From Cyclobacteriaceae bacterium (GTDB taxonomy: Bacteria; Bacteroidota; Bacteroidia; Cytophagales; Cyclobacteriaceae): a DNA stretch of 64,000 nt. The stretch lies in assembly GCA_019694875.1 (NCBI GenBank), contig JAIBBC010000002.1, positions 930,001-994,000 of the forward strand. The letters are read 5' to 3'. Both the position numbers and the translations under genes were made by a program. Each line of letters opens with the position of its first letter. The first letter of the stretch is position 1. Shown here one piece after another: positions 1 through 64,000 of the stretch. The notes beneath the pieces were generated by a model, which saw only the letters and a list, made by a program, of their open reading frames with translations, ran no database searches and was not told the origin of the DNA.

Positions 1-1764
1 CTTGTTTTTACGGTTATCCACCAGCCTTCGTCTGATATTTTTAAGAAGTTCGACAAGCTGGTTATCCTGGATACAGGCGGATATCAGATTTATTACGGAA
101 ACCCGGTAGACGCGATCGTTTATTTCAAGCGAAACATCAACCTGATTAACAGTGATGAAGGTGAATGTAAAGAGTGCGGTAACGTTAACCCGGAGCAGAT
201 ATTCAACATCATCGAAACCAAGGTGATCAACGAATACGGACACTTTACGCTCGAACGTAAGATAAATGCAGAGCAATGGAACCGGATTTACGAAGGCTCT
301 GCAAAGTCTGCGAACATGGAGTCCGAAAAAGCGCAACTGAAGTCAACGCTTCAAATTCCTGCGCGGCTGAAGCAGATGCGCATATTCTCCCTGCGCGATA
401 TCCAGGCAAAAATCCACAACACTCAGTACATGGTTATCAACCTGCTGGAAGCTCCGTTACTGGCTTTTATCCTGGCATTCATCGTCCGGTATTATAACAT
501 CGATGATAAGATGACAACGGGTTATGTGTATGGGAAAAACCTGAACCTTCCGGCTTACCTTTTTATGAGCGTGATTGTAGCGCTTTTCATGGGCCTCACG
601 GTGAGCGCTGAAGAAATCATCCGCGACCGGAAAATCCTGAAACGTGAAGCGTTTTTGCATCTTAGCCGAAGCAGTTACCTGATGTCGAAAGTTTCGATCC
701 TGTTTGCCTTATCGGCTATCCAAACGGTGATGTTTGTATTATTGGGCAACTACATTCTGGATATAAAGGGGATGTTTTTTGAGCATTGGGCGATTTTGTT
801 TACGGCTTCCTGTTTCGCTAACGTGTTGGGCCTCAACATTTCATCGGCTTTTAATTCCGCTGTAACCATTTATATTTTGATTCCGATTCTGTTGATTCCG
901 CAACTGATTTTGAGCGGGGTGGTAGTTAAGTTCGACAAGCTGAACCCAGCCATCGGTAACACTACTACCGTTCCTTTTGTGGGTGATTTGATGGCGTCCC
1001 GCTGGGCATTCGAAACAGCCATGGTTACGCAGTTCAAGGATAACAAGTTCGAGCAGGAGTTTTATGAGGAAGACAAGACGATGGCTAACTCGGATTATAA
1101 GAAGGTTTATTTCATACCCGAACTTGAAACACGGCTTCAGTACTGCCTTGTAAATCTTGCAGCAGAAGACGAGACGATTAAAGGTAAAGTAAAGCGTGAT
1201 TTTGAATTGATCTCGAATGAAGTTCATCGCGAGGCTGAGGAGGTGGGCGCAAGCGAAGATGACATTTCCTTTGTTAACTCATTGTCACAATCGAAATTCG
1301 ATTCGACTGTGTATCAGAAGGCAAGTGACTTCTTTGTTAAGCTCAAACGGGTCTACATGAAGCGCTACAACGAAGCCGATGCGCGAAAGGAAGACAAGAT
1401 TGCAGCGATGACTGCCACCTCAGAAAAAGAGCTTGAGTTTGAACGGTTCAAAGCCGACTATCACAATGAAGTCATTGCAGAGCTTGTTAAAAATCTTTCA
1501 GAAACACATCGAACCGTTGAGAAGGATGGCAAACTCATACAAAAGATTTATCCGATCTATAAAGACCCTGACCCCGATCACAAAATCGATTTTAATGCAC
1601 AGTTCTACATGCCCAAAAAGCACTTCCTTGGCTATAACATCGACACATTCTATTTCAACCTGGGTGTTATCTGGTCAATGTCGTTTGTGCTGGCGATTGC
1701 ACTGTACTTCGATGTGCTTCGAAAAATAATTGATGGTATAGGCAGTCTCTCAAGACCGGTATAG
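1..1764 (+). CDS. ABC transporter, ATP-binding/permease fusion (3' part)
   Basis: The reading frame is open from base 1, so the gene begins upstream of the window. The first residues (TVIHQPSSDIFKKFDKLVIL) carry the H-loop histidine and following region of an ABC ATPase of the ABCG/WHITE type. A CGNVNPEQIFNIIE motif follows, which I associate with a Bacteroidota ABC family. Next comes a block of hydrophobic helices typical of ABC-2 permeases, then a long charged region (about codons 340-540) and a last hydrophobic helix near the C terminus. It is probably an exporter with nucleotide-binding and membrane domains in one chain; the substrate cannot be told. The GTG at 223 is internal and not the true start. 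The next gene starts one base after the stop. Confidence 0.85.
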   Translation, partial: LVFTVIHQPSSDIFKKFDKLVILDTGGYQIYYGNPVDAIVYFKRNINLINSDEGECKECGNVNPEQIFNIIETKVINEYGHFTLERKINAEQWNRIYEGSAKSANMESEKAQLKSTLQIPARLKQMRIFSLRDIQAKIHNTQYMVINLLEAPLLAFILAFIVRYYNIDDKMTTGYVYGKNLNLPAYLFMSVIVALFMGLTVSAEEIIRDRKILKREAFLHLSRSSYLMSKVSILFALSAIQTVMFVLLGNYILDIKGMFFEHWAILFTASCFANVLGLNISSAFNSAVTIYILIPILLIPQLILSGVVVKFDKLNPAIGNTTTVPFVGDLMASRWAFETAMVTQFKDNKFEQEFYEEDKTMANSDYKKVYFIPELETRLQYCLVNLAAEDETIKGKVKRDFELISNEVHREAEEVGASEDDISFVNSLSQSKFDSTVYQKASDFFVKLKRVYMKRYNEADARKEDKIAAMTATSEKELEFERFKADYHNEVIAELVKNLSETHRTVEKDGKLIQKIYPIYKDPDPDHKIDFNAQFYMPKKHFLGYNIDTFYFNLGVIWSMSFVLAIALYFDVLRKIIDGIGSLSRPV

Positions 1765-1765
1765 T

Positions 1766-2530
1766 ATGTTCTTTGTGCTTTCCAAAGTACTGGGCTTTCT
1801 TACCAATCCGTTAATTTTTGTTTTCGGATTTTTGATTGCATCCGTTTGGGTGAAGAAAGCGCATTTGAAAAAGCGCTTCTTCTGGATTGCATTTTCGTTG
1901 CTGTTATTTTTCTCGAACGACTTTATTGCCAATGAAGCCATGCGCGGCTGGGAGATTGAAGCAACACCATATGCATCGATCAGCAAAACATATGACTGGG
2001 GCATTGTCCTTACCGGTGTAACACTGAATGATCACGAACCGGCTGATCGTGTGTATTTTCATCACGGTGCTGATCGTGTAACGCATGCCATTCAGCTTTA
2101 TAAAAAAGGTATTATTCGTAAAGTTATCATTACCGGTGGCGTAGGGCGGGTGTTGACCACTGGTCGGCCGGAAGCCGATGAACTTGCTTCTGTTATGGTT
2201 ATGGCGGGAGTTCCTGAATCAGATATTGTAATTGAACGTGAGTCGGATAACACGCACCAGAATGCCACTAACGTAAAGCAGATTCTTTCGGGCGAGGATG
2301 GCTCGAAATGTTTGCTCATCACTTCGGCATTTCACATGCGCAGGGCAAGTGCCTGCTTTAAAAAAGTCGGGTTGAATGCAGACTGTTTTGCCACTGACTT
2401 TTATACGCATCCCCGGCAATTCACACCTGACGTGCTTTTGGTCCCCCGGGCCGATGCTATCAATCTCTGGCAGAAACTTTTCAAAGAGTGGCTCGGGATT
2501 ATTGCCTATCGGGCGGCTGGATATATTTAA
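1766..2530 (+). CDS. YdcF/SanA/ElyC-like DUF218 protein
   Basis: The 254-residue protein has two hydrophobic N-terminal helices followed by a DUF218 domain. Visible motifs are VIITGGVGR, the EADELASVMVMAGVP segment, ERESDNTHQNA and TSAFHMRRA, in the usual order. Relatives (SanA, ElyC, YdcF) are implicated in envelope integrity and peptidoglycan precursor metabolism, but the reaction is not established. It follows the ABC transporter stop after one base, so the two are very likely cotranscribed. A strong hairpin terminator lies just downstream. Confidence 0.85.
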   Translation: MFFVLSKVLGFLTNPLIFVFGFLIASVWVKKAHLKKRFFWIAFSLLLFFSNDFIANEAMRGWEIEATPYASISKTYDWGIVLTGVTLNDHEPADRVYFHHGADRVTHAIQLYKKGIIRKVIITGGVGRVLTTGRPEADELASVMVMAGVPESDIVIERESDNTHQNATNVKQILSGEDGSKCLLITSAFHMRRASACFKKVGLNADCFATDFYTHPRQFTPDVLLVPRADAINLWQKLFKEWLGIIAYRAAGYI

Positions 2531-2544
2531 GAACAGACAATAAA

Positions 2545-2572
2545 AAAAGGCTGCAATTGCTTGCAGCCTTTT
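2545..2572. terminator. Bidirectional intrinsic terminator
   Basis: GGCTGCAA at 2549-2556 pairs perfectly with TTGCAGCC at 2561-2568 across a TTGC loop. The stem is flanked by an A-run on the left and a T-run on the right, so it can stop both the + strand DUF218 transcript and the - strand hydrolase transcript that converge here. Confidence 0.85.
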
Positions 2573-2592
2573 AAACTTTTAACCAATTCTAC

Positions 2593-4206
2593 CTAGTATG
2601 AATTGGTAGGTGTTATCGGTGTTCTGGTACCACGATAGTGTGTGATGTTAGCTTTTGGAATAGTTGATCCGAATTTGGCGTTGATCGCATCAATGAAGAT
2701 GTTTGCCAGGAACGCATATCCTCTTCCGTTCGGGTGTACACCGTCTTCCGAGAACCCTGCATACGGAGGCGTAATGCTTGGCGTGAGAAGGATGCCGTTA
2801 ACAACAGTTCCTTTTGTGGCAACGAAGCTTGTAAAGGCTGCATTCACATCAGCCAACGCCAGTTTGGTGTTGTTGGCAGCTACCGCTCCGGCAATCACCG
2901 CATTGAACTCAGCTGTTCTGGTTAGAATCTCCTGCGTTTCAGATGGAATCAGCACGTACTGATCACCTATCGGCATTGTAACGCCATTGATCGCCTGTGG
3001 ATTACCTCCAACACACGTACCTAATACCGAACCTGCGGTGAGTGTGATTAAGTCGTTGGCTGTTGTTTGCCGAGCGCGAGCATAGGGCGCGAGCGCAGCA
3101 GCTGCACCGGTCATATATGGTGAAAGGTCAGTGAGTGTTTCATCCGAAATAAGGATCGGGTTTGTTGCACTGGCTGTGTACGTAAGGGTTCTTTTCGCAG
3201 CTTCGTCAGCAGAGATGATACCGTTAGTAACCATTACCTGAAGGAAGCCATTATATGGCGTTGCCAGGGCTGTCGTGACTGTGGCTGCAGTTGTAGCATC
3301 AAGCGGAATAGCATTCCATTTTACGGTAAAGAAGAATGGGATTGACGTCACATTAGGAATGTTTGCAACAACACCTTCTGCGTTTGGCAGGTTTCCGAAC
3401 AGCGTAGCGATAACGGCATTGTACCGCGTAGTGAAGTTAGCGGTAGAAGTTAACAAAGCTCCGTTAGAAGCTCCGCCCGTTGCATAACCCAGGATATCGT
3501 TATTTCCTATTTCAACAAGGAAGAACGTTGGATTGGTTGCAATTGCATCGCCCAGAATCGTTGATGTTCCCGGGTTTGTAGCAAACCGATAATAGTATGT
3601 ACTGAAAGCGGGGTTAGGCGATGTTGGTACCAATAGTTCTCCTACGGTAATTCCGGGTACACCGAAATTATTCAGTTCAGCCTTATTACCTGTAAAAGCC
3701 CATGATGCATCGAGCGGACTTGAAGCTGAGTTATAAGGAGCCGGTACTGCAGGTGTCTCTAACACGTTACAAGGAGCTGTTCCTGATGCATCGCGTGCTG
3801 GTGTAGCGGAAGCAGCAGGGCCTGCACTTCTTGGGCCTGTTCCGTCCGGATCATACAATACGAGACGTCCGAGCGGAATGGTGGTGCTGGGAATAAATCC
3901 TGAAAAACCATTCGCTGAGTTAATATCAGGCTGGTTAAACTCACCTGTTGCGCCTGCATACACCATTTGCTGGTGAATGATCTTACCGATCGATTCTTCC
4001 TGACCTTCTGTAAATAACGCGTTCGCCTGATATCCCGCAACCAATGAGTTACCAATGGTTACGAAATTGGAAGCATCAACGGTAGCGCCAAGCGAACCGG
4101 TTGGATCGCCTTCTGTTTCGGGTTCTTTCAGCTCATCGATCTCCTGGGCACACCCAAACATTAAAGCGGCTGAAAGTAGTATGGATAATCTGTTATACTT
4201 TTTCAT
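2593..4206 (-). CDS. SGNH/GDSL-type hydrolase, lipoprotein
   Basis: The 537-residue product (from the ATG at 4206; the TTG at 4212 is less likely) has a signal peptide with a lipobox ending in GC at residue 19, so it is probably a surface or outer-membrane lipoprotein. Block I reads TIGNSLVAGY (nucleophile Ser54, with Asn in place of the usual Asp of GDSL), block III reads EIGNNDILG, and block V reads DGVHPNGRGY with the Asp/His of the triad. It is longer than typical esterases of about 200-250 residues. It lies 18 bases after the TonB receptor gene and is probably in the same operon, suggesting an esterified or acylated substrate handled by the pair. The substrate is unknown. Confidence 0.8.
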   Translation of the reverse strand: MKKYNRLSILLSAALMFGCAQEIDELKEPETEGDPTGSLGATVDASNFVTIGNSLVAGYQANALFTEGQEESIGKIIHQQMVYAGATGEFNQPDINSANGFSGFIPSTTIPLGRLVLYDPDGTGPRSAGPAASATPARDASGTAPCNVLETPAVPAPYNSASSPLDASWAFTGNKAELNNFGVPGITVGELLVPTSPNPAFSTYYYRFATNPGTSTILGDAIATNPTFFLVEIGNNDILGYATGGASNGALLTSTANFTTRYNAVIATLFGNLPNAEGVVANIPNVTSIPFFFTVKWNAIPLDATTAATVTTALATPYNGFLQVMVTNGIISADEAAKRTLTYTASATNPILISDETLTDLSPYMTGAAAALAPYARARQTTANDLITLTAGSVLGTCVGGNPQAINGVTMPIGDQYVLIPSETQEILTRTAEFNAVIAGAVAANNTKLALADVNAAFTSFVATKGTVVNGILLTPSITPPYAGFSEDGVHPNGRGYAFLANIFIDAINAKFGSTIPKANITHYRGTRTPITPTNSY

Positions 4207-4224
4207 AGTCAACGTAGTTGCAGG

Positions 4225-6960
4225 TTATTTAAAGAATTCATCAAATGTGATCGATACGTAGTACATCTGGCCTACAAAAGGTCCGGCAATGTTTGTACGG
4301 TAGTCGTTTCCGCCAAGGTTAGTTCCGCCAACTTTAACTATTGACTTGATCGATGGCAAACGGTAGCTCACCGCAGCATCTACTACACCGAATGCAGGTA
4401 CTGTCCACTCCCCATAAGAAGAGAACCAGTCGAATTCCTGCTGCCAGCGATAGTTAACATTGAAACCAAGATTCTTGGTCAGCTTTCGGTTACCAATTCC
4501 TACGCTGAACTTATTGTTCGGAGTGTTGAATCCGGCATTATAAACGCGGCCTTCAACCTGCTCCAGTGAAAAGTCAGCGTAGTTGTAGTTGAATGTCAAC
4601 TGGTAGCCTCTTAAGAAATTATACGTAACACCCAGACCAACGCCCCATGATTTAACCTGTTCAGGTGAGTTTGAGTACAAGCTGAAAACAGTTCCCGGAT
4701 TTAAGGTTGTTCCCTGGTGTACAGAAGCTGTTTTGCTCGCCACGAAATCTGTTCCGAGGAAGTCGTTATAAATGTTGTAGTATACGTTTGCATCTACCAG
4801 AATATTGGTGCTATACAATCCTTTGTAACCAACTTCGAACGCTTTCAATTGTTCAGGTTGTACGTATGGTACGTTTGCATCTTTCAGCAAAGAAGGATCA
4901 CCGCCCACGGTATTTCCGTTAGCGTCCAGTGAACCGCCTGATGCCTGGTAAGCACGATATGAATCACGGGTATAAGATCCGCCATTATGAACATGGTAAC
5001 GTTCTGCGTTGGCTTTTGTGCTTCCTAACAGAATTGCATCCGATGCAGGGAAGTAAATGAACTGCGCCTGTGTTTGCGGGTTTCTGAAACCTGTTTGGAA
5101 TGAAGCACGAATGTTGTGGTTTTCGCTAAATGTGTACACAGCTGATAAACGCGGTGTTACCTGGCCATCGAAGTTTTCGTTTTTATCGAAACGGATAGAA
5201 CCGGTAAGCTTCAATCCGCCAAATGTTTTTGCAATCTGAGTGTATGCGCCAAACTCGTTGATTTTGATACGGTTGAATTTCGCTTCATCACGGCTTGGAG
5301 CTTCCGGATCTTCATTCAGGATTGTTCCATCGGTAGACAGATCGTATTGACGCACGTTACCACCAACCATAACTTCGGCAAACTTAATCTGGTTCTTGAA
5401 ATTGTAGTTGAATTCACCATGCCAGATGCGGGAGTCGTCCTTAAAGGTTGCTCCCGGAGGATTGCCCTGGAAGAATGCCTTGCGAACTGATTTTACCAAT
5501 GAATTGAATTCATCGCTGCCCACTGCCGGGCGTGTACGATCGGCCCACGCGCGTGCTGCAGCGTGATCACCTGCCGGAACGCCTGGTGCATTTCCGCTGT
5601 AAGCATTCAGATAATCAGGAACCCAGCTAGATGCAGAAGGACTGATGGCTTCGTTCATGTACGAACCAAGCGCTAGCATGTTATAAGAATCCCCGGCATC
5701 TGTTTGAGTTAAATATCCGCGAACAAAGAAATTATCGGATCTCAATTCTAACTTCTGGAAGGTTTGTGTGAATCCACGAAGTGCATATTTTGCATCACCC
5801 TGATACACGGCATCACCTGAACCAAACCGGTAGTTGTAAAGAGCTTCCAGCTTGTCGGTAATTCGGTAGTGAAGGGCAACATCAGCCTTGATGCTTTTCG
5901 CTGAATAATCATCAATGATATCTTCTTCTTTCCAGCCTGTTCTGCGAAGCGTGGTCGGGAAGCCCGGGATCGCGATAACGGCTTCATCACCATATTTATT
6001 TACAGCATCGAAATCAGGAGAACCTGAAAGATTTGTTTTTGAGTTCGCTCTCAGTCTGTCTTGCGTATAATCGTTTGCTTTCCAGTCGGTCGCATCCTGA
6101 TACGAGAAATTGATCTTAAATGCGAACTTGTTTTTAAATGCTTTTGCGTAGCGAATTCCGAATGTGTACATCGGGTTGCTTTCACCTTGCGCATCCGAAT
6201 TGGTCATACCATACTTAGCCTGCGCGCTCAATCCCTGGAATTCGAACGGACTCTTGCTGCGCATGATCAAAATACCATTGAAGGCGTTAGGACCATACAG
6301 CGCTGATGCAGCACCGGGAATAAGTTCCAGACTTTCTGCATCCAGTTCACCTATACCTACAATGTTACCGGTAGGGAAGTTCAGAATAGGTGCCGATCCA
6401 TCAATACCATCAATCCACTGAACAAAACGGTCGTTGGCGATTGTAGCAAAACCGCGCGTGTTGATCGCGGGGAAGTTCAAGCTGCTGGATGAAACCTGCA
6501 CACCTTTCACGTTTGCCAACGCATCGAAATAGTCCGGTGTTGGAGATTGCTGGATTGCTTTCAAATCCATTTTTTCAACGGTTACAGGTGAACGAAGGAT
6601 GTTTTCTTCCACACGAGAAGCAGAAACAACTACTTCCTGACCCAGTACGCTTTGCTCTTCCATGGAGATGGAAAGGCCTGACGTGTTTGCGTCTGTGATT
6701 TCGATTTCCTGGGACTTATAGCCCACCGATGAAATGACAAGTGTTAACGGGGGTGCCTGGTTTACCTTAAGTGTAAACTCACCCGAAACCGTAGTTGTTG
6801 TACCGATTACTTTTCCTTTTACTAAAATACTCACACCGGGCAAGGCCTCACCGGTAATACCGTCTTTCACGGCTCCTGAGATTGTTGTTTGGGCAAAAGC
6901 AAAAGACGCGGAGAGCAGCATCAATGCTAGTAGTCCAAGACGTTTGTAGAACTTCTCCAT
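4225..6960 (-). CDS. TonB-dependent receptor with carboxypeptidase-regulatory-like domain
   Basis: The 911-residue outer-membrane protein starts with a signal peptide (MEKFYKRLGLLALMLL, cleavage after AFAQ). A CarboxypepD_reg-like domain follows (about 25-105, including GEALPGVSILVKG), then a plug domain (about 115-240, with NTRGFATIANDRF and LIPGAASALYGPNAFNG) and a 22-strand-type barrel. It would import a ligand with TonB energy. The downstream gene is a lipoprotein hydrolase that may process the ligand at the cell surface. No SusD-type partner is adjacent, so this is not a classic polysaccharide locus. Confidence 0.9.
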   Translation of the reverse strand: MEKFYKRLGLLALMLLSASFAFAQTTISGAVKDGITGEALPGVSILVKGKVIGTTTTVSGEFTLKVNQAPPLTLVISSVGYKSQEIEITDANTSGLSISMEEQSVLGQEVVVSASRVEENILRSPVTVEKMDLKAIQQSPTPDYFDALANVKGVQVSSSSLNFPAINTRGFATIANDRFVQWIDGIDGSAPILNFPTGNIVGIGELDAESLELIPGAASALYGPNAFNGILIMRSKSPFEFQGLSAQAKYGMTNSDAQGESNPMYTFGIRYAKAFKNKFAFKINFSYQDATDWKANDYTQDRLRANSKTNLSGSPDFDAVNKYGDEAVIAIPGFPTTLRRTGWKEEDIIDDYSAKSIKADVALHYRITDKLEALYNYRFGSGDAVYQGDAKYALRGFTQTFQKLELRSDNFFVRGYLTQTDAGDSYNMLALGSYMNEAISPSASSWVPDYLNAYSGNAPGVPAGDHAAARAWADRTRPAVGSDEFNSLVKSVRKAFFQGNPPGATFKDDSRIWHGEFNYNFKNQIKFAEVMVGGNVRQYDLSTDGTILNEDPEAPSRDEAKFNRIKINEFGAYTQIAKTFGGLKLTGSIRFDKNENFDGQVTPRLSAVYTFSENHNIRASFQTGFRNPQTQAQFIYFPASDAILLGSTKANAERYHVHNGGSYTRDSYRAYQASGGSLDANGNTVGGDPSLLKDANVPYVQPEQLKAFEVGYKGLYSTNILVDANVYYNIYNDFLGTDFVASKTASVHQGTTLNPGTVFSLYSNSPEQVKSWGVGLGVTYNFLRGYQLTFNYNYADFSLEQVEGRVYNAGFNTPNNKFSVGIGNRKLTKNLGFNVNYRWQQEFDWFSSYGEWTVPAFGVVDAAVSYRLPSIKSIVKVGGTNLGGNDYRTNIAGPFVGQMYYVSITFDEFFK

Positions 6961-7082
6961 AAGTTGTTTTTAGGTTGGTTTTGTTGTAAGAATAAAGTTG
7001 GGTTAATAGACAATTCGGAAGAACATAATTCTCCTGTTCTGAAAAATACAAAATTTTATCAGAAATTACGAAATCGATTGCA

Positions 7083-7107
7083 CCTGTAATTCGGGATTAA
7101 TTACAGG
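7083..7107. terminator. Hairpin between gldC and the TonB receptor gene
   Basis: CCTGTAATT at 7083-7091 pairs perfectly with AATTACAGG at 7099-7107, with a 7-base loop. The T-run (7109-7114) is on the right side and overlaps the gldC stop, so its orientation favours + strand termination. On the - strand it would be a hairpin with only a preceding A-run. It may still end the gldC transcript, but weakly. Confidence 0.4.
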
Positions 7108-7112
7108 GTTTT

Positions 7113-7454
7113 TTAGCCTTGCTTTTCAGGATTGTTGACCAGGTGCTGAACCAGCTTTTCGCACAGCGCATTGGTTTCGTGTGCCATGTATTCGTCACCG
7201 GTGGAGGAGAGGATGCTTTGGGCCAATCCCCCCAGGCAATCGATGTAAAAGCGCTTCATCTCGGTAACAGGCATGTCGTTGGTCCACAGATCAATACGGA
7301 GCGTATTCTTCTGTTTTTCGTCCCACAGCGAGATGCTGATCGACTTGGTTTCGCTGGGTGCGGCATCGGGTTTGTCAGAGGCGTTCCAGTGGATTTTCTG
7401 AGGAACATTATTGGAGTCTAAATCTATTGTAAAGTTTATCTCTGACTTTTTCAT
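7113..7454 (-). CDS. gldC: Gliding motility protein GldC
   Basis: The 113-residue protein matches the GldC family in length and pattern: MKKSEINFTIDLDSNNVP at the start, then IHWNASDKPD, SISLWDEKQKNTLRIDLWT, and MAHETNALCEKLV. GldC is a cytoplasmic protein that supports gliding in Flavobacterium, where gldB and gldC mutants glide poorly. Here it sits alone, without gldB, downstream of the CoA-transferase genes with a 34-base gap, possibly the last gene of that operon. The family is diagnostic of Bacteroidota. Confidence 0.9.
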   Translation of the reverse strand: MKKSEINFTIDLDSNNVPQKIHWNASDKPDAAPSETKSISISLWDEKQKNTLRIDLWTNDMPVTEMKRFYIDCLGGLAQSILSSTGDEYMAHETNALCEKLVQHLVNNPEKQG

Positions 7455-7488
7455 GTATTAGGAATCTTAAAGAAGGGCACGAAATTAC

Positions 7489-8145
7489 TTAAAATTTTAT
7501 CTCGGGAATTTCTCCTTCAACGATTAGTTTCCCCTCGGTTGCCTTTTTGATTTCGTCTACAGAAATACCCGGTGCCCGCTCAAGTAACTTAAACCCAACA
7601 CCCGGCACAACATCGAGAACAGCCAAGTCGGTAACAATCTTCTTAACACATTTTAAACCCGTAATAGGGAGTGTACACTTCTTTAAAAGCTTTGATGCCC
7701 CGTCTTTACTGCAATGCTGCATCGCTACAATGATATGCTTGGCCGATGCTACAAGGTCCATGGCGCCACCCATGCCTTTCACCATTTTACCCGGAACTTT
7801 CCAGTTGGCAATGTCTCCCGCTTCCGAAACCTCCATGGCGCCCAGGATTGTAAGATCAACATGACCGCCACGGATCATGCCGAAGCTTTCCGCTGAACTG
7901 AACAACGATGAGCCAGGCATCATGGTGATGGTTTGTTTTCCGGCATTAATCAAATCCGGGTCAACGTGACCTTCGGTAGGGAACGGCCCGATGCCTAACA
8001 AGCCGTTTTCCGATTGAAGCACAACATTCAGACTTTTCGGAATGTAGTTCGCCACGAGTGTGGGGATGCCGATTCCGAGGTTAATGTACATGCCATCCTG
8101 TACTTCCTGTGCAATTCGTTTCGCGATACCAATCTTATCTAACAT
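7489..8145 (-). CDS. scoB: 3-oxoacid CoA-transferase subunit B
   Basis: The 218-residue subunit has the SENGLLGIG motif, whose Glu forms the covalent CoA thioester, plus GIGIPTLVANY and GGHVDLTILGAMEVS. With subunit A it moves CoA from succinyl-CoA (or another donor) to acetoacetate, linking ketone-body or polyhydroxybutyrate breakdown to central metabolism. It begins 23 bases after scoA and is clearly cotranscribed with it. Confidence 0.93.
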   Translation of the reverse strand: MLDKIGIAKRIAQEVQDGMYINLGIGIPTLVANYIPKSLNVVLQSENGLLGIGPFPTEGHVDPDLINAGKQTITMMPGSSLFSSAESFGMIRGGHVDLTILGAMEVSEAGDIANWKVPGKMVKGMGGAMDLVASAKHIIVAMQHCSKDGASKLLKKCTLPITGLKCVKKIVTDLAVLDVVPGVGFKLLERAPGISVDEIKKATEGKLIVEGEIPEIKF

Positions 8146-8168
8146 AAAACTTTACAATTGAAGGATAA

Positions 8169-8870
8169 TCAAGCCGACTTGCTAACGGTTTTCTGCTCAA
8201 TTCTTTTTTCGTAATTCTTTCCCTGGAATATGCGCTGGATATAGATACCGGGCGTATGAATATTATTGGGATCGAGTGCTCCAACCGGCACAAGTTCTTC
8301 TACCTCGGCAATGGTAATCTTGCCCGCAGCTGCCATCATGGGATTGAAATTACGGGCCGTTCCACGATAGACGAGATTGCCGGAAGTGTCTCCTTTCCAG
8401 GCTTTTACGATCGAAAAATCAGCCCTTAACCAATGCTCCATAAGATATTTCTTACCATCAAACTCACGCACTTCCTTGCCTTCCGCTACTTCAGTTCCGT
8501 AACCTGCCGGAGTGAAGAATGCCGGTATGCCCGCACCGCCCGCACGACAACGCTCTGCAAGTGTGCCTTGCGGAATGAGTTCTACTTCCAGTTCACCCGA
8601 TAACAATTGCCGTTCAAACTCGGCATTCTCACCTACATACGATGAGATCATTTTTTTTACCTGCCGCGATTTCAACAATAGCCCTATGCCGAAGTCGTCA
8701 ACTCCGGCATTGTTTGAAATGCAGGTTAAACCCTTTACGCCTTTTTTTAACAAGGCATTGATGCAATTCTCCGGAATACCGCAGAGACCGAACCCGCCCA
8801 GCATTAGTACGGCATTGTCCGGGATGTCTTTAACCGCACCTTCTGCGTTTGCTACAACTTTGTTAATCAT
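8169..8870 (-). CDS. scoA: 3-oxoacid CoA-transferase subunit A
   Basis: The 233-residue subunit has the N-terminal [17 protein letters not shown] nucleotide-handling loop and the later [16 protein letters not shown] and [20 protein letters not shown] segments of the CoA-transferase family I alpha chain. It partners with the next gene, scoB. The start lies two bases after the ribF stop, so it continues the uppP-truB-ribF transcript. Confidence 0.93.
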
Positions 8871-8872
8871 AC

Positions 8873-9799
8873 TTATTGAAAGGATAACAGTACGTGTTCT
8901 TTGTCAACTGCAATCTGGCTCTTTAATTCGTCCAGTGAGCTGAGCTTTTTATCATGACGAATAAACGAATGGAACTCAACCGTTAGCGATTCTCCGTATA
9001 TCTCGCGGTTGAAGTTAAAAATATTCACCTCAATTACCTTTTTCGTTCCATCAACCGTAGGGCGGTTGCCGATGTACAAGGCACCGTGGTAAAGTTCGTT
9101 GGCGTGGCGTACACGCACGGCATAAATTCCATCGGCCGGAATCAATTTATAAAGCGAATCCACCTCGATGTTGGCAGTCGGGTATCCAAGTTGGCGGCCA
9201 ATTTGATCGCCTTTAATAACCCGGCCACTTAATGTATAGGGTTGACCCAGTAAATGATTAGCTGTTTCCAGATCAGCAGCTTCAATCGACTGTCGGATTT
9301 TTGTGGAGCTCACCGCGATGTTGTCGATATCCTGACGCGGAATTTCCTCTACTTCAAATCCATACCTAGGACCGTTTAATTTCAACTGTTCAAAACTTCC
9401 TTCACGGTTTTTGCCGAAATGGTGGTCGTAACCGATAACCAGTTTCCGCGTCCCGATTTTTTCGACCAGTATGGTAGTAATAAACTCTTCCGATGAAAGT
9501 TGTGAAAACTCTTTCGTGAAAGGAATGCGAAGCAAATGATTGACGCCTTGTTTCTTCAGCAACTCAGCTTTTTCTTCGAATGTGTTAAGAAGCCTCAGTT
9601 GCGTATCATCCGGGTAAAGCACCAACCGGGGATGCGGCCAAAAGGTAATTACAACGGTCTCACCATCCGTTTTGCGTGCAATCTCGGTAAGCCGTGACAG
9701 AATTTTCTTGTGGCCGACATGCACACCGTCAAACGTGCCGCTGGTAACAACGGCATTTTTTACCGGACTGAAATCATCAATGCTGTAGTAAATCCGCAT
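8873..9799 (-). CDS. ribF: Bifunctional riboflavin kinase/FAD synthetase
   Basis: The 308-residue enzyme has an N-terminal FMN adenylyltransferase domain ([14 protein letters not shown] at about 22-35, and [14 protein letters not shown]) and a C-terminal flavokinase domain ([17 protein letters not shown] and [25 protein letters not shown]). It converts riboflavin to FMN and then FAD. It overlaps the end of truB by 23 bases, which implies translational coupling. The truB-ribF pairing is widely conserved in bacteria. Confidence 0.95.
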
Positions 9800-10463
9800 G
9801 AGGTGGTGTCACATCGTCAATCGAAACGGAATCTTCAAGCTTGAAATTTCCGATTCGTGTCCGGCAAAGTTGTGAAAGATATGCACCAACGCCAAGTTTT
9901 TCCCCCAGGTCGCGTGCCAGACTCCGGATGTACGTTCCCTTCGAACACACAATCCGGAAGTTAATATTCGGCAGCGCGATGGACGTTATTTCAAATTCAA
10001 TCACTTCAACCTCACGGGGCTTAAGCTCAATTTCCTTTCCTTGTCGGGCAAACTTGTACGCGCGCTTGCCATCAATTTTAATGGCTGAATGAGCAGGAGG
10101 GAGCTGAGAAATTTTCCCGGTGAGCGATTGTGCTGCGTCCCGAATAGCCTGGCCGGTAACGCCTGTGATATCAACCGGATCAGACACTTCAGTCTCCAGG
10201 TCATATGATGGAGTAGTCTGGCCTATTACGAACGTGCCCGTGTATTCCTTTTCCAGACCCATAAAATTGTCAATTTGCTTGGTCATCTTTCCGGTGCAGA
10301 TGATAAGCAACCCCGTAGCCAGCGGATCAAGCGTGCCTGCATGGCCTATCTTCTTGATTTTGAGCTTGTAACGAAGCTTATTGACAACATCGAAGGATGT
10401 CCATCCCAGCGGTTTATTGATAAGCAACAGTTGCCCGTTTTCCGGTGATTGGAGTGATTCCAT
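9777..10463 (-). CDS. truB: tRNA pseudouridine(55) synthase
   Basis: The 228-residue TruB has the catalytic motif GHAGTLDPLATGLL (nucleophilic Asp), an N-terminal LLINKPLGWTSFDVVNKLR, and the RSLARDLGEKLG segment near the end. It makes the T-loop pseudouridine of tRNAs. Its ATG overlaps the uppP stop by one base (TAATG), so the two are coupled. Confidence 0.95.
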   Translation of the reverse strand: MESLQSPENGQLLLINKPLGWTSFDVVNKLRYKLKIKKIGHAGTLDPLATGLLIICTGKMTKQIDNFMGLEKEYTGTFVIGQTTPSYDLETEVSDPVDITGVTGQAIRDAAQSLTGKISQLPPAHSAIKIDGKRAYKFARQGKEIELKPREVEVIEFEITSIALPNINFRIVCSKGTYIRSLARDLGEKLGVGAYLSQLCRTRIGNFKLEDSVSIDDVTPPHADLLQH

Positions 10464-11254
10464 TACAGGGTGGAAAGCCCGTTACCAAAATAGTATAAGG
10501 CAAGGATAATAATCCCGACAATAATGCGGTAGTATCCAAACAACTTAAAGCCATGCTTGGTAAGAAAACTAATGAATGATTTGATGGCGATCATCGCGAC
10601 AATGAACGCAACGATGTTACCAATCACGAGGATGTTAATCTCTCCTGAAGAAAGTGTGTAACCATCGGTATAGTATTTATAACCGGATAGTGCAGTGGCC
10701 GCAAACATGGTGGGTACAGCGAGAAAAAATGAAAACTCAGCAGCATTTTTTCGCGTGAGCTTTTGCGACAAGCCCCCGATAATCGTGGCAGCCGACCGCG
10801 ACACACCAGGAACCATGGCGATTACCTGGAACAATCCGATTTTAAATGCTTTGGGGTAGGTAATCTCCTGATCAGGTTCGCCTTCTGAGGAGAAAATCTT
10901 GTCAATAAAAAGGAAAAATACACCGCCAATTAAAAGCGTGTAACCCACTACGTCTACACGTTCCAGCAAGGCATCTACATATTCTTTAAAAAAGAGTCCG
11001 GCAATCACAGCAGGGATGAATGCTGCGCCAATCTTCAGGTAAAAGTCGAATGATTTGAAAAAGCGCTTCCAGTAAAGTACAACTACCGAAAGAATTGCAC
11101 CGAGTTGAATTGCAACGGTAAAAAGCTTTACAAATGAGTTGGTTTCAATACCCATTGCAGATGACGCGATGATCATGTGCCCGGTTGATGACACAGGAAG
11201 GAACTCAGTGAGTCCTTCAATAATGGCAAGGATAATGGACTGGAGTAACGACAA
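10463..11254 (-). CDS. uppP: Undecaprenyl-diphosphate phosphatase
   Basis: The 263-residue polytopic membrane protein carries the two UppP/BacA signatures, [17 protein letters not shown] near the N terminus and [13 protein letters not shown] in the middle. It recycles the C55 lipid carrier for peptidoglycan and O-antigen synthesis. The start is a TTG; no in-frame ATG precedes the family's usual [14 protein letters not shown] beginning. It follows the DUF3098 gene by eight bases. Confidence 0.92.
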
Positions 11255-11262
11255 ACGAGAAC

Positions 11263-11484
11263 TTACTTTTTAACGTCAGGCTTTGACGCTTCAGGCCGAA
11301 TAAGAATAGCATAGATTTCCATGATGAAACCAACCATCACCACGATGGGCCCAAGCGTTAATCCTAAAAAGCCAAAGCCATAAGCCTCACTATCCAACGA
11401 CATGATGATAAATCCAACCACCAGTGTCACCAGCCCGATAATCATCCACTGATAATTTTTCTTTCCAAAAGGCATCTTTTCCAT
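11263..11484 (-). CDS. DUF3098 small membrane protein
   Basis: The 73-residue protein has two hydrophobic helices separated by a short glycine-rich turn, and matches the Bacteroidota DUF3098 family ([20 protein letters not shown] start). Its position between ftsX and uppP is one I recall as conserved in Bacteroidota, which suggests a role near division or envelope synthesis; the function is unknown. Confidence 0.85.
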
Positions 11485-11493
11485 GGCGTAAAA

Positions 11494-12381
11494 TTAATAC
11501 AATTCGTCTAACGACATTTTTAAATATTTGCGGATGGCAAAGTAGCTGCTGATAATCGCTACGAGCATTCCCAGCACAACCAACGCTGCGCTCAGCATCA
11601 TCATGCGATCTTTATTTTCGATTAATACGAGATCTTCAAAATTCTGGTTGGCATAATTAACCAAAAGCCAGAGGCCGCCAGTTGCCAGAAGCCCGGAAAG
11701 CGCTCCATACACCAATGCACGAAACAGAAACGGACGCTGAATAAACCATTTGCGGGCGCCTACTAATTGCATGCTTCGCACCAGGAAACGTTGCGAGAAG
11801 AGTGCCAGTCTGAGTGTATTGTTTATCAGCAAAACGACCGTGACAAGGAGCAGGGCTATGATGGCAGCCAGAATGACGCCCAACCGGGTGACATTTTTGT
11901 TGATCGATTCAATAAGCCCCTCCACAAAAAAAACTTCAAATACACCATTCATTTTCTCCAGTTCGGCACTGATTTTTTCCATACTGGTTTTTGAATGATA
12001 GGCCGGATCGATCGTTAATACATAGGCATCGTGTAACGGATTTTCACCCAGAAACTGGTTGAAGTCTTCACCGGTTTCGGCTATGAATTTCTTTGCAGCT
12101 TCTTCTTTTGAGATAAAGACTACAGGTTTTTCTGAAACCGTTTGATTGATATAGGGGAGTTGTTCAAGCTTTTTCTCGACCTGGGTGCGTTGCGTGTCGG
12201 TCAGGCCATTTTTTAGATAGACCTGTAACTTTATGTTTTCACGAACCACCCGCTCAAGTTCCTGCGAGGAGATAATCAGCAATCCGAATAACCCGGTAAC
12301 AAAAAGCGCCAGGGTAATGCTGATGACAACACCTACTGAGGGATAGCTTCCGAGTTTTTTACGGGTATTGATTTTTTGCAC
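11494..12381 (-). CDS. ftsX: Cell division ABC permease FtsX
   Basis: The 295-residue protein has one N-terminal membrane helix, a periplasmic domain (about 45-160, with YLKNGLTDTQ and FISKEEAAKKF), then three more helices with the conserved RSMQLVGARKWFIQRPFL loop that contacts FtsE. It transmits FtsE ATPase activity to periplasmic peptidoglycan hydrolases. The start is a GTG. A promoter box and a terminator lie between it and the upstream sigma/anti-sigma pair, so ftsX opens a new transcription unit. ftsE is not adjacent. Confidence 0.92.
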   Translation of the reverse strand: MQKINTRKKLGSYPSVGVVISITLALFVTGLFGLLIISSQELERVVRENIKLQVYLKNGLTDTQRTQVEKKLEQLPYINQTVSEKPVVFISKEEAAKKFIAETGEDFNQFLGENPLHDAYVLTIDPAYHSKTSMEKISAELEKMNGVFEVFFVEGLIESINKNVTRLGVILAAIIALLLVTVVLLINNTLRLALFSQRFLVRSMQLVGARKWFIQRPFLFRALVYGALSGLLATGGLWLLVNYANQNFEDLVLIENKDRMMMLSAALVVLGMLVAIISSYFAIRKYLKMSLDELY

Positions 12382-12386
12382 AGTTC

Positions 12387-12394
12387 CAAAGGTA
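12387..12394 (-). promoter_or_regulatory. Candidate -7 box for ftsX
   Basis: The - strand reads TACCTTTG, an exact TAnnTTTG match, five bases upstream of the ftsX GTG codon, implying a very short or absent leader. No convincing -33 TTTG was found at the expected distance. The upstream terminator supports a promoter here. Confidence 0.45.
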
Positions 12395-12414
12395 GGATTT
12401 AATCGGTGTAAAAT

Positions 12415-12446
12415 AAAAAAGTCCCCCGTGGCTACGGGAGACTTTT
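12415..12446 (-). terminator. Intrinsic terminator of the sigma/anti-sigma operon
   Basis: AAAAGTC at 12417-12423 pairs with GACTTTT at 12440-12446, and CCCGT with ACGGG inside it, with one C/A mismatch and a GGCT loop. Read on the - strand the hairpin is followed by TTTTTTATTT, an effective terminator tail. Confidence 0.8.
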
Positions 12447-12463
12447 CCTGATTTTTAAAACTA

Positions 12464-13330
12464 TTACTTGCTTCGGTGTGCCTTCAGCATCTTCAAAAGC
12501 TTAGGGTCGTGAATCGGATTAAGCTTGGTAGGCTCTGTTTTGTCGATGTCAAGCAGATAGTAGTTTGACTTGTAGTACAAAACAACCGTACGTTTCTGAT
12601 CACCGATAAACTCCAGAATTTCATACAGGTTCTTTTCAAAAGCACCGTACAGGATAAGCTTGCTGTTTTTGAAAACATAGTGGAAGTTGTACTTCTTGCT
12701 CATCGTATCGGTTTCAACTTCGATTGACGATGTCACGAACGACTTCTTGATGTTTTCCATCTGCTCATGCTCATACTGACGTGTAGCTTCGTCAACCTGA
12801 TCGTCCTCCGGATTGTATACGTCCATAGGTTTCGCTGCGGCAGGCTCAGTTGCCTCTTGCTTTGGCTCCGGCTGCGTTTTCTTCACGGTCGGTTTGGCTG
12901 CAGGAGGTGTTGGTTCTTCACGCTGGTCGGCTGTCGATTCGGTTTCGGTTTCCGGAACTACAGCAACCTGCGGTTGTGTTTCTGGTTTTTGTTCGGTCGA
13001 AACTTTGCCGTCCCCCTGGGCAGGTTCCTGATCGCGTGTTGAATAGAAATAAATACCGGTAACCACAAGCCCGGCTACAACTGTCCACGTACCAACCTTC
13101 GTCAGCAAACTGCTTCCGCCATTGATTGGAGATACCGGGATATTGTTAAGCATGCTCTTGAGTTCCGCAGTCCGGGCCTGCCGGAGTCCTTCAACAAGGT
13201 TTTTCTGAATGGCGAGTTCCTGCGCAAGCTGGGGGTCAGCTTGAACCTGCTCCTCAAACGCTGCATTCTCCTCAGCGCTGAGGCGGTTGGACAGGTAATC
13301 GTCCATCATTTCGAATTCTCTCTCTGTCAT
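12464..13330 (-). CDS. Putative anti-sigma factor, single-pass membrane protein
   Basis: The 288-residue protein begins with an acidic helical segment (DDYLSNRLSAEENAAFEEQV) that resembles the cytoplasmic part of many Bacteroidota anti-sigma factors. One membrane helix follows (about 82-98), then a Pro/Glu/Thr-rich linker (about 105-175), and a C-terminal domain of about 110 residues presumably in the periplasm. It is not a FecR protein. It starts four bases after the ECF sigma stop, and that arrangement is the main reason for calling it the sigma partner. The C-terminal domain is not recognised and may sense an envelope signal. Confidence 0.65.
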   Translation of the reverse strand: MTEREFEMMDDYLSNRLSAEENAAFEEQVQADPQLAQELAIQKNLVEGLRQARTAELKSMLNNIPVSPINGGSSLLTKVGTWTVVAGLVVTGIYFYSTRDQEPAQGDGKVSTEQKPETQPQVAVVPETETESTADQREEPTPPAAKPTVKKTQPEPKQEATEPAAAKPMDVYNPEDDQVDEATRQYEHEQMENIKKSFVTSSIEVETDTMSKKYNFHYVFKNSKLILYGAFEKNLYEILEFIGDQKRTVVLYYKSNYYLLDIDKTEPTKLNPIHDPKLLKMLKAHRSK

Positions 13331-13334
13331 GTTG

Positions 13335-13898
13335 TTAATCTAAAAAATCACGCTCAGAATACTGAGCTTTAACTAAATCATCCAATTTCTTTTTGCACTT
13401 ATACTTTTTCGTCTTAGCAGTATCGGTGTTGGCAAAGCCAAGCTTATCTGCAATATCCTGCATCGACATTTCTTCAAAGTAGTAATACATTAAAACCTTT
13501 TTACAGGTTTCGCCAAGCTGATCGATACACTTGGCCACAATCTTATTTCGCTCCTCTGTTTCTGTATCCAGAACAACAGCGACATCTTTTTCTTCGTTCG
13601 AAAGCCGCTTCTTCCGGTCAAGCTCTTTACGCCACAAATTCTGGCAGATACTATAAATGTAGGTGCTGATTTTTGAGGTCATCACCAGTTTCCCGGAGGT
13701 CGCTTTCTGCCAAAAAACAATAAGCGCATCCTGATAAATATCACGAGCCTCTTCTTCTGTGCCGCTGTTGGTGATAACCATTTTGGTCATCATCCGGTAA
13801 TATTTCTTGTAGAGGAATTCAAGGGTCTTCTCGTCACCTTTGCAGATGCGTTCAAAAATCTCTTGTTCCGTCATTGTTGAGCTCGACTTAGATACCAT
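13335..13898 (-). CDS. ECF-type RNA polymerase sigma factor
   Basis: The 187-residue protein has a region 2 (EIFERICKGDEKTLEFLYKK, then EEARDIYQDALIVFWQ) and a region 4 helix-turn-helix (YYFEEMSMQDIADKLGFANT, then KYKCKKKL). It should direct RNA polymerase to a small regulon under control of the membrane protein encoded next. The start at 13898 is an ATG; another in-frame ATG at 13874 (MTEQEIFERI) is equally plausible. The 360 bases upstream show no clear promoter box. Confidence 0.9.
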   Translation of the reverse strand: MVSKSSSTMTEQEIFERICKGDEKTLEFLYKKYYRMMTKMVITNSGTEEEARDIYQDALIVFWQKATSGKLVMTSKISTYIYSICQNLWRKELDRKKRLSNEEKDVAVVLDTETEERNKIVAKCIDQLGETCKKVLMYYYFEEMSMQDIADKLGFANTDTAKTKKYKCKKKLDDLVKAQYSERDFLD

Positions 13899-14297
13899 TT
13901 GGCTTTATCGTGGTAACCCTGCAGGCTACCCCACTTTTTGGATTTTATCTGTGAAATATAGTAAATGTAAGATCAATGTACTTTTTTAAACGTTCGTGTG
14001 ACCAAAGCCAGCTTCCGGTAGGTAACGTCAGAGTCATCCCGGCAACAGCCAAGGATAATCCTGAGACGGACAATTTTATAAAAACCCTTGTAAGTTGTTC
14101 ATTTTCAGCACCTTGATTTGATTTAATTTTGCGTGCCTATCGGGTTAACGATTGAGTATCGTCAACCATTTCAAAATGCAGATAATTTATGACAAAACTG
14201 GCCGCCTGATCATTTGGGAAATAAGCTTACCCTTTTAAATAAAATACGTACTGTGATCGGTTGCATTTTTTATATTTGTTATTGCTGTGTACAGCCA
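13899..14297. other. Intergenic region, no gene recognised
   Basis: This stretch of about 400 bases separates the divergently read sigma and DUF4249 regions. It holds two + strand TAnnTTTG-type boxes (TAATTTTG at 14124 and TATATTTG at 14271), neither with a well-spaced -33 element. No RNA gene or convincing reading frame was seen. Confidence 0.5.
14271..14278 (+). promoter_or_regulatory. Candidate -7 box upstream of a small reading frame
   Basis: TATATTTG fits TAnnTTTG exactly and lies 19 bases before the ATG at 14298. A -33 element at proper spacing is not obvious, so the call is tentative. It would serve the small frame and the DUF4249 gene. Confidence 0.3.
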
Positions 14298-14455
14298 TGA
14301 GAATTTCCAAATTACCCCTTGTTCTTTGGGTATATCTCTGTGTTGCGAGAACCTTTTGCCCGCCCGATTGCCCGGGTGGTAGAATGACCAACATTAAGTT
14401 TAGTTACCAAGGGGTATTTACAGAGTTCCGTTGTGTCGTGCCTGCTACAGGTTAG
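14298..14455 (+). CDS. Possible small exported peptide (uncertain)
   Basis: The 52-residue frame starts MRISKLPLVLWVYLCVARTF, which looks like a signal peptide or membrane anchor, followed by a Cys/Pro/Gly-rich stretch (CPPDCPGG). It ends 18 bases before the DUF4249 start and has a candidate promoter box. No family is recognised, and it could be a decayed remnant or chance frame. Confidence 0.3.
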
Positions 14456-14473
14456 TAATTGTTCTATTTGAAT

Positions 14474-15652
14474 ATGGTTGCTTGGAGATTTGTTAAGAGG
14501 TGGAGATTAAGGGCAAAGAAATTTCTTCCTTTTCTGCTTTTATTTTTGATTGGGAGTTGTAAGGACCCCTTTATAGCAGATGTGAAATTGCTGACCTCAA
14601 ATTTTCTGGTGGTGGAGGGTTATATAAATGTGGGTTCGGATGCGGTAACTACGATTCGGGTTTCGCGCACTGTTCCTATTAATTCCACACAGGAGTTTGC
14701 ACAAGTTGAAGAGGGTGCAGTCATGCAAATACAGGATGATCAGGATGAGTTCCACGACCTCTCGGAAGGTGAGGCGGGTGTTTATTCTTCTGAGCCCCTA
14801 TCGCTTCCGCTTGACCGGCAATACCGCATTCGGATTGAAACCAGTGACGGAAAACGCTTTTATTCCGATTATATCACTCCGATTGAGTCTCCGGCTATCG
14901 ATAGCGTCTATTGGACCCGTGACGCTGATGGAGTTACCATCAAAGTGGATACACACGACCCCACACAATCCACGTTGTTCTATCAATGGAATTACGAAGA
15001 AGACTGGGAGAATAAATCGCCCTATCTTTCCTTCTACCGGTTTAGCAATGGAGAGTTCTTCCCCCGGGAGGAGGCTGAAATAACGGCCATGCGTCTTTGC
15101 TGGAAACGGGCCAAACCATTAAAGCTGATTACACAGTCCGTTGCCGGACTTTCGGTTGAAGACATAAGCCAAACCCTTATAGAAATCAAGGCGGGCTCTG
15201 ACAGATTATCGGAGAAGTATTCTATTCTGGTTCAGCAACATGCGCTCAGCCTCGATAACTACAATTATTTACAGGTGATGAATAAGAATACCAACCAGGT
15301 GGGAACATTTTATGACCCACAACCCTCGCAGTTGTTGGGTAATATTTCATGCGAGAACTCCAGCGAACCAGTTGTCGGATATATCGGAGCGTATACAACT
15401 TCTTCCGAAAGAATAAACATCCGAAAGTCTGACGTAAAGCTCTGGGGCTTTGACCTGGACTGCGAGCAAATTGCCGTGTTAATGAGTAATCCGGATAGTG
15501 TAGCTAAGTACTTTGTTGGACTAGGTTTTTTGCCGCTCACCGTTGATGAAGGCCGAGTCAATATGTTTGCTGCAAAGCCCGTTTGTGGAGATTGTCACGC
15601 ACGCGGAGGAACCAATGACAAGCCGGATTTCTGGGATAGCATCTTCAACTAA
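14474..15652 (+). CDS. DUF4249 lipoprotein
   Basis: From the ATG at 14474 the product is 392 residues with an N-terminal membrane segment and lipobox (FLIGSC). The body fits DUF4249: LLTSNFLVVEGYIN, TTIRVSRTVPINS, DRQYRIRIETSDGKRFYSDYI, and a C-terminal CGDCHARGGTNDKPDFW. DUF4249 proteins usually accompany a TonB receptor and are thought to be surface lipoproteins in uptake systems. No receptor is adjacent here, so the gene is an orphan. A strong terminator follows. Confidence 0.85.
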   Translation: MVAWRFVKRWRLRAKKFLPFLLLFLIGSCKDPFIADVKLLTSNFLVVEGYINVGSDAVTTIRVSRTVPINSTQEFAQVEEGAVMQIQDDQDEFHDLSEGEAGVYSSEPLSLPLDRQYRIRIETSDGKRFYSDYITPIESPAIDSVYWTRDADGVTIKVDTHDPTQSTLFYQWNYEEDWENKSPYLSFYRFSNGEFFPREEAEITAMRLCWKRAKPLKLITQSVAGLSVEDISQTLIEIKAGSDRLSEKYSILVQQHALSLDNYNYLQVMNKNTNQVGTFYDPQPSQLLGNISCENSSEPVVGYIGAYTTSSERINIRKSDVKLWGFDLDCEQIAVLMSNPDSVAKYFVGLGFLPLTVDEGRVNMFAAKPVCGDCHARGGTNDKPDFWDSIFN

Positions 15653-15669
15653 GAGTGTCGGGCAGGAAT

Positions 15670-15700
15670 AAAAAAGGGAGCAGCGATGCTCCCTTTTTTT
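15670..15700. terminator. Bidirectional intrinsic terminator
   Basis: GGGAGCA at 15676-15682 and TGCTCCC at 15687-15693 form a perfect stem with a GCGA loop, flanked by six A on the left and seven T on the right. It serves the convergent DUF4249 and pyrophosphatase genes. Confidence 0.9.
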
Positions 15701-15718
15701 ATTAACAGGTTATAATTT

Positions 15719-17896
15719 CTATTCCTGAACGATGTCTTTCGGAATCGCAGAAACTACTTCGGTTTTTGTTTTATCGACCTTTACCGTTGAATGATCTTTT
15801 GCTGAAATATGCGGAGCAATAATCAGCGCTACAATGGATGTCAGCTTGATCAGGATATTCATGGAAGGACCTGAGGTATCCTTGAACGGATCACCCACGG
15901 TGTCACCGGTTACAGAAGCCTTATGCGGCTCTGACTTTTTATAATAAACCTGGCCATTGATCTCAACGCCTTTTTCAAACGACTTCTTAGCGTTATCCCA
16001 TGCACCACCTGCGTTCGACTGGAACATACCCATCAACACACCTGATACTGTAATACCAGCTAAAAGTCCGCCAAGCACTTCAGGACCAAATAAGAAGCCC
16101 ACAACAACCGGTGTGATGATCGCAATAGCTCCGGGAGCAATCATTTCACGGATGGATGCATTGGTTGAAATCGCGACACATTTCTCATATTCAGGTTTCG
16201 CTTTGTATTCCATAATTCCTGGAATCTCGCGGAATTGCCGGCGCACTTCGTTCACCATATCCATCGCTGCACGACCAACGGCCGCGATAGCCAATGAAGA
16301 GAAGATGAATGGGATCATACCGCCTACAAAAAGACCGGCCAGTACGGGAGCTTTATAGATATCGATTGCCGTAATTCCTGATACACCCACAAATGCCGCG
16401 AACAGCGCAAGGGATGTAAGGGCAGCGGACGCAATCGCAAAGCCTTTTCCGGTTGCCGCGGTAGTGTTACCAACGGCATCCAAATTGTCGGTGCGGTGGC
16501 GAACCTCTTCAGGAAGCTGGCTCATTTCTGCAATACCGCCTGCGTTATCAGCAATCGGACCGAAAGCATCAATAGCCAATTGCATGGCCGTGGTTGCCAT
16601 CATACCGGCAGCAGCAATTGCTACTCCGTAAAGTCCTGCGAAATAGTAAGACGTAACAATTCCGGCAGCCAGTACAAGGATCGGCAGTACAGTTGATTCC
16701 ATACCTACCGATAAACCACCGATGATGTTTGTTGCATGCCCGGTTCCTGACTGTTTAACAATCGAAAGCACCGGACGTTTGCCCATTGCTGTATAATATT
16801 CTGTAATTAAGCTCATCAGGGTTCCGACAATCAATCCAATGATGATGGCAATGAATACATCGGTTGATGTGAACTCGTATCCGCGATGAACAAGTGTTTC
16901 GGGTAACAGGTATTTCACCGCAAAGAATGAAGCGATGGCTGTAAAAATGATAGACGACCAGTTACCGATGTTGAGCGCTTTTTGTACGCTGTCGGTTTCG
17001 CTTTTAATGCGAACAAACATGGTTCCGAATATCGAAAAGATTAATCCCAGACCTGCAATGAACATCGGTAACAGGATAGGAGACAGACCTCCGAAATTAT
17101 CGTTCGCAGAAATCTCCTGACCAAGCACCATCGTAGCAAGAATTGTAGCGACATACGAGCCGAACAAGTCAGCGCCCATTCCTGCAACGTCACCTACGTT
17201 ATCTCCCACGTTATCAGCAATGGTAGCAGGGTTACGAACATCATCTTCCGGAATACCCGCTTCTACTTTTCCTACAAGATCAGCTCCAACATCGGCAGCT
17301 TTTGTATAAATACCACCGCCAACGCGTGCGAACAAAGCGATTGATTCAGCTCCCAGTGAAAATCCGGCCAGCACTTCAATCGCGCGTTTCATTTCAATCC
17401 CTGTAATGGCCGCACCTTCCGGTACGAACAAATTAAAGAATACGATGAACAAGCCACCAAGACCAAGAATGGCAAGACCTGCCACACCGATGCCCATAAC
17501 CGATCCACCCGTGAAGGAAACTTTAAGTGCTTGAGCAAGACTTGTCCGCGCGGCTTGCGTAGTGCGAACGTTCGCCTTTGTAGCGATCTTCATCCCGATA
17601 TATCCCGCGACAGCGGAGAGAACTGCACCAATCAAAAATGCCACTGCAATGATCGGACTTGAATCTTCAACGAGCGTACCTGACCAACCCAACAAGACAG
17701 CGGTGATAACGGCAAAGTATGCGAGGATCTTCCATTCAGCTTTCAGAAATGCCATTGCACCATTGGCAATGTAGCCGGCAAGCTCCTGCATTTTAGCTTC
17801 GCCTGCATCCTGCTTGGTCACCCATGCGGATTTCACAGCCATTACAATCAAGCCGACAACTCCAAAGGCCGGGATCAGATAGATAATACTATTCAT
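15719..17896 (-). CDS. hppA: Membrane-bound ion-translocating pyrophosphatase
   Basis: The 725-residue polytopic protein couples pyrophosphate hydrolysis to H+ or Na+ export. The pyrophosphate/Mg motif is seen in [33 protein letters not shown], and a second acidic motif in the C-terminal part. In the family's cation-selectivity segment it reads [13 protein letters not shown]. Ala at the fifth position of that motif marks the K+-dependent subfamily, whereas K+-independent enzymes carry Lys. Whether H+ or Na+ is pumped cannot be told from this. A promoter with both boxes lies about 65 bases upstream. Confidence 0.93.
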
Positions 17897-17960
17897 TTTT
17901 AGTTTATGATTTACAGATAAAACCGCCCGATTTGAGCCGGATGGACTTTTTTTAGAACCG

Positions 17961-17991
17961 CAAAGATAAAATAAGCCTCGAAAGGTGCAAA
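17961..17991 (-). promoter_or_regulatory. Bacteroidota-type promoter of hppA
   Basis: On the - strand, TTTG (17991-17988) is followed after exactly 19 bases by TATCTTTG (17968-17961). Both boxes fit the Bacteroidota -33/-7 consensus with the expected spacing, leaving a leader of roughly 60 bases before the hppA ATG. Confidence 0.7.
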
Positions 17992-18045
17992 AAGTGGCGG
18001 AAGGCGTGGATTAACGCAGAAAGACTGTAAATCAGCAGTTAGTGC

Positions 18046-18354
18046 TCACTGCTTCTTTTTATTTTGTCGTTCAAACGACTGGCGGGCCGCAGGCTTTGAA
18101 ATGCTCCAGGAAGGATAACCGGGTAGCGCGGCCGGTTTGCTGGCTGTAGTTCTTTTTCGCTGGATGTTCTTGGATACCATAGCCGACAGATCGGTGATGT
18201 CAAACGTCACGGGAGCGTATGCTACGTTACTATATGCCTGGCGCTGAATATCTTTCGATATGGTCCAGTAAGGGTAATTGCCCGAAGTTGAGTCTTGCGC
18301 GCGAAGAAATAAAGGGGCGGCAACGACTGAAAGAATAAGACTGACCTTCTTCAT
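18046..18354 (-). CDS. Small exported protein with duplicated YPxWxISK motif
   Basis: From the ATG at 18354 the product is 102 residues: a clear signal peptide (MKKVSLILSVVAAPLFLRAQ) and a short, basic mature part. The mature part holds two related motifs, NYPYWTISKDIQRQAYS near its start and GYPSWSISKPAARQSFE near its end, about 50 residues apart. No family is recognised. The protein ends in a lysine/glutamine-rich tail. The upstream in-frame extension to 18420 lacks a good signal start and was rejected. Confidence 0.6.
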   Translation of the reverse strand: MKKVSLILSVVAAPLFLRAQDSTSGNYPYWTISKDIQRQAYSNVAYAPVTFDITDLSAMVSKNIQRKRTTASKPAALPGYPSWSISKPAARQSFERQNKKKQ

Positions 18355-18562
18355 AGCTGAGTTTGTTAATGCTGTTAAGGAATTCAAGTATTCATTAAGG
18401 CATTCGTAGCCAGAGCTCAAAGATTATAACAAAAACGGAAGATTGGAAATTCGGCAGCGCAAAGGTTTGCGGAAGCGCTGATTTTCACCCAGATACAGGC
18501 GTGAACACGTCAGAATATTCGATGAAATGCATGACCGGTGGGTGGGCTTGCAGGAAAAATAA

Positions 18563-18590
18563 AGAGGTCAGGCAATTACGCCCGACCTCT
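18563..18590 (-). terminator. Terminator of the glutamine synthetase gene
   Basis: AGAGGTC at 18563-18569 pairs with GACCTCT at 18584-18590, with GGC/GCC continuing the stem. On the - strand a TTTATTTTT tail follows. It lies 27 bases past the glutamine synthetase stop. Confidence 0.75.
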
Positions 18591-18616
18591 GTACAACAAA
18601 ACACTTGGCACTGCTG

Positions 18617-19651
18617 TTAATGACCGTTTACGGTCGCATATTCAGGAACCGTTTTTACGGTTTTAATAATCCGCGCTGCAACTTTGTAAGGATCGGCAGC
18701 TGAATTCGGGCGCCTGTCTTCCAGCCAGCCCTTCCATCCGCTTTCTACCGTTGCAATTGGAATTCGTATCGATGCCCCGCGATCGGACACACCATATGAA
18801 AACCTGTCGATCGATTGAGTTTCATGCTTACCCGTCAGGCGCAAGTGATTGTCGGCTCCATAAACCGCAATGTGCTCTTTTACAAACGGAGCGAAAGCCT
18901 GGCAAACTGTGTCATATATTTCTTTTGATCCGGCAGTGCGTAAGAGCGAGTTCGAGAAGTTCGCGTGCATGCCCGAACCATTCCAGTCGGTCGCGCCAAG
19001 CGGTTTACAATGCCAGTTGATAGCGACTCCGTATTTTTCGGCTGTGCGCTCCAGCAGGTAACGTGCAATCCATACCTGGTCGCCTGCGGCTTTGGCACCC
19101 TTCGCGAAAATCTGGAACTCCCATTGCCCGGTAGCAACTTCCGCATTTATTCCTTCCACGTTGATGCCGGCTTCCAGACAGTAGTCAAGATGCTCTTCAA
19201 CGATCTCGCGTCCGAATGCATTCTTTGCACCGACCGAGCAATAGTATGGGCCTTGAGGAGCAGGATAACCTTTCGAAGGAAACCCGATCGGTTTATCAGT
19301 CTCCGGGTTCCAGAGGAAATACTCCTGTTCAAATCCAAACCAGAAGTCATTATCATCATCGTTGATGGTTGCGCGACCGTTGGAAGGGTGAGGTGTTCCA
19401 TCCGGGCTCAATACTTCGGTCATCACCAGGTAGGCATTCTTGCGGGCCGGATCGGGGAACAATGCCACAGGTTTCAATAGGCAATCAGAAGAACCACCGG
19501 GAGCTTGTTCAGTCGAACTTCCGTCAAACGACCATTCCGGGCATCCTTCCAGTGTTCCATCAAAGTTGCGAACGATTTTAGTTTTACTGCGGAGGCTTTG
19601 TGTTGGCTTGTAACCATCGAGCCAGATGTACTCAAGTTTTGTTTTTGACAT
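18617..19651 (-). CDS. glnA: Glutamine synthetase, type II (eukaryote-like)
   Basis: The 344-residue enzyme is the short GSII form rather than the ~470-residue bacterial GSI. Motifs are EYIWLDGY, WSFDGSSTEQAPG, the FGFEQEYFLW metal site, INAEVATGQWEFQ, and NWHCKPLGATDWNGSGMH. It makes glutamine from glutamate, ammonia and ATP. It is the third gene of a block with an ammonium transporter and a porin. There is no adenylylation loop of the GSI type, so control is likely transcriptional. Confidence 0.92.
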   Translation of the reverse strand: MSKTKLEYIWLDGYKPTQSLRSKTKIVRNFDGTLEGCPEWSFDGSSTEQAPGGSSDCLLKPVALFPDPARKNAYLVMTEVLSPDGTPHPSNGRATINDDDNDFWFGFEQEYFLWNPETDKPIGFPSKGYPAPQGPYYCSVGAKNAFGREIVEEHLDYCLEAGINVEGINAEVATGQWEFQIFAKGAKAAGDQVWIARYLLERTAEKYGVAINWHCKPLGATDWNGSGMHANFSNSLLRTAGSKEIYDTVCQAFAPFVKEHIAVYGADNHLRLTGKHETQSIDRFSYGVSDRGASIRIPIATVESGWKGWLEDRRPNSAADPYKVAARIIKTVKTVPEYATVNGH

Positions 19652-19691
19652 ATCCTTCGTGTGTTTTGATTATTGGTTTCTGACTGAGAAT

Positions 19692-20876
19692 TTAGAATTT
19701 ATAAACAGCGGCAAAGCTGAACGTGGTTAACAAATCCGTTGCCTTATCATCCTTGTCAACGAATGAGTCTTCTGATGTTTTGTCGATGCGGAATTCCGGG
19801 ATGAGCATGAGTCCGCCTACTTTGTAATTTGCCGACAGTGTAAACTCAATCACATTTCCATCGCCAGCGTTCACATCATTCAAAGCATCGTAGGCATCGA
19901 GCGTGAAAATATTGAGGTGCGAATTCTTGATAGCGAAATATTCGCTCCGCAAACCGAGTGAGAAATTTTCACTGAGCGTAAGCTTCGGATAAAGGGCAAC
20001 GCCAAAGAACGAAGATGCATCGCCATCGGAATCCACAACATCGCCATCAACATTGAGTTCTTCGCCCGCTGCAGTTGTTTGGTAGGAAGCGTTGATTCCG
20101 AGGGAAAATGATTCACCCAGGTTTACACTGGCTGTTATGTCGCCCTGAAACAATGTTCCTGCTGAGAATCCATCTTCATCCGGATCGGACTCATCCAGCG
20201 TTCCGTCCTGATCGCCATACAGAAAGTTCAGATAAACACTTCCGCCATCACCGGACTTACCAACCTGTGCACCGAGTGTATACGTGTTGACAGGGTTGAA
20301 CTCCACGATGTCGGTCGGGTTCATGATCGCAAGCTTTCCAACAAAGCCGCCACCGAAGTCGAAGTCGGCCCGCAAGCCGGTATGGTTGAAAGGCCCCCAT
20401 GAAAACAAATACGATGTAGAGTAGTGAAAATTGATGGCCGGAGAGATTACTTCATAGCCGAGAAAAGTGTTGAACTGACCCAAGTTAAGCGTTACATGAT
20501 CACTCAGCTTGTAATACGCATATAGTTGATTTACAATGGCTTGTCCACTGGCGGTGCCGAACACGGCTGCCTGACCGCGCGGACCGAATACAAGGTCTCC
20601 CACGAAGCCTGACTTTTCGCCCTGATAGGATGCAATCAGGTTAACCATGCCCAACGAGAAGCCTCTCAGGTCGGCAAACGATGTTGAGGGTCCGTAAGAA
20701 CCGCCCATATACGGGTTGGTAGTTTTAAACGAGGAGTGGAAATACGTATCGACCGATCCCGCAAGTGAAAACGTGGGTTTGTCCTCTTTTTCTTCAGCAG
20801 GAGCATCTTGTGCTAGCGCGGCTGTCGTACACAGCATGGCGATCAGGAGTAGTGCATAGGTAAAATTCTTTTTCAT
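19692..20876 (-). CDS. Outer-membrane beta-barrel porin (OmpL/BBP2-like)
   Basis: The 394-residue protein has a signal peptide (cleavage after ALAQ), an acidic linker, and a beta-barrel pattern of alternating residues ending in AAVYKF, the terminal Phe expected of outer-membrane barrels. The order of motifs (SLAGSVDTYFHSS, NQLYAYYKLSDHVTLNLGQFNTFLGYE, SAINFHYSTSYLFSWGPFNHTG-like) fits the putative porin-2 (BBP2) family. Lying between amt and glutamine synthetase, it probably lets ammonium or small nitrogen compounds across the outer membrane; that role is inferred from context only. Confidence 0.82.
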   Translation of the reverse strand: MKKNFTYALLLIAMLCTTAALAQDAPAEEKEDKPTFSLAGSVDTYFHSSFKTTNPYMGGSYGPSTSFADLRGFSLGMVNLIASYQGEKSGFVGDLVFGPRGQAAVFGTASGQAIVNQLYAYYKLSDHVTLNLGQFNTFLGYEVISPAINFHYSTSYLFSWGPFNHTGLRADFDFGGGFVGKLAIMNPTDIVEFNPVNTYTLGAQVGKSGDGGSVYLNFLYGDQDGTLDESDPDEDGFSAGTLFQGDITASVNLGESFSLGINASYQTTAAGEELNVDGDVVDSDGDASSFFGVALYPKLTLSENFSLGLRSEYFAIKNSHLNIFTLDAYDALNDVNAGDGNVIEFTLSANYKVGGLMLIPEFRIDKTSEDSFVDKDDKATDLLTTFSFAAVYKF

Positions 20877-20911
20877 GAGGTGGGGTTTAGAGTAGGTGAG
20901 AGTTGAGGTTA

Positions 20912-20940
20912 ATGAGGCCGGGCATGCGCCCGGGCCTCAT
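20912..20940 (-). other. GC-rich hairpin between amt and the porin gene
   Basis: ATGAGGC (20912-20918) pairs with GCCTCAT (20934-20940), and CGGGC with GCCCG inside, with one bulged G. There is no T-run on the - strand, so it is more likely a processing or attenuation hairpin that sets the amt:porin ratio than a full terminator. Confidence 0.5.
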
Positions 20941-20959
20941 GGGTTTGGTTGATGAATGA

Positions 20960-22285
20960 TTATTGCGCGGGGTAGAGCGTTTCACCGTGCTGGCTGAAAT
21001 CGGCACCCACTTTCTTATCTTCAGCACTCAGGCGGAGCGGTGAAATGAGATCCGTTATTTTCAGTAATACAAGTGATCCGAGGAATGTGAATCCAACAAC
21101 GATTACAAGGGCTTTCATGTGAACGAAGAACAATGTTGTTTCACCGAAGAAGAGCCCGTTGCCTGTAGTGTTGGCTCCATTCACCGCTTGTGTTGCAAGC
21201 AACGCTGTCATAATCATACCCACCAATCCGCCTACACCATGACACGGAAATACATCAAGCGTGTCTTCCAATGAAGTTTTTGCTTTCCAGTGTACAACAA
21301 CATTACTCACAATCGCGGCAATGGTTCCGATGAACAAGCTTGAAGGAATGGTAACAAAGCCGGCGGCAGGAGTAATTGCTACGAGACCCACTACGGCACC
21401 GATACAGAAACCGAGGGCTGATAATTTCTTTCCGCGAACTGCATCCAGCAGAACCCAGCAAAGGCCAGCTGCAGCGGAGGCTGTGTTTGTTGTAGCGAAT
21501 GCAGATGCAGCCAACGGATTGGCGCCCAAAGCACTTCCTGCATTGAAACCAAACCATCCGAACCACAGTAAACCGGTACCGAGAAGAACAAACGGTACGT
21601 TTGCAGGAGCATGAGCAACTTTCTCTTCGCTCTTGTTGCGCAGGTAGATGGATGCCGCGAGTGCAGCAAATCCGGCCGACATGTGTACAACTGTTCCTCC
21701 GGCAAAATCCAGCACACCCCATTTGAACAGGAATCCGTCAGGGTGCCAGGTCCAGTGCGCAAGCGGAGCGTAGATGAAAAGCGAGAACAATACGAGGAAG
21801 ATGATATAAGACTTGAAGTTGATTCGCTCGGCAAATGTTCCGGTGATGAGGGCCGGAGTAATGATGGCGAACTTGAGTTGAAAGAATGCGAAGAGTACCA
21901 ATGGGATAGTCGGTGCCAGTGCCCATGGTGCGCCATCCAGTACATTCTTGAACATAAAGAACGTTGTCGGGTCACCAATGAAGCCGCCTTTCGAAGTTCC
22001 AAACGCCAGGCTGAATCCGACAACGATCCAGACTACACTGATGACGCCCATCGCAATAAAACTTTGAAGCATGGTAGAGATAATGTTCTTGGTGTCGATC
22101 ATGCCGCCATAGAAATAAGCGAGGCCTGGAGTCATGAGAAGAACAAGCGCTGCGGCAGCAAGCATCCATGCTGTATCACCTGCATTGATTCCCTCGGTTA
22201 CGATGCTCCCGGGAACGGCAGGAATAAACAATGCGAGGATGCTGACACCGATTAACAGGATAAACGGTATGAGAGATTTTTTCAT
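20960..22285 (-). CDS. amt: Ammonium transporter
   Basis: The 441-residue protein has an N-terminal signal-like helix followed by eleven membrane helices of the Amt/Rh fold. Signatures include AWMLAAAALVLLMTPGLAYFYGG, the HWTWHPDGFLFKWGVLDFAGGTVVH-type segment with the first pore His region, and DVFPCHGVGGLVGMI with the second His. It brings ammonium into the cytoplasm. No glnK/PII gene is adjacent, which is unusual. Three direct repeats lie upstream. Confidence 0.94.
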   Translation of the reverse strand: MKKSLIPFILLIGVSILALFIPAVPGSIVTEGINAGDTAWMLAAAALVLLMTPGLAYFYGGMIDTKNIISTMLQSFIAMGVISVVWIVVGFSLAFGTSKGGFIGDPTTFFMFKNVLDGAPWALAPTIPLVLFAFFQLKFAIITPALITGTFAERINFKSYIIFLVLFSLFIYAPLAHWTWHPDGFLFKWGVLDFAGGTVVHMSAGFAALAASIYLRNKSEEKVAHAPANVPFVLLGTGLLWFGWFGFNAGSALGANPLAASAFATTNTASAAAGLCWVLLDAVRGKKLSALGFCIGAVVGLVAITPAAGFVTIPSSLFIGTIAAIVSNVVVHWKAKTSLEDTLDVFPCHGVGGLVGMIMTALLATQAVNGANTTGNGLFFGETTLFFVHMKALVIVVGFTFLGSLVLLKITDLISPLRLSAEDKKVGADFSQHGETLYPAQ

Positions 22286-22597
22286 GGGTTTTGGGATGGG
22301 GTTTAGTGGTTAGTGATAGAATTCAGTGAACTGAAATATTTTTATGAAATTCTGTTAAATAGGGTAAAAACAGAACCTTATTTCAAAAAAAATTAACGAA
22401 AACGTTTGTTATAGGGTAAAAATTGGCCCTTAAAGAATAAAATTTTGATCAAATTTTATGAAACAGGGTAAAATTTTAACCCGGCTGTGTTAAAATGTTG
22501 TAATGAAATGATGAATGTTTCGCAAAAAGATGGCGATAGCCGTCACATTCGTGAGACCAAGGAAAAGTGCAGTATTGGAGAGGTGAAAAAAGATTTC
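22286..22597. other. 312-base intergenic region upstream of amt
   Basis: It contains the three phased repeats and otherwise AT-rich DNA. No reading frame or exact TAnnTTTG box for amt was found, so the amt promoter is not located. Confidence 0.6.
22361..22474 (-). promoter_or_regulatory. Three AGGGTAAAA direct repeats at exact 52-bp spacing upstream of amt
   Basis: AGGGTAAAA begins at 22361, 22413 and 22465, so neighbouring copies are exactly 52 bases apart (about five helical turns). Each is followed by a partial complement (AACC, GCCC, AACCC); the third forms a near-palindrome GGGTAAAATTTTAACCC. They lie 76-190 bases before the amt ATG. Their phasing on one DNA face suggests an array of activator or repressor sites for the nitrogen block. 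Confidence 0.6.
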
Positions 22598-22978
22598 TTA
22601 ACGACTAAGCAGTTGCTTTAGCGCAGCCCATAGATTTTTCTTTCGGATGTCGTCTAACTCACCCAAGCTGTCTGAGCGGATAATGGTGACATTGCCTTCT
22701 ATTTTTGCCTGGTAGTGTTCAGTTTCTGGTTGGAGTGGAACACCGAACGAAATAATCAGAGAGGGATTATAACTTTTGAAATCTGAAAGGGATGCTTTTT
22801 TTGCGCAGATTATCTGAGAACCTGCCAGGGAAAGCCTTGCAGCGCTTAAAATCTTTTCAAGCAAGGCCACATCGCCTTCGGGGAGTTCAGCCCAAGCCAC
22901 GGGGATCAGTACCAGCGTGCGGCCGGGAAGGCTATAAAGTTCTTCTGAATAAATGAATGCTCCGGGCGCTTCGGTCAT
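22598..22978 (-). CDS. Conserved hypothetical protein coupled to the thioesterase gene
   Basis: The 126-residue soluble protein has alternating hydrophobic strands (RTLVLIPVAW, GSQIICAKKAS, SLIISFG) and ends with SDSLGELDDIRKKNLWAALKQLLS. The late SL...KK.LW.AL pattern is faintly like the C-terminal part of DNA polymerase III psi-type (HolD) sequences, but the match is weak and no function should be assumed. Its ATG overlaps the thioesterase stop (TAATG), so the pair is translationally coupled. Confidence 0.6.
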   Translation of the reverse strand: MTEAPGAFIYSEELYSLPGRTLVLIPVAWAELPEGDVALLEKILSAARLSLAGSQIICAKKASLSDFKSYNPSLIISFGVPLQPETEHYQAKIEGNVTIIRSDSLGELDDIRKKNLWAALKQLLSR

Positions 22979-23511
22979 TACTTCACGGCTTCTTTTATGT
23001 CGAAGATAGATTTGAGCTCGTTTGCTTCAGACGGCTTCATCCTTCCGCTGAGAATGAGGCGGAGTTGCCGTCTGCGCAAGGCACCTTCGTAATATTCCTT
23101 GTCTTTGTCGGTTTCGGGTTCAACTTCCGGTACTTCAACCGGCTTACCATCTTTGTCGATAGCCACGAATGTGAAATACGCTGAATTGCTTTCGAATTTA
23201 TGACCTGTGGGAACATCTTCTGCATCCACATCGATACGAACTTCCATCGATGAATTGAACGCCCGCGTAACGCGCGCCTTGAGTGTTACCACGTTACCGA
23301 GACGGATAGGAGAGCGGAATGAAATGTTATCCACGGAAGCCGTTACCACCGTGCTGTTGGAGTGTTTTTGTCCCGCAATCGCAGAAACAATATCCATCCA
23401 GTGCATCAGGCGGCCTCCCATGAGGTTGTTGAGCGTGTTTGTATCGTTTGGAAGCACGAGCTCGGTCATGCTCACAAAGGATTCGCGTGGAAATTTCTTT
23501 CGTTTTGTCAT
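22978..23511 (-). CDS. Acyl-CoA thioesterase, hotdog fold
   Basis: The 177-residue protein fits the YciA/BACH-type family: ESFVSMTELVLPNDTNTLNNLMGGRLMHWMD with the catalytic Asn/Asp region, then VTASVDNISFRSPIRLGNVVTLKARV. It hydrolyses acyl-CoA esters; chain length preference cannot be told. The last 45 residues form a basic helical tail. Confidence 0.88.
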   Translation of the reverse strand: MTKRKKFPRESFVSMTELVLPNDTNTLNNLMGGRLMHWMDIVSAIAGQKHSNSTVVTASVDNISFRSPIRLGNVVTLKARVTRAFNSSMEVRIDVDAEDVPTGHKFESNSAYFTFVAIDKDGKPVEVPEVEPETDKDKEYYEGALRRRQLRLILSGRMKPSEANELKSIFDIKEAVK

Positions 23512-23575
23512 TGTAGTATTCCCTCAAAGATGGCAAAATCTTCACAGAACGACCAAATCGAGCTAGCTGATTAAT

Positions 23576-23583
23576 TATCTTTG
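23576..23583 (+). promoter_or_regulatory. Candidate -7 box for the following lipoprotein gene
   Basis: TATCTTTG is an exact TAnnTTTG match, 16 bases before the ATG. A matching -33 element is not evident. Confidence 0.35.
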
Positions 23584-23599
23584 AGTAAATCTAAACGTG

Positions 23600-24352
23600 A
23601 TGCGTAAGCTGTCATTTCTGTTAATGTGCGTTATCTTATTTTTCTGCGACTCCGAAGAGTCAATTTGCAGATTGTCACGTTATGGTGTTCATGGTATTTT
23701 TTATGATGATCAGGGAAGGGTGTATTCGGTAAAATTTATGAATGGAGATGAGGTCGTAAATGACGGATACCATAAGGAATTTGAATATGATGACGATGAT
23801 CGAGTAATAAAAGTCCGGGAATATTCGGGAAATCAGTTGTTTCAATATTTTGAAGTTGAGTATGCGGAAGATCAGATTATCGAAAGGAAGTTTACGTACA
23901 GTGAGAGCGAAGGAGGTACGATAAATTCAAATACGTTTACATTTAATCTTGACAAAAACGGTAAAATATTGTCGATTGATAGAATTGATTATTCCAGAAA
24001 TCCCGATGTGACAAGTCATGAGATGTATGAGTATAACGATCAGGGTAACGTGAAAAAGATAACCCTGATCGAGGATACGGATCCGGTGTGGAGTTTGGTA
24101 AGTGAGTTTGAATTCGATAAGAAATTGAATCCTTTCAGACTCGTGAAATTTGATTTTCGCTTGGGCTCAGACGATCTCATTTCTGATAAGATTCAAAATA
24201 AGAATAATATAACCCGCGTAAGTTTGCTGTACGCAGGAGATGACCAGCCGCATTTCGTTGATATTAAATACGTGTACAATGATCGCGGATACCCGGCTGA
24301 TTTCGCTAACAATACAACAGATACAAAAACTTACGCGTACGAGTGTAATTAA
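23600..24352 (+). CDS. Putative lipoprotein with RHS/YD-like strands
   Basis: From the ATG at 23600 the product is 250 residues. It begins with a hydrophobic signal and a lipobox-like LFFC, then repeats of the form Y-x-D-x-G-[RKN]-V (for example IFYDDQGRVYSV, FEYDDDDRVIKV, YEYNDQGNVKKI, YVYNDRGYPADF). This pattern resembles the YD repeats of RHS-like or DUF4595-type Bacteroidota proteins. The function is unknown and it stands alone. It converges on pcm with a four-base overlap of the stops. Confidence 0.65.
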   Translation: MRKLSFLLMCVILFFCDSEESICRLSRYGVHGIFYDDQGRVYSVKFMNGDEVVNDGYHKEFEYDDDDRVIKVREYSGNQLFQYFEVEYAEDQIIERKFTYSESEGGTINSNTFTFNLDKNGKILSIDRIDYSRNPDVTSHEMYEYNDQGNVKKITLIEDTDPVWSLVSEFEFDKKLNPFRLVKFDFRLGSDDLISDKIQNKNNITRVSLLYAGDDQPHFVDIKYVYNDRGYPADFANNTTDTKTYAYECN

Positions 24353-24999
24353 CTGCCCCAACCTTCTTTGCCTAACAGCGGCACGAAAGCGAAGTTTTCG
24401 AACTCTTCGGTAATCAGTTGATCTTTCTTTCGTGTGATGCGGAGCATGACCTGCTTGTCGCGATTACCAACCGGTATAATCAGTATTCCGTTATCGGCAA
24501 GTTGATCGGTTAAGGATTTGGGAATAACCGGTGCTCCTGCCGTGACGATGATCTTGTCGTAAGGAGCCTTGGCAGGGAGGCCCTTCGATCCATCGCCATG
24601 AAAGAAGTACGGATTGTATCCAAGCCTGGGAAGCAACACCTTTGTACGATCGTAAAGCTTTTTATTGTACTCGATCGTATAAACCTTTGCACCAAGTTCC
24701 AAAAGAATGCACGCCTGGTATCCTGATCCTGTTCCAATCTCCAATACCTTATCGCCCGGCTTCACCTCAAGCTTTTCGGTTTGAAAGGCAACGGTGTACG
24801 GCTGAGAGATTGTCTGACCCTCTCCAATAGGGAAAGCTTTATCCTGATAAGCGTGTTCCAGCAGTGCAGTTTCGAAGAAAACGTGTCTCGGTACTTTGCC
24901 GATGGCTTTCAGCACATTAGGGTCGGAAATGCCCTTTTTTTCGAGGGTTTTTACCAGTTTATTGCGCAGTCCGCGCTGCTTGTAATTGTCTTCTAACAT
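24349..24999 (-). CDS. pcm: Protein-L-isoaspartate O-methyltransferase
   Basis: The 216-residue product (from the ATG at 24999; an upstream in-frame ATG at 25023 is less likely) shows the family motifs: VPRHVFF, IGEGQTISQPYTVAFQTE, VLEIGTGSGYQACILLELG for AdoMet, and DKIIVTAGAP. It starts repair of damaged isoaspartyl residues. Confidence 0.92.
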   Translation of the reverse strand: MLEDNYKQRGLRNKLVKTLEKKGISDPNVLKAIGKVPRHVFFETALLEHAYQDKAFPIGEGQTISQPYTVAFQTEKLEVKPGDKVLEIGTGSGYQACILLELGAKVYTIEYNKKLYDRTKVLLPRLGYNPYFFHGDGSKGLPAKAPYDKIIVTAGAPVIPKSLTDQLADNGILIIPVGNRDKQVMLRITRKKDQLITEEFENFAFVPLLGKEGWGS

Positions 25000-25104
25000 G
25001 CGATTTCGGTGCAAAAAACGCATTTTTTAGGCGGTAACAAAGTTTCAGACAATTCTTAGGAAAATTGAAACCAACCCCGTTACTTTAGGGTTCTCTCATG
25101 CACA

Positions 25105-25506
25105 ATGAATAAGCTTTTTGCCATAGCGTTCATGTGTATTTACCTGTTAATGTCAGTAGGGGTGGCTAAAACCACTCACTACTGCATGGGCAGGGAAAAA
25201 TCCACAAAAGTCTTCTCGTTCGAGTCCAAAAAATGCCCCTGCAGCGCTTTTTTGCCAAAAAACAACGGATGTTGTGAGGATGAGCATGAGCTTCTGATTA
25301 TTGACGATTCCCAAACTCCCGCGCCTTCGCTTGCACCCCCGGTCGCAAATTATTTTGTGATCGAGGAGATACAATACAGAGAAATAGCAAAAGAAATTGC
25401 CTACGCGAGTTCGCAATTTATTGTCGAAGAATTTGCCCCGCCTCCAAAGGAGACGATTTTTAAAATCAACTGCAGTTTCGTTTTTTATGATGAGGAATTG
25501 AGCTAA
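25105..25506 (+). CDS. HYC_CC_PP family small exported protein
   Basis: The 133-residue protein has a signal peptide and the features for which the family is named: a TTHYCMG segment right after the signal, CPC and GCC cysteine motifs, and a Pro-rich EFAPPP near the end. In Bacteroidota such genes precede an HMA protein and a TonB receptor, as here, and the cysteines and His suggest metal binding, probably copper. The function has not been shown to my knowledge. Confidence 0.85.
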   Translation: MNKLFAIAFMCIYLLMSVGVAKTTHYCMGREKSTKVFSFESKKCPCSAFLPKNNGCCEDEHELLIIDDSQTPAPSLAPPVANYFVIEEIQYREIAKEIAYASSQFIVEEFAPPPKETIFKINCSFVFYDEELS

Positions 25507-25572
25507 TTCTTTTCGCAGATCGATATATCTGTGCACTCAATTTTTTATTCATCAATCATTACCATTAAACAT

Positions 25573-25959
25573 ATGAAAACGAATCTCATCATAATATTCA
25601 TCATTGCTTTGTTCGCCTCGGTAAGCTATGCGCAAACACCCGCCACTGTTTCTGCAAAAGTTGTTACGGCAAACCTGAAAGTGTATGGCAATTGCGGCAT
25701 GTGTAAATCTCGCATTGAAAAAGCGCTCGATACCAAAGGTGTGAAGCAGGCCAAGTGGAATCCGACTACCAAAAATCTGGAAGTAGTTTATGTTCCGTCA
25801 AAGATTACCGAGCGTAAAATTCAGGAACTTGTTTCGGCTGTTGGCCATGATACCGACAGCACGAAAGCTCCTGATGCCGTTTACGCAAAGCTCCCGTTCT
25901 GTTGCCTGTACCGAGATCATGATCACAGCGGCATGGACGACAACAAGAAGCACGACTAA
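25573..25959 (+). CDS. Exported heavy-metal-associated (HMA) domain protein
   Basis: From the ATG at 25573 the product is 128 residues: a signal peptide ending near SYAQ, then an HMA ferredoxin-like fold with the metal-binding loop NCGMCKSRIEKAL. A late LPFCCLYRDHDHSGM segment adds two adjacent Cys and several His. It likely binds copper or a similar soft metal in the periplasm or at the outer membrane. It lies 66 bases after the HYC_CC_PP gene and five bases before the TonB receptor. Confidence 0.88.
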   Translation: MKTNLIIIFIIALFASVSYAQTPATVSAKVVTANLKVYGNCGMCKSRIEKALDTKGVKQAKWNPTTKNLEVVYVPSKITERKIQELVSAVGHDTDSTKAPDAVYAKLPFCCLYRDHDHSGMDDNKKHD

Positions 25960-25964
25960 CTACC

Positions 25965-28250
25965 ATGCAAAGCATTAAACTTCTGGCCGTTCTCTTGTGG
26001 ACGGCCGGAGCGCTTCTGTCTGCACAAAGCGGGCAGGCACAGCAGTTGCTTGGTTTGGTTGTTGAACTGAACGATAAAGGCGTTGAGGAACCGTTACCCG
26101 GGGCAAATGTGGTATGGCTCGGCACGTCCCATGCCGCTACCACAGGCGAGAATGGTGTATTTATGATCAACCGTGTAGCGGGTGCCGACAAACTTGTGAT
26201 CAGCTTTGTTGGATACCGTTCGGATACGCTCACCATTACTGACCAGAAGAACGTCAAAGTAACCCTTGTATCGAACCAGGTGTTGAATGAGGTAACAATT
26301 GAGGGCTGGCGTTCATCAACCCGGATGGATGTGAGCAATCCGATCAACACTTCGGTGATGACTGAAAAGGAGTTGTTTAAGGCTGCCTGTTGTAATCTTT
26401 CTGAAAGCTTTGAAACAAATCCTTCCGTGGATGTAGCGTTTACCGATGCGATTACAGGAACCCGTCAGATTCAGATGCTTGGACTTTCAGGTCCGAACAC
26501 GTTGATCTCACTCGAGAACATGCCGGGCGTGCGGGGATTGGCTGCAAGCCAGGGAATCCAGTTTATTCCCGGTACGTGGATCAACTCCATCCAGGTGACA
26601 AAGGGTACAGGATCGGTTATAAACGGTTATGAAAGCATTGCCGGACAAATTAACGTTGAGATGAAAAAGCCGCAGGAAAGTGAAAAGCTTTACCTGAATG
26701 GATACGTTAATCAATCGGCACGCTCAGAGCTTAATCTCAACTACACCGTTCACACGGGCGATAAGTGGGCGACAACATTTTTATTGCATGGAAGCACACG
26801 TCCGCTTGAAATGGATGAGAATGATGATTCATTCCTCGACTTCCCAACAGGCTCACAAATAAATTTCATAAACCGATGGGTGTATAACAGCGGAACCGGC
26901 TGGCTTGGGCAGGTTGGCGTAAAAGTTTTATCGGACACCAAGCAGGGCGGACAGCTTGACTTTAATCCCGAGGAGGATAAGTTCACCACCAATCGATATG
27001 GTTTTGAAATCAATACAAAACGTTATGAGCTGTGGGGAAAACTGGGGTATCAATTCAAAAGCAAGCCTTATCAAAGTGTTGGTTTACAGCTTTCTGCGCT
27101 AACGCATGATCACGAAAGCTATTATGGATTTAATGTTCACAATGCCGATGAGAAGTCGTTTTATTCAAACCTGATTTACCAGTCGATCATTGGTAACACA
27201 TCCCATAAGTTTAAAACGGGAATAAGCTTCCTGTACGATAACTTTGATGAAAATCTGACCGTTGCGAACGGAATTGATGTTGAAGGTACGTTAACCACCG
27301 CAGTTTCATTCGACAGGACCGAGCTGGTTCCCGGGGCTTTCTTTGAATATTCGTACGATGATCTTCAGAAGTTCTCGTTGATAGCGGGAGTTCGTGTTGA
27401 TCAGCACAACTTGTTCGGGACGATTTTCACTCCGAGGCTTCATCTCAAGTACGACATCACACCAACCACTTCGTTGCGCGCTTCTGCGGGTAAAGGTACC
27501 CGGGTAGCGAACATCATCTCCGAAAATACCGGTGTGCTGGCTTCATCGCGGTCATTTGTGTTCTCTAATTTAACCAGCAATAAAGCTTATGGGTACAAAC
27601 CGGATGAGGCATGGAACTATGGCTTGAGTCTTTCACAGGACTTTACGCTGGATTACCGTGCCGGATCAATTCAGGTTGATTACTTCTTCACCGATTTTAA
27701 GAATCAGGTTGTGTTGGATCTGGACAACACCGCACGGGAAGCTCGCTTTTTCGGATTGACCGGGAAATCATATTCCCACAGTGTGCAATTCCAGGTCGAC
27801 TATGAATTGATCAGGCGCTTTGATTTGAGACTGGCGTATCGCTGGCTAAATGTGGAGACCGATTACACAGAAGGCATGCTCGCCCGGCCTTTGATTCCGC
27901 AGAGCCGTGCTTTTATGAACCTTTCTTACGAAACAAAATCGGCATGGAAGTTCGATTACACCATTCAATGGATTGGTCAGCAGCGCTTACCGGATACGTC
28001 ACAAAATCTTCCGGAAAATCAGCGCAGCAAATGGTCGGACGACTACGTATTGATGAACGCGCAAATCACGAAGGATTTCGGAGAGAAATGGAGCGTTTAC
28101 TTGGGCGTTGAGAACATCGGTGATTTTAAATTGAAGCATCCCATTGTTGCAGCCAACGATCCCTTCGGTTCACAATTCGACACCTCGATGGTATGGGGGC
28201 CAATCTTTGGAAGGATGGCCTATGCGGGATTCCGTTTCCGTCTGAAGTAA
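25965..28250 (+). CDS. TonB-dependent receptor, probable metal uptake
   Basis: The 761-residue receptor has a signal peptide (after GQAQ), a CarboxypepD_reg-like domain (about 27-110, with EEPLPGANVVWLGT), a plug with FKAACCNLSESFETNPSVDV and IQMLGLSGPNTLISLENMPG, and a barrel ending in FRFRLK. The ACCNLSE motif gives a Cys pair in the plug. It is shorter than the polysaccharide-type SusC. With the two upstream genes it forms a compact putative copper-acquisition operon, a role inferred from the HMA neighbour. Confidence 0.88.
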   Translation: MQSIKLLAVLLWTAGALLSAQSGQAQQLLGLVVELNDKGVEEPLPGANVVWLGTSHAATTGENGVFMINRVAGADKLVISFVGYRSDTLTITDQKNVKVTLVSNQVLNEVTIEGWRSSTRMDVSNPINTSVMTEKELFKAACCNLSESFETNPSVDVAFTDAITGTRQIQMLGLSGPNTLISLENMPGVRGLAASQGIQFIPGTWINSIQVTKGTGSVINGYESIAGQINVEMKKPQESEKLYLNGYVNQSARSELNLNYTVHTGDKWATTFLLHGSTRPLEMDENDDSFLDFPTGSQINFINRWVYNSGTGWLGQVGVKVLSDTKQGGQLDFNPEEDKFTTNRYGFEINTKRYELWGKLGYQFKSKPYQSVGLQLSALTHDHESYYGFNVHNADEKSFYSNLIYQSIIGNTSHKFKTGISFLYDNFDENLTVANGIDVEGTLTTAVSFDRTELVPGAFFEYSYDDLQKFSLIAGVRVDQHNLFGTIFTPRLHLKYDITPTTSLRASAGKGTRVANIISENTGVLASSRSFVFSNLTSNKAYGYKPDEAWNYGLSLSQDFTLDYRAGSIQVDYFFTDFKNQVVLDLDNTAREARFFGLTGKSYSHSVQFQVDYELIRRFDLRLAYRWLNVETDYTEGMLARPLIPQSRAFMNLSYETKSAWKFDYTIQWIGQQRLPDTSQNLPENQRSKWSDDYVLMNAQITKDFGEKWSVYLGVENIGDFKLKHPIVAANDPFGSQFDTSMVWGPIFGRMAYAGFRFRLK

Positions 28251-28253
28251 AAA

Positions 28254-28317
28254 GTTATTGGTTAATAGTTAATAGTCGGCTAATCCACCGGTCGCCTGTT
28301 AACTATTAACGGATAAC
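28254..28317. repeat. Intergenic inverted repeat, 22-base arms
   Basis: The left arm 28254-28275 (GTTATTGGTTAATAGTTAATAG) and right arm 28296-28317 match as inverted copies at 19 of 22 positions, including a perfect 12-base core (GTTAATAGTTAA / TTAACTATTAAC). It begins three bases after the TonB receptor stop. A similar element with the same GTTATT-GTTAAT core lies at 47794-47841. Confidence 0.7.
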
Positions 28318-28350
28318 GAATCAGAATCCAATCAAAACACATGGAGCCAG

Positions 28351-28392
28351 TTGAACGCGAAGAGCGTTTCGCTTCAAGGGCCTAGCTTTTTT
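28351..28392 (+). terminator. Candidate terminator after the metal-module receptor
   Basis: TTGAA/TTCAA and GCGAA/TTCGC pair around a GAGCGT loop with one bulged C, and a run of six T follows after nine bases. The distance of the T-run from the stem lowers confidence. Confidence 0.5.
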
Positions 28393-28463
28393 GTCAATCG
28401 TTGGATTTTTGGAACTATAGCACTACGATACTAAAATGTTGACAACGAATTTGACTTTTTAAG

Positions 28464-28943
28464 TCAATTTTCATTACCAAGCCATACTTCAAATTTTACT
28501 TTGTATGTGGTAAAATCTTTTTGATTAGTTGTATCCGGATTATAAACCGGGTAAGGAGAGATTTCGATGACTTTTATACCATACAGTTTTCCGAGGGTTG
28601 AGCTGCTTGTCGTGTCACTATAAAAACTGAGTTGTTCTCCCTCCTTAAGTTCAAAACTTTTAATTTCTTCATCATTTTTTTTGATTTCTATTGTTGCCGC
28701 TGCGTATCCTGCACAACAGCACCAGACATTAAGCGGGCAGCGATTATCAATCAGCTTGGTGATACAAATCTCATGCGTTTTGTCAATATCGATCTTACAT
28801 TCTTTGTACGATACCTCAAACATGACGGTGTCGATTGACTCTGTTTTTAATTCGCTTCCGGTGATGTCAGAATAGGGCTCTATGCATCCACCCAGGAACG
28901 GTATAAGTAGTAAATAAAACAGCCACCCCCTAGCAGTTTTCAT
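28464..28943 (-). CDS. Putative lipoprotein with DxRCP cysteine motif
   Basis: The 159-residue protein has a lipobox (FLGGC) and a body with LIDNRCPLNVWCCCAGYAAATIEI. That resembles a Bacteroidota group of small lipoproteins with DSRCPxxxxCxxxG, but here three consecutive Cys occur where one is usual. The function is unknown. It sits between the metal module (opposite strand) and the CHAT gene. Confidence 0.6.
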   Translation of the reverse strand: MKTARGWLFYLLLIPFLGGCIEPYSDITGSELKTESIDTVMFEVSYKECKIDIDKTHEICITKLIDNRCPLNVWCCCAGYAAATIEIKKNDEEIKSFELKEGEQLSFYSDTTSSSTLGKLYGIKVIEISPYPVYNPDTTNQKDFTTYKVKFEVWLGNEN

Positions 28944-29081
28944 AACTAAAAATTGTTGATCATCTCTTCTAAGATAGACACAATAACTGATTGAAACGTT
29001 GGCCCGTTGAGATTTTTTTTATACCCCATTTTGGAGTACGACAGTAAAGTGTTTATAATCCACATTATGTCAGAACGATTA

Positions 29082-31631
29082 TTAAAACCCAATTAAAATA
29101 AACGGAGCCCAATAATAGGGTGCTGAATATTGGGCGTTCAATAAATTCAGCTTTGCCGTGCGTAAATCACGACTGTAATTAGCGGATGGATTCTCTAAAA
29201 GTTGTTTGTAAAAGTCGGTCATAAGCTGCGCGGTTGATTCATCGGCAACGCTCCAGAAGGATACGATGAGATTCTTCGCTCCCGCATAAACCAGTGCGCG
29301 CGATAACCCGATAACACCTTCGCCTTTTGATATTTTACCCAGACCGGTTTGACAGGCGGATAACGCCACGAGGTCGGCATTTAATTCCAGGTTGTAAATT
29401 TCTCCTGCGAACAGATTTCCATCTTCTGCTTCGGTGTCTGTCTGAAGAAAAATTCTCGACAGCTCAGGCGAGTTTTCGTCTACCACGCCATGCGTTGCAA
29501 AGTGCACAAGCGAATAATCTTTCAACGAGCCTGATTTGATTGCTGTCTCGTTTGCCTTGCCGTTAAGATAAACTTCACTCTGAATGTTCTTTTGTTTGAA
29601 CAATGTAGAAATCGCGTTAACCTCCGAGGCTGTACCGGGCAAATCGGCAAGCGCGTCCTTGTCGGGGAACGTGACGGGTGCGCAGAACAAAGCCGACTTT
29701 ATCGCTTTTTGTTCATGCTGTTTTTGAAGTGCAAGTCCGGCTGAGAATTCATACTGAATACTGTATTGTCGCAACAGGTAGGGAAGGTCCTTGAAATCGG
29801 AACTTGTTGATTCTTTTGACAACAGTGTTTCGAACGGTATTACGCCCATCCTGCCCGTTGGGATGATTACCAGGTCATTTACCTGACCGGGAATTTTCTC
29901 GGGCATCAGCAGTTTGTAAAGCGTTCGGGCTGAAACTTTGAACGTATTAATTTCCTGGAAGAACAAGCTGTTCCGGAGACCCGTTATGTACTTATCGTAT
30001 TGTGCCGGAAGTGCTTTTGACTCAATCGAAAACTTCTTTTTTGAGATCACGAATGAGTACAACCTGCCGTTGTATTCATCAATGAAATAGCTCACCATGG
30101 CAGTACTGCCCCGCAGGATGCTCTGCAATTGCCGGATGGAAGGAGCTGCGGAATTGTACTTTAGATTAAAATACTCAGGATATTGATTTTCAAGGCGTTT
30201 CGTGAATTCCTGGTAGGCCCGGTTTAAACTGAACAGTGTTTCGCGAAGGTACTTTTCTTCCTCGGCTTCAGGCTTTTGGGCGAGTTTCTGGTTAATCATG
30301 GCCACCGCTGCCTTGAGATTTTTTTCCTCTTCCAACAGGTCGTTCGGGATGTTGGCGAACGACTTGGCATTGGTGTCGGAAATGGCTTCCTGCAGTACGG
30401 CCGACTTACTCTTTTCCGCAAAGTAAAAGCTCAATTCCAGGTAGTGTTTACGGTTGCTGAACGCAACCTCGCTGAGTTCGTAAGCGATCCTTACCCCGTC
30501 TGCATAAACGTCATTGGCGACCGCCCCCAGTTCAATCTTATCGGTTTCGTTGGTTGCGCCTTGGCGGAGCTGATCGATGAGTGAATCGCAGGCTTGCAAG
30601 GTTGTTAACCCCAGCAGCAGTTCGTCAAACCGTAATGACTTGCCGTAGTATTTTTTCTCCAACGCGCGGGCCTTGTACATCAGCGAGAACAGAAGCTGGC
30701 GGCCGTTGTAATAGTCTTTTATAACCGGAGTACGGGTGATATCTTCATCGGAAAAACTGCTGATGTTGGCGATCAGCGCGAGTTGATAGTGCTTCAATCC
30801 TTCATCGAAGTTTCGCTGCGAAATCTTTTGATTGCCGAGCAGGGTATGCGCGAATGCTACTTCAGGATGCTTTTTGCCCAACGCGGCTTCATACATCGCG
30901 AGAGATTTTTCATAGTATCCTTGCGCAGCTTTCTGATCTCCGAGCGAAGAATAGGTCTCGCCCAAATTCATCAGCACCAGGGCTTTATTGGCGTGTGCAT
31001 CCGGATAAACTTTGTCCCAGATTTTTAGTGCGGTTTCATAATAGTTGATCGCATCACCGTATAGTTTTTCTTTCGCATAAACGATACCCAAGTTCGTATT
31101 GGCGATCGCAATTTTTGGATCATTCTCTCCATGAAGTTTGCGGTAGGTTTCGAGCGCTTTTTCGTAATACTCGATTGATTTGTCGCGATCGAGCTCAATG
31201 TAAACCATCCCGAGGTCATTGTAGACTGCTGCAATCAGTTCATGATTGCCGGGCAGTTTCTCCTGGCGTATCAGTAAGGCGTGATTGAGCTGCTCTTCTG
31301 CCTGACTGTATTTACCGGTACTTCGGTATACGTTGCCGAGATGAACGAGTGCTTCGGCGGCTTCGAGGCTGGTGCTCTGACCTGACTTCTCGAACTGATC
31401 AATCGCTGCGAGTAGATTTTCGAGCGCGAGGTCGTAGCGTGACTGCATCATGTAAAGCAGTCCGTAGTAACTTTTGACCGACCCTTCATCGCCGCGGATT
31501 TTTTTTAACGCGCCTTCGGCTTCGGTGAATTTTCCGGAACGGATCAGGGAATCAATAGCCTTGAGCTCGCTTTTTTGGGCGTAAGCGGCAGTGGTGATCG
31601 CTATCAGAATAATAATCGGGGTAATTCTCAT
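29082..31631 (-). CDS. Exported TPR-CHAT domain protein (caspase-like peptidase)
   Basis: The 849-residue protein has a signal peptide (MRITPIIILIAITTAAYAQ). About eight tetratricopeptide repeats follow (roughly 20-330; for example YYEKALETYRKLHGENDPKIA), then a helical middle and a C-terminal CHAT domain (about 580-849). The catalytic dyad is present: His714 in VHFATHG and Cys760 in LSACQTGLG, followed by GEGVIGLSRALVYAGAKNLIVSFW. CHAT proteins are clan CD cysteine peptidases. The signal peptide points to an extracytoplasmic role. It starts two bases after the stop of an outer-membrane protein gene and is surely coupled to it. Confidence 0.88.
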   Translation of the reverse strand: MRITPIIILIAITTAAYAQKSELKAIDSLIRSGKFTEAEGALKKIRGDEGSVKSYYGLLYMMQSRYDLALENLLAAIDQFEKSGQSTSLEAAEALVHLGNVYRSTGKYSQAEEQLNHALLIRQEKLPGNHELIAAVYNDLGMVYIELDRDKSIEYYEKALETYRKLHGENDPKIAIANTNLGIVYAKEKLYGDAINYYETALKIWDKVYPDAHANKALVLMNLGETYSSLGDQKAAQGYYEKSLAMYEAALGKKHPEVAFAHTLLGNQKISQRNFDEGLKHYQLALIANISSFSDEDITRTPVIKDYYNGRQLLFSLMYKARALEKKYYGKSLRFDELLLGLTTLQACDSLIDQLRQGATNETDKIELGAVANDVYADGVRIAYELSEVAFSNRKHYLELSFYFAEKSKSAVLQEAISDTNAKSFANIPNDLLEEEKNLKAAVAMINQKLAQKPEAEEEKYLRETLFSLNRAYQEFTKRLENQYPEYFNLKYNSAAPSIRQLQSILRGSTAMVSYFIDEYNGRLYSFVISKKKFSIESKALPAQYDKYITGLRNSLFFQEINTFKVSARTLYKLLMPEKIPGQVNDLVIIPTGRMGVIPFETLLSKESTSSDFKDLPYLLRQYSIQYEFSAGLALQKQHEQKAIKSALFCAPVTFPDKDALADLPGTASEVNAISTLFKQKNIQSEVYLNGKANETAIKSGSLKDYSLVHFATHGVVDENSPELSRIFLQTDTEAEDGNLFAGEIYNLELNADLVALSACQTGLGKISKGEGVIGLSRALVYAGAKNLIVSFWSVADESTAQLMTDFYKQLLENPSANYSRDLRTAKLNLLNAQYSAPYYWAPFILIGF

Positions 31632-31633
31632 TC

Positions 31634-32587
31634 TCAGAAGCGATAGAAGTAGGTGACTGATGAAACCAAATGTCGCGTGAGGCCGTCAGGATTTTCATCG
31701 CGTTGAACGATTTTGTGACCTACCAGAAGTTTCAGACCTGATTTCACATTAAAGCTGTATCCGACTGTGCCGATTGCTGAAAGCGCTAGTCCTTTCGCGC
31801 CATCCGGCTTAACACGCCCTTCCGGTAATTCGATTTCATCGTTTGTGATCCGGTAAATTGGGAGCATCCCTACGGAGAAGTTTAGTCTGGAAAACCTGAA
31901 GTTGCGTTCCACGCGAAGCATGACATCAATCCCGCGTTTGAGCTGGTTGGCACGCGAATATTTTTCGATGTAGGCAGGATCTTCATTACTGCCGGCCCAG
32001 CGGCCCCATAAAAACTCGTTATGATTTTTATTCAGTGGGACCTGAATCCCGGTTGCGAAGAGCCATTTCCGGTTAACCATAGAAATACCTGCGATTGCAT
32101 CATAAGTACCCAGACTGGTTTGATAGTACATCGGTAAGGGAAAACCATTTTCGGTTTTGTTGGATTTATTCGTTGGGATTTTACTTCCCAGGGAAACACT
32201 CACATCAAATTTTTCGGAGGAGTAAATCGTCCGCGTAAAGCATAATGAAATATCACCGATGCCGGAAGTGTTTGCCAGCCGGCCATGAACGGCGTGGAAA
32301 GGAAGCTTAACCTGGAAACTGTTCTTTTCACCCACGCTGAAACTTGCATCAAGGGTGGCTACATAAACGATCGGAGTCAGGGTAGTGGTTCCGCGGTAGA
32401 AGCTCACTTCCATCGACCGCAGCCGGATAGGAATGTTCTTGTTGTAAGGCTGGTCGGGTTTCATGGCACCCATCGTGCAGAAGCCGGCATCACTGCAGCC
32501 CTGCGAGAAGACTACCGTGGTGATCGCGACAAAGACAAGGGTGTAAACTAGTTTCAAAAGGCGTGATTTTGCGTACAAAGTAAGCAA
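31634..32587 (-). CDS. Outer-membrane beta-barrel protein coupled to the CHAT gene
   Basis: The 317-residue protein has an N-terminal signal segment (LVYTLVFVAITTVVFSQ) followed at once by GCSDAGFCTMGAMKPDQ, a Cys-containing motif that I have seen in Bacteroidota outer-membrane proteins. The rest shows barrel-like alternation and ends in TYFYRF, with the terminal Phe. There is no ATG near the start: TTG at 32587 or TTG at 32557 could serve. The function is unknown. Confidence 0.7.
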   Translation of the reverse strand: MLTLYAKSRLLKLVYTLVFVAITTVVFSQGCSDAGFCTMGAMKPDQPYNKNIPIRLRSMEVSFYRGTTTLTPIVYVATLDASFSVGEKNSFQVKLPFHAVHGRLANTSGIGDISLCFTRTIYSSEKFDVSVSLGSKIPTNKSNKTENGFPLPMYYQTSLGTYDAIAGISMVNRKWLFATGIQVPLNKNHNEFLWGRWAGSNEDPAYIEKYSRANQLKRGIDVMLRVERNFRFSRLNFSVGMLPIYRITNDEIELPEGRVKPDGAKGLALSAIGTVGYSFNVKSGLKLLVGHKIVQRDENPDGLTRHLVSSVTYFYRF

Positions 32588-32591
32588 ATAA

Positions 32592-32614
32592 TAAAAAACC
32601 CGGATAAACCGGGT
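32592..32614 (-). terminator. Terminator of the M23 peptidase gene
   Basis: ACCCGG (32598-32603) and CCGGGT (32609-32614) form a stem with an ATAAA loop. On the - strand the stem is followed by a run of six T. Confidence 0.8.
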
Positions 32615-32644
32615 CTATATTCTATCCTGCTCTAAATGAATAGG

Positions 32645-33625
32645 TTACATTCCAAGCGATTGGTTTTCGATTGATGACAACTCAACAATCTTTTCGTACT
32701 CGTCAGGGGAGAGGTCGTTGAAGAAATAATGCACCGGATTAATCAGCACGCCATTCAGCATTACCTCATAGTGAAGGTGAGGGGCAGTTGAAACACCCGT
32801 ATCACCCACATAACCGATAAGCTCCCCGCGTTTAATGTTCTGACCTGTGCGAACCGCAAAGTCGTGCATGTGTGCATACCGTGTTTTGTACCCGAAACCA
32901 TGATCAAGCACCACCATCTTTCCATAGCCGCTGAACTTCACGCTGACTTCTTCCACTTTTCCGTCAGCTGTTGCATAGATCGGTGTTCCAATCGGAGCAG
33001 CAAAGTCGATACCGGTGTGCATCTTTTTCACTTTGTAAATGGGATGAATGCGCACGCCAAAACCGGAAGCGAGTGCAACAAGCTGTTTGTTGGAGATCGG
33101 CTGTATTGCAGGAATTGCGGCAAACAGTTTTACTTTCTTCTCGGCCAGACTTCGGAGTTCGTCCTGTGATTTAAGTTCTATGTAAACCTTACGCTTGAGT
33201 TTATCCACCTTTTCGCTCAGCGCTACAATCATATCCTCATCGATCAGGTTTTTGTCGCGGATGTCAGCATAGCGATCTGCTCCGCCAACCCCTGCGTTAC
33301 GGATGTTCTTGTCAATCGGTTCAGCACCTAAAACGATGCGATAAATATTGTCATCGCGATACGCAACTGCATCAACCGCCTCATTGATTAACTGAACTTC
33401 TTTTTCCTTAAGGTCGTAGTAATATTCGAGTTCCTTGATCCGGTTTTTGAGCGCGATCTCTTTGGGTGAATCGAAAAAGTTATAGTAAAGGATAATCAGG
33501 CTAAGGGCCATTACGCCTGTGAGCGCCAGAATACCGAGCATGTTCAGAATGATGTCGGTCTTCTTTGTTTTGACACGCTCGTACTTACAGGTCTCGGTGT
33601 CGTAGTAATACTTGATTCTAGCCAT
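32645..33625 (-). CDS. M23 family metallopeptidase (LytM-like)
   Basis: From the ATG at 33625 the product is 326 residues: a cytoplasmic N terminus, one membrane helix (about 25-47), a coiled-coil region rich in charged residues, and an M23 domain with the zinc ligands in MHTGIDFAAP and APHLHYEV. It probably cleaves peptidoglycan cross-links or acts in envelope assembly. The longer frame from 33691 lacks a plausible start. Confidence 0.88.
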   Translation of the reverse strand: MARIKYYYDTETCKYERVKTKKTDIILNMLGILALTGVMALSLIILYYNFFDSPKEIALKNRIKELEYYYDLKEKEVQLINEAVDAVAYRDDNIYRIVLGAEPIDKNIRNAGVGGADRYADIRDKNLIDEDMIVALSEKVDKLKRKVYIELKSQDELRSLAEKKVKLFAAIPAIQPISNKQLVALASGFGVRIHPIYKVKKMHTGIDFAAPIGTPIYATADGKVEEVSVKFSGYGKMVVLDHGFGYKTRYAHMHDFAVRTGQNIKRGELIGYVGDTGVSTAPHLHYEVMLNGVLINPVHYFFNDLSPDEYEKIVELSSIENQSLGM

Positions 33626-33750
33626 AGAAAACTTACAAGTATACGCAATGGTTTTGCATGGTGTTTCCCGGTTTCGGTGAACAAACGCCACAATTCGATA
33701 AGGCGCCTGACTCCGGATTCGGGAAGCTCAACATGCTTAAAATTAGCACT

Positions 33751-34806
33751 TTAAGCGGATTTTTCAGCACTTAATGCCTTAACGCGAATAGATTCCGACC
33801 GGCCCTTCTTAAACACCTGCCGGCCTTTGTTCAGCCCTTTGCGGATTTCCTTTTGCTGCTCTGCCGGCAGGAGTAATGTTTCCTTGCACTCCACGGAACA
33901 ACAGCCGTTGAATTCGGCAGCACATTCTTTACACTGGATGAAGAGCAAATGACAACCGTCATTCTTGCAATTGGTATGATCATCGCAAGGTTTGCCGCAT
34001 TGATGACAATTGCTGATGATGTCGTTTGAAATACGTTCGCCAAGCCGCTCGTCAAACACAAAGTTTTTACCGAGAAACTTGTTCTCCAGATTCTGAGCTT
34101 TCACCTGACGGGCATATTCAATGATACCGCCATTCAACTGGAACACTTTTTTAAATCCGCGATGCTTCATCCAGGCGCTAGCTTTCTCGCAGCGGATACC
34201 ACCCGTGCAATACATCACCAGGTTTTTATCTTTTTTGTCGGACAGCATTTCTTCTACAATCGGTAACGAGTCGCGGAAGGTGTCAACGTCCGGGCAGATC
34301 GCGTTTTTGAAATGCCCAACTTCGCTTTCGTAATGATTACGCATGTCGACAATCACCGTGTTTGGATCATCCGCAAGTGTATTGAAGTCAGCCGCGCTCA
34401 AATGAACACCGCTGTTGGTTACATCAAAAGAAGCATCATCGAGCCCGTCAGCAACCACTTTCTTGCGCACCAGGATTTTCAGCTTGAAGAACGATTTGCC
34501 GTCATCTTCTACGGCCAGGTTCAGGCGAATGCCGTTCAAAAACGAAATGCTGTAGAGCGTTTCTCGAAACCGGTCAACATTCTCTGTCGGCACACTAATC
34601 TGACCATTAATGCCCTCATGTGCTACGTAAATGCGGCCCATTACGCCCAGTGAATCGAGCGTGCGGTAAAGCTCATCGCGGAAGGCCTGCGGATCGGTAA
34701 TGTTGTGATACTTGTAAAAGGAAATCGTAGTGCGGCTCAATCGTTCCGCCATGGCGAGCTTCTCCTTGAGAACCTTGCCCTCAACCCGGTTGTGTAGATG
34801 TGTCAT
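33751..34806 (-). CDS. trhO: Oxygen-dependent tRNA uridine(34) hydroxylase
   Basis: The 351-residue protein matches TrhO (YceA). The N terminus ([18 protein letters not shown] then [15 protein letters not shown]) aligns with the E. coli protein, supporting the start at 34806. A rhodanese domain carries the active-site [14 protein letters not shown], and a Cys-rich tail ([14 protein letters not shown] ... [13 protein letters not shown]) probably binds zinc. It makes 5-hydroxyuridine at the tRNA wobble position. Confidence 0.92.
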
Positions 34807-34847
34807 GGTTATTCGGATTCTTTCGCAGGAAAAACCAAATAATGATG

Positions 34848-34855
34848 CAAAGATA
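34848..34855 (-). promoter_or_regulatory. Candidate -7 box for trhO
   Basis: The - strand reads TATCTTTG, an exact TAnnTTTG match, 41 bases before the trhO ATG. No good -33 element was found. Confidence 0.4.
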
Positions 34856-34933
34856 AGAAATCGAACAGAATTGCGGGCGGTAGCAGGTGTTTCCGTTTCA
34901 AGCGTTATTTTTAGCGCTTCCTAAAACCGGCCT

Positions 34934-37219
34934 ATGCGATACCTGCTTATTTCACTTTTCAGCGTTTCGTTTGCGTTGTCTGCGCAACAGATCAATACAA
35001 AAATTATCGATCCGGAAGAATGGGTTAACCCGCTGATGGGGACCGCTTCCAAACCATCCATGTCAAATGGAAACACATATCCTGCAGTAGGTGTTCCGTG
35101 GGGAATGAATTTGTGGTCGCCCCAAACCGGTAAGATGGGTAACGGCTGGATGTATACATATGATGCTGATCAGATCAGGGGGTTTAAACAAACGCATCAG
35201 CCTTCGCCCTGGATGAACGACTACGGTCAGTTTGCCATTATGCCCGTAACCGGGAAAGCAAAGTTCAATCAGGATGAACGCGCAAGCTGGTTCTCTCACA
35301 AGTCGGAGACTTCGAAACCTTATTATTACAGTGTATACCTCGCGGATGCGGACGTTACCGCTGAACTGGCGCCAACCGAACGGGGAGCATCCTTTCAGTT
35401 CACGTACCCCAAAAGCGACAGTTCCTTTATTGTAATCGATGCGTTTGACAAGGGTTCGTATATCAAGGTTATTCCGGGTGAAAAGAAGATTGTCGGGTAC
35501 AGTACACGGTATGCGCGCGGCAAGCTCATCGATTTCAAAAACTACTTTGTGATTTATGTGGATAAACCCATCACGTTCGCGAAGACGTGGAAAGGAAATC
35601 GCCTGGTGAAAGATTCACTGGAGATCACCTCAAACCATTCCGGTGCGATTATCGGCTTCCGCACGACAAAAGGCGAGAAGGTGTCGCTTAAAGTTGCGTC
35701 ATCGTTTATTAGTCTGGAGCAGGCCGAGTTAAACCTCAAACGCGAGTTGGGCACCGATAACTTTGAGACCACAAAGTCAAAAGCAAAAAGTCTGTGGAAT
35801 AAAACCTTAAGCAAGATTTCAATTGAAGGGGCTTCCATTGATCAGGCGCGGACGTTTTACTCGTGTCTTTACCGCACGGTGTGTTTCCCGAACAAGCTGT
35901 ATGAGATCGATGCTTCAGGCAAGGTTGTTCACTACAGTCCGTATAACGGAAAGATTCTGCCGGGCTATATGTTTGGTGGCACGGGCTTTTGGGATACGTT
36001 TCGTGCGCTGTATCCGTTTCTGAACTTCGTATATCCATCGATCAATAAAGAGATGCAGGAGGGACTAATCAATGATTATCTCGAAGGAGGTTTCCTTCCG
36101 GAATGGTCGAGCCCCGGTTTTGCCGACATCATGATTGGCAATAACTCTGCATCGATTGTTTCTGATGCATACATCAAAGGCTTACACGGCTACGACATCA
36201 ATAAACTGTACGAGGCACTAATTCACGGAGCAAACAATGAAGGTCCGATGAGTGCCGTTGGCCGGAAAGGGGTAGAGTATTACAATTCATTGGGCTATGT
36301 GCCATATGATGCAGGCATTAATGAGAATGCTGCCCGTACGCTGGAATATGCCTACGATGATTTCGCGATCTGGAAACTTGCCAAGGCGCTCAACCGGCCG
36401 AAAGAAGAAATCGATCTGTATGCGAAGCGTTCGCAGAACTACCGGAATCTGTTCGACAGGCAAACCGGGTTGATGCGCGGGAAAAACAAGGACGGCAGTT
36501 TTCAATCACCGTTTAATCCGTACAAATGGGGAGATGCGTTTACGGAAGGCAATAGCTGGCATTACACATGGTCGGTGTTCCATGATGTGCAGGGCCTGGT
36601 TGATTTGATGGGAGGCAATCAGCTGTTTGTAAACAAGCTCGACTCGGTCTTTCTGTTGCCGCCTAAGTTTGATGACAGCTACTACGGAGGTATGATTCAC
36701 GAGATTCGCGAAATGCAGATTGCGAACATGGGGCAGTATGCACATGGTAATCAGCCGATTCAGCACATGATTTATCTTTATAATTATGCCGGAGCGCCCT
36801 GGAAGGCGCAATACTGGGCGCGTGAAACGATGAACCGCATGTACAAGGCAACGCCTGACGGCTATTGTGGCGATGAAGATAACGGTCAGACATCTGCGTG
36901 GTACATTTTCTCTTCGATGGGATTTTACCCAGTTTGTCCGGCTACCGATCAGTATGTGCTGGGCGCACCATTATTCAAAAAGATTACCGTTACACTTGAA
37001 AATGGAAAGCAGGTGGTGATCAACGCACCGAAGAATTCGAACGACAATCGCTATGTAAATACGCTTAAGATCAACGGTAAAACATATTCCAATAACTGGG
37101 TTGGTCATTTTGATTTACTGAAAGGTGCTACCCTTGAATTCGATATGGCCGGAAAACCTAACACATCACGCGGTACCGCAAAAGAGTCGTTCCCGTATTC
37201 ATTCTCTAACGAAAAGTAA
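34934..37219 (+). CDS. GH92 alpha-mannosidase, probably alpha-1,2-type
   Basis: The 761-residue protein has a signal peptide (ending SALSAQ) and the full GH92 domain: VNPLMGT at the start, GTGFWDTFRALYPF in the middle, FTEGNSWHY with Glu538 as likely general acid, and CGDEDNGQTSAWYIFSSMGFYPV with Asp647/Asp649 as likely base residues. IHE occurs with His589-Glu590 at 51-52 residues after that Glu, the spacing I recall for the His-Glu pair linked to alpha-1,2 specificity in BT3990. A Gln replaces Glu in HGNQPIQH compared with the next gene. It is calcium-dependent and inverting by family. One base separates it from the second GH92. Confidence 0.92.
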   Translation: MRYLLISLFSVSFALSAQQINTKIIDPEEWVNPLMGTASKPSMSNGNTYPAVGVPWGMNLWSPQTGKMGNGWMYTYDADQIRGFKQTHQPSPWMNDYGQFAIMPVTGKAKFNQDERASWFSHKSETSKPYYYSVYLADADVTAELAPTERGASFQFTYPKSDSSFIVIDAFDKGSYIKVIPGEKKIVGYSTRYARGKLIDFKNYFVIYVDKPITFAKTWKGNRLVKDSLEITSNHSGAIIGFRTTKGEKVSLKVASSFISLEQAELNLKRELGTDNFETTKSKAKSLWNKTLSKISIEGASIDQARTFYSCLYRTVCFPNKLYEIDASGKVVHYSPYNGKILPGYMFGGTGFWDTFRALYPFLNFVYPSINKEMQEGLINDYLEGGFLPEWSSPGFADIMIGNNSASIVSDAYIKGLHGYDINKLYEALIHGANNEGPMSAVGRKGVEYYNSLGYVPYDAGINENAARTLEYAYDDFAIWKLAKALNRPKEEIDLYAKRSQNYRNLFDRQTGLMRGKNKDGSFQSPFNPYKWGDAFTEGNSWHYTWSVFHDVQGLVDLMGGNQLFVNKLDSVFLLPPKFDDSYYGGMIHEIREMQIANMGQYAHGNQPIQHMIYLYNYAGAPWKAQYWARETMNRMYKATPDGYCGDEDNGQTSAWYIFSSMGFYPVCPATDQYVLGAPLFKKITVTLENGKQVVINAPKNSNDNRYVNTLKINGKTYSNNWVGHFDLLKGATLEFDMAGKPNTSRGTAKESFPYSFSNEK

Positions 37220-37220
37220 C

Positions 37221-39524
37221 ATGAAGTTTCTCTCCGTTTCTTTTTTAGTTCTCCTGGTTGCCCTGGTTCAATTCAATGGTCTTGCTCAATCAAAACAGAA
37301 CCTGGCGCAATACGCCAAACCGATTATCGGTACCGAAAAGATGGGTCATACATTCCCTGGTGCAACAGTTCCGTTTGGTGCTGTGCAACTGAGTCCGGAT
37401 ACCGATACGATTCCCTACGAGGTCAATAACAAGTACACCGGAACCGTCTATAAGTATTGTGCCGGATATCAATATGACGATCCGACAATTGTTGGATTCA
37501 GTCACACACATTTCAGTGGGACAGGGCATTCTGATTTAGGTGATTTTCTGATCATGCCTACAACGGGTAAACTGCAATTGAATCCGGGCACGGAAGATAA
37601 ACCTGAAAGCGGGTACCGGTCGAAGTTTTCGCACAGCAATGAAGTTGCTGAAGCGGGTTACTATAAAGTCAGGCTGGACGATCACAACATTCTCGCAGAG
37701 TTGACTGCAACCACCCGGACCGGGTTTCATCAATACACATTCCCTAAGTCCGATGATGCACACATCATTCTCGATCTGATGGCCGGCATCTACAATTATG
37801 ATGACAAGAATGTGTGGACGTTCGTGCGGGTTGAAAATGATACGCTTGTAACAGGGTACCGCCAAACGAATGGCTGGGCCAGAACACGTACGGTTTACTT
37901 CGCCATGTCGTTTTCCAAGCCGATTAAAGAATACGGTGCACGTAACTACGCCAGGCCACAAGCATATCGGGGATTCTGGAGAAAATTTGATCAGACTAAA
38001 AACTTCCCGGACTTAGCCGGCAAGCAATTGCGGTTGTATTTCAATTTTAAAACGGAGGCCAACGAATCGATCAAAATCAAATTTGCCCTGTCACCGGTTA
38101 GCACGGCCAACGCGGTTGAAAATATGAAGGCGGAAATTCCGCACTGGGATTTCGAACGGACCAAACGCGAAGCGCAGGAAAGCTGGAATAAAGAATTCAG
38201 TAAGATTGAAATTCAAACAACCTCAAAAGAGGAACTGGTTAATTTTTACACGGCCATGTATCACGCAGCGCTGATGCCGTCTACCTACATGGATGTGAAC
38301 GGGGAGTACAAAGGCCTTGACCAAAATGTTCATCACGCTGCTGGTTTTACAAACTACACTTCGCTATCCTTGTGGGATACCTTTCGTGCGTTTCATCCGT
38401 ATCTGAATATCGTTAGTCCGAAACGTAATGATGACATCGTAAAATCAATGCTGGCACATTACGATCAAAGTGCATTAGACATGTTGCCGATCTGGTCGCA
38501 CTACGCGAACGACAACTGGTGCATGAGTGGCTATCACGCAGTGTCTGTTATTGCCGATGCCGCGATAAAGGGCAATGCTACGTTCGATTTAAACAAAGCA
38601 TTGGATGCCTGTGTGACTACCGCCAAGCGAAGAAGCTATGAAGGAATCGGCTATTACATGGACTTGGGATACATCCCGCAGGACAAGAATGGCGTATCGG
38701 TTTCTACCACGCTCGAATACGCGTATGACGACTGGTGCATTGCGCAGCTTGCCAAGAAAGTGAATCGTGAAGACGTACACCAGGAATTTATGAAGCGGTC
38801 AAAGAACTGGATGAATGTTTATGACCGGTCCATCGGGTTCATGCGTCCGCGACTAAGCGATGGTACGTTTAAAAAGGAGTTTGACGTTTTGAAAACTGAT
38901 GGTCAGGGTTTCATTGAAGGCAATGCCTGGAATTTCAGTCTGTACGTTCCTCACGATCCGGCCGGAATGATTGACGCGATGGGCGGGAAGAAGCGTTTCG
39001 CAACGCACCTGGATTCGTTGTTTACGATGCATTTGCCGGATGAATTTTTCGCTGAAACGGAAGATATCACCCGCGAGGGAATTATCGGCAACTATGTTCA
39101 CGGCAATGAACCTGCTCATCACGTAGCGTACTTGTATAACTGGACGGATCAGCCGTGGAAGACCCAGCAGCGTATCCGTATGATTTTGAAACATCAGTAT
39201 CACGATGGTCCTGCCGGCTTGGGCGGCAATGATGATGCCGGGCAAATGAGTGCTTGGTATATTTTCAGCTCGCTGGGATTTTATCCGGTATCACCGGGAT
39301 CGGATCAATACTGGTTGGGAAGTCCTTCGGTGAAGAATGCAACCCTCAACCTCGAAAACGGTAATACTTTTACCGTGGAAGCGATCGATCAAAGCGATAA
39401 GAATGTGTACGTGAAGAAGGTGATGCTGAACAACGAGGTTTTAAACCGCAGATATATTACGCATGAGGAAATCATGAAAGGGGGGAAGATCACTTTCGTG
39501 ATGAGTAGCAAGCCGGCTAAGTAG
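37221..39524 (+). CDS. GH92 alpha-mannosidase paralogue, different subfamily
   Basis: From the ATG at 37221 (the longer frame overlaps the previous gene) the product is 767 residues, with a signal peptide (ending GLAQ). GH92 motifs are PIIGTEKMGHTFPGATVPFG, SLWDTFRAFHPYLNIV, FIEGNAWNFSLYVPHDPAG with Glu566 as likely acid, YVHGNEPAHHVAYLYNW, and GGNDDAGQMSAWYIFSSLGFYPV. It lacks the His-Glu pair (Thr617-Arg618 there) and has Asn-Asp-Asp instead of Asp-Glu-Asp. A different mannosidic linkage is therefore likely. The gene ends three bases from the opposite-strand neighbour. Confidence 0.92.
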   Translation: MKFLSVSFLVLLVALVQFNGLAQSKQNLAQYAKPIIGTEKMGHTFPGATVPFGAVQLSPDTDTIPYEVNNKYTGTVYKYCAGYQYDDPTIVGFSHTHFSGTGHSDLGDFLIMPTTGKLQLNPGTEDKPESGYRSKFSHSNEVAEAGYYKVRLDDHNILAELTATTRTGFHQYTFPKSDDAHIILDLMAGIYNYDDKNVWTFVRVENDTLVTGYRQTNGWARTRTVYFAMSFSKPIKEYGARNYARPQAYRGFWRKFDQTKNFPDLAGKQLRLYFNFKTEANESIKIKFALSPVSTANAVENMKAEIPHWDFERTKREAQESWNKEFSKIEIQTTSKEELVNFYTAMYHAALMPSTYMDVNGEYKGLDQNVHHAAGFTNYTSLSLWDTFRAFHPYLNIVSPKRNDDIVKSMLAHYDQSALDMLPIWSHYANDNWCMSGYHAVSVIADAAIKGNATFDLNKALDACVTTAKRRSYEGIGYYMDLGYIPQDKNGVSVSTTLEYAYDDWCIAQLAKKVNREDVHQEFMKRSKNWMNVYDRSIGFMRPRLSDGTFKKEFDVLKTDGQGFIEGNAWNFSLYVPHDPAGMIDAMGGKKRFATHLDSLFTMHLPDEFFAETEDITREGIIGNYVHGNEPAHHVAYLYNWTDQPWKTQQRIRMILKHQYHDGPAGLGGNDDAGQMSAWYIFSSLGFYPVSPGSDQYWLGSPSVKNATLNLENGNTFTVEAIDQSDKNVYVKKVMLNNEVLNRRYITHEEIMKGGKITFVMSSKPAK

Positions 39525-39527
39525 GTA

Positions 39528-40148
39528 CTATTGATTCTTCGGCTTCAGTTCACCGCGGATCAATGAATTATATTCCTCGCAGGTTAGATTTCCGTGCTTG
39601 TCGCAATACTGGCACGTCTGGTATTGATCTTTGATGTATCCTTTCTTGATTACAACAGTTGTGCCTTTGCACACCGGGCATATCACTTTTCCGGAAGGCC
39701 CGCAATCAATGTCGTAAGCAGTGGAAAGAACCTGTTCCGCTTTTGCCGCCTCCTGGGCACGGGTTTTCAACAGTCCTTCTTCTGATTTTCGCAGTATGCT
39801 TACAGCTTCTTCATAGAACTGACCACCGGTACCTTTTAGCTGGATGTATTTGTTCAGCCAGTCAACACTCTGTTTGTATTTTTCGAGGTAGAAAGAGTTC
39901 TTACCGAAGTAAAAGGTAAGATCGGAGGGAACGCTTTTAACATTGTTGAGTACATACAAAAGTTTTGTGTCTGCTTTTGCATACTCACCATTTTCCATGA
40001 ACCGTACCGCTGAGTCCAGCACCTGCATAATGGCAGCGCGTTTCCGTTGTTCGGCCTGAAGACGAAACTGTTCAGCCTGTTCCCTGTCCTGCGACATTAC
40101 TGATCCAGCCAGCAGGCAAAATCCAAAAATCAAAAAAACGTTCTTCAT
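39528..40148 (-). CDS. Exported protein with TPR-like helices and a CxxC zinc-ribbon-like tail
   Basis: From the ATG at 40148 (another lies one codon upstream) the product is 206 residues: a signal peptide (ending SVMSQ), a long charged helix (EQAEQFRLQAEQRKR), a TPR-like part (MENGEYAKADTKLLYVLNNV, FYFGKNSFYLEKYKQSVDW), and a tail with CGPSGKVICPVCKGTTVV and CQYCDKHGNLTC. The CxxC pairs resemble the DnaJ zinc-finger pattern, unusual for an exported protein. No known family. Confidence 0.6.
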   Translation of the reverse strand: MKNVFLIFGFCLLAGSVMSQDREQAEQFRLQAEQRKRAAIMQVLDSAVRFMENGEYAKADTKLLYVLNNVKSVPSDLTFYFGKNSFYLEKYKQSVDWLNKYIQLKGTGGQFYEEAVSILRKSEEGLLKTRAQEAAKAEQVLSTAYDIDCGPSGKVICPVCKGTTVVIKKGYIKDQYQTCQYCDKHGNLTCEEYNSLIRGELKPKNQ

Positions 40149-40169
40149 CATGAGTGCCAACCCTATAGA

Positions 40170-41177
40170 CTAAATAAACCTTTCCTTTGAAACTCCGAGC
40201 CATTCCAGCGGGGCATTGCAGAAGATATCTTCCTTGATGCTGCTGTCGATGTTCATATCTTCAATAAACTTGCCAACTTCCAAATCGCCTAACGGAAAAG
40301 GGTAATCTGTTCCGAGCGTGATTTTCTTCGATCCCTGAAGTTTCAAAACATAGTCGAGCATCAGCGGATCGTGCGTTATGCTATCAACCCAGAATTTTCC
40401 CAAATAGTGTTTCGGCCCGATGTTATTATCAATGGCCACCAAGTCGGGCCGGCATTCAAACCCATGCTGGATCCGGCCAATCGTTGAAAGAAACGATCCG
40501 CCTGCATGTGCAAAGTTTACGCGAAGGTTGGGCAACTTTTCAAAAATTCCAGCAAAGATCATGGAGCAGATGGCGCGGGCTGTTTCGGCCGGCATGCCCA
40601 CGAGCCACGGAAGCCAGTAACGCTGAATGTTCTTTTCACCCATCATATTCCACGGATGAACGAGCACGGCCATGCTAAGCTTTTCGCATGCTTCGAAAAT
40701 CGGGAAGAACCGTTCTTCATTCAGGTTAAGGTCATTAATGTTTGAACCGATCTGGATTCCACTCAGGCCAATCTCTTTACACCGTTCCAGTTCCTGTATG
40801 GCCAGCTCCGTATCCTGCATGGGGATGGTGCCGAGACCCAAATAGTTTTTAGGATACTTAACTATTAATTCAGCAATATCATCGTTCAGATACCTTGAGA
40901 CATCCAGGCAATCGAGCGGACGTGCCCAGTATGAGAACATTACCGGTACGGTACATACAACCTGAACCTGCGTCCTGAACTTTGCATATTCTTTTATGCG
41001 GACTTCAGGGTTCCATGAGTTTTCCTGGATTTCCCGGAAGAACTGGTTGCCGCGCATCATTTTGGCTGCGCCTTTCTTATGATGCTGGAGATAAATAAAA
41101 TCGCCATACCCGAACTTCTCACTCCAGTTCGGAAGCTTTCGCGGAAGAATGTGCGTATGGGTGTCGATTTTGAGCAT
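40170..41177 (-). CDS. Amidohydrolase 2 family, ACMSD-like decarboxylase
   Basis: The 335-residue protein (from the ATG at 41177) starts MLKIDTHTHILP with the metal-binding HxH, and has VLVHPWNMMGE, NFAHAGG with another His ligand, and LGTDYPFPLG with the metal Asp. It closely fits 2-amino-3-carboxymuconate-6-semialdehyde decarboxylase, an enzyme of tryptophan/kynurenine or 2-nitrobenzoate breakdown. No other kynurenine-pathway gene is nearby, so the substrate is tentative. Confidence 0.82.
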   Translation of the reverse strand: MLKIDTHTHILPRKLPNWSEKFGYGDFIYLQHHKKGAAKMMRGNQFFREIQENSWNPEVRIKEYAKFRTQVQVVCTVPVMFSYWARPLDCLDVSRYLNDDIAELIVKYPKNYLGLGTIPMQDTELAIQELERCKEIGLSGIQIGSNINDLNLNEERFFPIFEACEKLSMAVLVHPWNMMGEKNIQRYWLPWLVGMPAETARAICSMIFAGIFEKLPNLRVNFAHAGGSFLSTIGRIQHGFECRPDLVAIDNNIGPKHYLGKFWVDSITHDPLMLDYVLKLQGSKKITLGTDYPFPLGDLEVGKFIEDMNIDSSIKEDIFCNAPLEWLGVSKERFI

Positions 41178-41233
41178 TTCAGAATAAAGCAATTCCGAAA
41201 TATCGTTGTTTTTTGAATGAGATCAAGTTCCGA

Positions 41234-42388
41234 TTACGGTTTCATCAGGCGACTGTTGAAGTCGGTTATCAATCTGAACAAATCGTTGTATTCGGTCAGG
41301 GGTAACGTTTCAGAAATGTCGTACACGTCATGATAAGCTTTGATTCCGCCCAGCGTGTAAATAAAGAATGAGGGGATCCCTTTTTCGGTAAACCAGTAGT
41401 GATCGCTGTTGGCAGCCTTGCCGCGCGACTTTACCTGCACGAAGTAGTTGTTGGCCGTATTGATTTCTTTAAGAATTGAAAACTCTTTTGTAAAGACTGA
41501 CGCATTAACTACCGTAATGCCTTCGTCACCTGTGCCGGCCAGATCAAGGTTAAGTAAAAAGCGTACGTTCGTCAGATTGATCAGCGGATGCTCGGAAAAA
41601 TATTTTGATCCGATTAACCCGGCTTCTTCTCCTGAGAAGCAAATTAACGCGATAGAGTAAGGTTGCGGGTTCGCTGCGTAGTATTTCGCGAGATTGAGCA
41701 GCAATGCGATGCCGCTTGCGTTGTCGTTCGCACCCGGGAAGAAAGTTTCATTGCCCATACCTCCGAGGTGATCGTAGTGTGCGGTGATAACAAGCAATGA
41801 ATCTGGCATTCGTGTTCCCGGAATCAGCCCGCAAATATTCGAGGCCGTAAAAAGATCCAGAGCTTTATTCTCAATGTTCACTTTAAAAGAAGCTGGCTTC
41901 CCTTTTAATGAGCTTCGCAAAACCTGAATAATGGTATAACCTTCCGCTTTTGGTGCGACCGACCATGTCAATTTATTTTCGAGCGAAACAACAACCTTTT
42001 GTTCAGTATTAATAAAATGAGCTGAGTCTTGTTCGACAAGTTTTCCTTTTGCTTTTATTCCGCGACTGTCGGCAGAAACAATGAAGTCTTGTCCCGGAAT
42101 GAGTTCCATACCATTGATCGACACTGTCATTTTACCGGGGAACGTGTTTACCGGATAACTGAATTCCTGCGAGTAACTTTTTCCGGATAACGGCTTTAGA
42201 CCATAGTGTTTGAATTCAGTCGCCAGATACTCAGACGCTTTTTTTAATCCATTGTTCGTGTAGCCACGCCCCCAAAAGTACTCGGAGGTTAACGTGTCGA
42301 TTGTCTTCCGCGCACTTGCAACATCCTGCGCAAAAGAAAGTGTTGCGTAACTGCAGATCAGTAAGAACGTCAGGGTCCGCGTAAGCAT
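41234..42388 (-). CDS. M28 family metallopeptidase
   Basis: The 384-residue protein has a signal peptide (ending SFAQ), a protease-associated-like middle, and an M28 domain with zinc ligands in ITAHYDHLGG, GANDNASGIALLL, FSGEEAGLIGSKYF and the late KAYHDVYD. It is probably an exported aminopeptidase. Its ATG overlaps the stop of the upstream gene by one base (TGATG), so it is coupled to the dehydrogenase subunit. Confidence 0.9.
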   Translation of the reverse strand: MLTRTLTFLLICSYATLSFAQDVASARKTIDTLTSEYFWGRGYTNNGLKKASEYLATEFKHYGLKPLSGKSYSQEFSYPVNTFPGKMTVSINGMELIPGQDFIVSADSRGIKAKGKLVEQDSAHFINTEQKVVVSLENKLTWSVAPKAEGYTIIQVLRSSLKGKPASFKVNIENKALDLFTASNICGLIPGTRMPDSLLVITAHYDHLGGMGNETFFPGANDNASGIALLLNLAKYYAANPQPYSIALICFSGEEAGLIGSKYFSEHPLINLTNVRFLLNLDLAGTGDEGITVVNASVFTKEFSILKEINTANNYFVQVKSRGKAANSDHYWFTEKGIPSFFIYTLGGIKAYHDVYDISETLPLTEYNDLFRLITDFNSRLMKP

Positions 42389-43047
42389 CAGGAATCGAAC
42401 TTCACCGATTCTCTCAGCGTCTTTTCATCATAGGCTAGACCCATTTCGTCCAGCACTTCTTTCGGAACACCATCCCATTGGTTGGGTTTGTTGCCCATGT
42501 AGCCAATGTCTTTAATGCCGATTGCGCTGGTAAAGAATCCGGTTGTTGTCAGATCGCGCATGATATTGAAAAACGCAACGCCCTGGTGCATCTCAGGTTT
42601 AGCCTGTTCAGGATACGCAATCTGGTCGACCATGGCGATTTGCTGCTGCGCAGAGCAATCCACAAATGCGCTGTTGAATTGTTTCAGGCATTGCATGTCG
42701 AGCCATTTCAATCCACCGCGCATTGGCAGTTGATAATACGGCTTGTCCTTCACAATAAATTCGATGAAGGCCGGTACGCCCGCTTCAGAAGCATTTCCTG
42801 AAACTTCATCTTTCGGGATGATGATGTCGCCCAGCACGGTAATGGTTTTCATCTCATGCTCATCGAAGAATTTCTCCGCGAGCAGTTTTTCATCGCGTTG
42901 TTTCTCAAACGGATGCCGGTCGTAATTGAACGTAGTTTCCGGTGACGTTGATTCCGTCTTTTTTGTATCGGTGTCGCACGACTGCAGGAGGGTGGTTACG
43001 CCCAGGGTTCCGAGTGTCAGCGCTTTAAGTGAATCTCTTCTTTTCAT
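42388..43047 (-). CDS. Gluconate 2-dehydrogenase subunit 3 family protein
   Basis: The 219-residue protein starts MKRRDSLKALTLGTLGVTTLLQSCD, combining a twin-arginine-like motif with a lipobox. The body (EHEMKTITVLGDIIIPKDEVSGNASEAGVPAFIEFIVKD, and WLDMQCLKQFN) fits the small subunit that chaperones or anchors GMC-type dehydrogenases. Its partner is the GMC oxidoreductase upstream, 127 bases away across an inverted repeat. Confidence 0.88.
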   Translation of the reverse strand: MKRRDSLKALTLGTLGVTTLLQSCDTDTKKTESTSPETTFNYDRHPFEKQRDEKLLAEKFFDEHEMKTITVLGDIIIPKDEVSGNASEAGVPAFIEFIVKDKPYYQLPMRGGLKWLDMQCLKQFNSAFVDCSAQQQIAMVDQIAYPEQAKPEMHQGVAFFNIMRDLTTTGFFTSAIGIKDIGYMGNKPNQWDGVPKEVLDEMGLAYDEKTLRESVKFDS

Positions 43048-43072
43048 GTTTTAATGTTTTGAAGGTGTTCCG

Positions 43073-43173
43073 GTGTTCACGTTTTGATGTGTTAAGGAGT
43101 TGACGTGTTAATGTTTTTAGGTGTTCTGTTCAGGTGCTAACATTAACACGTTCCAACGTCAATACATGAACAC
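43073..43173. repeat. Long imperfect palindrome inside the dehydrogenase operon
   Basis: The left arm (43073-43115) and right arm (43139-43173) are inverted copies with a few substitutions and one gap. The inner 12 bases CGTGTTAATGTT (43104-43115) and AACATTAACACG (43139-43150) are perfect, and the outer ends GTGTTCA/TGAACAC also match. It fills the 127-base gap between the GMC gene and its small-subunit gene. It contains several GTGTT units and no reading frame. Confidence 0.7.
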
Positions 43174-43174
43174 A

Positions 43175-44920
43175 TTATAAATTCTGTTGTTTAATCTGGT
43201 CGACAATATATTCCGATGCTCTCCACGAAAGTGCCAAGATCGTCCACGTAGGATTTTTATCCGCCTGCGACACGAATGCGCCTCCATCTACCACAAACAA
43301 GTTCTTGCAATCATGGGCCTGGTTGAATTTATTCAGCGCGGAACGTTTCTTATCGCTGCCCATCCTTACCGTTCCAACTTCGTGAATGATTCGTCCGGGG
43401 GTAGCAAGGCCGTAATTTGTTTCAGGTCCGGCAACTCCGTACGTAAGCGTTGCACCCATTTTGTGGATGATTTCCTGGAATGTCTCCTGCATGTGCTTGG
43501 CCTGCTTGATTTCGTAGTCGCTCCACTTATAATGAAAGCGCAGAACCGGGATACCGAATTTGTCAACCACGTTCGGATCGATCTCGCAATAATTGTCTTC
43601 GCGCGGAATCGCTTCCCCGCGGCCATCCATACCAAAGGCTGATCCGAAGAAATAACGATGATCATCTTTTAACGAAGCGCCATAACCTCCGGCTGGTTTC
43701 ATGTTGCCGTTGCGATCGGGGAATTTGCCGTTATAGTTCTGAACACCAAATCCAAAACCATATGAAGGCATTCCCATGCCGCCCCAGTATTCAATGTGAT
43801 ATCCGCGCGGGAAGTCGAGCTTTTTGTTATCCAGCCACCACGGTGAGTAGACGTGTATGCCACCCACACCGTCTTCGTTGTAGCGTTTTCGATTAAATAA
43901 TTTTGGAAGAATACCACCCATGCCGACACCTGTTGAGTCGTGCAGGTATTTGCCGACAACGTTGCTCGAGTTTGCGAGACCGTTTGGATGCGCAGACGAT
44001 TTTGAATTCAGCAGCAGGCGTGCAGATTCGCAGGCGCTTGCGGCAAGCACCACAACTTTTGCGCTAACCTGGTATTCCTGCATGTCGTCTTTCGATACAT
44101 AGGAAACACCTGTTGCAAGTCCATTTGCGTTTGTGAGTACTTCGCGAACCATGGCGTTATTGACAACTTCCAGGTTATCGGTTTTAACGGCAGGCTTAAT
44201 TAAACAGGATGAAGCCGAAAAATCGCCATACACGGTACAGCCTCTGCTGCATTGTGCGCAGAAGAAGCATGAGCCGCGGTCATCATTGATCTTCTTCGTG
44301 AGGATTGAAAGGCGTGAAGGAATAACGGTTACCCCGGCCGATGTTGCTGCCTGTTTGATGAGCAGTTCATGCAAACGCGGCTTGGGCGGAGGAAGGAATT
44401 TGCTGTCAGGATCATTCGGTAATCCTTCTTTTGTTCCGAAAACACCGATCAGGTCGTCAACCTTGTCGTAGTAAGGTGCAATATCATCGTAGCTGATGGG
44501 CCAATCTTCCCCGAGGCCATCGTTGCTTTTACCTTTAAAATCTTTCGGACCGAAGCGCAATGAGATGCGTCCCCAGTGATTCGTTCTGCCTCCGAGCATG
44601 CGTGAACGGAACCAGTCGAACTTCGATCCCGGTGAGTTCACCTGCGTGTACGGCTCGCCTTCAATCTCCCAGCCACCATAGGCTGCATCAAAATCACCAA
44701 ACGGTCTGAATTGAGTAGAGGCACCCCTTCGCGGGGAGTCGAACGGCCATTTTAGTTGCGTCACATTCTTAGCGGGATCGTACCAGGGTCCGGCTTCGAG
44801 TACAAGCACTTTTAAACCGGCTTGTGTTAACACGTAAGCAGCCATGCCACCACCGGCACCGGAGCCTACAATACACACATCATATTGTTTGGACGACTTC
44901 TTGATTTGAAGATCAGGCAT
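43175..44920 (-). CDS. GMC family oxidoreductase (gluconate-dehydrogenase-type large subunit)
   Basis: The 581-residue flavoprotein has the FAD-binding CIVGSGAGGGMAAYVLTQAG followed by LVLEAG, a GGRTNHWGRISLR segment, a Cys-rich loop CFFCAQCSRGCTVYG, and the C-terminal HEVGTVRMG with catalytic His plus DGGAFVSQADKNPT. It oxidises a sugar or alcohol and passes electrons to a partner. The small subunit follows in the operon; a cytochrome subunit is not adjacent. Confidence 0.9.
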   Translation of the reverse strand: MPDLQIKKSSKQYDVCIVGSGAGGGMAAYVLTQAGLKVLVLEAGPWYDPAKNVTQLKWPFDSPRRGASTQFRPFGDFDAAYGGWEIEGEPYTQVNSPGSKFDWFRSRMLGGRTNHWGRISLRFGPKDFKGKSNDGLGEDWPISYDDIAPYYDKVDDLIGVFGTKEGLPNDPDSKFLPPPKPRLHELLIKQAATSAGVTVIPSRLSILTKKINDDRGSCFFCAQCSRGCTVYGDFSASSCLIKPAVKTDNLEVVNNAMVREVLTNANGLATGVSYVSKDDMQEYQVSAKVVVLAASACESARLLLNSKSSAHPNGLANSSNVVGKYLHDSTGVGMGGILPKLFNRKRYNEDGVGGIHVYSPWWLDNKKLDFPRGYHIEYWGGMGMPSYGFGFGVQNYNGKFPDRNGNMKPAGGYGASLKDDHRYFFGSAFGMDGRGEAIPREDNYCEIDPNVVDKFGIPVLRFHYKWSDYEIKQAKHMQETFQEIIHKMGATLTYGVAGPETNYGLATPGRIIHEVGTVRMGSDKKRSALNKFNQAHDCKNLFVVDGGAFVSQADKNPTWTILALSWRASEYIVDQIKQQNL

Positions 44921-44984
44921 CAGGAATAGGTTTCCTGAAAGCTAAGCGTTTCTTTTTTAAAGTGTAACCCCCGATTTTACTTTT

Positions 44985-45221
44985 TTACGAATGGTTATGC
45001 TTTTCGTTTTTCGGAACCGGGTCGTACCCATGTGTTCCCCAGGGATGACAGCGTGCAATGCGCTTGGTTCCCAGCCATATGCCTTTGATAACACCCCATT
45101 CCCGGATAGCTTCTATAGCGTACTGCGAACACGTAGGTGTATGCCGGCAGTTCGACCCCAGGTAAGGCGAGATGGCGATCTGGTAAAAGCGTATGGGTAA
45201 TATGAAGAGTTTGCGTAGCAT
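44985..45221 (-). CDS. yidD: Membrane protein insertion efficiency factor YidD
   Basis: The 78-residue protein shows the family pattern: [28 protein letters not shown], then [25 protein letters not shown]. It is a membrane-associated helper of YidC. An overlapping frame at 44995-45231 is a shadow. Confidence 0.93.
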
Positions 45222-45231
45222 TTCCGGTCAA

Positions 45232-45256
45232 CCGGTCACCGGCAGCCGGTAACTGG
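45232..45256. other. GC-rich hairpin between cysS and yidD
   Basis: CCGGTCACCGGC (45232-45243) and GCCGGTAACTGG (45245-45256) pair at 11 of 12 positions, counting one G-T wobble, around a single-base loop. No T-run follows on the - strand. It could protect or terminate the cysS message. Confidence 0.45.
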
Positions 45257-45267
45257 TATCACAACAT

Positions 45268-46785
45268 TTATTCAATCGTATAGTTCATTTCTCCATCCTT
45301 GCCGTCCATTAGCTGGACACCCAGTGACTTGAGTTCATCGCGGATTTTATCCGAAAGAGCAAAGTTCTTGTCGGAACGGGCTTTTTTACGAAGTTCAATC
45401 AATACGTTGATTACACCGTCCATCAGTTCCTGATTATGGCTTTCCTCGTCCTTGATGCCCAGCACATCTTCCATGAAGGAGATGTAAGTGTGCTTAAAAT
45501 TATTGAAGGCTTCTTCGCTTATGAATATCGCTAAATTCTTTGATTTAAATTCATTTATTTTGGCTGACATTTCAAACAACACAGCTAAAGTTTTGGCTGT
45601 GTTGAAATCATTACTCATAAACGTGTAGCATTCATTAACCATTCTGTCCAGTTCGGCTTCGAGCTCAGAATCTGTCGATCTTCCCTTTGATAAGATCGGA
45701 AACGGATGGTTCATTTCTTTTACCGTTGTTAACGCGTTCGACAATTTCTTAAATCCTTTCTCGGCCGCACTCAATGCTTCGTTTGAGAAATCAAGCGTGC
45801 TGGAGTAATGCGACTGAAGCATGAAGAACCGCACGGCCATCGGGCTATATGCTTTCGCTAACAGGGGATGCGATCCAGCAAACAGTTCGCGTGGTAAAAA
45901 TGAGTTGCCTTTCGACTTGCTCATTTTTTCTCCGTTCACGGTAAGCATGTTGGTGTGCATCCAGTAACGCACAGGTGATTTTCCCAACGCGCCAACATTT
46001 TGCGCGATCTCGCATTCATGATGCGGGAACTTCAAATCCATTCCGCCTCCATGAATATCAAACTGGTCGCCCAGGTATTTCGTACCCATCGCGGAGCACT
46101 CAAGATGCCAGCCGGGTATTCCTTCTCCCCATGGCGATGTCCAGCGCTGGATATGATTCGGAGAGACTGCTTTCCAGATTGCAAAGTCGATCGCATTGCG
46201 CTTTTCATCCTGACGGTCGAGTTCGCGTGTTCCTTCCAGCAACTCATCTATGTTTCGCCCGCTCAGCTCTCCATAATTATGCTTTTCGTTGTACTTGCGA
46301 ACATCGAAATAAACTGAGCCATTGATCTCGTATGCGTAGCCATTATTCAAAATCTTTTTCACCATCTCAATCTGCTCAACAATATGCCCGGTTGCAGTCG
46401 GCTCAATGCTTGGCGGAAGAATGTTAAACATCCGGCAAACGTCATGAAAGCTGGTCGTATACTTTTGAACAATCTCCATCGGCTCGAGCTGTTCGAGCTT
46501 GGCACTTTCTTCAATACGATCGACACCGACTCCCGCATCGTTGGTGAGGTGGCCGGCATCGGTAATGTTTCGCACATAGCGCACTTTGTAACCGATATGC
46601 GTGAGATACCGGAACACTACATCGAATGACGTAAACGTGCGAAGATTCCCCAGGTGTACTTCATTATAAACCGTTGGTCCACAAGAGTATAGGCCCACAA
46701 AAGGCGCCTTTACCGGTGTGAATAATTCTTTCTTTCCGCTGAGGGAATTAGAAATAGAAACGGGATATTTTTCGTACAGTGCCAT
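45268..46785 (-). CDS. cysS: Cysteine-tRNA ligase
   Basis: The 505-residue class I synthetase has the first zinc Cys in [20 protein letters not shown] with a HIGH-type HLGN, further zinc ligands around WHLECSAM and HHECE, and [10 protein letters not shown]. The C-terminal helices include [17 protein letters not shown]-type insertions in the middle. It charges tRNA-Cys. Confidence 0.95.
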
Positions 46786-46844
46786 AAAAGAAACAGGAGC
46801 GAAGGTAGAACTAAATGGCGAATTTCGAATCAGAATTTCTGGTA

Positions 46845-47774
46845 CTACTTCTTCTTATCGAACAGCGATTCGCCTTTAGCCGGAACCTTAACAAACTCAG
46901 GAACCTGTAACGAAGTTCCGATCTCTTTGTTCATTTTTTCGATCAGGTATTTCGCCAATTCAGGTGAGTGAAGTTCTTCGTGCTGATGCATGAAAAAGTA
47001 AATGGTTTTGATTCCTTCGTCTGTCCATTTTTTCATGCGTTTAACCCAATCATCAACGCGTGTGTAGTCGGTAGGGTGGAGGCCATTGCCGACAAAGCGG
47101 ATAAAGGCTTCCTTAGTCGTAAGACGCATGTGTACACAGTCTCTTCGCCCGGAAGCATCGGTAATTACGGACCCTGTCTTGAGTTTCTCGAATGTATTCC
47201 AGGCGTCATCAAATACCGTTTTATCGGCATACCAATCCGGGTGACGAAGCTCAATAAAAAGCTGTACGTCTTTCGGAACCGACTCAATAAATGCCTGAAT
47301 GGTTTCGAGCGACTTGGGAGCCATCTGTGGATGCGGCATTAAAAAGATCGGACCGAGATTATCTTCGAAGGCGTAAATCGCTTCGAGAAATTCATCCAGC
47401 AGTTCTTTGGTATTTTTTAGTCTGCGCAGGTGTGTGATCTGGTCGACAAACTTCGGGCAGAATTTAAATCCTTTACCCACTTTACTTTTCCAGCCCTCAA
47501 TCTGTTTTTTGTAAGGCATGCGATAGAATGTGGCATTTAACTCGATCGAGTTAAACTTCTTCGCATAGTGCTCCAGGAAATCTCCGGCTTTTGTTTTAGG
47601 CGGATAGATTTTTCCAACCCAGTCGGGGCGGCCCCACTTGGCGCATCCCACGTAAAAATTTGTCTTTTTGGCTACGGGCGATTTGGCGAGAACTTTAGCG
47701 GTTCCCGGATGATCGGGCGGAAGCTTGAAATTGATTTTGCTTAAGTCCGTTCCTTCTACTTTTCCGAAATCCAT
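46845..47774 (-). CDS. DUF72 family protein
   Basis: The 309-residue protein fits DUF72 (YecE), a TIM-barrel fold of unknown role: FYVGCAKWGRPDWVGKIYP, EHYAKKFNSIELNATFYRMP, KGFKFCPKFVDQITH, FIELRHPDWY, and YFFMHQHEE. The gene follows a long inverted repeat. Confidence 0.88.
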   Translation of the reverse strand: MDFGKVEGTDLSKINFKLPPDHPGTAKVLAKSPVAKKTNFYVGCAKWGRPDWVGKIYPPKTKAGDFLEHYAKKFNSIELNATFYRMPYKKQIEGWKSKVGKGFKFCPKFVDQITHLRRLKNTKELLDEFLEAIYAFEDNLGPIFLMPHPQMAPKSLETIQAFIESVPKDVQLFIELRHPDWYADKTVFDDAWNTFEKLKTGSVITDASGRRDCVHMRLTTKEAFIRFVGNGLHPTDYTRVDDWVKRMKKWTDEGIKTIYFFMHQHEELHSPELAKYLIEKMNKEIGTSLQVPEFVKVPAKGESLFDKKK

Positions 47775-47793
47775 CTCCGTTGCGCGTTAAAAA

Positions 47794-47841
47794 GTTATTA
47801 GTTAATCGTAACCGGAGTAAGTTATGCGATTAACTAATAAC
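47794..47841. repeat. Intergenic inverted repeat, perfect 15-base arms
   Basis: GTTATTAGTTAATCG at 47794-47808 is exactly complementary to CGATTAACTAATAAC at 47827-47841, with an 18-base loop. It sits between the 2TM and DUF72 genes and shares the GTTATT-GTTAAT core with the repeat at 28254. Confidence 0.75.
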
Positions 47842-47853
47842 GAGCAACACGTG

Positions 47854-48156
47854 CTACTGGCGCTTCATCTTCTCCATCTCTTCCTTAATCTTGCGGTCTT
47901 CCCAGTCTTTGCCGAAGAAGATGCCGTTCTTAAAGAAGCTTACGGTGTAGAAGAACATTCCGATTCCCCAGCCGAACCATACCCAGCCTACCCACCAGTG
48001 AATTTCGTCATTGTCGCGCTGCGAATACCAGTTTAAAAATGTCAGGAACGTACAGACTGAAAAATAGGCGATCAGGGAACTGTAGTAACTTTTTCTTTTG
48101 CGCACACTTTTGCGCGCTTCTTTGTATAATTTTTCTTCTTCCGGAGTATTGTACAT
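47854..48156 (-). CDS. 2TM domain protein
   Basis: The 100-residue protein begins with a charged helix (EEEKLYKEARKSVRKRKSYY). Two membrane helices follow (about 25-42 and 55-75), with the WWVGWVWFGWGIGMFF stretch, then GKDWEDRKIKEEMEKMK at the C terminus. This fits the Bacteroidota 2TM family, which is often linked to histidine kinase genes; none is seen here. Confidence 0.8.
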   Translation of the reverse strand: MYNTPEEEKLYKEARKSVRKRKSYYSSLIAYFSVCTFLTFLNWYSQRDNDEIHWWVGWVWFGWGIGMFFYTVSFFKNGIFFGKDWEDRKIKEEMEKMKRQ

Positions 48157-48183
48157 GGCTGTCTGGGTTTTAGGTGTTACAAG

Positions 48184-48732
48184 TTAATCAACCTTAGTCA
48201 ATTTTAATTCAATGAACGGATACCAATTTATGTTGTCGGGAGAGTATTCTCCGGTTTCATACCAGCTTTTGTTTTTCGGATCAAGTTTGATTTCGTAGCG
48301 GATTTTCGCGTCATTCTGGACATCAAACCCCCACACGAAGTTATTTTCTGCCACCACTTTAAAGTACGCGTCCGTTTTGCTGCCGTCCTTCAAGTGAGAA
48401 GTCATTTTGAATTCTTTCGTTTGTTCATCGTACGAAAGCACCGCGAACGCATTGAATATGATCTCGGTGGGATTCTGAGGGTTGCGACCGGTCCCTTCAA
48501 ACACGAGGATGGTGTTGTCGAGTTTATAATAGATGTTTTCCTCCTGGGCTATTTTGGTGTCGGGTCCGTTGCGTTGTTTAGCGATGGCTTCGCCTTTCCA
48601 TTTGCCCGCGAAGTATGCAACCTTTTGCATTTCCTGCTTCAGGGCGTCCGAAGCTTTGCCAAGGCCTTGCGCATAACCGTGCCCGATGGCCAGACCGAGA
48701 AACAATGCGCAGATAATAATCAGTTTTTTCAT
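48184..48732 (-). CDS. Exported calycin/DUF1579-like protein
   Basis: The 182-residue protein has a signal peptide (ending GYAQG) and a beta-rich body starting VAYFAGKWKGEAIAKQ, a pattern of lipocalin-like or DUF1579-type proteins. Strands include NTILVFEGTGRN and EFKMTSHLKDGSKTDAY. The ligand is unknown. It lies downstream of the palindrome cluster and the HTH_34 regulator, so may belong to that regulon. Confidence 0.65.
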   Translation of the reverse strand: MKKLIIICALFLGLAIGHGYAQGLGKASDALKQEMQKVAYFAGKWKGEAIAKQRNGPDTKIAQEENIYYKLDNTILVFEGTGRNPQNPTEIIFNAFAVLSYDEQTKEFKMTSHLKDGSKTDAYFKVVAENNFVWGFDVQNDAKIRYEIKLDPKNKSWYETGEYSPDNINWYPFIELKLTKVD

Positions 48733-48740
48733 AGAGGTAT

Positions 48741-48947
48741 TTATTTAGTTGATGGTAAGAGATTACATGTTGCCTGGAACAGCCAGTGAGTTCCGGTTTG
48801 AAACACCGTGTGTGATATCGATGAAGCGGTGCGTGTTCGGATTTCATCGTTCGGCTGCTCACGGGTTTCTGATATCAGCATCAGCCCGATGATTATTCCT
48901 GCCAGCAGGCCAATCACGATCGATATTTTCTTAATCCTTGATGTCAT
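48741..48947 (-). CDS. Possible small single-pass membrane protein
   Basis: The 68-residue frame has one strongly hydrophobic helix (ISIVIGLLAGIIIGLMLI) and a polar tail. It lies eight bases before the calycin-like gene and starts inside a cluster of regulatory palindromes. No family is recognised and coding status is uncertain; the helix and position argue for it. Confidence 0.45.
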   Translation of the reverse strand: MTSRIKKISIVIGLLAGIIIGLMLISETREQPNDEIRTRTASSISHTVFQTGTHWLFQATCNLLPSTK

Positions 48948-48979
48948 ATAAACTGGTTTATATTATAAACTATATAAAC
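48946..48979. promoter_or_regulatory. Cluster of ATAAAC/GTTTAT half-sites (candidate operator)
   Basis: Two overlapping palindromes are present: ATATAAAC-TG-GTTTATAT (48946-48963) and GTTTAT-ATT-ATAAAC (48956-48970), with a further ATAAAC at 48974-48979. The second is the same palindrome found in the HTH_34 operon promoter (17 of 18 bases alike when inverted). It lies between the regulator gene and the following small genes. Confidence 0.6.
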
Positions 48980-48986
48980 AAAAAAA

Positions 48987-49274
48987 TTACTTCCCGATAT
49001 ATTGCTTCAACGCGTTCACGTATTCTTCAAATGCTTTCAGGCCGTGTTTGGTAATCTTACAGGTTGTCAAAGGTTTCTTCCCTTTAAATGTTTTTTCAAT
49101 GGTAATATATCCTGCCTCTGAAAGCTTGTCGAGTTGCACGCTAAGGTTTCCGGCCGTTGAGTTTGTTTTCTCTTTCAGAAATGTGAACTCAGCCGACTCC
49201 ACACTCATCAGCAGCGACATAACGCCAAGCCTGAGTTGTGAATGCAACAAAGGGTCAAGATCCTTCAACGCCAT
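48987..49274 (-). CDS. HTH_34-type winged-helix transcriptional regulator
   Basis: The 95-residue protein is one winged-helix domain: LDPLLHSQLRLGVMSLLM, AEFTFLKEKTNSTAGNLSVQLDKLSEAGYITIEK as the recognition region, then KPLTTCKITKHGLKAFEEYV. It fits the HTH_34 group related to ArsR/MarR. Its ATG overlaps the stop of the membrane protein gene (TAATG). It probably represses its own operon through the palindrome in the promoter. Confidence 0.88.
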   Translation of the reverse strand: MALKDLDPLLHSQLRLGVMSLLMSVESAEFTFLKEKTNSTAGNLSVQLDKLSEAGYITIEKTFKGKKPLTTCKITKHGLKAFEEYVNALKQYIGK

Positions 49275-49849
49275 TACTTCTCCGATTTTCTAAGCATATA
49301 ACCCGGTACGAGATAACCGAGAGAAATAGCCAATGCCGCAACGAGAAATTGTTCTTCCACACGAAGAAAGAATAACACCGTGCCGGCAATCCAGAATACG
49401 AGGCCACCCAGCATCAATGGTCTGAACTTCAGCATAACACCTGTAATGAAGGTGGGGAGGGCACACATCAGTACAATCATCGGATTCACCATCCAGCCGA
49501 TGAATTTGCCCACAAAAACAATCAACGCGCAATTCAGGCCAAAGCCCGCCCACAGCCACTTGTGAATTTTATCGAGGTGCGTGCTCACCACTTCAGTTTT
49601 GTTCTGCCGATTGTTGTAAATCACGGCCACGACAGCCATCGGTATGGTGATCGCAAACATGATAAACGGATTTTTAACATCCGTGAACTTGATCAGGATA
49701 TAAACTCCGAGGTTGGCGATTACAATAGTCCAACCCCAAAGGAGAAAATAGAAGCTGCTTTTCTGAACATTGCCTTTGGCCTGCTGGATCATGGAAGCGA
49801 TCAGGTCCAGGCTTTGATGGGGATTCAGGGTGTCGTTTTGCTTTTCCAT
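49274..49849 (-). CDS. Six-helix membrane protein paired with HTH_34 regulator
   Basis: From the ATG at 49849 the product is 191 residues: a short N-terminal cytoplasmic segment (LDLIASMIQQAKGNVQKSS) and six membrane helices, the first containing FYFLLWGWTIVIANLGVY. I associate this membrane protein type with small winged-helix regulators in Bacteroidota. The function is unknown. The longer frame from 49897 would start inside the promoter and is rejected. Confidence 0.75.
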   Translation of the reverse strand: MEKQNDTLNPHQSLDLIASMIQQAKGNVQKSSFYFLLWGWTIVIANLGVYILIKFTDVKNPFIMFAITIPMAVVAVIYNNRQNKTEVVSTHLDKIHKWLWAGFGLNCALIVFVGKFIGWMVNPMIVLMCALPTFITGVMLKFRPLMLGGLVFWIAGTVLFFLRVEEQFLVAALAISLGYLVPGYMLRKSEK

Positions 49850-49866
49850 ATCCGGGTTTAACGATA

Positions 49867-49898
49867 CAAACATAAAATAGTTTATAAAATAAACCAAA
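49867..49898 (-). promoter_or_regulatory. Promoter of the HTH_34 operon with an operator in its spacer
   Basis: On the - strand TTTG (49898-49895) and TATGTTTG (49874-49867) are separated by 20 bases, fitting the -33/-7 consensus. The palindrome GTTTAT-AAA-ATAAAC (49880-49894) occupies 15 bases of that spacer, immediately next to the -33 box. A protein bound there would block RNA polymerase. Confidence 0.7.
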
Positions 49899-49931
49899 TT
49901 GTTTAGAAATGCTTTTTTTTACCTAATTTTG
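49899..49931 (+). promoter_or_regulatory. Candidate promoter of ribE
   Basis: TTG at 49899-49901 and TAATTTTG at 49924-49931 are 22 bases apart. The -7 box ends three bases before the ribE ATG, which would give a leaderless or nearly leaderless message. Confidence 0.45.
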
Positions 49932-49934
49932 GGC

Positions 49935-50519
49935 ATGTTCACGGGAATTATCGAGGCCTTTGGCAAAGTGAAATCCGTTCGGCAGGAGAGTGGTAATAAA
50001 CATTTTACCATTGAGAGCCCGATCAGCAATCAACTTAAAGTAGATCAAAGTGTATCGCACAATGGCGTCTGTTTGACAGTAGTCCGAATCGATAGTGATT
50101 CACACACCGTCACCGCAATCAATGAAACACTTCAGAAATCGAACCTCGGAAAACTCAGACAAGGCGATACCATTAACCTGGAACGTTGTATGATCGCGAA
50201 CGGTAGATTCGATGGCCACATCGTTCAGGGACATGTCGATCAAACCGGGATGGTAAAGTCGGTGAAGGAAGCGAACGGAAGCTGGCTTATTGATTTTGAG
50301 TACGATCCGGCATTCGGAAACGTGACAGTTGAAAAAGGCTCCATCTGTGTTAACGGTGTAAGCCTTACCTGCTTCAACTCGACCAATAACGGCTTTACAG
50401 TGGCCATTATTCCTTACACATACGAGCACACCAACTTCAAGTCGCTGAAGGCAGGCGATACCGTTAACCTCGAATTCGATATTGTTGGTAAATATGTAAA
50501 GCGCCTGTTGGGCAGGTGA
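49935..50519 (+). CDS. ribE: Riboflavin synthase (alpha subunit)
   Basis: The 194-residue enzyme starts MFTGIIEAFGKV, the canonical beginning, so the start is at 49935 rather than 49899. It has two lumazine-binding repeats with SVSHNGVCLTVV and KGSICVNGVSLTCF, each preceded by GHIVQGHVD-type segments. It makes riboflavin from 6,7-dimethyl-8-ribityllumazine. Other rib genes except ribF are absent from the window. Confidence 0.94.
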   Translation: MFTGIIEAFGKVKSVRQESGNKHFTIESPISNQLKVDQSVSHNGVCLTVVRIDSDSHTVTAINETLQKSNLGKLRQGDTINLERCMIANGRFDGHIVQGHVDQTGMVKSVKEANGSWLIDFEYDPAFGNVTVEKGSICVNGVSLTCFNSTNNGFTVAIIPYTYEHTNFKSLKAGDTVNLEFDIVGKYVKRLLGR

Positions 50520-50520
50520 G

Positions 50521-51126
50521 CTACTTTGCCTGAAGCTGTTGCACTTCCTTATATTTTCGTTTCCAGATCCATTGCTGCACTTTGTATCCGATCCATCCGC
50601 AGAGTAAGCCAATCAAAAGCCCGACAAGGATATCTCCGGGATAATGCGCACCGAGATAAATTCGTGTATAGGTCATCACAACAGCCCACACAAAAAGTAC
50701 CCACATCCAGCGATAGCGATGTCGAAACACAAGCCAGAAAAACATCGCGGTAGCAAACGTATTAGCCGCGTGACTGGATGCAAAACCGTATTTCCCTCCG
50801 GTGTAGATTTTTCCTGCGGAGTCTTTAACAAGGTGCACAAGGCCCTGCAGCGCAGGTTCGCGCGAAGGACGAAGACGCTCAAAATAAGGTTTCATGAAAC
50901 CACTGGTGATGCGATCAGTTAAGAGAATGGCGAATGCTATGCCGATGATGATGATCCACCAGTCTTTTTTGAAGTACTTGATTGTGATGAACAGCAGAAA
51001 CAGGTATAGCGGGAGCCAGAACAGGGTTTTTGTAATCCAGAACATCACCGGATCGAGAAATGGCGTGTGAAAGCTGTTCAGGTAGAGCAGCAGTTCGCGA
51101 TCAAGTTCTTTCAACCATTCGATCAT
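50521..51126 (-). CDS. PAP2 family phosphatase
   Basis: The 201-residue membrane protein has the three phosphatase motifs: KPYFERLRPSRE, YGFASSHAAN (with Ser instead of Gly in the usual PSGH), and TRIYLGAHYPGDI with catalytic His and Asp. It likely removes phosphate from a lipid such as undecaprenyl diphosphate or phosphatidic acid. Confidence 0.9.
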   Translation of the reverse strand: MIEWLKELDRELLLYLNSFHTPFLDPVMFWITKTLFWLPLYLFLLFITIKYFKKDWWIIIIGIAFAILLTDRITSGFMKPYFERLRPSREPALQGLVHLVKDSAGKIYTGGKYGFASSHAANTFATAMFFWLVFRHRYRWMWVLFVWAVVMTYTRIYLGAHYPGDILVGLLIGLLCGWIGYKVQQWIWKRKYKEVQQLQAK

Positions 51127-51182
51127 ATCGGGCGGATTAATCTCAAAGCTACCGAACTCTGTAAAAAGATATAACTTTCACC

Positions 51183-52097
51183 ATGAAATTTTCGCAGGCT
51201 CCGTCAACGCTGGTTATGGTTCGCCCAAAAGCATTTGGGTTCAATCCCCAAACGGCCGATACCAATGCATTTCAGCATGCTTCGAACGAAGTGCCGGAAT
51301 CGATACAGGAAAAAGCATTGCAGGAATTTGAAAAGATGGTCGACCTGCTGCGTTCTAACGATATTGAAGTGATCGTTGTCGATGATTCGGTTCAACCTGC
51401 TAAACCGGATGCCGTATTTCCAAACAACTGGATTTCATTTCATCCTGACGGGACGGTTGTGCTGTACCCGATGCTGGCTGAGAACAGGCGTGCAGAAAGA
51501 GCCAACCCGGTACTTGAATCCGTCAGGCAACAATTCCGGATTCTGGACGCTGTTGACCTGACAGCCTATGAAAAGCAAAACAAGTTTTTGGAAGGTACCG
51601 GCAGTGTTGTGTTCGACTATGTTAACAAAATCGCGTATGCTGCGCGTTCACCGCGAACGGATGAAACTGTATTGAATGACCTCGTAAATAAGCTTGCATT
51701 CAAGCCTATCGTATTTGATGCGGTGGATGAGCAGGGGCAGGCAATCTATCATACCAATGTTTTGATGTGCATCGGAACAGGGTTTGTTGTTCTTTGTCTG
51801 GATGCCATTCAGAATGATGACGATCAGGAGAGGCTGCTTGACTCCTTCGCATCAACACATCATAAAGTAATTGCCATCAGCTTTGCGCAGATGAAACAGT
51901 TTGCCGGAAATATGTTTGAAGTGATGTCGAAATCCGGTGAGCCTTTCATCCTGATGTCGCAGCGGGCTTATCATTCGCTGCTACCCGGGCAGCTTGACGC
52001 GCTTACCAGCTTTGCTGATCCGATCCCGGTTGACATCCCAACCATTGAAGATCACGGAGGCGGCAGCGTGCGCTGCATGGTGGCAGGTATTTTTTAG
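51183..52097 (+). CDS. ctlX: Citrulline utilization hydrolase CtlX
   Basis: The 304-residue protein is an amidinotransferase-fold enzyme. Its substrate-site segments are MVRPKAFGFNPQTADTNAFQ and DAVFPNNWISFHPDGTVVLYPM, with EGTGSVVFD and HTNVLMCIG in the middle. The end (DHGGGSVRCMVAGIF) carries the nucleophilic Cys. CtlX-type proteins cluster with arginine/citrulline breakdown genes in other bacteria; here none is adjacent. Confidence 0.88.
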   Translation: MKFSQAPSTLVMVRPKAFGFNPQTADTNAFQHASNEVPESIQEKALQEFEKMVDLLRSNDIEVIVVDDSVQPAKPDAVFPNNWISFHPDGTVVLYPMLAENRRAERANPVLESVRQQFRILDAVDLTAYEKQNKFLEGTGSVVFDYVNKIAYAARSPRTDETVLNDLVNKLAFKPIVFDAVDEQGQAIYHTNVLMCIGTGFVVLCLDAIQNDDDQERLLDSFASTHHKVIAISFAQMKQFAGNMFEVMSKSGEPFILMSQRAYHSLLPGQLDALTSFADPIPVDIPTIEDHGGGSVRCMVAGIF

Positions 52098-52196
52098 CCC
52101 TGCCTTCCGGATGGTTCAACAGAGCCGCTTAACTAACTGCGATTCAAAAAGAATTTGTTAATTTTCGTTGTTATAGTTGGAATTAATCAACCCCCA

Positions 52197-53678
52197 ATGG
52201 AAAAGTTTGACCTTGTTGTTATTGGCGCAGGCCCGTCCGGCTATGCCGCTGCCATGCGCGCAATTGATTTTAAGAAGAAAGTACTATTGATTGAAAAAGA
52301 GCGGGTAGGAGGAGCTGGTGTTACCAATGGCGCTTTGTCGTCAAAAACCTGGTGGGAGCTATCGCGTGAAGCATCAAGCTTCCGGAAAAATCTGAAGCGA
52401 TACAACATACAGGCTCCGAGCATTTCATACAAAGAAATTCAGGCCGAAGTAGTGCGTGCAGTGGAAGAACGGAAAGGCATGCTGGAGGAACACATGGAGC
52501 TTTTGAAAAGCTCACCGAAAGCAAACCTGCTCACCTTTAAATCCGGAACAGCGCGGCTAATTACTCCGCACGAAGTTGAGATCGTGAATGGTTTGCGAAA
52601 GGAAATCGTGACAACCGACTACATCATTCTGGCAACAGGAAGCCGTCCGAGATACTTGCCTGAACTTCCGATTGATGAAAAGACAGTGATGACAAGCGAG
52701 GGGATTGAAGCGATGGAAGATTTTCCGGAAAGCATGGTAATAGTCGGGGCAGGGGTTATCGGTTGCGAGTACGCAACGATCTTTTCCGGATTCGGTAAAA
52801 CAAAAGTTCACCTGATTGATAAGGGTGCCCGTATTCTTCCGTTTGAAGATGAGGATGTGGTGAAAGTTATCGAGCGGAACATGGAGAACAGCGGAGTGCT
52901 CATTCACCGCAACTCACGGCTGATCCGCATGGAAGTGAAGAACGGCCGGGTGGAGTATGAGCTTGAATATGATGATTCGAGCAAAGAAGTATTTAATGTA
53001 GAAAAAGCGCTGGTGTCGGTGGGCCGGATTCCGAACTATGAAGAGTTGTGGGAGGATAAAGTGCCCATTAATATCACGAAGCGCGGAATCGAAGATAATG
53101 ATACCCAAACCAATGTTTCCAACATTTACGCGGTAGGCGATATTACAGCCGATATTTCATTGGTGAACGTTGGCGAGTTGGAAGGTCGTTACGCAGTGGA
53201 AAAGATTTTCGGCAATCCGAAGCGCAAGCTGGTGTATGAGAACATCAGCACCATTATGTTTTTGAGTCCGGAAGTTGCGGGCGTGGGCCTGAACGAGACT
53301 CAGGCGCGTGAAAAAGGAATTGAATACAAAGTGGTTACGCTCGATTATAGTTGTATTCCGCGTGCAATCGCGAAACGGAACACGCAAGGGTTCATCAAGC
53401 TGCTCGTGACGAACGATGACGAGATGAAAATCCTGGGAGTAAAAATCATCGGCAATCAGGCTTCCAGTGCAATACAAGCCGTTGCGTTATTGATTTCGAT
53501 GGACAAAGGCATTGAAGAACTGGCTGAATGTGTTCATCCTCACCCGTCAATCACGGAAGGCATTCAGGAATGTGTGCGGATGTTGCTTGGTAAATCGCTG
53601 TTCAAACCTTCGGCATTGAAGGGCAGGTTATCGTGCAGAACATGGTCGGTAGGCGAGTACAGCGATATACATTTTTAA
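52197..53678 (+). CDS. Dihydrolipoyl-dehydrogenase-like flavoprotein lacking the redox cysteines
   Basis: From the ATG at 52197 (the upstream frame has no good start) the product is 493 residues. It has an FAD site (DLVVIGAGPSGYAAAMRA), the ATGSRPR motif, an NAD(P) site (VIVGAGVIGCEYATIFSGFG), YAVGDIT, and the C-terminal HPHPSITEGIQE with the His/Glu pair. The disulfide region reads GGAGVTNGALSSK where active enzymes have GGxCxNxGCxPSK, so both Cys are missing. It may be a transhydrogenase (SthA-like) or another NAD(P)H oxidoreductase. Confidence 0.85.
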   Translation: MEKFDLVVIGAGPSGYAAAMRAIDFKKKVLLIEKERVGGAGVTNGALSSKTWWELSREASSFRKNLKRYNIQAPSISYKEIQAEVVRAVEERKGMLEEHMELLKSSPKANLLTFKSGTARLITPHEVEIVNGLRKEIVTTDYIILATGSRPRYLPELPIDEKTVMTSEGIEAMEDFPESMVIVGAGVIGCEYATIFSGFGKTKVHLIDKGARILPFEDEDVVKVIERNMENSGVLIHRNSRLIRMEVKNGRVEYELEYDDSSKEVFNVEKALVSVGRIPNYEELWEDKVPINITKRGIEDNDTQTNVSNIYAVGDITADISLVNVGELEGRYAVEKIFGNPKRKLVYENISTIMFLSPEVAGVGLNETQAREKGIEYKVVTLDYSCIPRAIAKRNTQGFIKLLVTNDDEMKILGVKIIGNQASSAIQAVALLISMDKGIEELAECVHPHPSITEGIQECVRMLLGKSLFKPSALKGRLSCRTWSVGEYSDIHF

Positions 53679-53688
53679 CGATTGCAGC

Positions 53689-55206
53689 TTAGCTTCTGCT
53701 GGCAAGAACTTCAGTAAGCGGGATCCTCCGGATCTTGCTTTCAATCCAGGCTGAAAAATCGAATAGCCGGATGATTTGCTGTTCGAAAACATCGTGTCGC
53801 ATTTTATCGAAGTCGCTTTCGATTTTTTCCCAAAGCGCTTTGCGCTTCATTCCGGATATCGGCAGATTCTGACGGTTTACAAAACTTAGAACGCTTCGCT
53901 CTATTTTGTATTCCTTTCCAACAACGTGCATATCACGTTTGATCGATCGGGTTTCTGATTTGATCAGGTCAAAATCCTTCTTCTCGTACAAAATCATCAG
54001 GTTGGCTAACCGAATGGTACGATACAGCGGCAGGTAAGAATAATTCTTGCCAATGAAGATGATTTTATTCAGTGCTTTCTGTGCCTTGCTGTAGTCACGT
54101 AAGCCAAAATGAATCAAAGCGGTATACAAACTGAGTTCGGCATTCCGGGCAAGACTCAGCAGATGTGATTTTTTGAACAAGTCTTCCGAGTACCGTTGCA
54201 TCAACGCTTCGCTCGCAAAGAAATCGCCCTTGTCAAGCAATGGAAAAACTTCATAGAGAAAGATCAGGCAGGTAACATTCGCGCTGAAGTTGAGCGATGG
54301 ATTGTTGAGCTTTTTCAACTGGTTGATGAAATGCTTCATGCCTTCGTAGTTCTTTAGGCTCCGCAGTGTGTCAAGGATACCTTCAAGCGTCAATAAATAA
54401 TAAATAGGTGGATTCGACCAAAGATGCTTGTTGCTTTCCAGCAGGTTGTTAAGTTCATAAAAGGAGTGAAGGGCTGATTTATAATCGCCTACGCTGATGA
54501 GATAGTTCGCCTGAAAAAGCTGGTGAAGTTTTTTTATTTCAAAGTTCTCCACGTTTGAAGATGCGACCAGACTCATTTCGCTTACCACCAGGTCGTTCAA
54601 TTCATTCTTTTGCTGTTCTGACCGGATATTTCCCTTGTGCAGCACGCGATGCTTCAATAGTTCATATAACGCTGACTGCTGGTTGATCTTTTGTGTTATT
54701 CGCATGACTTCGTTGATGCGGAACTGCTTATTCAGCAACATTTTTTCATCGATGTGCGGAAAGTTGAGCGTAAGCAGGTATTCGAGCTCCAGCCGGGATG
54801 CGATCAGTAGCGCATAGTAATTCTCAAGTTTTCGGGCACTTTCAATGACTTTGTGCAGAAGATCGAAGCACTCTTCAAACAATGATTTTTCGAACAGGAT
54901 GCGTGCTTTCAGTATTTTATCGAATAACGAATAATAGCTGTCCTGCTCGGTGCGAAGCTCAAGCATGGTGTCGAGCACAACTTTGTACAGGTATTTGACG
55001 GTTGTATCGAACGAAGCACCTGAATGCTGCTTCAGAAATTTTGTTCGAAGCAAATCCGGAGTTATCACTTTATTCTGGCTGATGATGTTATACAGGCTCA
55101 GGTAATGCGGCAGCGATTCCGACCGGGGCGCATTCATTTTGAAAGCCTTCTTTTCGGGCTTCGACATAGATTGAATAAGCGATATCAGCGCGGATGACTT
55201 CAGCAT
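53689..55206 (-). CDS. Helical-repeat protein of unknown function
   Basis: The 505-residue protein is almost wholly alpha-helical with TPR-like pairs and no membrane segment or signal. It begins with SALISLIQSMSKPEKKAFKM, a start I recognise from an uncharacterised Bacteroidota family of about 500 residues (usually SLIKSLSKSEKRYFK). The function is unknown. The 180 bases upstream hold no clear promoter box. Confidence 0.7.
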   Translation of the reverse strand: MLKSSALISLIQSMSKPEKKAFKMNAPRSESLPHYLSLYNIISQNKVITPDLLRTKFLKQHSGASFDTTVKYLYKVVLDTMLELRTEQDSYYSLFDKILKARILFEKSLFEECFDLLHKVIESARKLENYYALLIASRLELEYLLTLNFPHIDEKMLLNKQFRINEVMRITQKINQQSALYELLKHRVLHKGNIRSEQQKNELNDLVVSEMSLVASSNVENFEIKKLHQLFQANYLISVGDYKSALHSFYELNNLLESNKHLWSNPPIYYLLTLEGILDTLRSLKNYEGMKHFINQLKKLNNPSLNFSANVTCLIFLYEVFPLLDKGDFFASEALMQRYSEDLFKKSHLLSLARNAELSLYTALIHFGLRDYSKAQKALNKIIFIGKNYSYLPLYRTIRLANLMILYEKKDFDLIKSETRSIKRDMHVVGKEYKIERSVLSFVNRQNLPISGMKRKALWEKIESDFDKMRHDVFEQQIIRLFDFSAWIESKIRRIPLTEVLASRS

Positions 55207-55343
55207 AAGTTAAATTACAGGTATCACTAGCGTTACTAATTTTAAATTTAAACTTCTGTAAATCAAATTATTAGATACAATAAATGTATTTTGTAATTAC
55301 GATTTTCGGACATTTTTAGCATTATAACAAACGTTTGAAAATT

Positions 55344-55351
55344 TAGCTTTG
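55344..55351 (+). promoter_or_regulatory. Candidate -7 box of the citrate operon
   Basis: TAGCTTTG is an exact TAnnTTTG match, 35 bases before the transporter ATG. A TTTG at the right distance is not evident. Confidence 0.4.
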
Positions 55352-55386
55352 ACTCCGGCTAACCTTAAGCCTAATAATACGAAAGG

Positions 55387-56871
55387 ATGTCGAAGCGATA
55401 CATTGGCTTTTTCACAGGCATACTTGCCTTCATAATAATAATGGTGTTGCCTGCACCGGAAGGCCTTTCGCACGAAGGAAAAAGTGCGGCAGCGGTGGTG
55501 ATACTGATGAGTATCTGGTGGATTACCGAAGCAATTCCTGTTTTTGCAACCGCGTTCCTGCCACTCGCGCTTTATCCGGTACTTGAAATTCTACCCGCGT
55601 CAAAAACAGCCGTTAACTACGGACATAATTATGTGCTGATGATGCTCGGAGGATTTTTCCTCGGCAAAGCAATCGAATCACAAAATCTGCATAAGCGCAT
55701 TGCACTCATCATTATTAATATTTTCGGTGTAAGCCGAAGAAGGATCATTTTCAGCATGATGGTGGCAACCGCTTTTCTTTCTATGTGGATCGCGAATGTT
55801 ACCGCTGCCGTGATGATGTTTCCGATTGCATTATCGATCGTATCGAAAGAAGAGGAAGATCTTTCCGGCCAAAAGAGCACATTTGCCACCGCGTTAATGC
55901 TCGGTATCGCGTATTCGGCAACACTTGGCGGACTTGGTACATTGATTGGAACACCGACTAACCTCATCATGATTGGTATTCTCGAAAATCTTTTTCCGGA
56001 TGCTCCGCCCATTACTTTTTTCACCTGGCTGAAAGTCGGCTTGCCTTTATTGATTGTGCTATTACCCCTGTTCGCCTATTATTTGTCGCGGTACTTCCGT
56101 GTAAGCGGAAACCTCAATGGCAATGAAACGCTGATTAAAGATGAGCTCAGCGCTTTGGGCAAAACAACGCCCGGTGAACGGAGAGTGATTTACGTTTGCA
56201 TCTTCGCGATCGTTGGATGGGTGTTTCGTGAGAACCTCGTGCTGGGCGACTTTGTTATCCCGGGCTGGAGTGAATTGCTCGGGCTGCAAGACTTCGTACA
56301 TGATAGCACAGTAGCGATGGCTGCATCCATTATGCTGTTTGCAATTCCGGCAACCAAAGAGAAGCGACTGCTCGACTGGAAACAAGCAAGTCAGGTTCCC
56401 TGGGGAGTTGTTATGATTGTGGGTGGAGGGTATGCAATTGCCGCAGGTTTTGAGTCCACCGGTCTTGCCGACTGGTTGGGCGCGCAACTCGCATTCGTCA
56501 GCAGCTATCCGTTTATCGTTGTACTGATATTGGTAATCGGATTTGTGATGATCTTTACAGAATTCAATTCGAATACAGCAACCGCCAATATTTTGTTGCC
56601 GGTTTTGGCGAGCATGGCAGTTGCGGCAAGTATGAATCCATTGTTGCTGATGATTCCGGCCACGGTTGCATCATCGCTCGGGTTTATGATGCCCGCGGGT
56701 ACAGGGCCCAATACAGTGATCTTCGGAAGTGAACGGGTAACGGTATCCGACATGGTTAAATGCGGAGTGTGGCTTAATCTGATCAGCCTGATTGTGCTCA
56801 CGATCCTGATGTATTTTATTATCATGCCGTGGCTGAATTTTGAACCAACGTTACCGGCATGGGCGCAATAA
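55387..56871 (+). CDS. DASS/SLC13 family anion:sodium symporter, probable citrate or dicarboxylate transporter
   Basis: The 494-residue protein has about eleven membrane helices with the two family SNT-like motifs (GTLIGTPTNLIMIG and FNSNTATANILLP) and the TEAIPVFATAFLPLALYP segment. DASS carriers import di- and tricarboxylates with Na+. Since citrate lyase genes follow after 37 bases, citrate is the likely substrate. A purine-rich GAAAGG lies directly before the ATG. Confidence 0.9.
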   Translation: MSKRYIGFFTGILAFIIIMVLPAPEGLSHEGKSAAAVVILMSIWWITEAIPVFATAFLPLALYPVLEILPASKTAVNYGHNYVLMMLGGFFLGKAIESQNLHKRIALIIINIFGVSRRRIIFSMMVATAFLSMWIANVTAAVMMFPIALSIVSKEEEDLSGQKSTFATALMLGIAYSATLGGLGTLIGTPTNLIMIGILENLFPDAPPITFFTWLKVGLPLLIVLLPLFAYYLSRYFRVSGNLNGNETLIKDELSALGKTTPGERRVIYVCIFAIVGWVFRENLVLGDFVIPGWSELLGLQDFVHDSTVAMAASIMLFAIPATKEKRLLDWKQASQVPWGVVMIVGGGYAIAAGFESTGLADWLGAQLAFVSSYPFIVVLILVIGFVMIFTEFNSNTATANILLPVLASMAVAASMNPLLLMIPATVASSLGFMMPAGTGPNTVIFGSERVTVSDMVKCGVWLNLISLIVLTILMYFIIMPWLNFEPTLPAWAQ

Positions 56872-56908
56872 ACGATACAGTTGTATATTTAACAGCTATT
56901 CAAACAGT

Positions 56909-58138
56909 ATGAGCAAAACGGGATTTGCAGGCAACAAGGGTGACAAAGACAGATCGGACTGTTTTGTCGAACTGGAGCTTGCGTCATCTGGCGGTATCAG
57001 GGTTGCCCTAAAAAGCAAAGTTAAATTCCTTTATGGCGACAGCATTGAAGCTTTGTGCAACGAAGTGTTGGCTTTTTTTGATGTCAAGCATGCTGTTGTA
57101 ACACTGGAAGATAAAGGTGCATTGCCGTTTGTCATTGCCGCCAGACTGGAAGCTGCTATCAAAAGAGTTATCCGGACAGAAAAAGAATTTCTTCCGGCAC
57201 TGCTTACTGAAAATCAATATGAAACTGCGCGCGACCGGCACCGGTTCTCGCGATTGTATTTACCCGGAAACACGCCAAGCCTGATGATCAATGCGGGCGT
57301 CCACAAACCGGATGCGGTGATCCTTGACCTGGAAGATGCAGTTGCAATTGACCGGAAAAGTGAAGCCCGGTTTCTTGTTCGCAACACGCTGCGCGCGCTC
57401 GACTTCATGGGAGCGGAACGCATGGTACGCATCAATCAATTACCGGCCGGGTTGAATGATCTGGACTATATCATCCCGCATCACGTCAATGTTGTCCTGA
57501 TTCCGAAATGTGAAAACGCACACCAGATTCATGAAGTCAACAATCATATCCTTGCAATCCACAATCGCCTGAACGTAAGGTCGACCGTTTGGCTAATGCC
57601 GATTGTTGAAAGTGCTCTGGGCATTGTGAACGTATTTCAAATTGCCGGAGCGGCTGATAATGTGGTTGCGGTTGCCATCGGTCTCGAAGATTATACAGCC
57701 GACTTGGGTGTTAGTCGTACTATCGAAGGAACGGAATCACTTTTCGCACGAAGCATGGTTGTAAATGCGTGTAAAGCAGCAGGTGTTCAGCCGATTGATT
57801 CAGTATTTTCAGATGTGGGAGATATGGAAGGTCTGCAAAAAAATGTGATGCAGTCGAAAGCGCTGGGTTTTGAAGGAATGGGCTGCATTCATCCGCGACA
57901 AATAAAAATCATCCGGGATGGATTTGCACCGGCTGATCAGGAGATCAACAAAGCAAAAAGAATTGTCTGTGCATTTGATGAAGCAACCCGCAAAGGGCTG
58001 GGTGTCGTATCGCTGGGCACAAAAATGATTGACGCACCCGTGGTGAAACGTGAGCAACGCACAATCGACCTGGCTATTTCGCTGGGTAAACTGGACACGA
58101 ACTGGAAAGATACTTTTAACGCAGAGGTACAGGCATGA
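56909..58138 (+). CDS. Fused citrate lyase acyl-carrier (CitD-like) and beta (CitE-like) protein
   Basis: From the ATG at 56909 the product is 409 residues. Residues 1-88 resemble the gamma acyl-carrier subunit, most clearly at VVTLEDKGALPFVIAARLEA, which parallels the CitD end of the helix bundle. Residues 111-400 are a CitE aldolase domain (RFSRLYLPGNTPSLMINAG, PDAVILDLEDAV, IGLEDYTADLGVSR, EGMGCIHPRQ). The region that normally carries the prosthetic-group Ser (AGTxESSD) reads AGNKGDKDRSD, keeping only one Ser (Ser16). It overlaps the citF start (ATGA) by four bases. Confidence 0.82.
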   Translation: MSKTGFAGNKGDKDRSDCFVELELASSGGIRVALKSKVKFLYGDSIEALCNEVLAFFDVKHAVVTLEDKGALPFVIAARLEAAIKRVIRTEKEFLPALLTENQYETARDRHRFSRLYLPGNTPSLMINAGVHKPDAVILDLEDAVAIDRKSEARFLVRNTLRALDFMGAERMVRINQLPAGLNDLDYIIPHHVNVVLIPKCENAHQIHEVNNHILAIHNRLNVRSTVWLMPIVESALGIVNVFQIAGAADNVVAVAIGLEDYTADLGVSRTIEGTESLFARSMVVNACKAAGVQPIDSVFSDVGDMEGLQKNVMQSKALGFEGMGCIHPRQIKIIRDGFAPADQEINKAKRIVCAFDEATRKGLGVVSLGTKMIDAPVVKREQRTIDLAISLGKLDTNWKDTFNAEVQA

Positions 58139-59697
58139 GTAAAACGGCAAAGCTTGTGGTAAATGCAATCGGTCGGGCTGTTCCAACGGAAGTGAATGGC
58201 AAACCTGTTATTCCATATAAAGGAGTTGGAAAGCATAAACCTGAGGGAAGAAAATACGGCCCCCGCATTGCATCATGTGCTGATTTCCCGGAAGATGGTA
58301 ACAAACTCGTGCAATCGCTCAGACAGGCATTGATCAAAAGTGGATTAAAAGATGGAATGACAATCTCTACGCACCATCATTTCCGAAATGGTGATCTGAT
58401 TGCTGTACAGATTTTTGATATCGCTAAAGAACTTGGTATTAAAAATCTTGTCTGGTTTCCTTCTGCATCGTTTGAATGCCATGCTCCGTTAACAAAATAT
58501 CTCGAAGATGGAACAATTCATCACATCGAAGGAAGTATGAACGGTCAGCTGGGCCGGTTCACTTCTGAAGGGAAGATGAAAGGAACGGGAGTGTTGCGTT
58601 CGCATGGCGGCCGATATCAGGCCGTGCAGGATGGTGAAGTGGAAATTGACATCGCAGTTATAGCTGCACCTGCGGCAGACTTTTTTGGAAATGCAAACGG
58701 AGTGGACGGACCGGCTGCCTGCGGGTTACTCGGCTTTGCGCTTGCCGATTCGCAATATGCCGATAAAGTGATTGTTGTTACCGACAATTTGGTACCGTTT
58801 CCGTGTGTACCCTGGCAGATACAAGGCAACTATGTTGATTATGTAGTTAAAGTTGATCAGGTAGGTATTCCTTCAAAGATCGTTTCCGGCACAACCGAAA
58901 TTACGAGGAGTCCGGATCGTTTATTGCTGGCCGAAATGACAGCCCGGTTTTGTGAACACGCGGGAATTATCAAAGACGGTTTTTCTTTCCAGGCAGGAGC
59001 GGGCGGAACTGCTTTGTCGATCGGAATCTATTTCGCTGAAATGCTGAAGGCGAAAGGAATGAAGGCTCGTTTTGCGCGGGGCGGTAGCAATAAGTATCTG
59101 GTAAGTATGCTTCAGGAAGGATTAGTAGATTATATTCTGGATGGGCAAACGTTTGATCTGGACGGAGTGAAATCGATGCGCGAGAACCCGAATCATGTTA
59201 ATACAAGTCCGTTTACAAGCTATAACTATCACGGCAAGGGGAATTTTGCTTCCATGCTCGATGTCGTCATTCTTGGAGCCACGGAAGTCGATTTGAACTT
59301 TAATGCCAATGTGGTAACACACTCCGATGGTTTACTGTTGCACGGTATTGGCGGCTGGCAGAATTGTTTATTCGCGAAGTGTACGATTCTTCCGGTGCCG
59401 TTGTTTCGCGACCGCATTCCGGTTATCCGCGATGAGGTAACAACGTTGTGCGGACCGGGTGAGTTGATCGATGTGATTGTTACCGAACGGGGCATCGCCA
59501 TCAATCCGTTACGTACCGATTTAATTGAGCGCGTCAGGGATAGTGGTTTGCCGGTTAAAACAATCCATCAATTGAAAGAAGAAGCGGAGAAGATTTGCGG
59601 AGTTCCGGCTAAACAAAAGTTTGAGAAAGAAATTGTTGCAGTGGTTAAATGGGTTGATGGAACTGTACTGGATACTATTTATAAGGTGTCTTCATAA
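58135..59697 (+). CDS. citF: Citrate lyase alpha subunit
   Basis: The 520-residue CitF homologue carries TISTHHHFRNGDLIAVQ, KNLVWFPSASFECHAPLTKYLEDGTIHHIEGSM, the SFQAGAGGTALSIGIYF CoA-transferase-type segment, and HSDGLLLHGIGGWQN. It transfers the acyl-carrier from acetate to citrate; with CitE it cleaves citrate to acetate and oxaloacetate. Nearby genes do not include citC, citX or citG. Confidence 0.92.
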   Translation: MSKTAKLVVNAIGRAVPTEVNGKPVIPYKGVGKHKPEGRKYGPRIASCADFPEDGNKLVQSLRQALIKSGLKDGMTISTHHHFRNGDLIAVQIFDIAKELGIKNLVWFPSASFECHAPLTKYLEDGTIHHIEGSMNGQLGRFTSEGKMKGTGVLRSHGGRYQAVQDGEVEIDIAVIAAPAADFFGNANGVDGPAACGLLGFALADSQYADKVIVVTDNLVPFPCVPWQIQGNYVDYVVKVDQVGIPSKIVSGTTEITRSPDRLLLAEMTARFCEHAGIIKDGFSFQAGAGGTALSIGIYFAEMLKAKGMKARFARGGSNKYLVSMLQEGLVDYILDGQTFDLDGVKSMRENPNHVNTSPFTSYNYHGKGNFASMLDVVILGATEVDLNFNANVVTHSDGLLLHGIGGWQNCLFAKCTILPVPLFRDRIPVIRDEVTTLCGPGELIDVIVTERGIAINPLRTDLIERVRDSGLPVKTIHQLKEEAEKICGVPAKQKFEKEIVAVVKWVDGTVLDTIYKVSS

Positions 59698-59730
59698 TTT
59701 ATGTCAACGGCAATAACACTTTTCCTGAAA

Positions 59731-59753
59731 GGCCACATCTTGTGGTCTTTTTT
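59731..59753 (+). terminator. Terminator of the citrate operon
   Basis: GGCCACA (59731-59737) pairs with TGTGGTC (59741-59747), with one G-T wobble and a TCT loop, followed by six T. It lies 34 bases after the citF stop. Confidence 0.8.
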
Positions 59754-60027
59754 AGTTTAAGGAACCTTCTATTTCCGGCTATTCGTGTTGAATTCATCGC
59801 ATCTCCCCACGGGATGCAGCAACCGTTTTCGGAAATTTTAGTGAACAGATTTGTGCTGAATGATCTCGCGGTGTAGATATGATAAGTAAAGTGAATTTGA
59901 AATTTAATGCATTGATAATCAATTATTTATTTACTGGTAGTGGCCTTTACGATTGTCATAATGATCCATTTTTTGAAGAATTCAATCGTTTGAAGTGCCT
60001 ACGTTTGAAATACCTATACGAGAGTCT
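59754..60027. other. Intergenic region between citF and ribokinase
   Basis: Between the terminator and rbsK there are about 270 AT-rich bases with no reading frame. The right end holds the rbsK promoter box. Nothing else was recognised. Confidence 0.6.
60000..60007 (+). promoter_or_regulatory. Candidate -7 box of the ribokinase-SusC operon
   Basis: TACGTTTG is an exact TAnnTTTG match, 20 bases before the rbsK ATG at 60028. It falls inside the longer alternative frame starting at 59995, which supports the shorter start. A TTTG at 59972-59975 is 24 bases away, somewhat too far for a good -33 box. Confidence 0.5.
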
Positions 60028-60948
60028 ATGAAAAAAATCATTGTAATCGGAAGCTGTAATACCGACATGGTTATCAAAACCGACCGGCTTCCTACGCCAG
60101 GTGAAACCGTGTTGGGCGGCACATTCCTGATGAATGCCGGAGGCAAAGGAGCGAATCAGGCTGTTACTGCTGCACGCCAGGGAGGAAAAGTAACCTTCAT
60201 CTCAAAAACAGGAAACGATGTATTCGGTAAACAATCAGTTGAACTCTACAATTCGGAAGGAATTAATACTGACTATATTTTTTCTGATCCTAAAAATCCT
60301 TCGGGCGTAGCATTGATTACAGTCGACTCGCATGGCGAGAATTGTATTGTAGTCGCGTCAGGCGCGAATGGAAGTTTATCTCCTGCTGATATCGAAAGCG
60401 CAAAATCTGAAATTGAAAGCGGTGACTTTATTTTAATGCAGCTCGAAATTCCGATTGAAACCGTTGAATATGCAGCTGAACTCGCAAGCAAGAAAGGCAT
60501 TCCGGTTATTCTAAACCCTGCGCCAGCCCGAACATTGCCGGAAAAATTATTGAAGTGCTTATATGTCATCACTCCCAATGAGCATGAAGCAGAAATGCTT
60601 TCCGGAATCAAAGTCACCGATTGGAACAGTGCGCGTAAGGCTGCTGATATCATTAGCGACAAAGGTGTCGACAATGTGGTGATTACGATGGGAGCGCAAG
60701 GTGCTTTCGTCAAGGAAAAAGATCAATACTATACAGTTGATGCCACGAAAGTTGTGGCAATTGACACTACAGCAGCGGGTGACTCGTTCAGCGGGGCGTT
60801 TTGTGTGGGACTTGCGGAAGGCAAAAATATTCTTGAAGCGGTTAAGACTGCTACACGGGTTGCAGCGATAACGGTTACGCGCATGGGTGCTCAATCGTCT
60901 ATTCCGTTCCGTAATGAGCTTGCTTTGTTAGAAGTTGAAAAAGGGTAA
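60028..60948 (+). CDS. rbsK: Ribokinase
   Basis: From the ATG at 60028 the product is 306 residues. It shows the PfkB-family motifs GGTFLMNAGGKGANQAVTAAR, SKTGNDVFG, PNEHEAEML and DTTAAGDSFSGAF with the catalytic Asp. It phosphorylates ribose to ribose 5-phosphate. It precedes a SusC/SusD pair, which suggests the operon handles ribose or ribonucleosides. Confidence 0.9.
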   Translation: MKKIIVIGSCNTDMVIKTDRLPTPGETVLGGTFLMNAGGKGANQAVTAARQGGKVTFISKTGNDVFGKQSVELYNSEGINTDYIFSDPKNPSGVALITVDSHGENCIVVASGANGSLSPADIESAKSEIESGDFILMQLEIPIETVEYAAELASKKGIPVILNPAPARTLPEKLLKCLYVITPNEHEAEMLSGIKVTDWNSARKAADIISDKGVDNVVITMGAQGAFVKEKDQYYTVDATKVVAIDTTAAGDSFSGAFCVGLAEGKNILEAVKTATRVAAITVTRMGAQSSIPFRNELALLEVEKG

Positions 60949-60950
60949 TC

Positions 60951-63881
60951 ATGAACACTAACCTCCATGTTATGAAAAAAATGTTACGCGCAGTTATCCT
61001 GCCCGCTTTGCTTTTTTGTATATCGGCTGTGTTTGCGCAAAGTCAGATTACCGGTGTTGTTAAAGATGCTTCAGGCCAGGGACTTCCCGGTGTGAGCGTT
61101 ACGGTTAAGGGAACGACTTCAGGAGTTATCACGGATGCTGACGGTACATTTTCCCTGAATGCGGCAGATGGAGCTGTATTGGTTTTCTCGTTTATCGGGT
61201 ACGAGAGTGTTGAACGAACCGTGGCAGGAAGCACTTCGATCAATGTTGAGCTCCATGAGTCAACCACACTACTGGATGAAGTGGTCATGATCGGATATGG
61301 CACAACCACCAAGAAGGAACTCACCGGTGCCGTAACGTCCGTCAAGTCGAAGAATTTCAACACCGGTAACTTCAATGATCCGATGGGTCTTGTGCAGGGA
61401 AAGGTTGCCGGATTATCGATTACTAAACCCGATGGAGCCGACCCAATGGCCGGTTACCAGATTATCCTGCGCGGAACCAACACGCTTATGGCAGGCCAGG
61501 GCCCGCTGATCATCATTGACGGTGTGATTAGTGCCGATTTAAAAAATATAAACTTTCAGGATGTAGAATCAATTGACGTGTTAAAAGATGGATCAGCAGC
61601 GGCCATCTATGGAACACGAGGTACCAATGGTGTGATCATCATTACAACCAAACCTGCGAAAGCCGGAAAGGGTGCATTTGAGTATTCCGCTCAGGTTTCC
61701 ACGCAGGTAGCTCCACGCGGTGTGCAAAATCTTAGTGCCAAAGAATTTAAACATGCTGTTGAAACCTATCGGCCTGATCTTGCTTCAGGAAGCCTTTTTG
61801 GAAGTGAAACTAACTGGTTTAAAGAGATCACTACCGATGCCCCAATAAGCTATCAGCAGAATCTTGCACTTTCTGGAGGAACTGATAAATTTTCACACCG
61901 CACATCCTTAACGCATAGTATAGGGCAGGGCTTGCTGCTGAATAACGTTTCCAAACGACTGCTGGTCAAGACAAACCTGCAACAGAAAGTTCTGGATGAT
62001 CGATTGACCTTAAACTTCAATTTCACCAACAGCCTGAGAAACTATAAACCGGCAAACTATGATGTATTCCGGCAGGCATTTATTCAAAATCCTACCCAAC
62101 CGGTTTATGACGATACAGATCCGGCAACGGGTGGCTATTCGTACAAGCAAGGACTGGAGTATTACAACCCGGTTGCGATGATTAAAGAAAGGACCCGCGA
62201 TGGCAAAACGAATGACATCATTTTGAATTTGCGCGCTACCGCTAAAATTCTTGATAATCTCAGCTGGGACAATTTCATTTCCACGCAGCGATCTGAGTGG
62301 GAAGAAAACTCGTATAAAACACGCTATTATCCCACCACGCTTGGACGAGGAGAAGCGGAAATTGCGAACGGCCGAAATATCAACAACCAGTTCGAAAGTA
62401 TGTTCAATTATGAGACTTCTTTCGGTAACCATACGCTTCAGGCGCTGGCCGGATATTCATTTCAGGAATTTGAGCAGAGCAATTCCTACATCGGAAATTC
62501 ACAGTTTGATACCGATGTATTCCTGTACAATAATATTGGCGTAGGGCAGGCATTGATTGATGGTTCGGCTGATATGAGTTCAGGCAAGTCGTCCAGCAGA
62601 CTGATTGCACTCTTCGGCCGGCTTCTTTATAACTACAACGAGAAGTACATGGCTTCTGCTTCTCTCAGACGGGAGGGCTCTTCAAAGTTTGGCGACAATA
62701 ACAAGTGGGGTATGTTTCCGGCCCTGAGTTTGGGCTGGCGGATGAACAAAGAAGCGTTTCTGCAGGATGTTGAGTGGATTAACGATTTGAAGTTGCGTGT
62801 GGGATATGGAATTACGGGTAATCAGGATTTTGCACCGTATCAATCGCTCATCATATTGGAACGCGTGGGTAGTTTATTCTATAACCAGCAATGGATTAAC
62901 TCGTACGGCCCCGGTCAAAATCCAAATCCAAACTTGCGTTGGGAAAAAAAGAAGGAACTGAACATTGGTGTTGATTTTGCCCTGCTCACACAACGGCTGA
63001 GAGGAAGTATCGAATTTTATGAAAGAAAAGCTCAGGATCTCCTTTGGTTGTTCAATGTTTCTGTGCCGCCATACCTGTACAACGAACTGTTTACCAACGT
63101 GGGAACAATCAGCAATAAAGGCATTGAGCTTACGCTGAATGCTCAATTGATCAAGAAAGGTGATTTCCAATGGAATTCTACACTTACGGTAAGTCATAAT
63201 CAGAACACGCTGGAAGACATATCCAATAAAGAATTTCCGAGAACATCCTATCCAAGTGCAACAACTTCCGGCATCCTCGTAACCTATACGCAACGAATTC
63301 AGGAAGGAAAAGCATTAGGCACTTTTTTCGGACCGGTTTGGCTTGGTGTGAAAGATGGACGTGATGTTTTCAAAAATCAAAACCCGATTGGCCAGGTTAG
63401 TGAAGATAAATGGGAGGACATCGGGCAAGCTACTCCCTTTGCCACCGTGGGGTGGAGCAACGATTTCAGTTATAAAAACTGGACGCTCAATATAAACTTT
63501 CGGGCGGGCATCGGGGGTAAGGTGTTGAACTTGTACCGTCTTTATTACGAATCATGGCAGCGTATGGGCCTCACCAATATCGTTCATACGCAGTATGAGA
63601 ACCCTGAGTTTACAGGCGGTATCGTTTATTCATCCAAGTATGTGGAGGATGCGACATTTCTCAAACTCGACAACCTTACACTCGGTTACAACATTAACCT
63701 GGCATCAAAATATATTTCCCGGTTAAGTGTATTCGGTTCAGCTCAGAATGTTTTTTGGATTACCGGGTATAAAGGCATTGATCCGGAAGTCAGCCTCTCC
63801 GGATTGACACCGGGTATTGACAGACCATCGTATTATCCCCGAACTACCAGTATTACTGTTGGAGTAAATGCAGCCTTTTAA
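60951..63881 (+). CDS. SusC/RagA family TonB-linked outer-membrane protein
   Basis: The 976-residue receptor has a signal peptide (MKKMLRAVILPALLFCISAVFAQ; the ATG at 60972 may be the true start). A CarboxypepD_reg-like domain follows (about 34-110), then the SusC plug with VVMIGYGTTTKKELTGAV and VESIDVLKDGSAAAIYGTRGTNGVI, then a large barrel ending in VNAAF. It starts two bases after the ribokinase stop. With the SusD gene it would take up a glycan or nucleoside; the substrate is suggested only by ribokinase. Confidence 0.93.
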   Translation: MNTNLHVMKKMLRAVILPALLFCISAVFAQSQITGVVKDASGQGLPGVSVTVKGTTSGVITDADGTFSLNAADGAVLVFSFIGYESVERTVAGSTSINVELHESTTLLDEVVMIGYGTTTKKELTGAVTSVKSKNFNTGNFNDPMGLVQGKVAGLSITKPDGADPMAGYQIILRGTNTLMAGQGPLIIIDGVISADLKNINFQDVESIDVLKDGSAAAIYGTRGTNGVIIITTKPAKAGKGAFEYSAQVSTQVAPRGVQNLSAKEFKHAVETYRPDLASGSLFGSETNWFKEITTDAPISYQQNLALSGGTDKFSHRTSLTHSIGQGLLLNNVSKRLLVKTNLQQKVLDDRLTLNFNFTNSLRNYKPANYDVFRQAFIQNPTQPVYDDTDPATGGYSYKQGLEYYNPVAMIKERTRDGKTNDIILNLRATAKILDNLSWDNFISTQRSEWEENSYKTRYYPTTLGRGEAEIANGRNINNQFESMFNYETSFGNHTLQALAGYSFQEFEQSNSYIGNSQFDTDVFLYNNIGVGQALIDGSADMSSGKSSSRLIALFGRLLYNYNEKYMASASLRREGSSKFGDNNKWGMFPALSLGWRMNKEAFLQDVEWINDLKLRVGYGITGNQDFAPYQSLIILERVGSLFYNQQWINSYGPGQNPNPNLRWEKKKELNIGVDFALLTQRLRGSIEFYERKAQDLLWLFNVSVPPYLYNELFTNVGTISNKGIELTLNAQLIKKGDFQWNSTLTVSHNQNTLEDISNKEFPRTSYPSATTSGILVTYTQRIQEGKALGTFFGPVWLGVKDGRDVFKNQNPIGQVSEDKWEDIGQATPFATVGWSNDFSYKNWTLNINFRAGIGGKVLNLYRLYYESWQRMGLTNIVHTQYENPEFTGGIVYSSKYVEDATFLKLDNLTLGYNINLASKYISRLSVFGSAQNVFWITGYKGIDPEVSLSGLTPGIDRPSYYPRTTSITVGVNAAF

Positions 63882-63891
63882 AGAGAAGATT

Positions 63892-64000
63892 ATGAAAAAG
63901 TACATACTTAAACCCGCATTGGCTATCGTATTGGTTTTCTTAACTGTTTCCTGTTTTGATCTTTCGGAAACAGTGTACTCGGAAATTCCGGCCGACAAAT
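63892..64000 (+). CDS. SusD/RagB family lipoprotein (5' end)
   Basis: Only the first 36 codons lie in the window: MKKYILKPALAIVLVFLTVSC, a signal peptide with a lipobox, then FDLSETVYSE. Position ten bases after SusC and the lipobox identify it as a SusD-type surface glycan-binding lipoprotein. The rest is beyond the window. Confidence 0.85.
   Translation, partial: MKKYILKPALAIVLVFLTVSCFDLSETVYSEIPADK

Follow-up and report, generated by a model that had tools for sequence, protein, structure and literature searches.

At this locus we found a CitD-type domain followed by a CitE-type lyase domain in a single protein, encoded between a transporter gene and citF. The features, with positions in the window (the whole 64,000-nt stretch of DNA analyzed), are:

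55387..56871, plus strand: DASS-family di/tricarboxylate transporter, opening a likely three-gene operon (PF00939; TIGR00785, score over the cut-off)
56909..58138, plus strand: CitD-CitE fusion protein, 409 aa plus stop (open frame, Pfam, AlphaFold2 model)
56909..57184, plus strand: CitD-type domain, residues 1-92 (PF06857 at residues 15-86)
56930..56962, plus strand: loop GNKGDKDRSDC, residues 8-18, the canonical attachment-serine site, here Arg15-Ser16-Asp17 (alignment)
57242..58078, plus strand: CitE-type TIM-barrel lyase domain, about residues 112-390 (PF03328; catalytic residues intact)
58135..59697, plus strand: CitF, citrate lyase alpha subunit (transferase; TIGR01584)
59727..59751, plus strand: terminator-like hairpin 3' of CitF (pattern scan only; the scan found 7 hairpins in the window versus 5.6 expected by chance)

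A CitD-CitE fusion with CitF and a transporter

An earlier note on this DNA had read the gene as CitD-like and then CitE-like in one frame, with CitF downstream and a citrate-type transporter upstream, and profile searches bear out all three assignments. The uninterrupted frame matches PF06857 (CitD; E 3.4e-17, 62.9 bits versus a cut-off of 25.1) and, at residues 116-329, PF03328 (CitE; E 8.4e-52), and narrowly misses the citD equivalog model TIGR01608 (61.7 versus 63.5). CitF, whose start shares 4 bases with the stop of the fusion, passes the citF equivalog TIGR01584 (520.2 bits versus 501.45), and the transporter is also matched by the citrate-transporter model PF03600. The order transporter-fusion-CitF is kept in a same-genus and a same-family genome, and in a third genome (L005) the transporter is followed by the fusion, at which point the contig stops; this recurrence excludes a local frameshift. 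AlphaFold2 predicts the whole fusion with a mean pLDDT of 96.6 and a pTM of 0.93, and the CitD domain alone with a pLDDT of 93.5. In a profile search against PDB sequences, the CitD domain gave a weak match to MdcC (E 0.68); most other matches were designed beta-trefoils sharing a short RSD stretch, which we took as chance.

The lyase domain carries an intact catalytic apparatus. D140, E142, D143, R174, E234, D261, and D375, a set of Mg2+ and catalytic residues described for CitE-like lyases (PMC3832036), are each invariant in 105/105 fusions. The nearest solved folds in Foldseek are malyl-CoA lyase and CLYBL (4l9y at E 5.5e-26), and in a CitE tree the fusion clusters with canonical CitE rather than with the small set of outgroup lyases included. 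Position 328 is His in all 105 fusions and in five CitE-like lyases compared, and Asn in 7/9 canonical CitEs; it is a weak mark, because four of seven non-citrate-lyase rows also carry Asn there.

We detected the CitD domain in 37 of 395 sampled Bacteroidota genomes, always in frames of 377-455 aa; inspection of the window protein and 29 others showed the CitE part to be present, and the other seven were judged by frame length. Contigs titled as many other phyla also bear the fusion. We considered and set aside a mobile origin: no relative was confirmed in viral contigs; among seven matching phage-collection records, the five inspected matched in one or two pieces at <60% identity; and 562 plasmid records are all <60% identical, with the 10 inspected annotating citD and citE as separate neighboring features. 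A literature search of titles and abstract openings, with most subscription journals outside its coverage, returned nothing on a CitD-CitE fusion or an arm-less citrate lyase.

Accessory genes and the attachment loop

Citrate lyase is the textbook case of an enzyme that carries a CoA-derived arm and depends on three accessory enzymes of its own. The earlier note had seen no CitC, CitX, or CitG adjacent to the fusion, and this absence extends much further. Genome-wide searches of the fusion's own genome (listed as 100% complete) returned no match to CitC, CitX, CitG, or MdcG, and CitX, CitG, and MdcG were each found in 0/40 fusion genomes. E. coli served as a positive control for CitC, CitX, and CitG in the first search and for CitX and CitG in the second; the only control match for MdcG scored below its cut-off. 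CitC profiles did match in 20/40 fusion genomes, but partially (20-35 bits, frames of 163-182 aa), and each of the five checked among these 20 proved to be CoaD, so we do not regard CitC as present in half of these genomes. Among 19 fusion genomes of other groups, CitG was not found in 18, and in the 19th CitG and CitC sit in a separate, unfused citD(ESSD)-citE-citF-citXG-citC locus. Probes from E. coli, which itself carries CitC, CitX, and CitG by annotation, had no match in 80 fusion loci, and picked up all three genes in 7/7 canonical plasmid loci and in the separate locus of the 19th genome.

The loop of the CitD domain is altered as well. The earlier note correctly reported that the usual ESSD reads DRSD here, but took Ser16 to be the classical attachment site. 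We take the prosthetic-group serine to be the first S of ES[SG]D, Ser14 in E. coli; its column aligns with Arg15 of the window protein, while Ser16 aligns with the second S of ESSD (Gly in E. coli). This pairing uses the Asp and the strand after it as anchors, the fusion loop being three residues longer. The classical column is Ser in 8/8 canonical CitDs and Arg in 97/105 fusions, with Ser kept in two (L011 and L075); on this alignment the window protein has Arg15 in place of the canonical prosthetic-group serine. The loop is 8 residues long in 102/105 fusions versus 5 in canonical CitDs, contains on average 2.6 Lys or Arg versus none, and with the consensus AGxxGxxvRSDC is one of the most strongly conserved stretches of the domain. 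We also considered Cys18 of the RSDC motif as an acyl-carrying thiol, but it is not essential: 13/105 fusions have Leu, Val, or Ile there. The fusion, the Arg, and the missing genes may share a single ancestral origin, so the genomes counted here are not independent observations.

A possible citrate lyase using free CoA esters

We favor the reading, with a probability of roughly 55%, that the fusions and their CitF partners form a clade of citrate lyases without a covalent prosthetic group, using free acetyl-CoA and citryl-CoA and keeping the CitD domain as a scaffold. The two-protein enzyme would lack the 2'-(5''-phosphoribosyl)-3'-dephospho-CoA arm: CitF would swap acyl groups (acetyl-CoA + citrate -> citryl-CoA + acetate), and the CitE domain with Mg2+ would cleave the product (citryl-CoA -> acetyl-CoA + oxaloacetate), for a net conversion of citrate to acetate and oxaloacetate. 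CitX and CitG would not be needed to supply an arm, and CitC would be dispensable for priming because cellular acetyl-CoA would prime the cycle. The CitD domain would serve for docking, its longer, basic former attachment loop may hold the phosphates of free CoA non-covalently, and the transporter would bring in citrate. We infer both the substrate and the direction of the reaction. In classical work, isolated citrate lyase subunits accept CoA esters. The earlier note had suggested either a different prosthetic-group route or a free CoA ester; we prefer the latter because Arg replaces the attachment serine and the accessory enzymes were not found.

The strongest competing explanation, though we consider it rather improbable, is that the pair does act on free CoA esters but that in at least part of the clade the substrate is not citrate; it could be homocitrate (giving acetate and 2-oxoglutarate), citramalate, or 2-methylcitrate. 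The CitE domain falls well under the citE equivalog cut-off (TIGR01588, 270.7 versus 443.4 bits), and 20 CitF positions, several between 396 and 411, are fixed otherwise than in eight canonical CitFs, although CitF as a whole passes its own equivalog model. In other groups, 5/8 aconitase-family neighbors examined exceed the homoaconitase cut-off TIGR00139 (719-844 versus 529.9), and 4/4 neighboring dehydrogenases examined best match homoisocitrate dehydrogenase models, none reaching a cut-off; the names of such family models are, however, a weak guide to substrate. A PrpD-family gene lies near the fusion in 13/80 loci, but 5/5 of those examined score far under every PrpD cut-off. In the window, apart from CitF, only the transporter lies beside the fusion, with no aconitase-type, dehydrogenase, or PrpD gene, and this transporter also fits the citrate-transporter model. 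We discarded the labels aconitase, "NAD isocitrate dehydrogenase", and "oxaloacetate decarboxylase" for these neighbors: the profiles of the first two lie nearer homoaconitase and homoisocitrate dehydrogenase, and the OAD-beta-type gene adjoins carboxyl-transferase and glyoxalase-type genes and may be part of a methylmalonyl-CoA decarboxylase. These neighbors make the favored reading somewhat less probable and another substrate more so. The homoaconitase- and homoisocitrate dehydrogenase-like neighbors weaken the case for citrate as the substrate across the clade, making the choice between citrate and homocitrate less certain.

Somewhat less probable still, and in our view unlikely, is a covalent thiol arm on Ser16, attached by an unrelated enzyme such as a 4'-phosphopantetheinyl transferase or a transferase not yet described, and primed by yet another enzyme. 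A different prosthetic-group route of this kind keeps some weight because Ser16 is conserved in 103/105 fusions, within a highly conserved loop that has Asp17 in 104/105. However, the same column is Ser in 7/8 canonical CitDs, where we do not take it to be the attachment site, and its conservation may be inherited. Two fusions lack the serine: L013 (RAD, one lineage), which has a CitF partner, and L092 (NND), for which CitF was not detected within its 18.9-kb locus. This explanation also requires that the enzymes for attachment and for priming were each replaced, with CitX, CitG, and MdcG found in none of 40 genomes. Finally, it is very improbable that this is an ordinary citrate lyase with accessory enzymes that escaped detection because they are too diverged or lie in assembly gaps: diverged enzymes can escape profile searches, and the MdcG control did fall under its cut-off, but the genome is listed as complete, the E. 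coli controls were positive, the same searches pick up both CitG and CitC where a canonical set is present, in a single genome, and the attachment serine, too, has been replaced.

Building on the favored reading of a citrate lyase with freely bound CoA, we can speculate further, with distinctly less confidence, that a clade spanning many phyla swapped its covalent cofactor for free CoA and that the Ser-to-Arg change turned the loop into a CoA-phosphate clamp. Beside (homo)aconitase- and (homo)isocitrate dehydrogenase-like genes, the enzyme might then carry out ATP-independent cleavage in an undescribed pathway, which could be a reductive TCA branch via citrate or 2-oxoadipate breakdown via homocitrate to acetate and 2-oxoglutarate. 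We see no support for a replacement of citrate synthase in the host: a citrate synthase is present there and in 35/40 genomes searched (21/21 Bacteroidota and 14/19 others; 19 Bacteroidota fusion genomes were left out of this search). If the favored reading is true, a large sister clade with neither the arm nor its accessory enzymes would show the citrate lyase arm to be dispensable and provide a natural before-and-after pair for the passage from a covalent carrier to a free-cofactor enzyme. "citD/citE/citF" annotations in many uncultured phyla would then not imply a CitCXG pathway, and reconstructions of central metabolism would gain a candidate for ATP-independent tricarboxylate cleavage.

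Comparison with known systems

Canonical CitDEF with CitC, CitX, and CitG, as in E. coli, lactic acid bacteria, and others, shares with the window system homologous parts in the same order, the catalytic residues, and presumably a similar net reaction. In the window, by contrast, CitD and CitE are fused, the attachment Ser is Arg in a longer, basic loop, the CitE domain is under the equivalog cut-off, and the genome has no detected CitC, CitX, or CitG. For the canonical citCDEFXG cluster of Geobacter bemidjiensis, a role in a reverse TCA cycle has been suggested (PMC2996986). The Peptoclostridium acidaminophilum operon (L127) also has CitD, CitE, and CitF homologues, but these are unfused, with ESSD intact and accessory genes adjacent; lying beside methylaspartate genes, they probably encode a citramalate lyase.

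Malyl-CoA lyase, CLYBL, and (S)-citramalyl-CoA lyase have the TIM barrel, the Mg2+ and catalytic residues, and the IHP motif in common with the fusion; unlike it, the solved free-CoA CitE-like lyases stand alone and have no CitD domain. MdcC of malonate decarboxylase belongs to the same acyl-carrier family, PF06857. The nearest structures to our CitD-domain model include EF-G, Lon, and a homoserine kinase, similar to those named for MdcC (EF-G, Lon, and mevalonate kinase; PMC5534430), though MdcC is not among the best 50 structures listed for the model. MdcC bears its prosthetic group on Ser25 and works with MdcB (CitG family) and MdcG, whereas neither family was found in the window genome or in any of the 40 fusion genomes.

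Citryl-CoA synthetase/citryl-CoA lyase and ATP-citrate lyase form citryl-CoA with ATP. They would share the proposed citryl-CoA intermediate with the window system and differ in that CitF would form it by acyl exchange without ATP.

A likely operon with a fused CitD-CitE protein

The earlier note had read CitD and CitE as a single fused frame, followed by CitF and preceded by a citrate-type transporter, and Pfam and NCBIfam profile searches bear this out. The likely operon consists of three consecutive genes:

55387-56871, plus strand: DASS-family carboxylate transporter, also matching a citrate-transporter model
56909-58138, plus strand: CitD-CitE fusion of 409 aa (PF06857 and PF03328)
58135-59697, plus strand: CitF, above the equivalog cut-off, with a four-base overlap with the fusion

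PF06857 matches fusion residues 15-86 (E 3.4e-17) and PF03328 residues 116-329 (E 8.4e-52). CitF scores 520.2 against an NCBIfam equivalog cut-off of 501.45; the closest NCBIfam model for the CitE part of the fusion is citE, yet its score of 270.7 falls below the equivalog cut-off of 443.4. A promoter-like site precedes the transporter and a terminator-like hairpin follows CitF, with site numbers in both scans close to chance. Downstream of the operon (59995-63881), the translations read as a ribokinase-like gene and then a SusC-type outer-membrane receptor.

AlphaFold2, run with 105 related sequences, predicts the fusion with confidence as one chain (mean pLDDT 96.6, pTM 0.93), and structure comparison places malyl-CoA lyase and CLYBL nearest to its lyase part. 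Modelled on their own, residues 1-92 reached a pLDDT of 93.5, and none of the solved structures matched this model with an E-value of 0.001 or lower. Its best 50 structures were mostly ribosomal chains; EF-G, LONP1 and a homoserine kinase also appear among them, and MdcC of malonate decarboxylase does not; the nearest structures reported for MdcC itself are EF-G, Lon and mevalonate kinase (excerpt of PMC5534430).

Accessory genes and the attachment-site loop

Canonical CitD carries a covalent CoA-derived prosthetic group (the arm), which CitX and CitG make and attach and CitC acetylates. The absence of these genes, noted earlier for the immediate surroundings, extends to the entire host genome (5 contigs, completeness listed as 100%), where CitC, CitX and CitG had no match in searches that each included an E. 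coli positive control. MdcG, a malonate decarboxylase counterpart, was also not found there, in a search whose sole control genome with a signal fell below the cut-off. Because there is no match to the CitG family, which in Pfam covers MdcB as well, the known route to the arm precursor appears to be wholly absent.

Profile searches of 40 fusion genomes (37 Bacteroidota and three from the host's family; 39 at least 90% complete) detected CitX, CitG and MdcG in none. The CitC search gave 20 matches, in frames of 163-182 aa, that score 20-35 bits and cover part of the model. All five examined are CoaD (>200 bits against a cut-off of 103.3), and the remaining 15 are alike in length and matched part. 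Using phmmer with E. coli proteins, we found CitC, CitX and CitG in 0/80 relative loci within their flanks, which reach 3 kb or more on each side in 51; the same probes do find all three in 7/7 canonical plasmid loci.

Eight hand-picked canonical CitD controls share the motif AGT[LI]ES[SG]D, and its first serine (8/8; E. coli Ser14) is the arm carrier. The fusion motif, aligned by anchoring on the following Asp and strand, is AGxxGxxvRSDC. Ser16, which the earlier note had named as the residue to check for modification, aligns with the second serine of ESSD (Gly in E. coli) and not with the attachment serine. Across 105 aligned rows (from 113 collected, leaving out six short ones, L107 with an insertion, and L110, a duplicate of L013), position 15 holds Arg in 97 rows, Lys in 3, Ser in 2 and another residue in 3. 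Ser occupies position 16 in 103 rows, Asp position 17 in 104 and Cys position 18 in 92. The Gly8-Asp17 loop has eight residues in 102 rows and six in 3, compared with five in canonical CitD, and holds on average 2.6 Lys/Arg, compared with none in the 9 canonical loops counted. The profile also matches MdcC weakly (E 0.68), starting with profile position 18 against MdcC position 27, and gapless extension would pair Arg with Ser25, the arm carrier of this homologue (excerpt of PMC5534430).

The near-invariance of Ser16 counts against a simple arm-free account. Rare loop variants count for it: RAD in one lineage (L013/L110) and NND in another (L092), both lacking the second serine, and SSD in the fusions L011 and L075, which keep a serine at the classical attachment position. 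The genomes of these two SSD fusions (G413 and G585, the latter only 1.4 Mb) also gave no CitG match. Tested on both counts, the window system is, by its sequence, a citrate lyase homologue in which neither the carrier serine nor the accessory genes of canonical citrate lyase were found.

Distribution and gene neighbourhoods of the fusion

Among 196 sampled genomes of the host's family, the fusion occurs in four, four more match through separate CitE-like proteins, and several of the same genus have no match. The CitD domain is found in 37/395 sampled Bacteroidota, always in open frames of 377-455 aa; 29 besides the window's were read as fusions and 7 judged from frame length. A contig scan seeded with fusions gave, as the best 80 further loci among the matches listed, records titled Bacteroidota, Cloacimonadota, Chloroflexi, Gemmatimonadota, Planctomycetota, Acidobacteria, Calditrichota, Neomarinimicrobiota, Ignavibacteria, Krumholzibacteriota and others, of which single phylum labels may be wrong because nearly all 80 loci come from metagenome bins. 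CitF is present in 74 of these loci; in three of the six without it (L079, L089, L114) the sequence stops at the fusion or shortly after it. The other three (L045, L092, L107) have room beside the fusion and no detected CitF neighbour; CitF may lie elsewhere.

A tree was built from 44 of the 105 fusions, 9 canonical CitEs and 7 further CitE-like rows, 5 of them distinct; its outgroup branches are very long. A single branch (SH-aLRT 95) separates all the fusions from the rest, and they adjoin canonical CitE (77). The fusion is a clade and not an oddity of one genome; since its members may go back to a single origin, the counts over genomes do not amount to independent tests. One fusion frame (L034, genome G378) begins within the CitD domain and has no RSD loop, possibly through a frameshift or a truncated gene. 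Separately, citrate-lyase-like genes occur in entries filed as phages (H51-H55); as at least one of these entries is from Salmonella enterica, the phage records probably contain host DNA.

We counted gene clusters within 7 kb of the fusion in the 80 loci, naming each from one or a few members. The clusters include an HDIG-type protein (25 loci), genes of the isocitrate/isopropylmalate dehydrogenase (23), aconitase (22) and PrpD (13) families, and a decarboxylase subunit of OAD-beta type (7). Dehydrogenase and aconitase families occur together in 14 loci, and 37 loci have one or more of the dehydrogenase, aconitase, PrpD and decarboxylase genes. With these neighbours, tricarboxylate chemistry is likely, on citrate or another such acid.

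A recurrent operon-like cluster, seen in several groups (L056, L065, L078, L096, L103, L105, L108, L109, L110), comprises a (homo)isocitrate dehydrogenase-like gene, HDIG, a (homo)aconitase-like gene, often PrpD, citDE and citF, and hints at homocitrate chemistry; no role suggests itself for its small HDIG protein. Five of the eight aconitase-family members examined score above the TIGR00139 homoaconitase cut-off, and three match only broad aconitase/isopropylmalate dehydratase/homoaconitase subfamily models. The best model for the dehydrogenases was homoisocitrate dehydrogenase in 4/4 examined, all below cut-off. At some loci (L060:1978-5786, L073:5773-6189), the fusion has as neighbours genes for a carboxyl transferase, a glyoxalase-type protein and an OAD-beta-type subunit, which together resemble a methylmalonyl-CoA decarboxylase/epimerase set.

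Beside the window operon we saw no aconitase, dehydrogenase, PrpD, HDIG or decarboxylase gene, and the host genome encodes citrate synthase at another place. With only the transporter, which matches a citrate-transporter model, seen there, citrate import and cleavage is the likeliest role of this operon.

A probable free-CoA cycle and the canonical enzyme

Isolated citrate lyase subunits can reportedly use CoA esters instead of the carrier. We mapped the Mg2+-binding and catalytic residues of malyl-CoA lyases (excerpt of PMC3832036) onto the CitE part and found D140, E142, D143, R174, E234, D261 and D375 each conserved in 105/105 rows. His328 is also invariant in the fusions and is the same as in the IHP of five lyases in the alignment; the equivalent position is Asn in 7/9 canonical CitEs and in 4/7 outgroup rows. 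The CitFs of the clade can be recognised as a sub-group by 20 positions that are fixed otherwise than in 8 canonical CitFs; six of these positions lie within 396-411. Because the CitE residues are kept, His328 is as in the lyases and CitF is distinct, we propose, as the most likely mechanism, a cycle in which CitF would exchange the acyl group between acetyl-CoA and the substrate and the CitE domain would cleave the resulting CoA ester, with no covalent carrier. This proposal predicts that CitG and CitX are missing because there is no arm, and CitC because the cell itself makes acetyl-CoA.

A search of the open-access literature, mostly by title and abstract, found no mention of a fused or arm-free citrate lyase; an earlier mention is possible, and the fused, probably arm-free homologue is apparently a new form of a known enzyme. 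CitG was unmatched in 18 of 19 fusion genomes from other groups, for which completeness is not given. The one exception, a Carboxylicivirga genome, holds both a fusion (L115) and a second locus (L130, G600:C1:1297000-1316000) with an unfused citD bearing ESSD, citE, citF, a CitG/CitX frame and a true CitC. The accessory genes thus go with the canonical enzyme even in a genome that has both, and the two loci provide a natural side-by-side control of fused and canonical citrate lyase.
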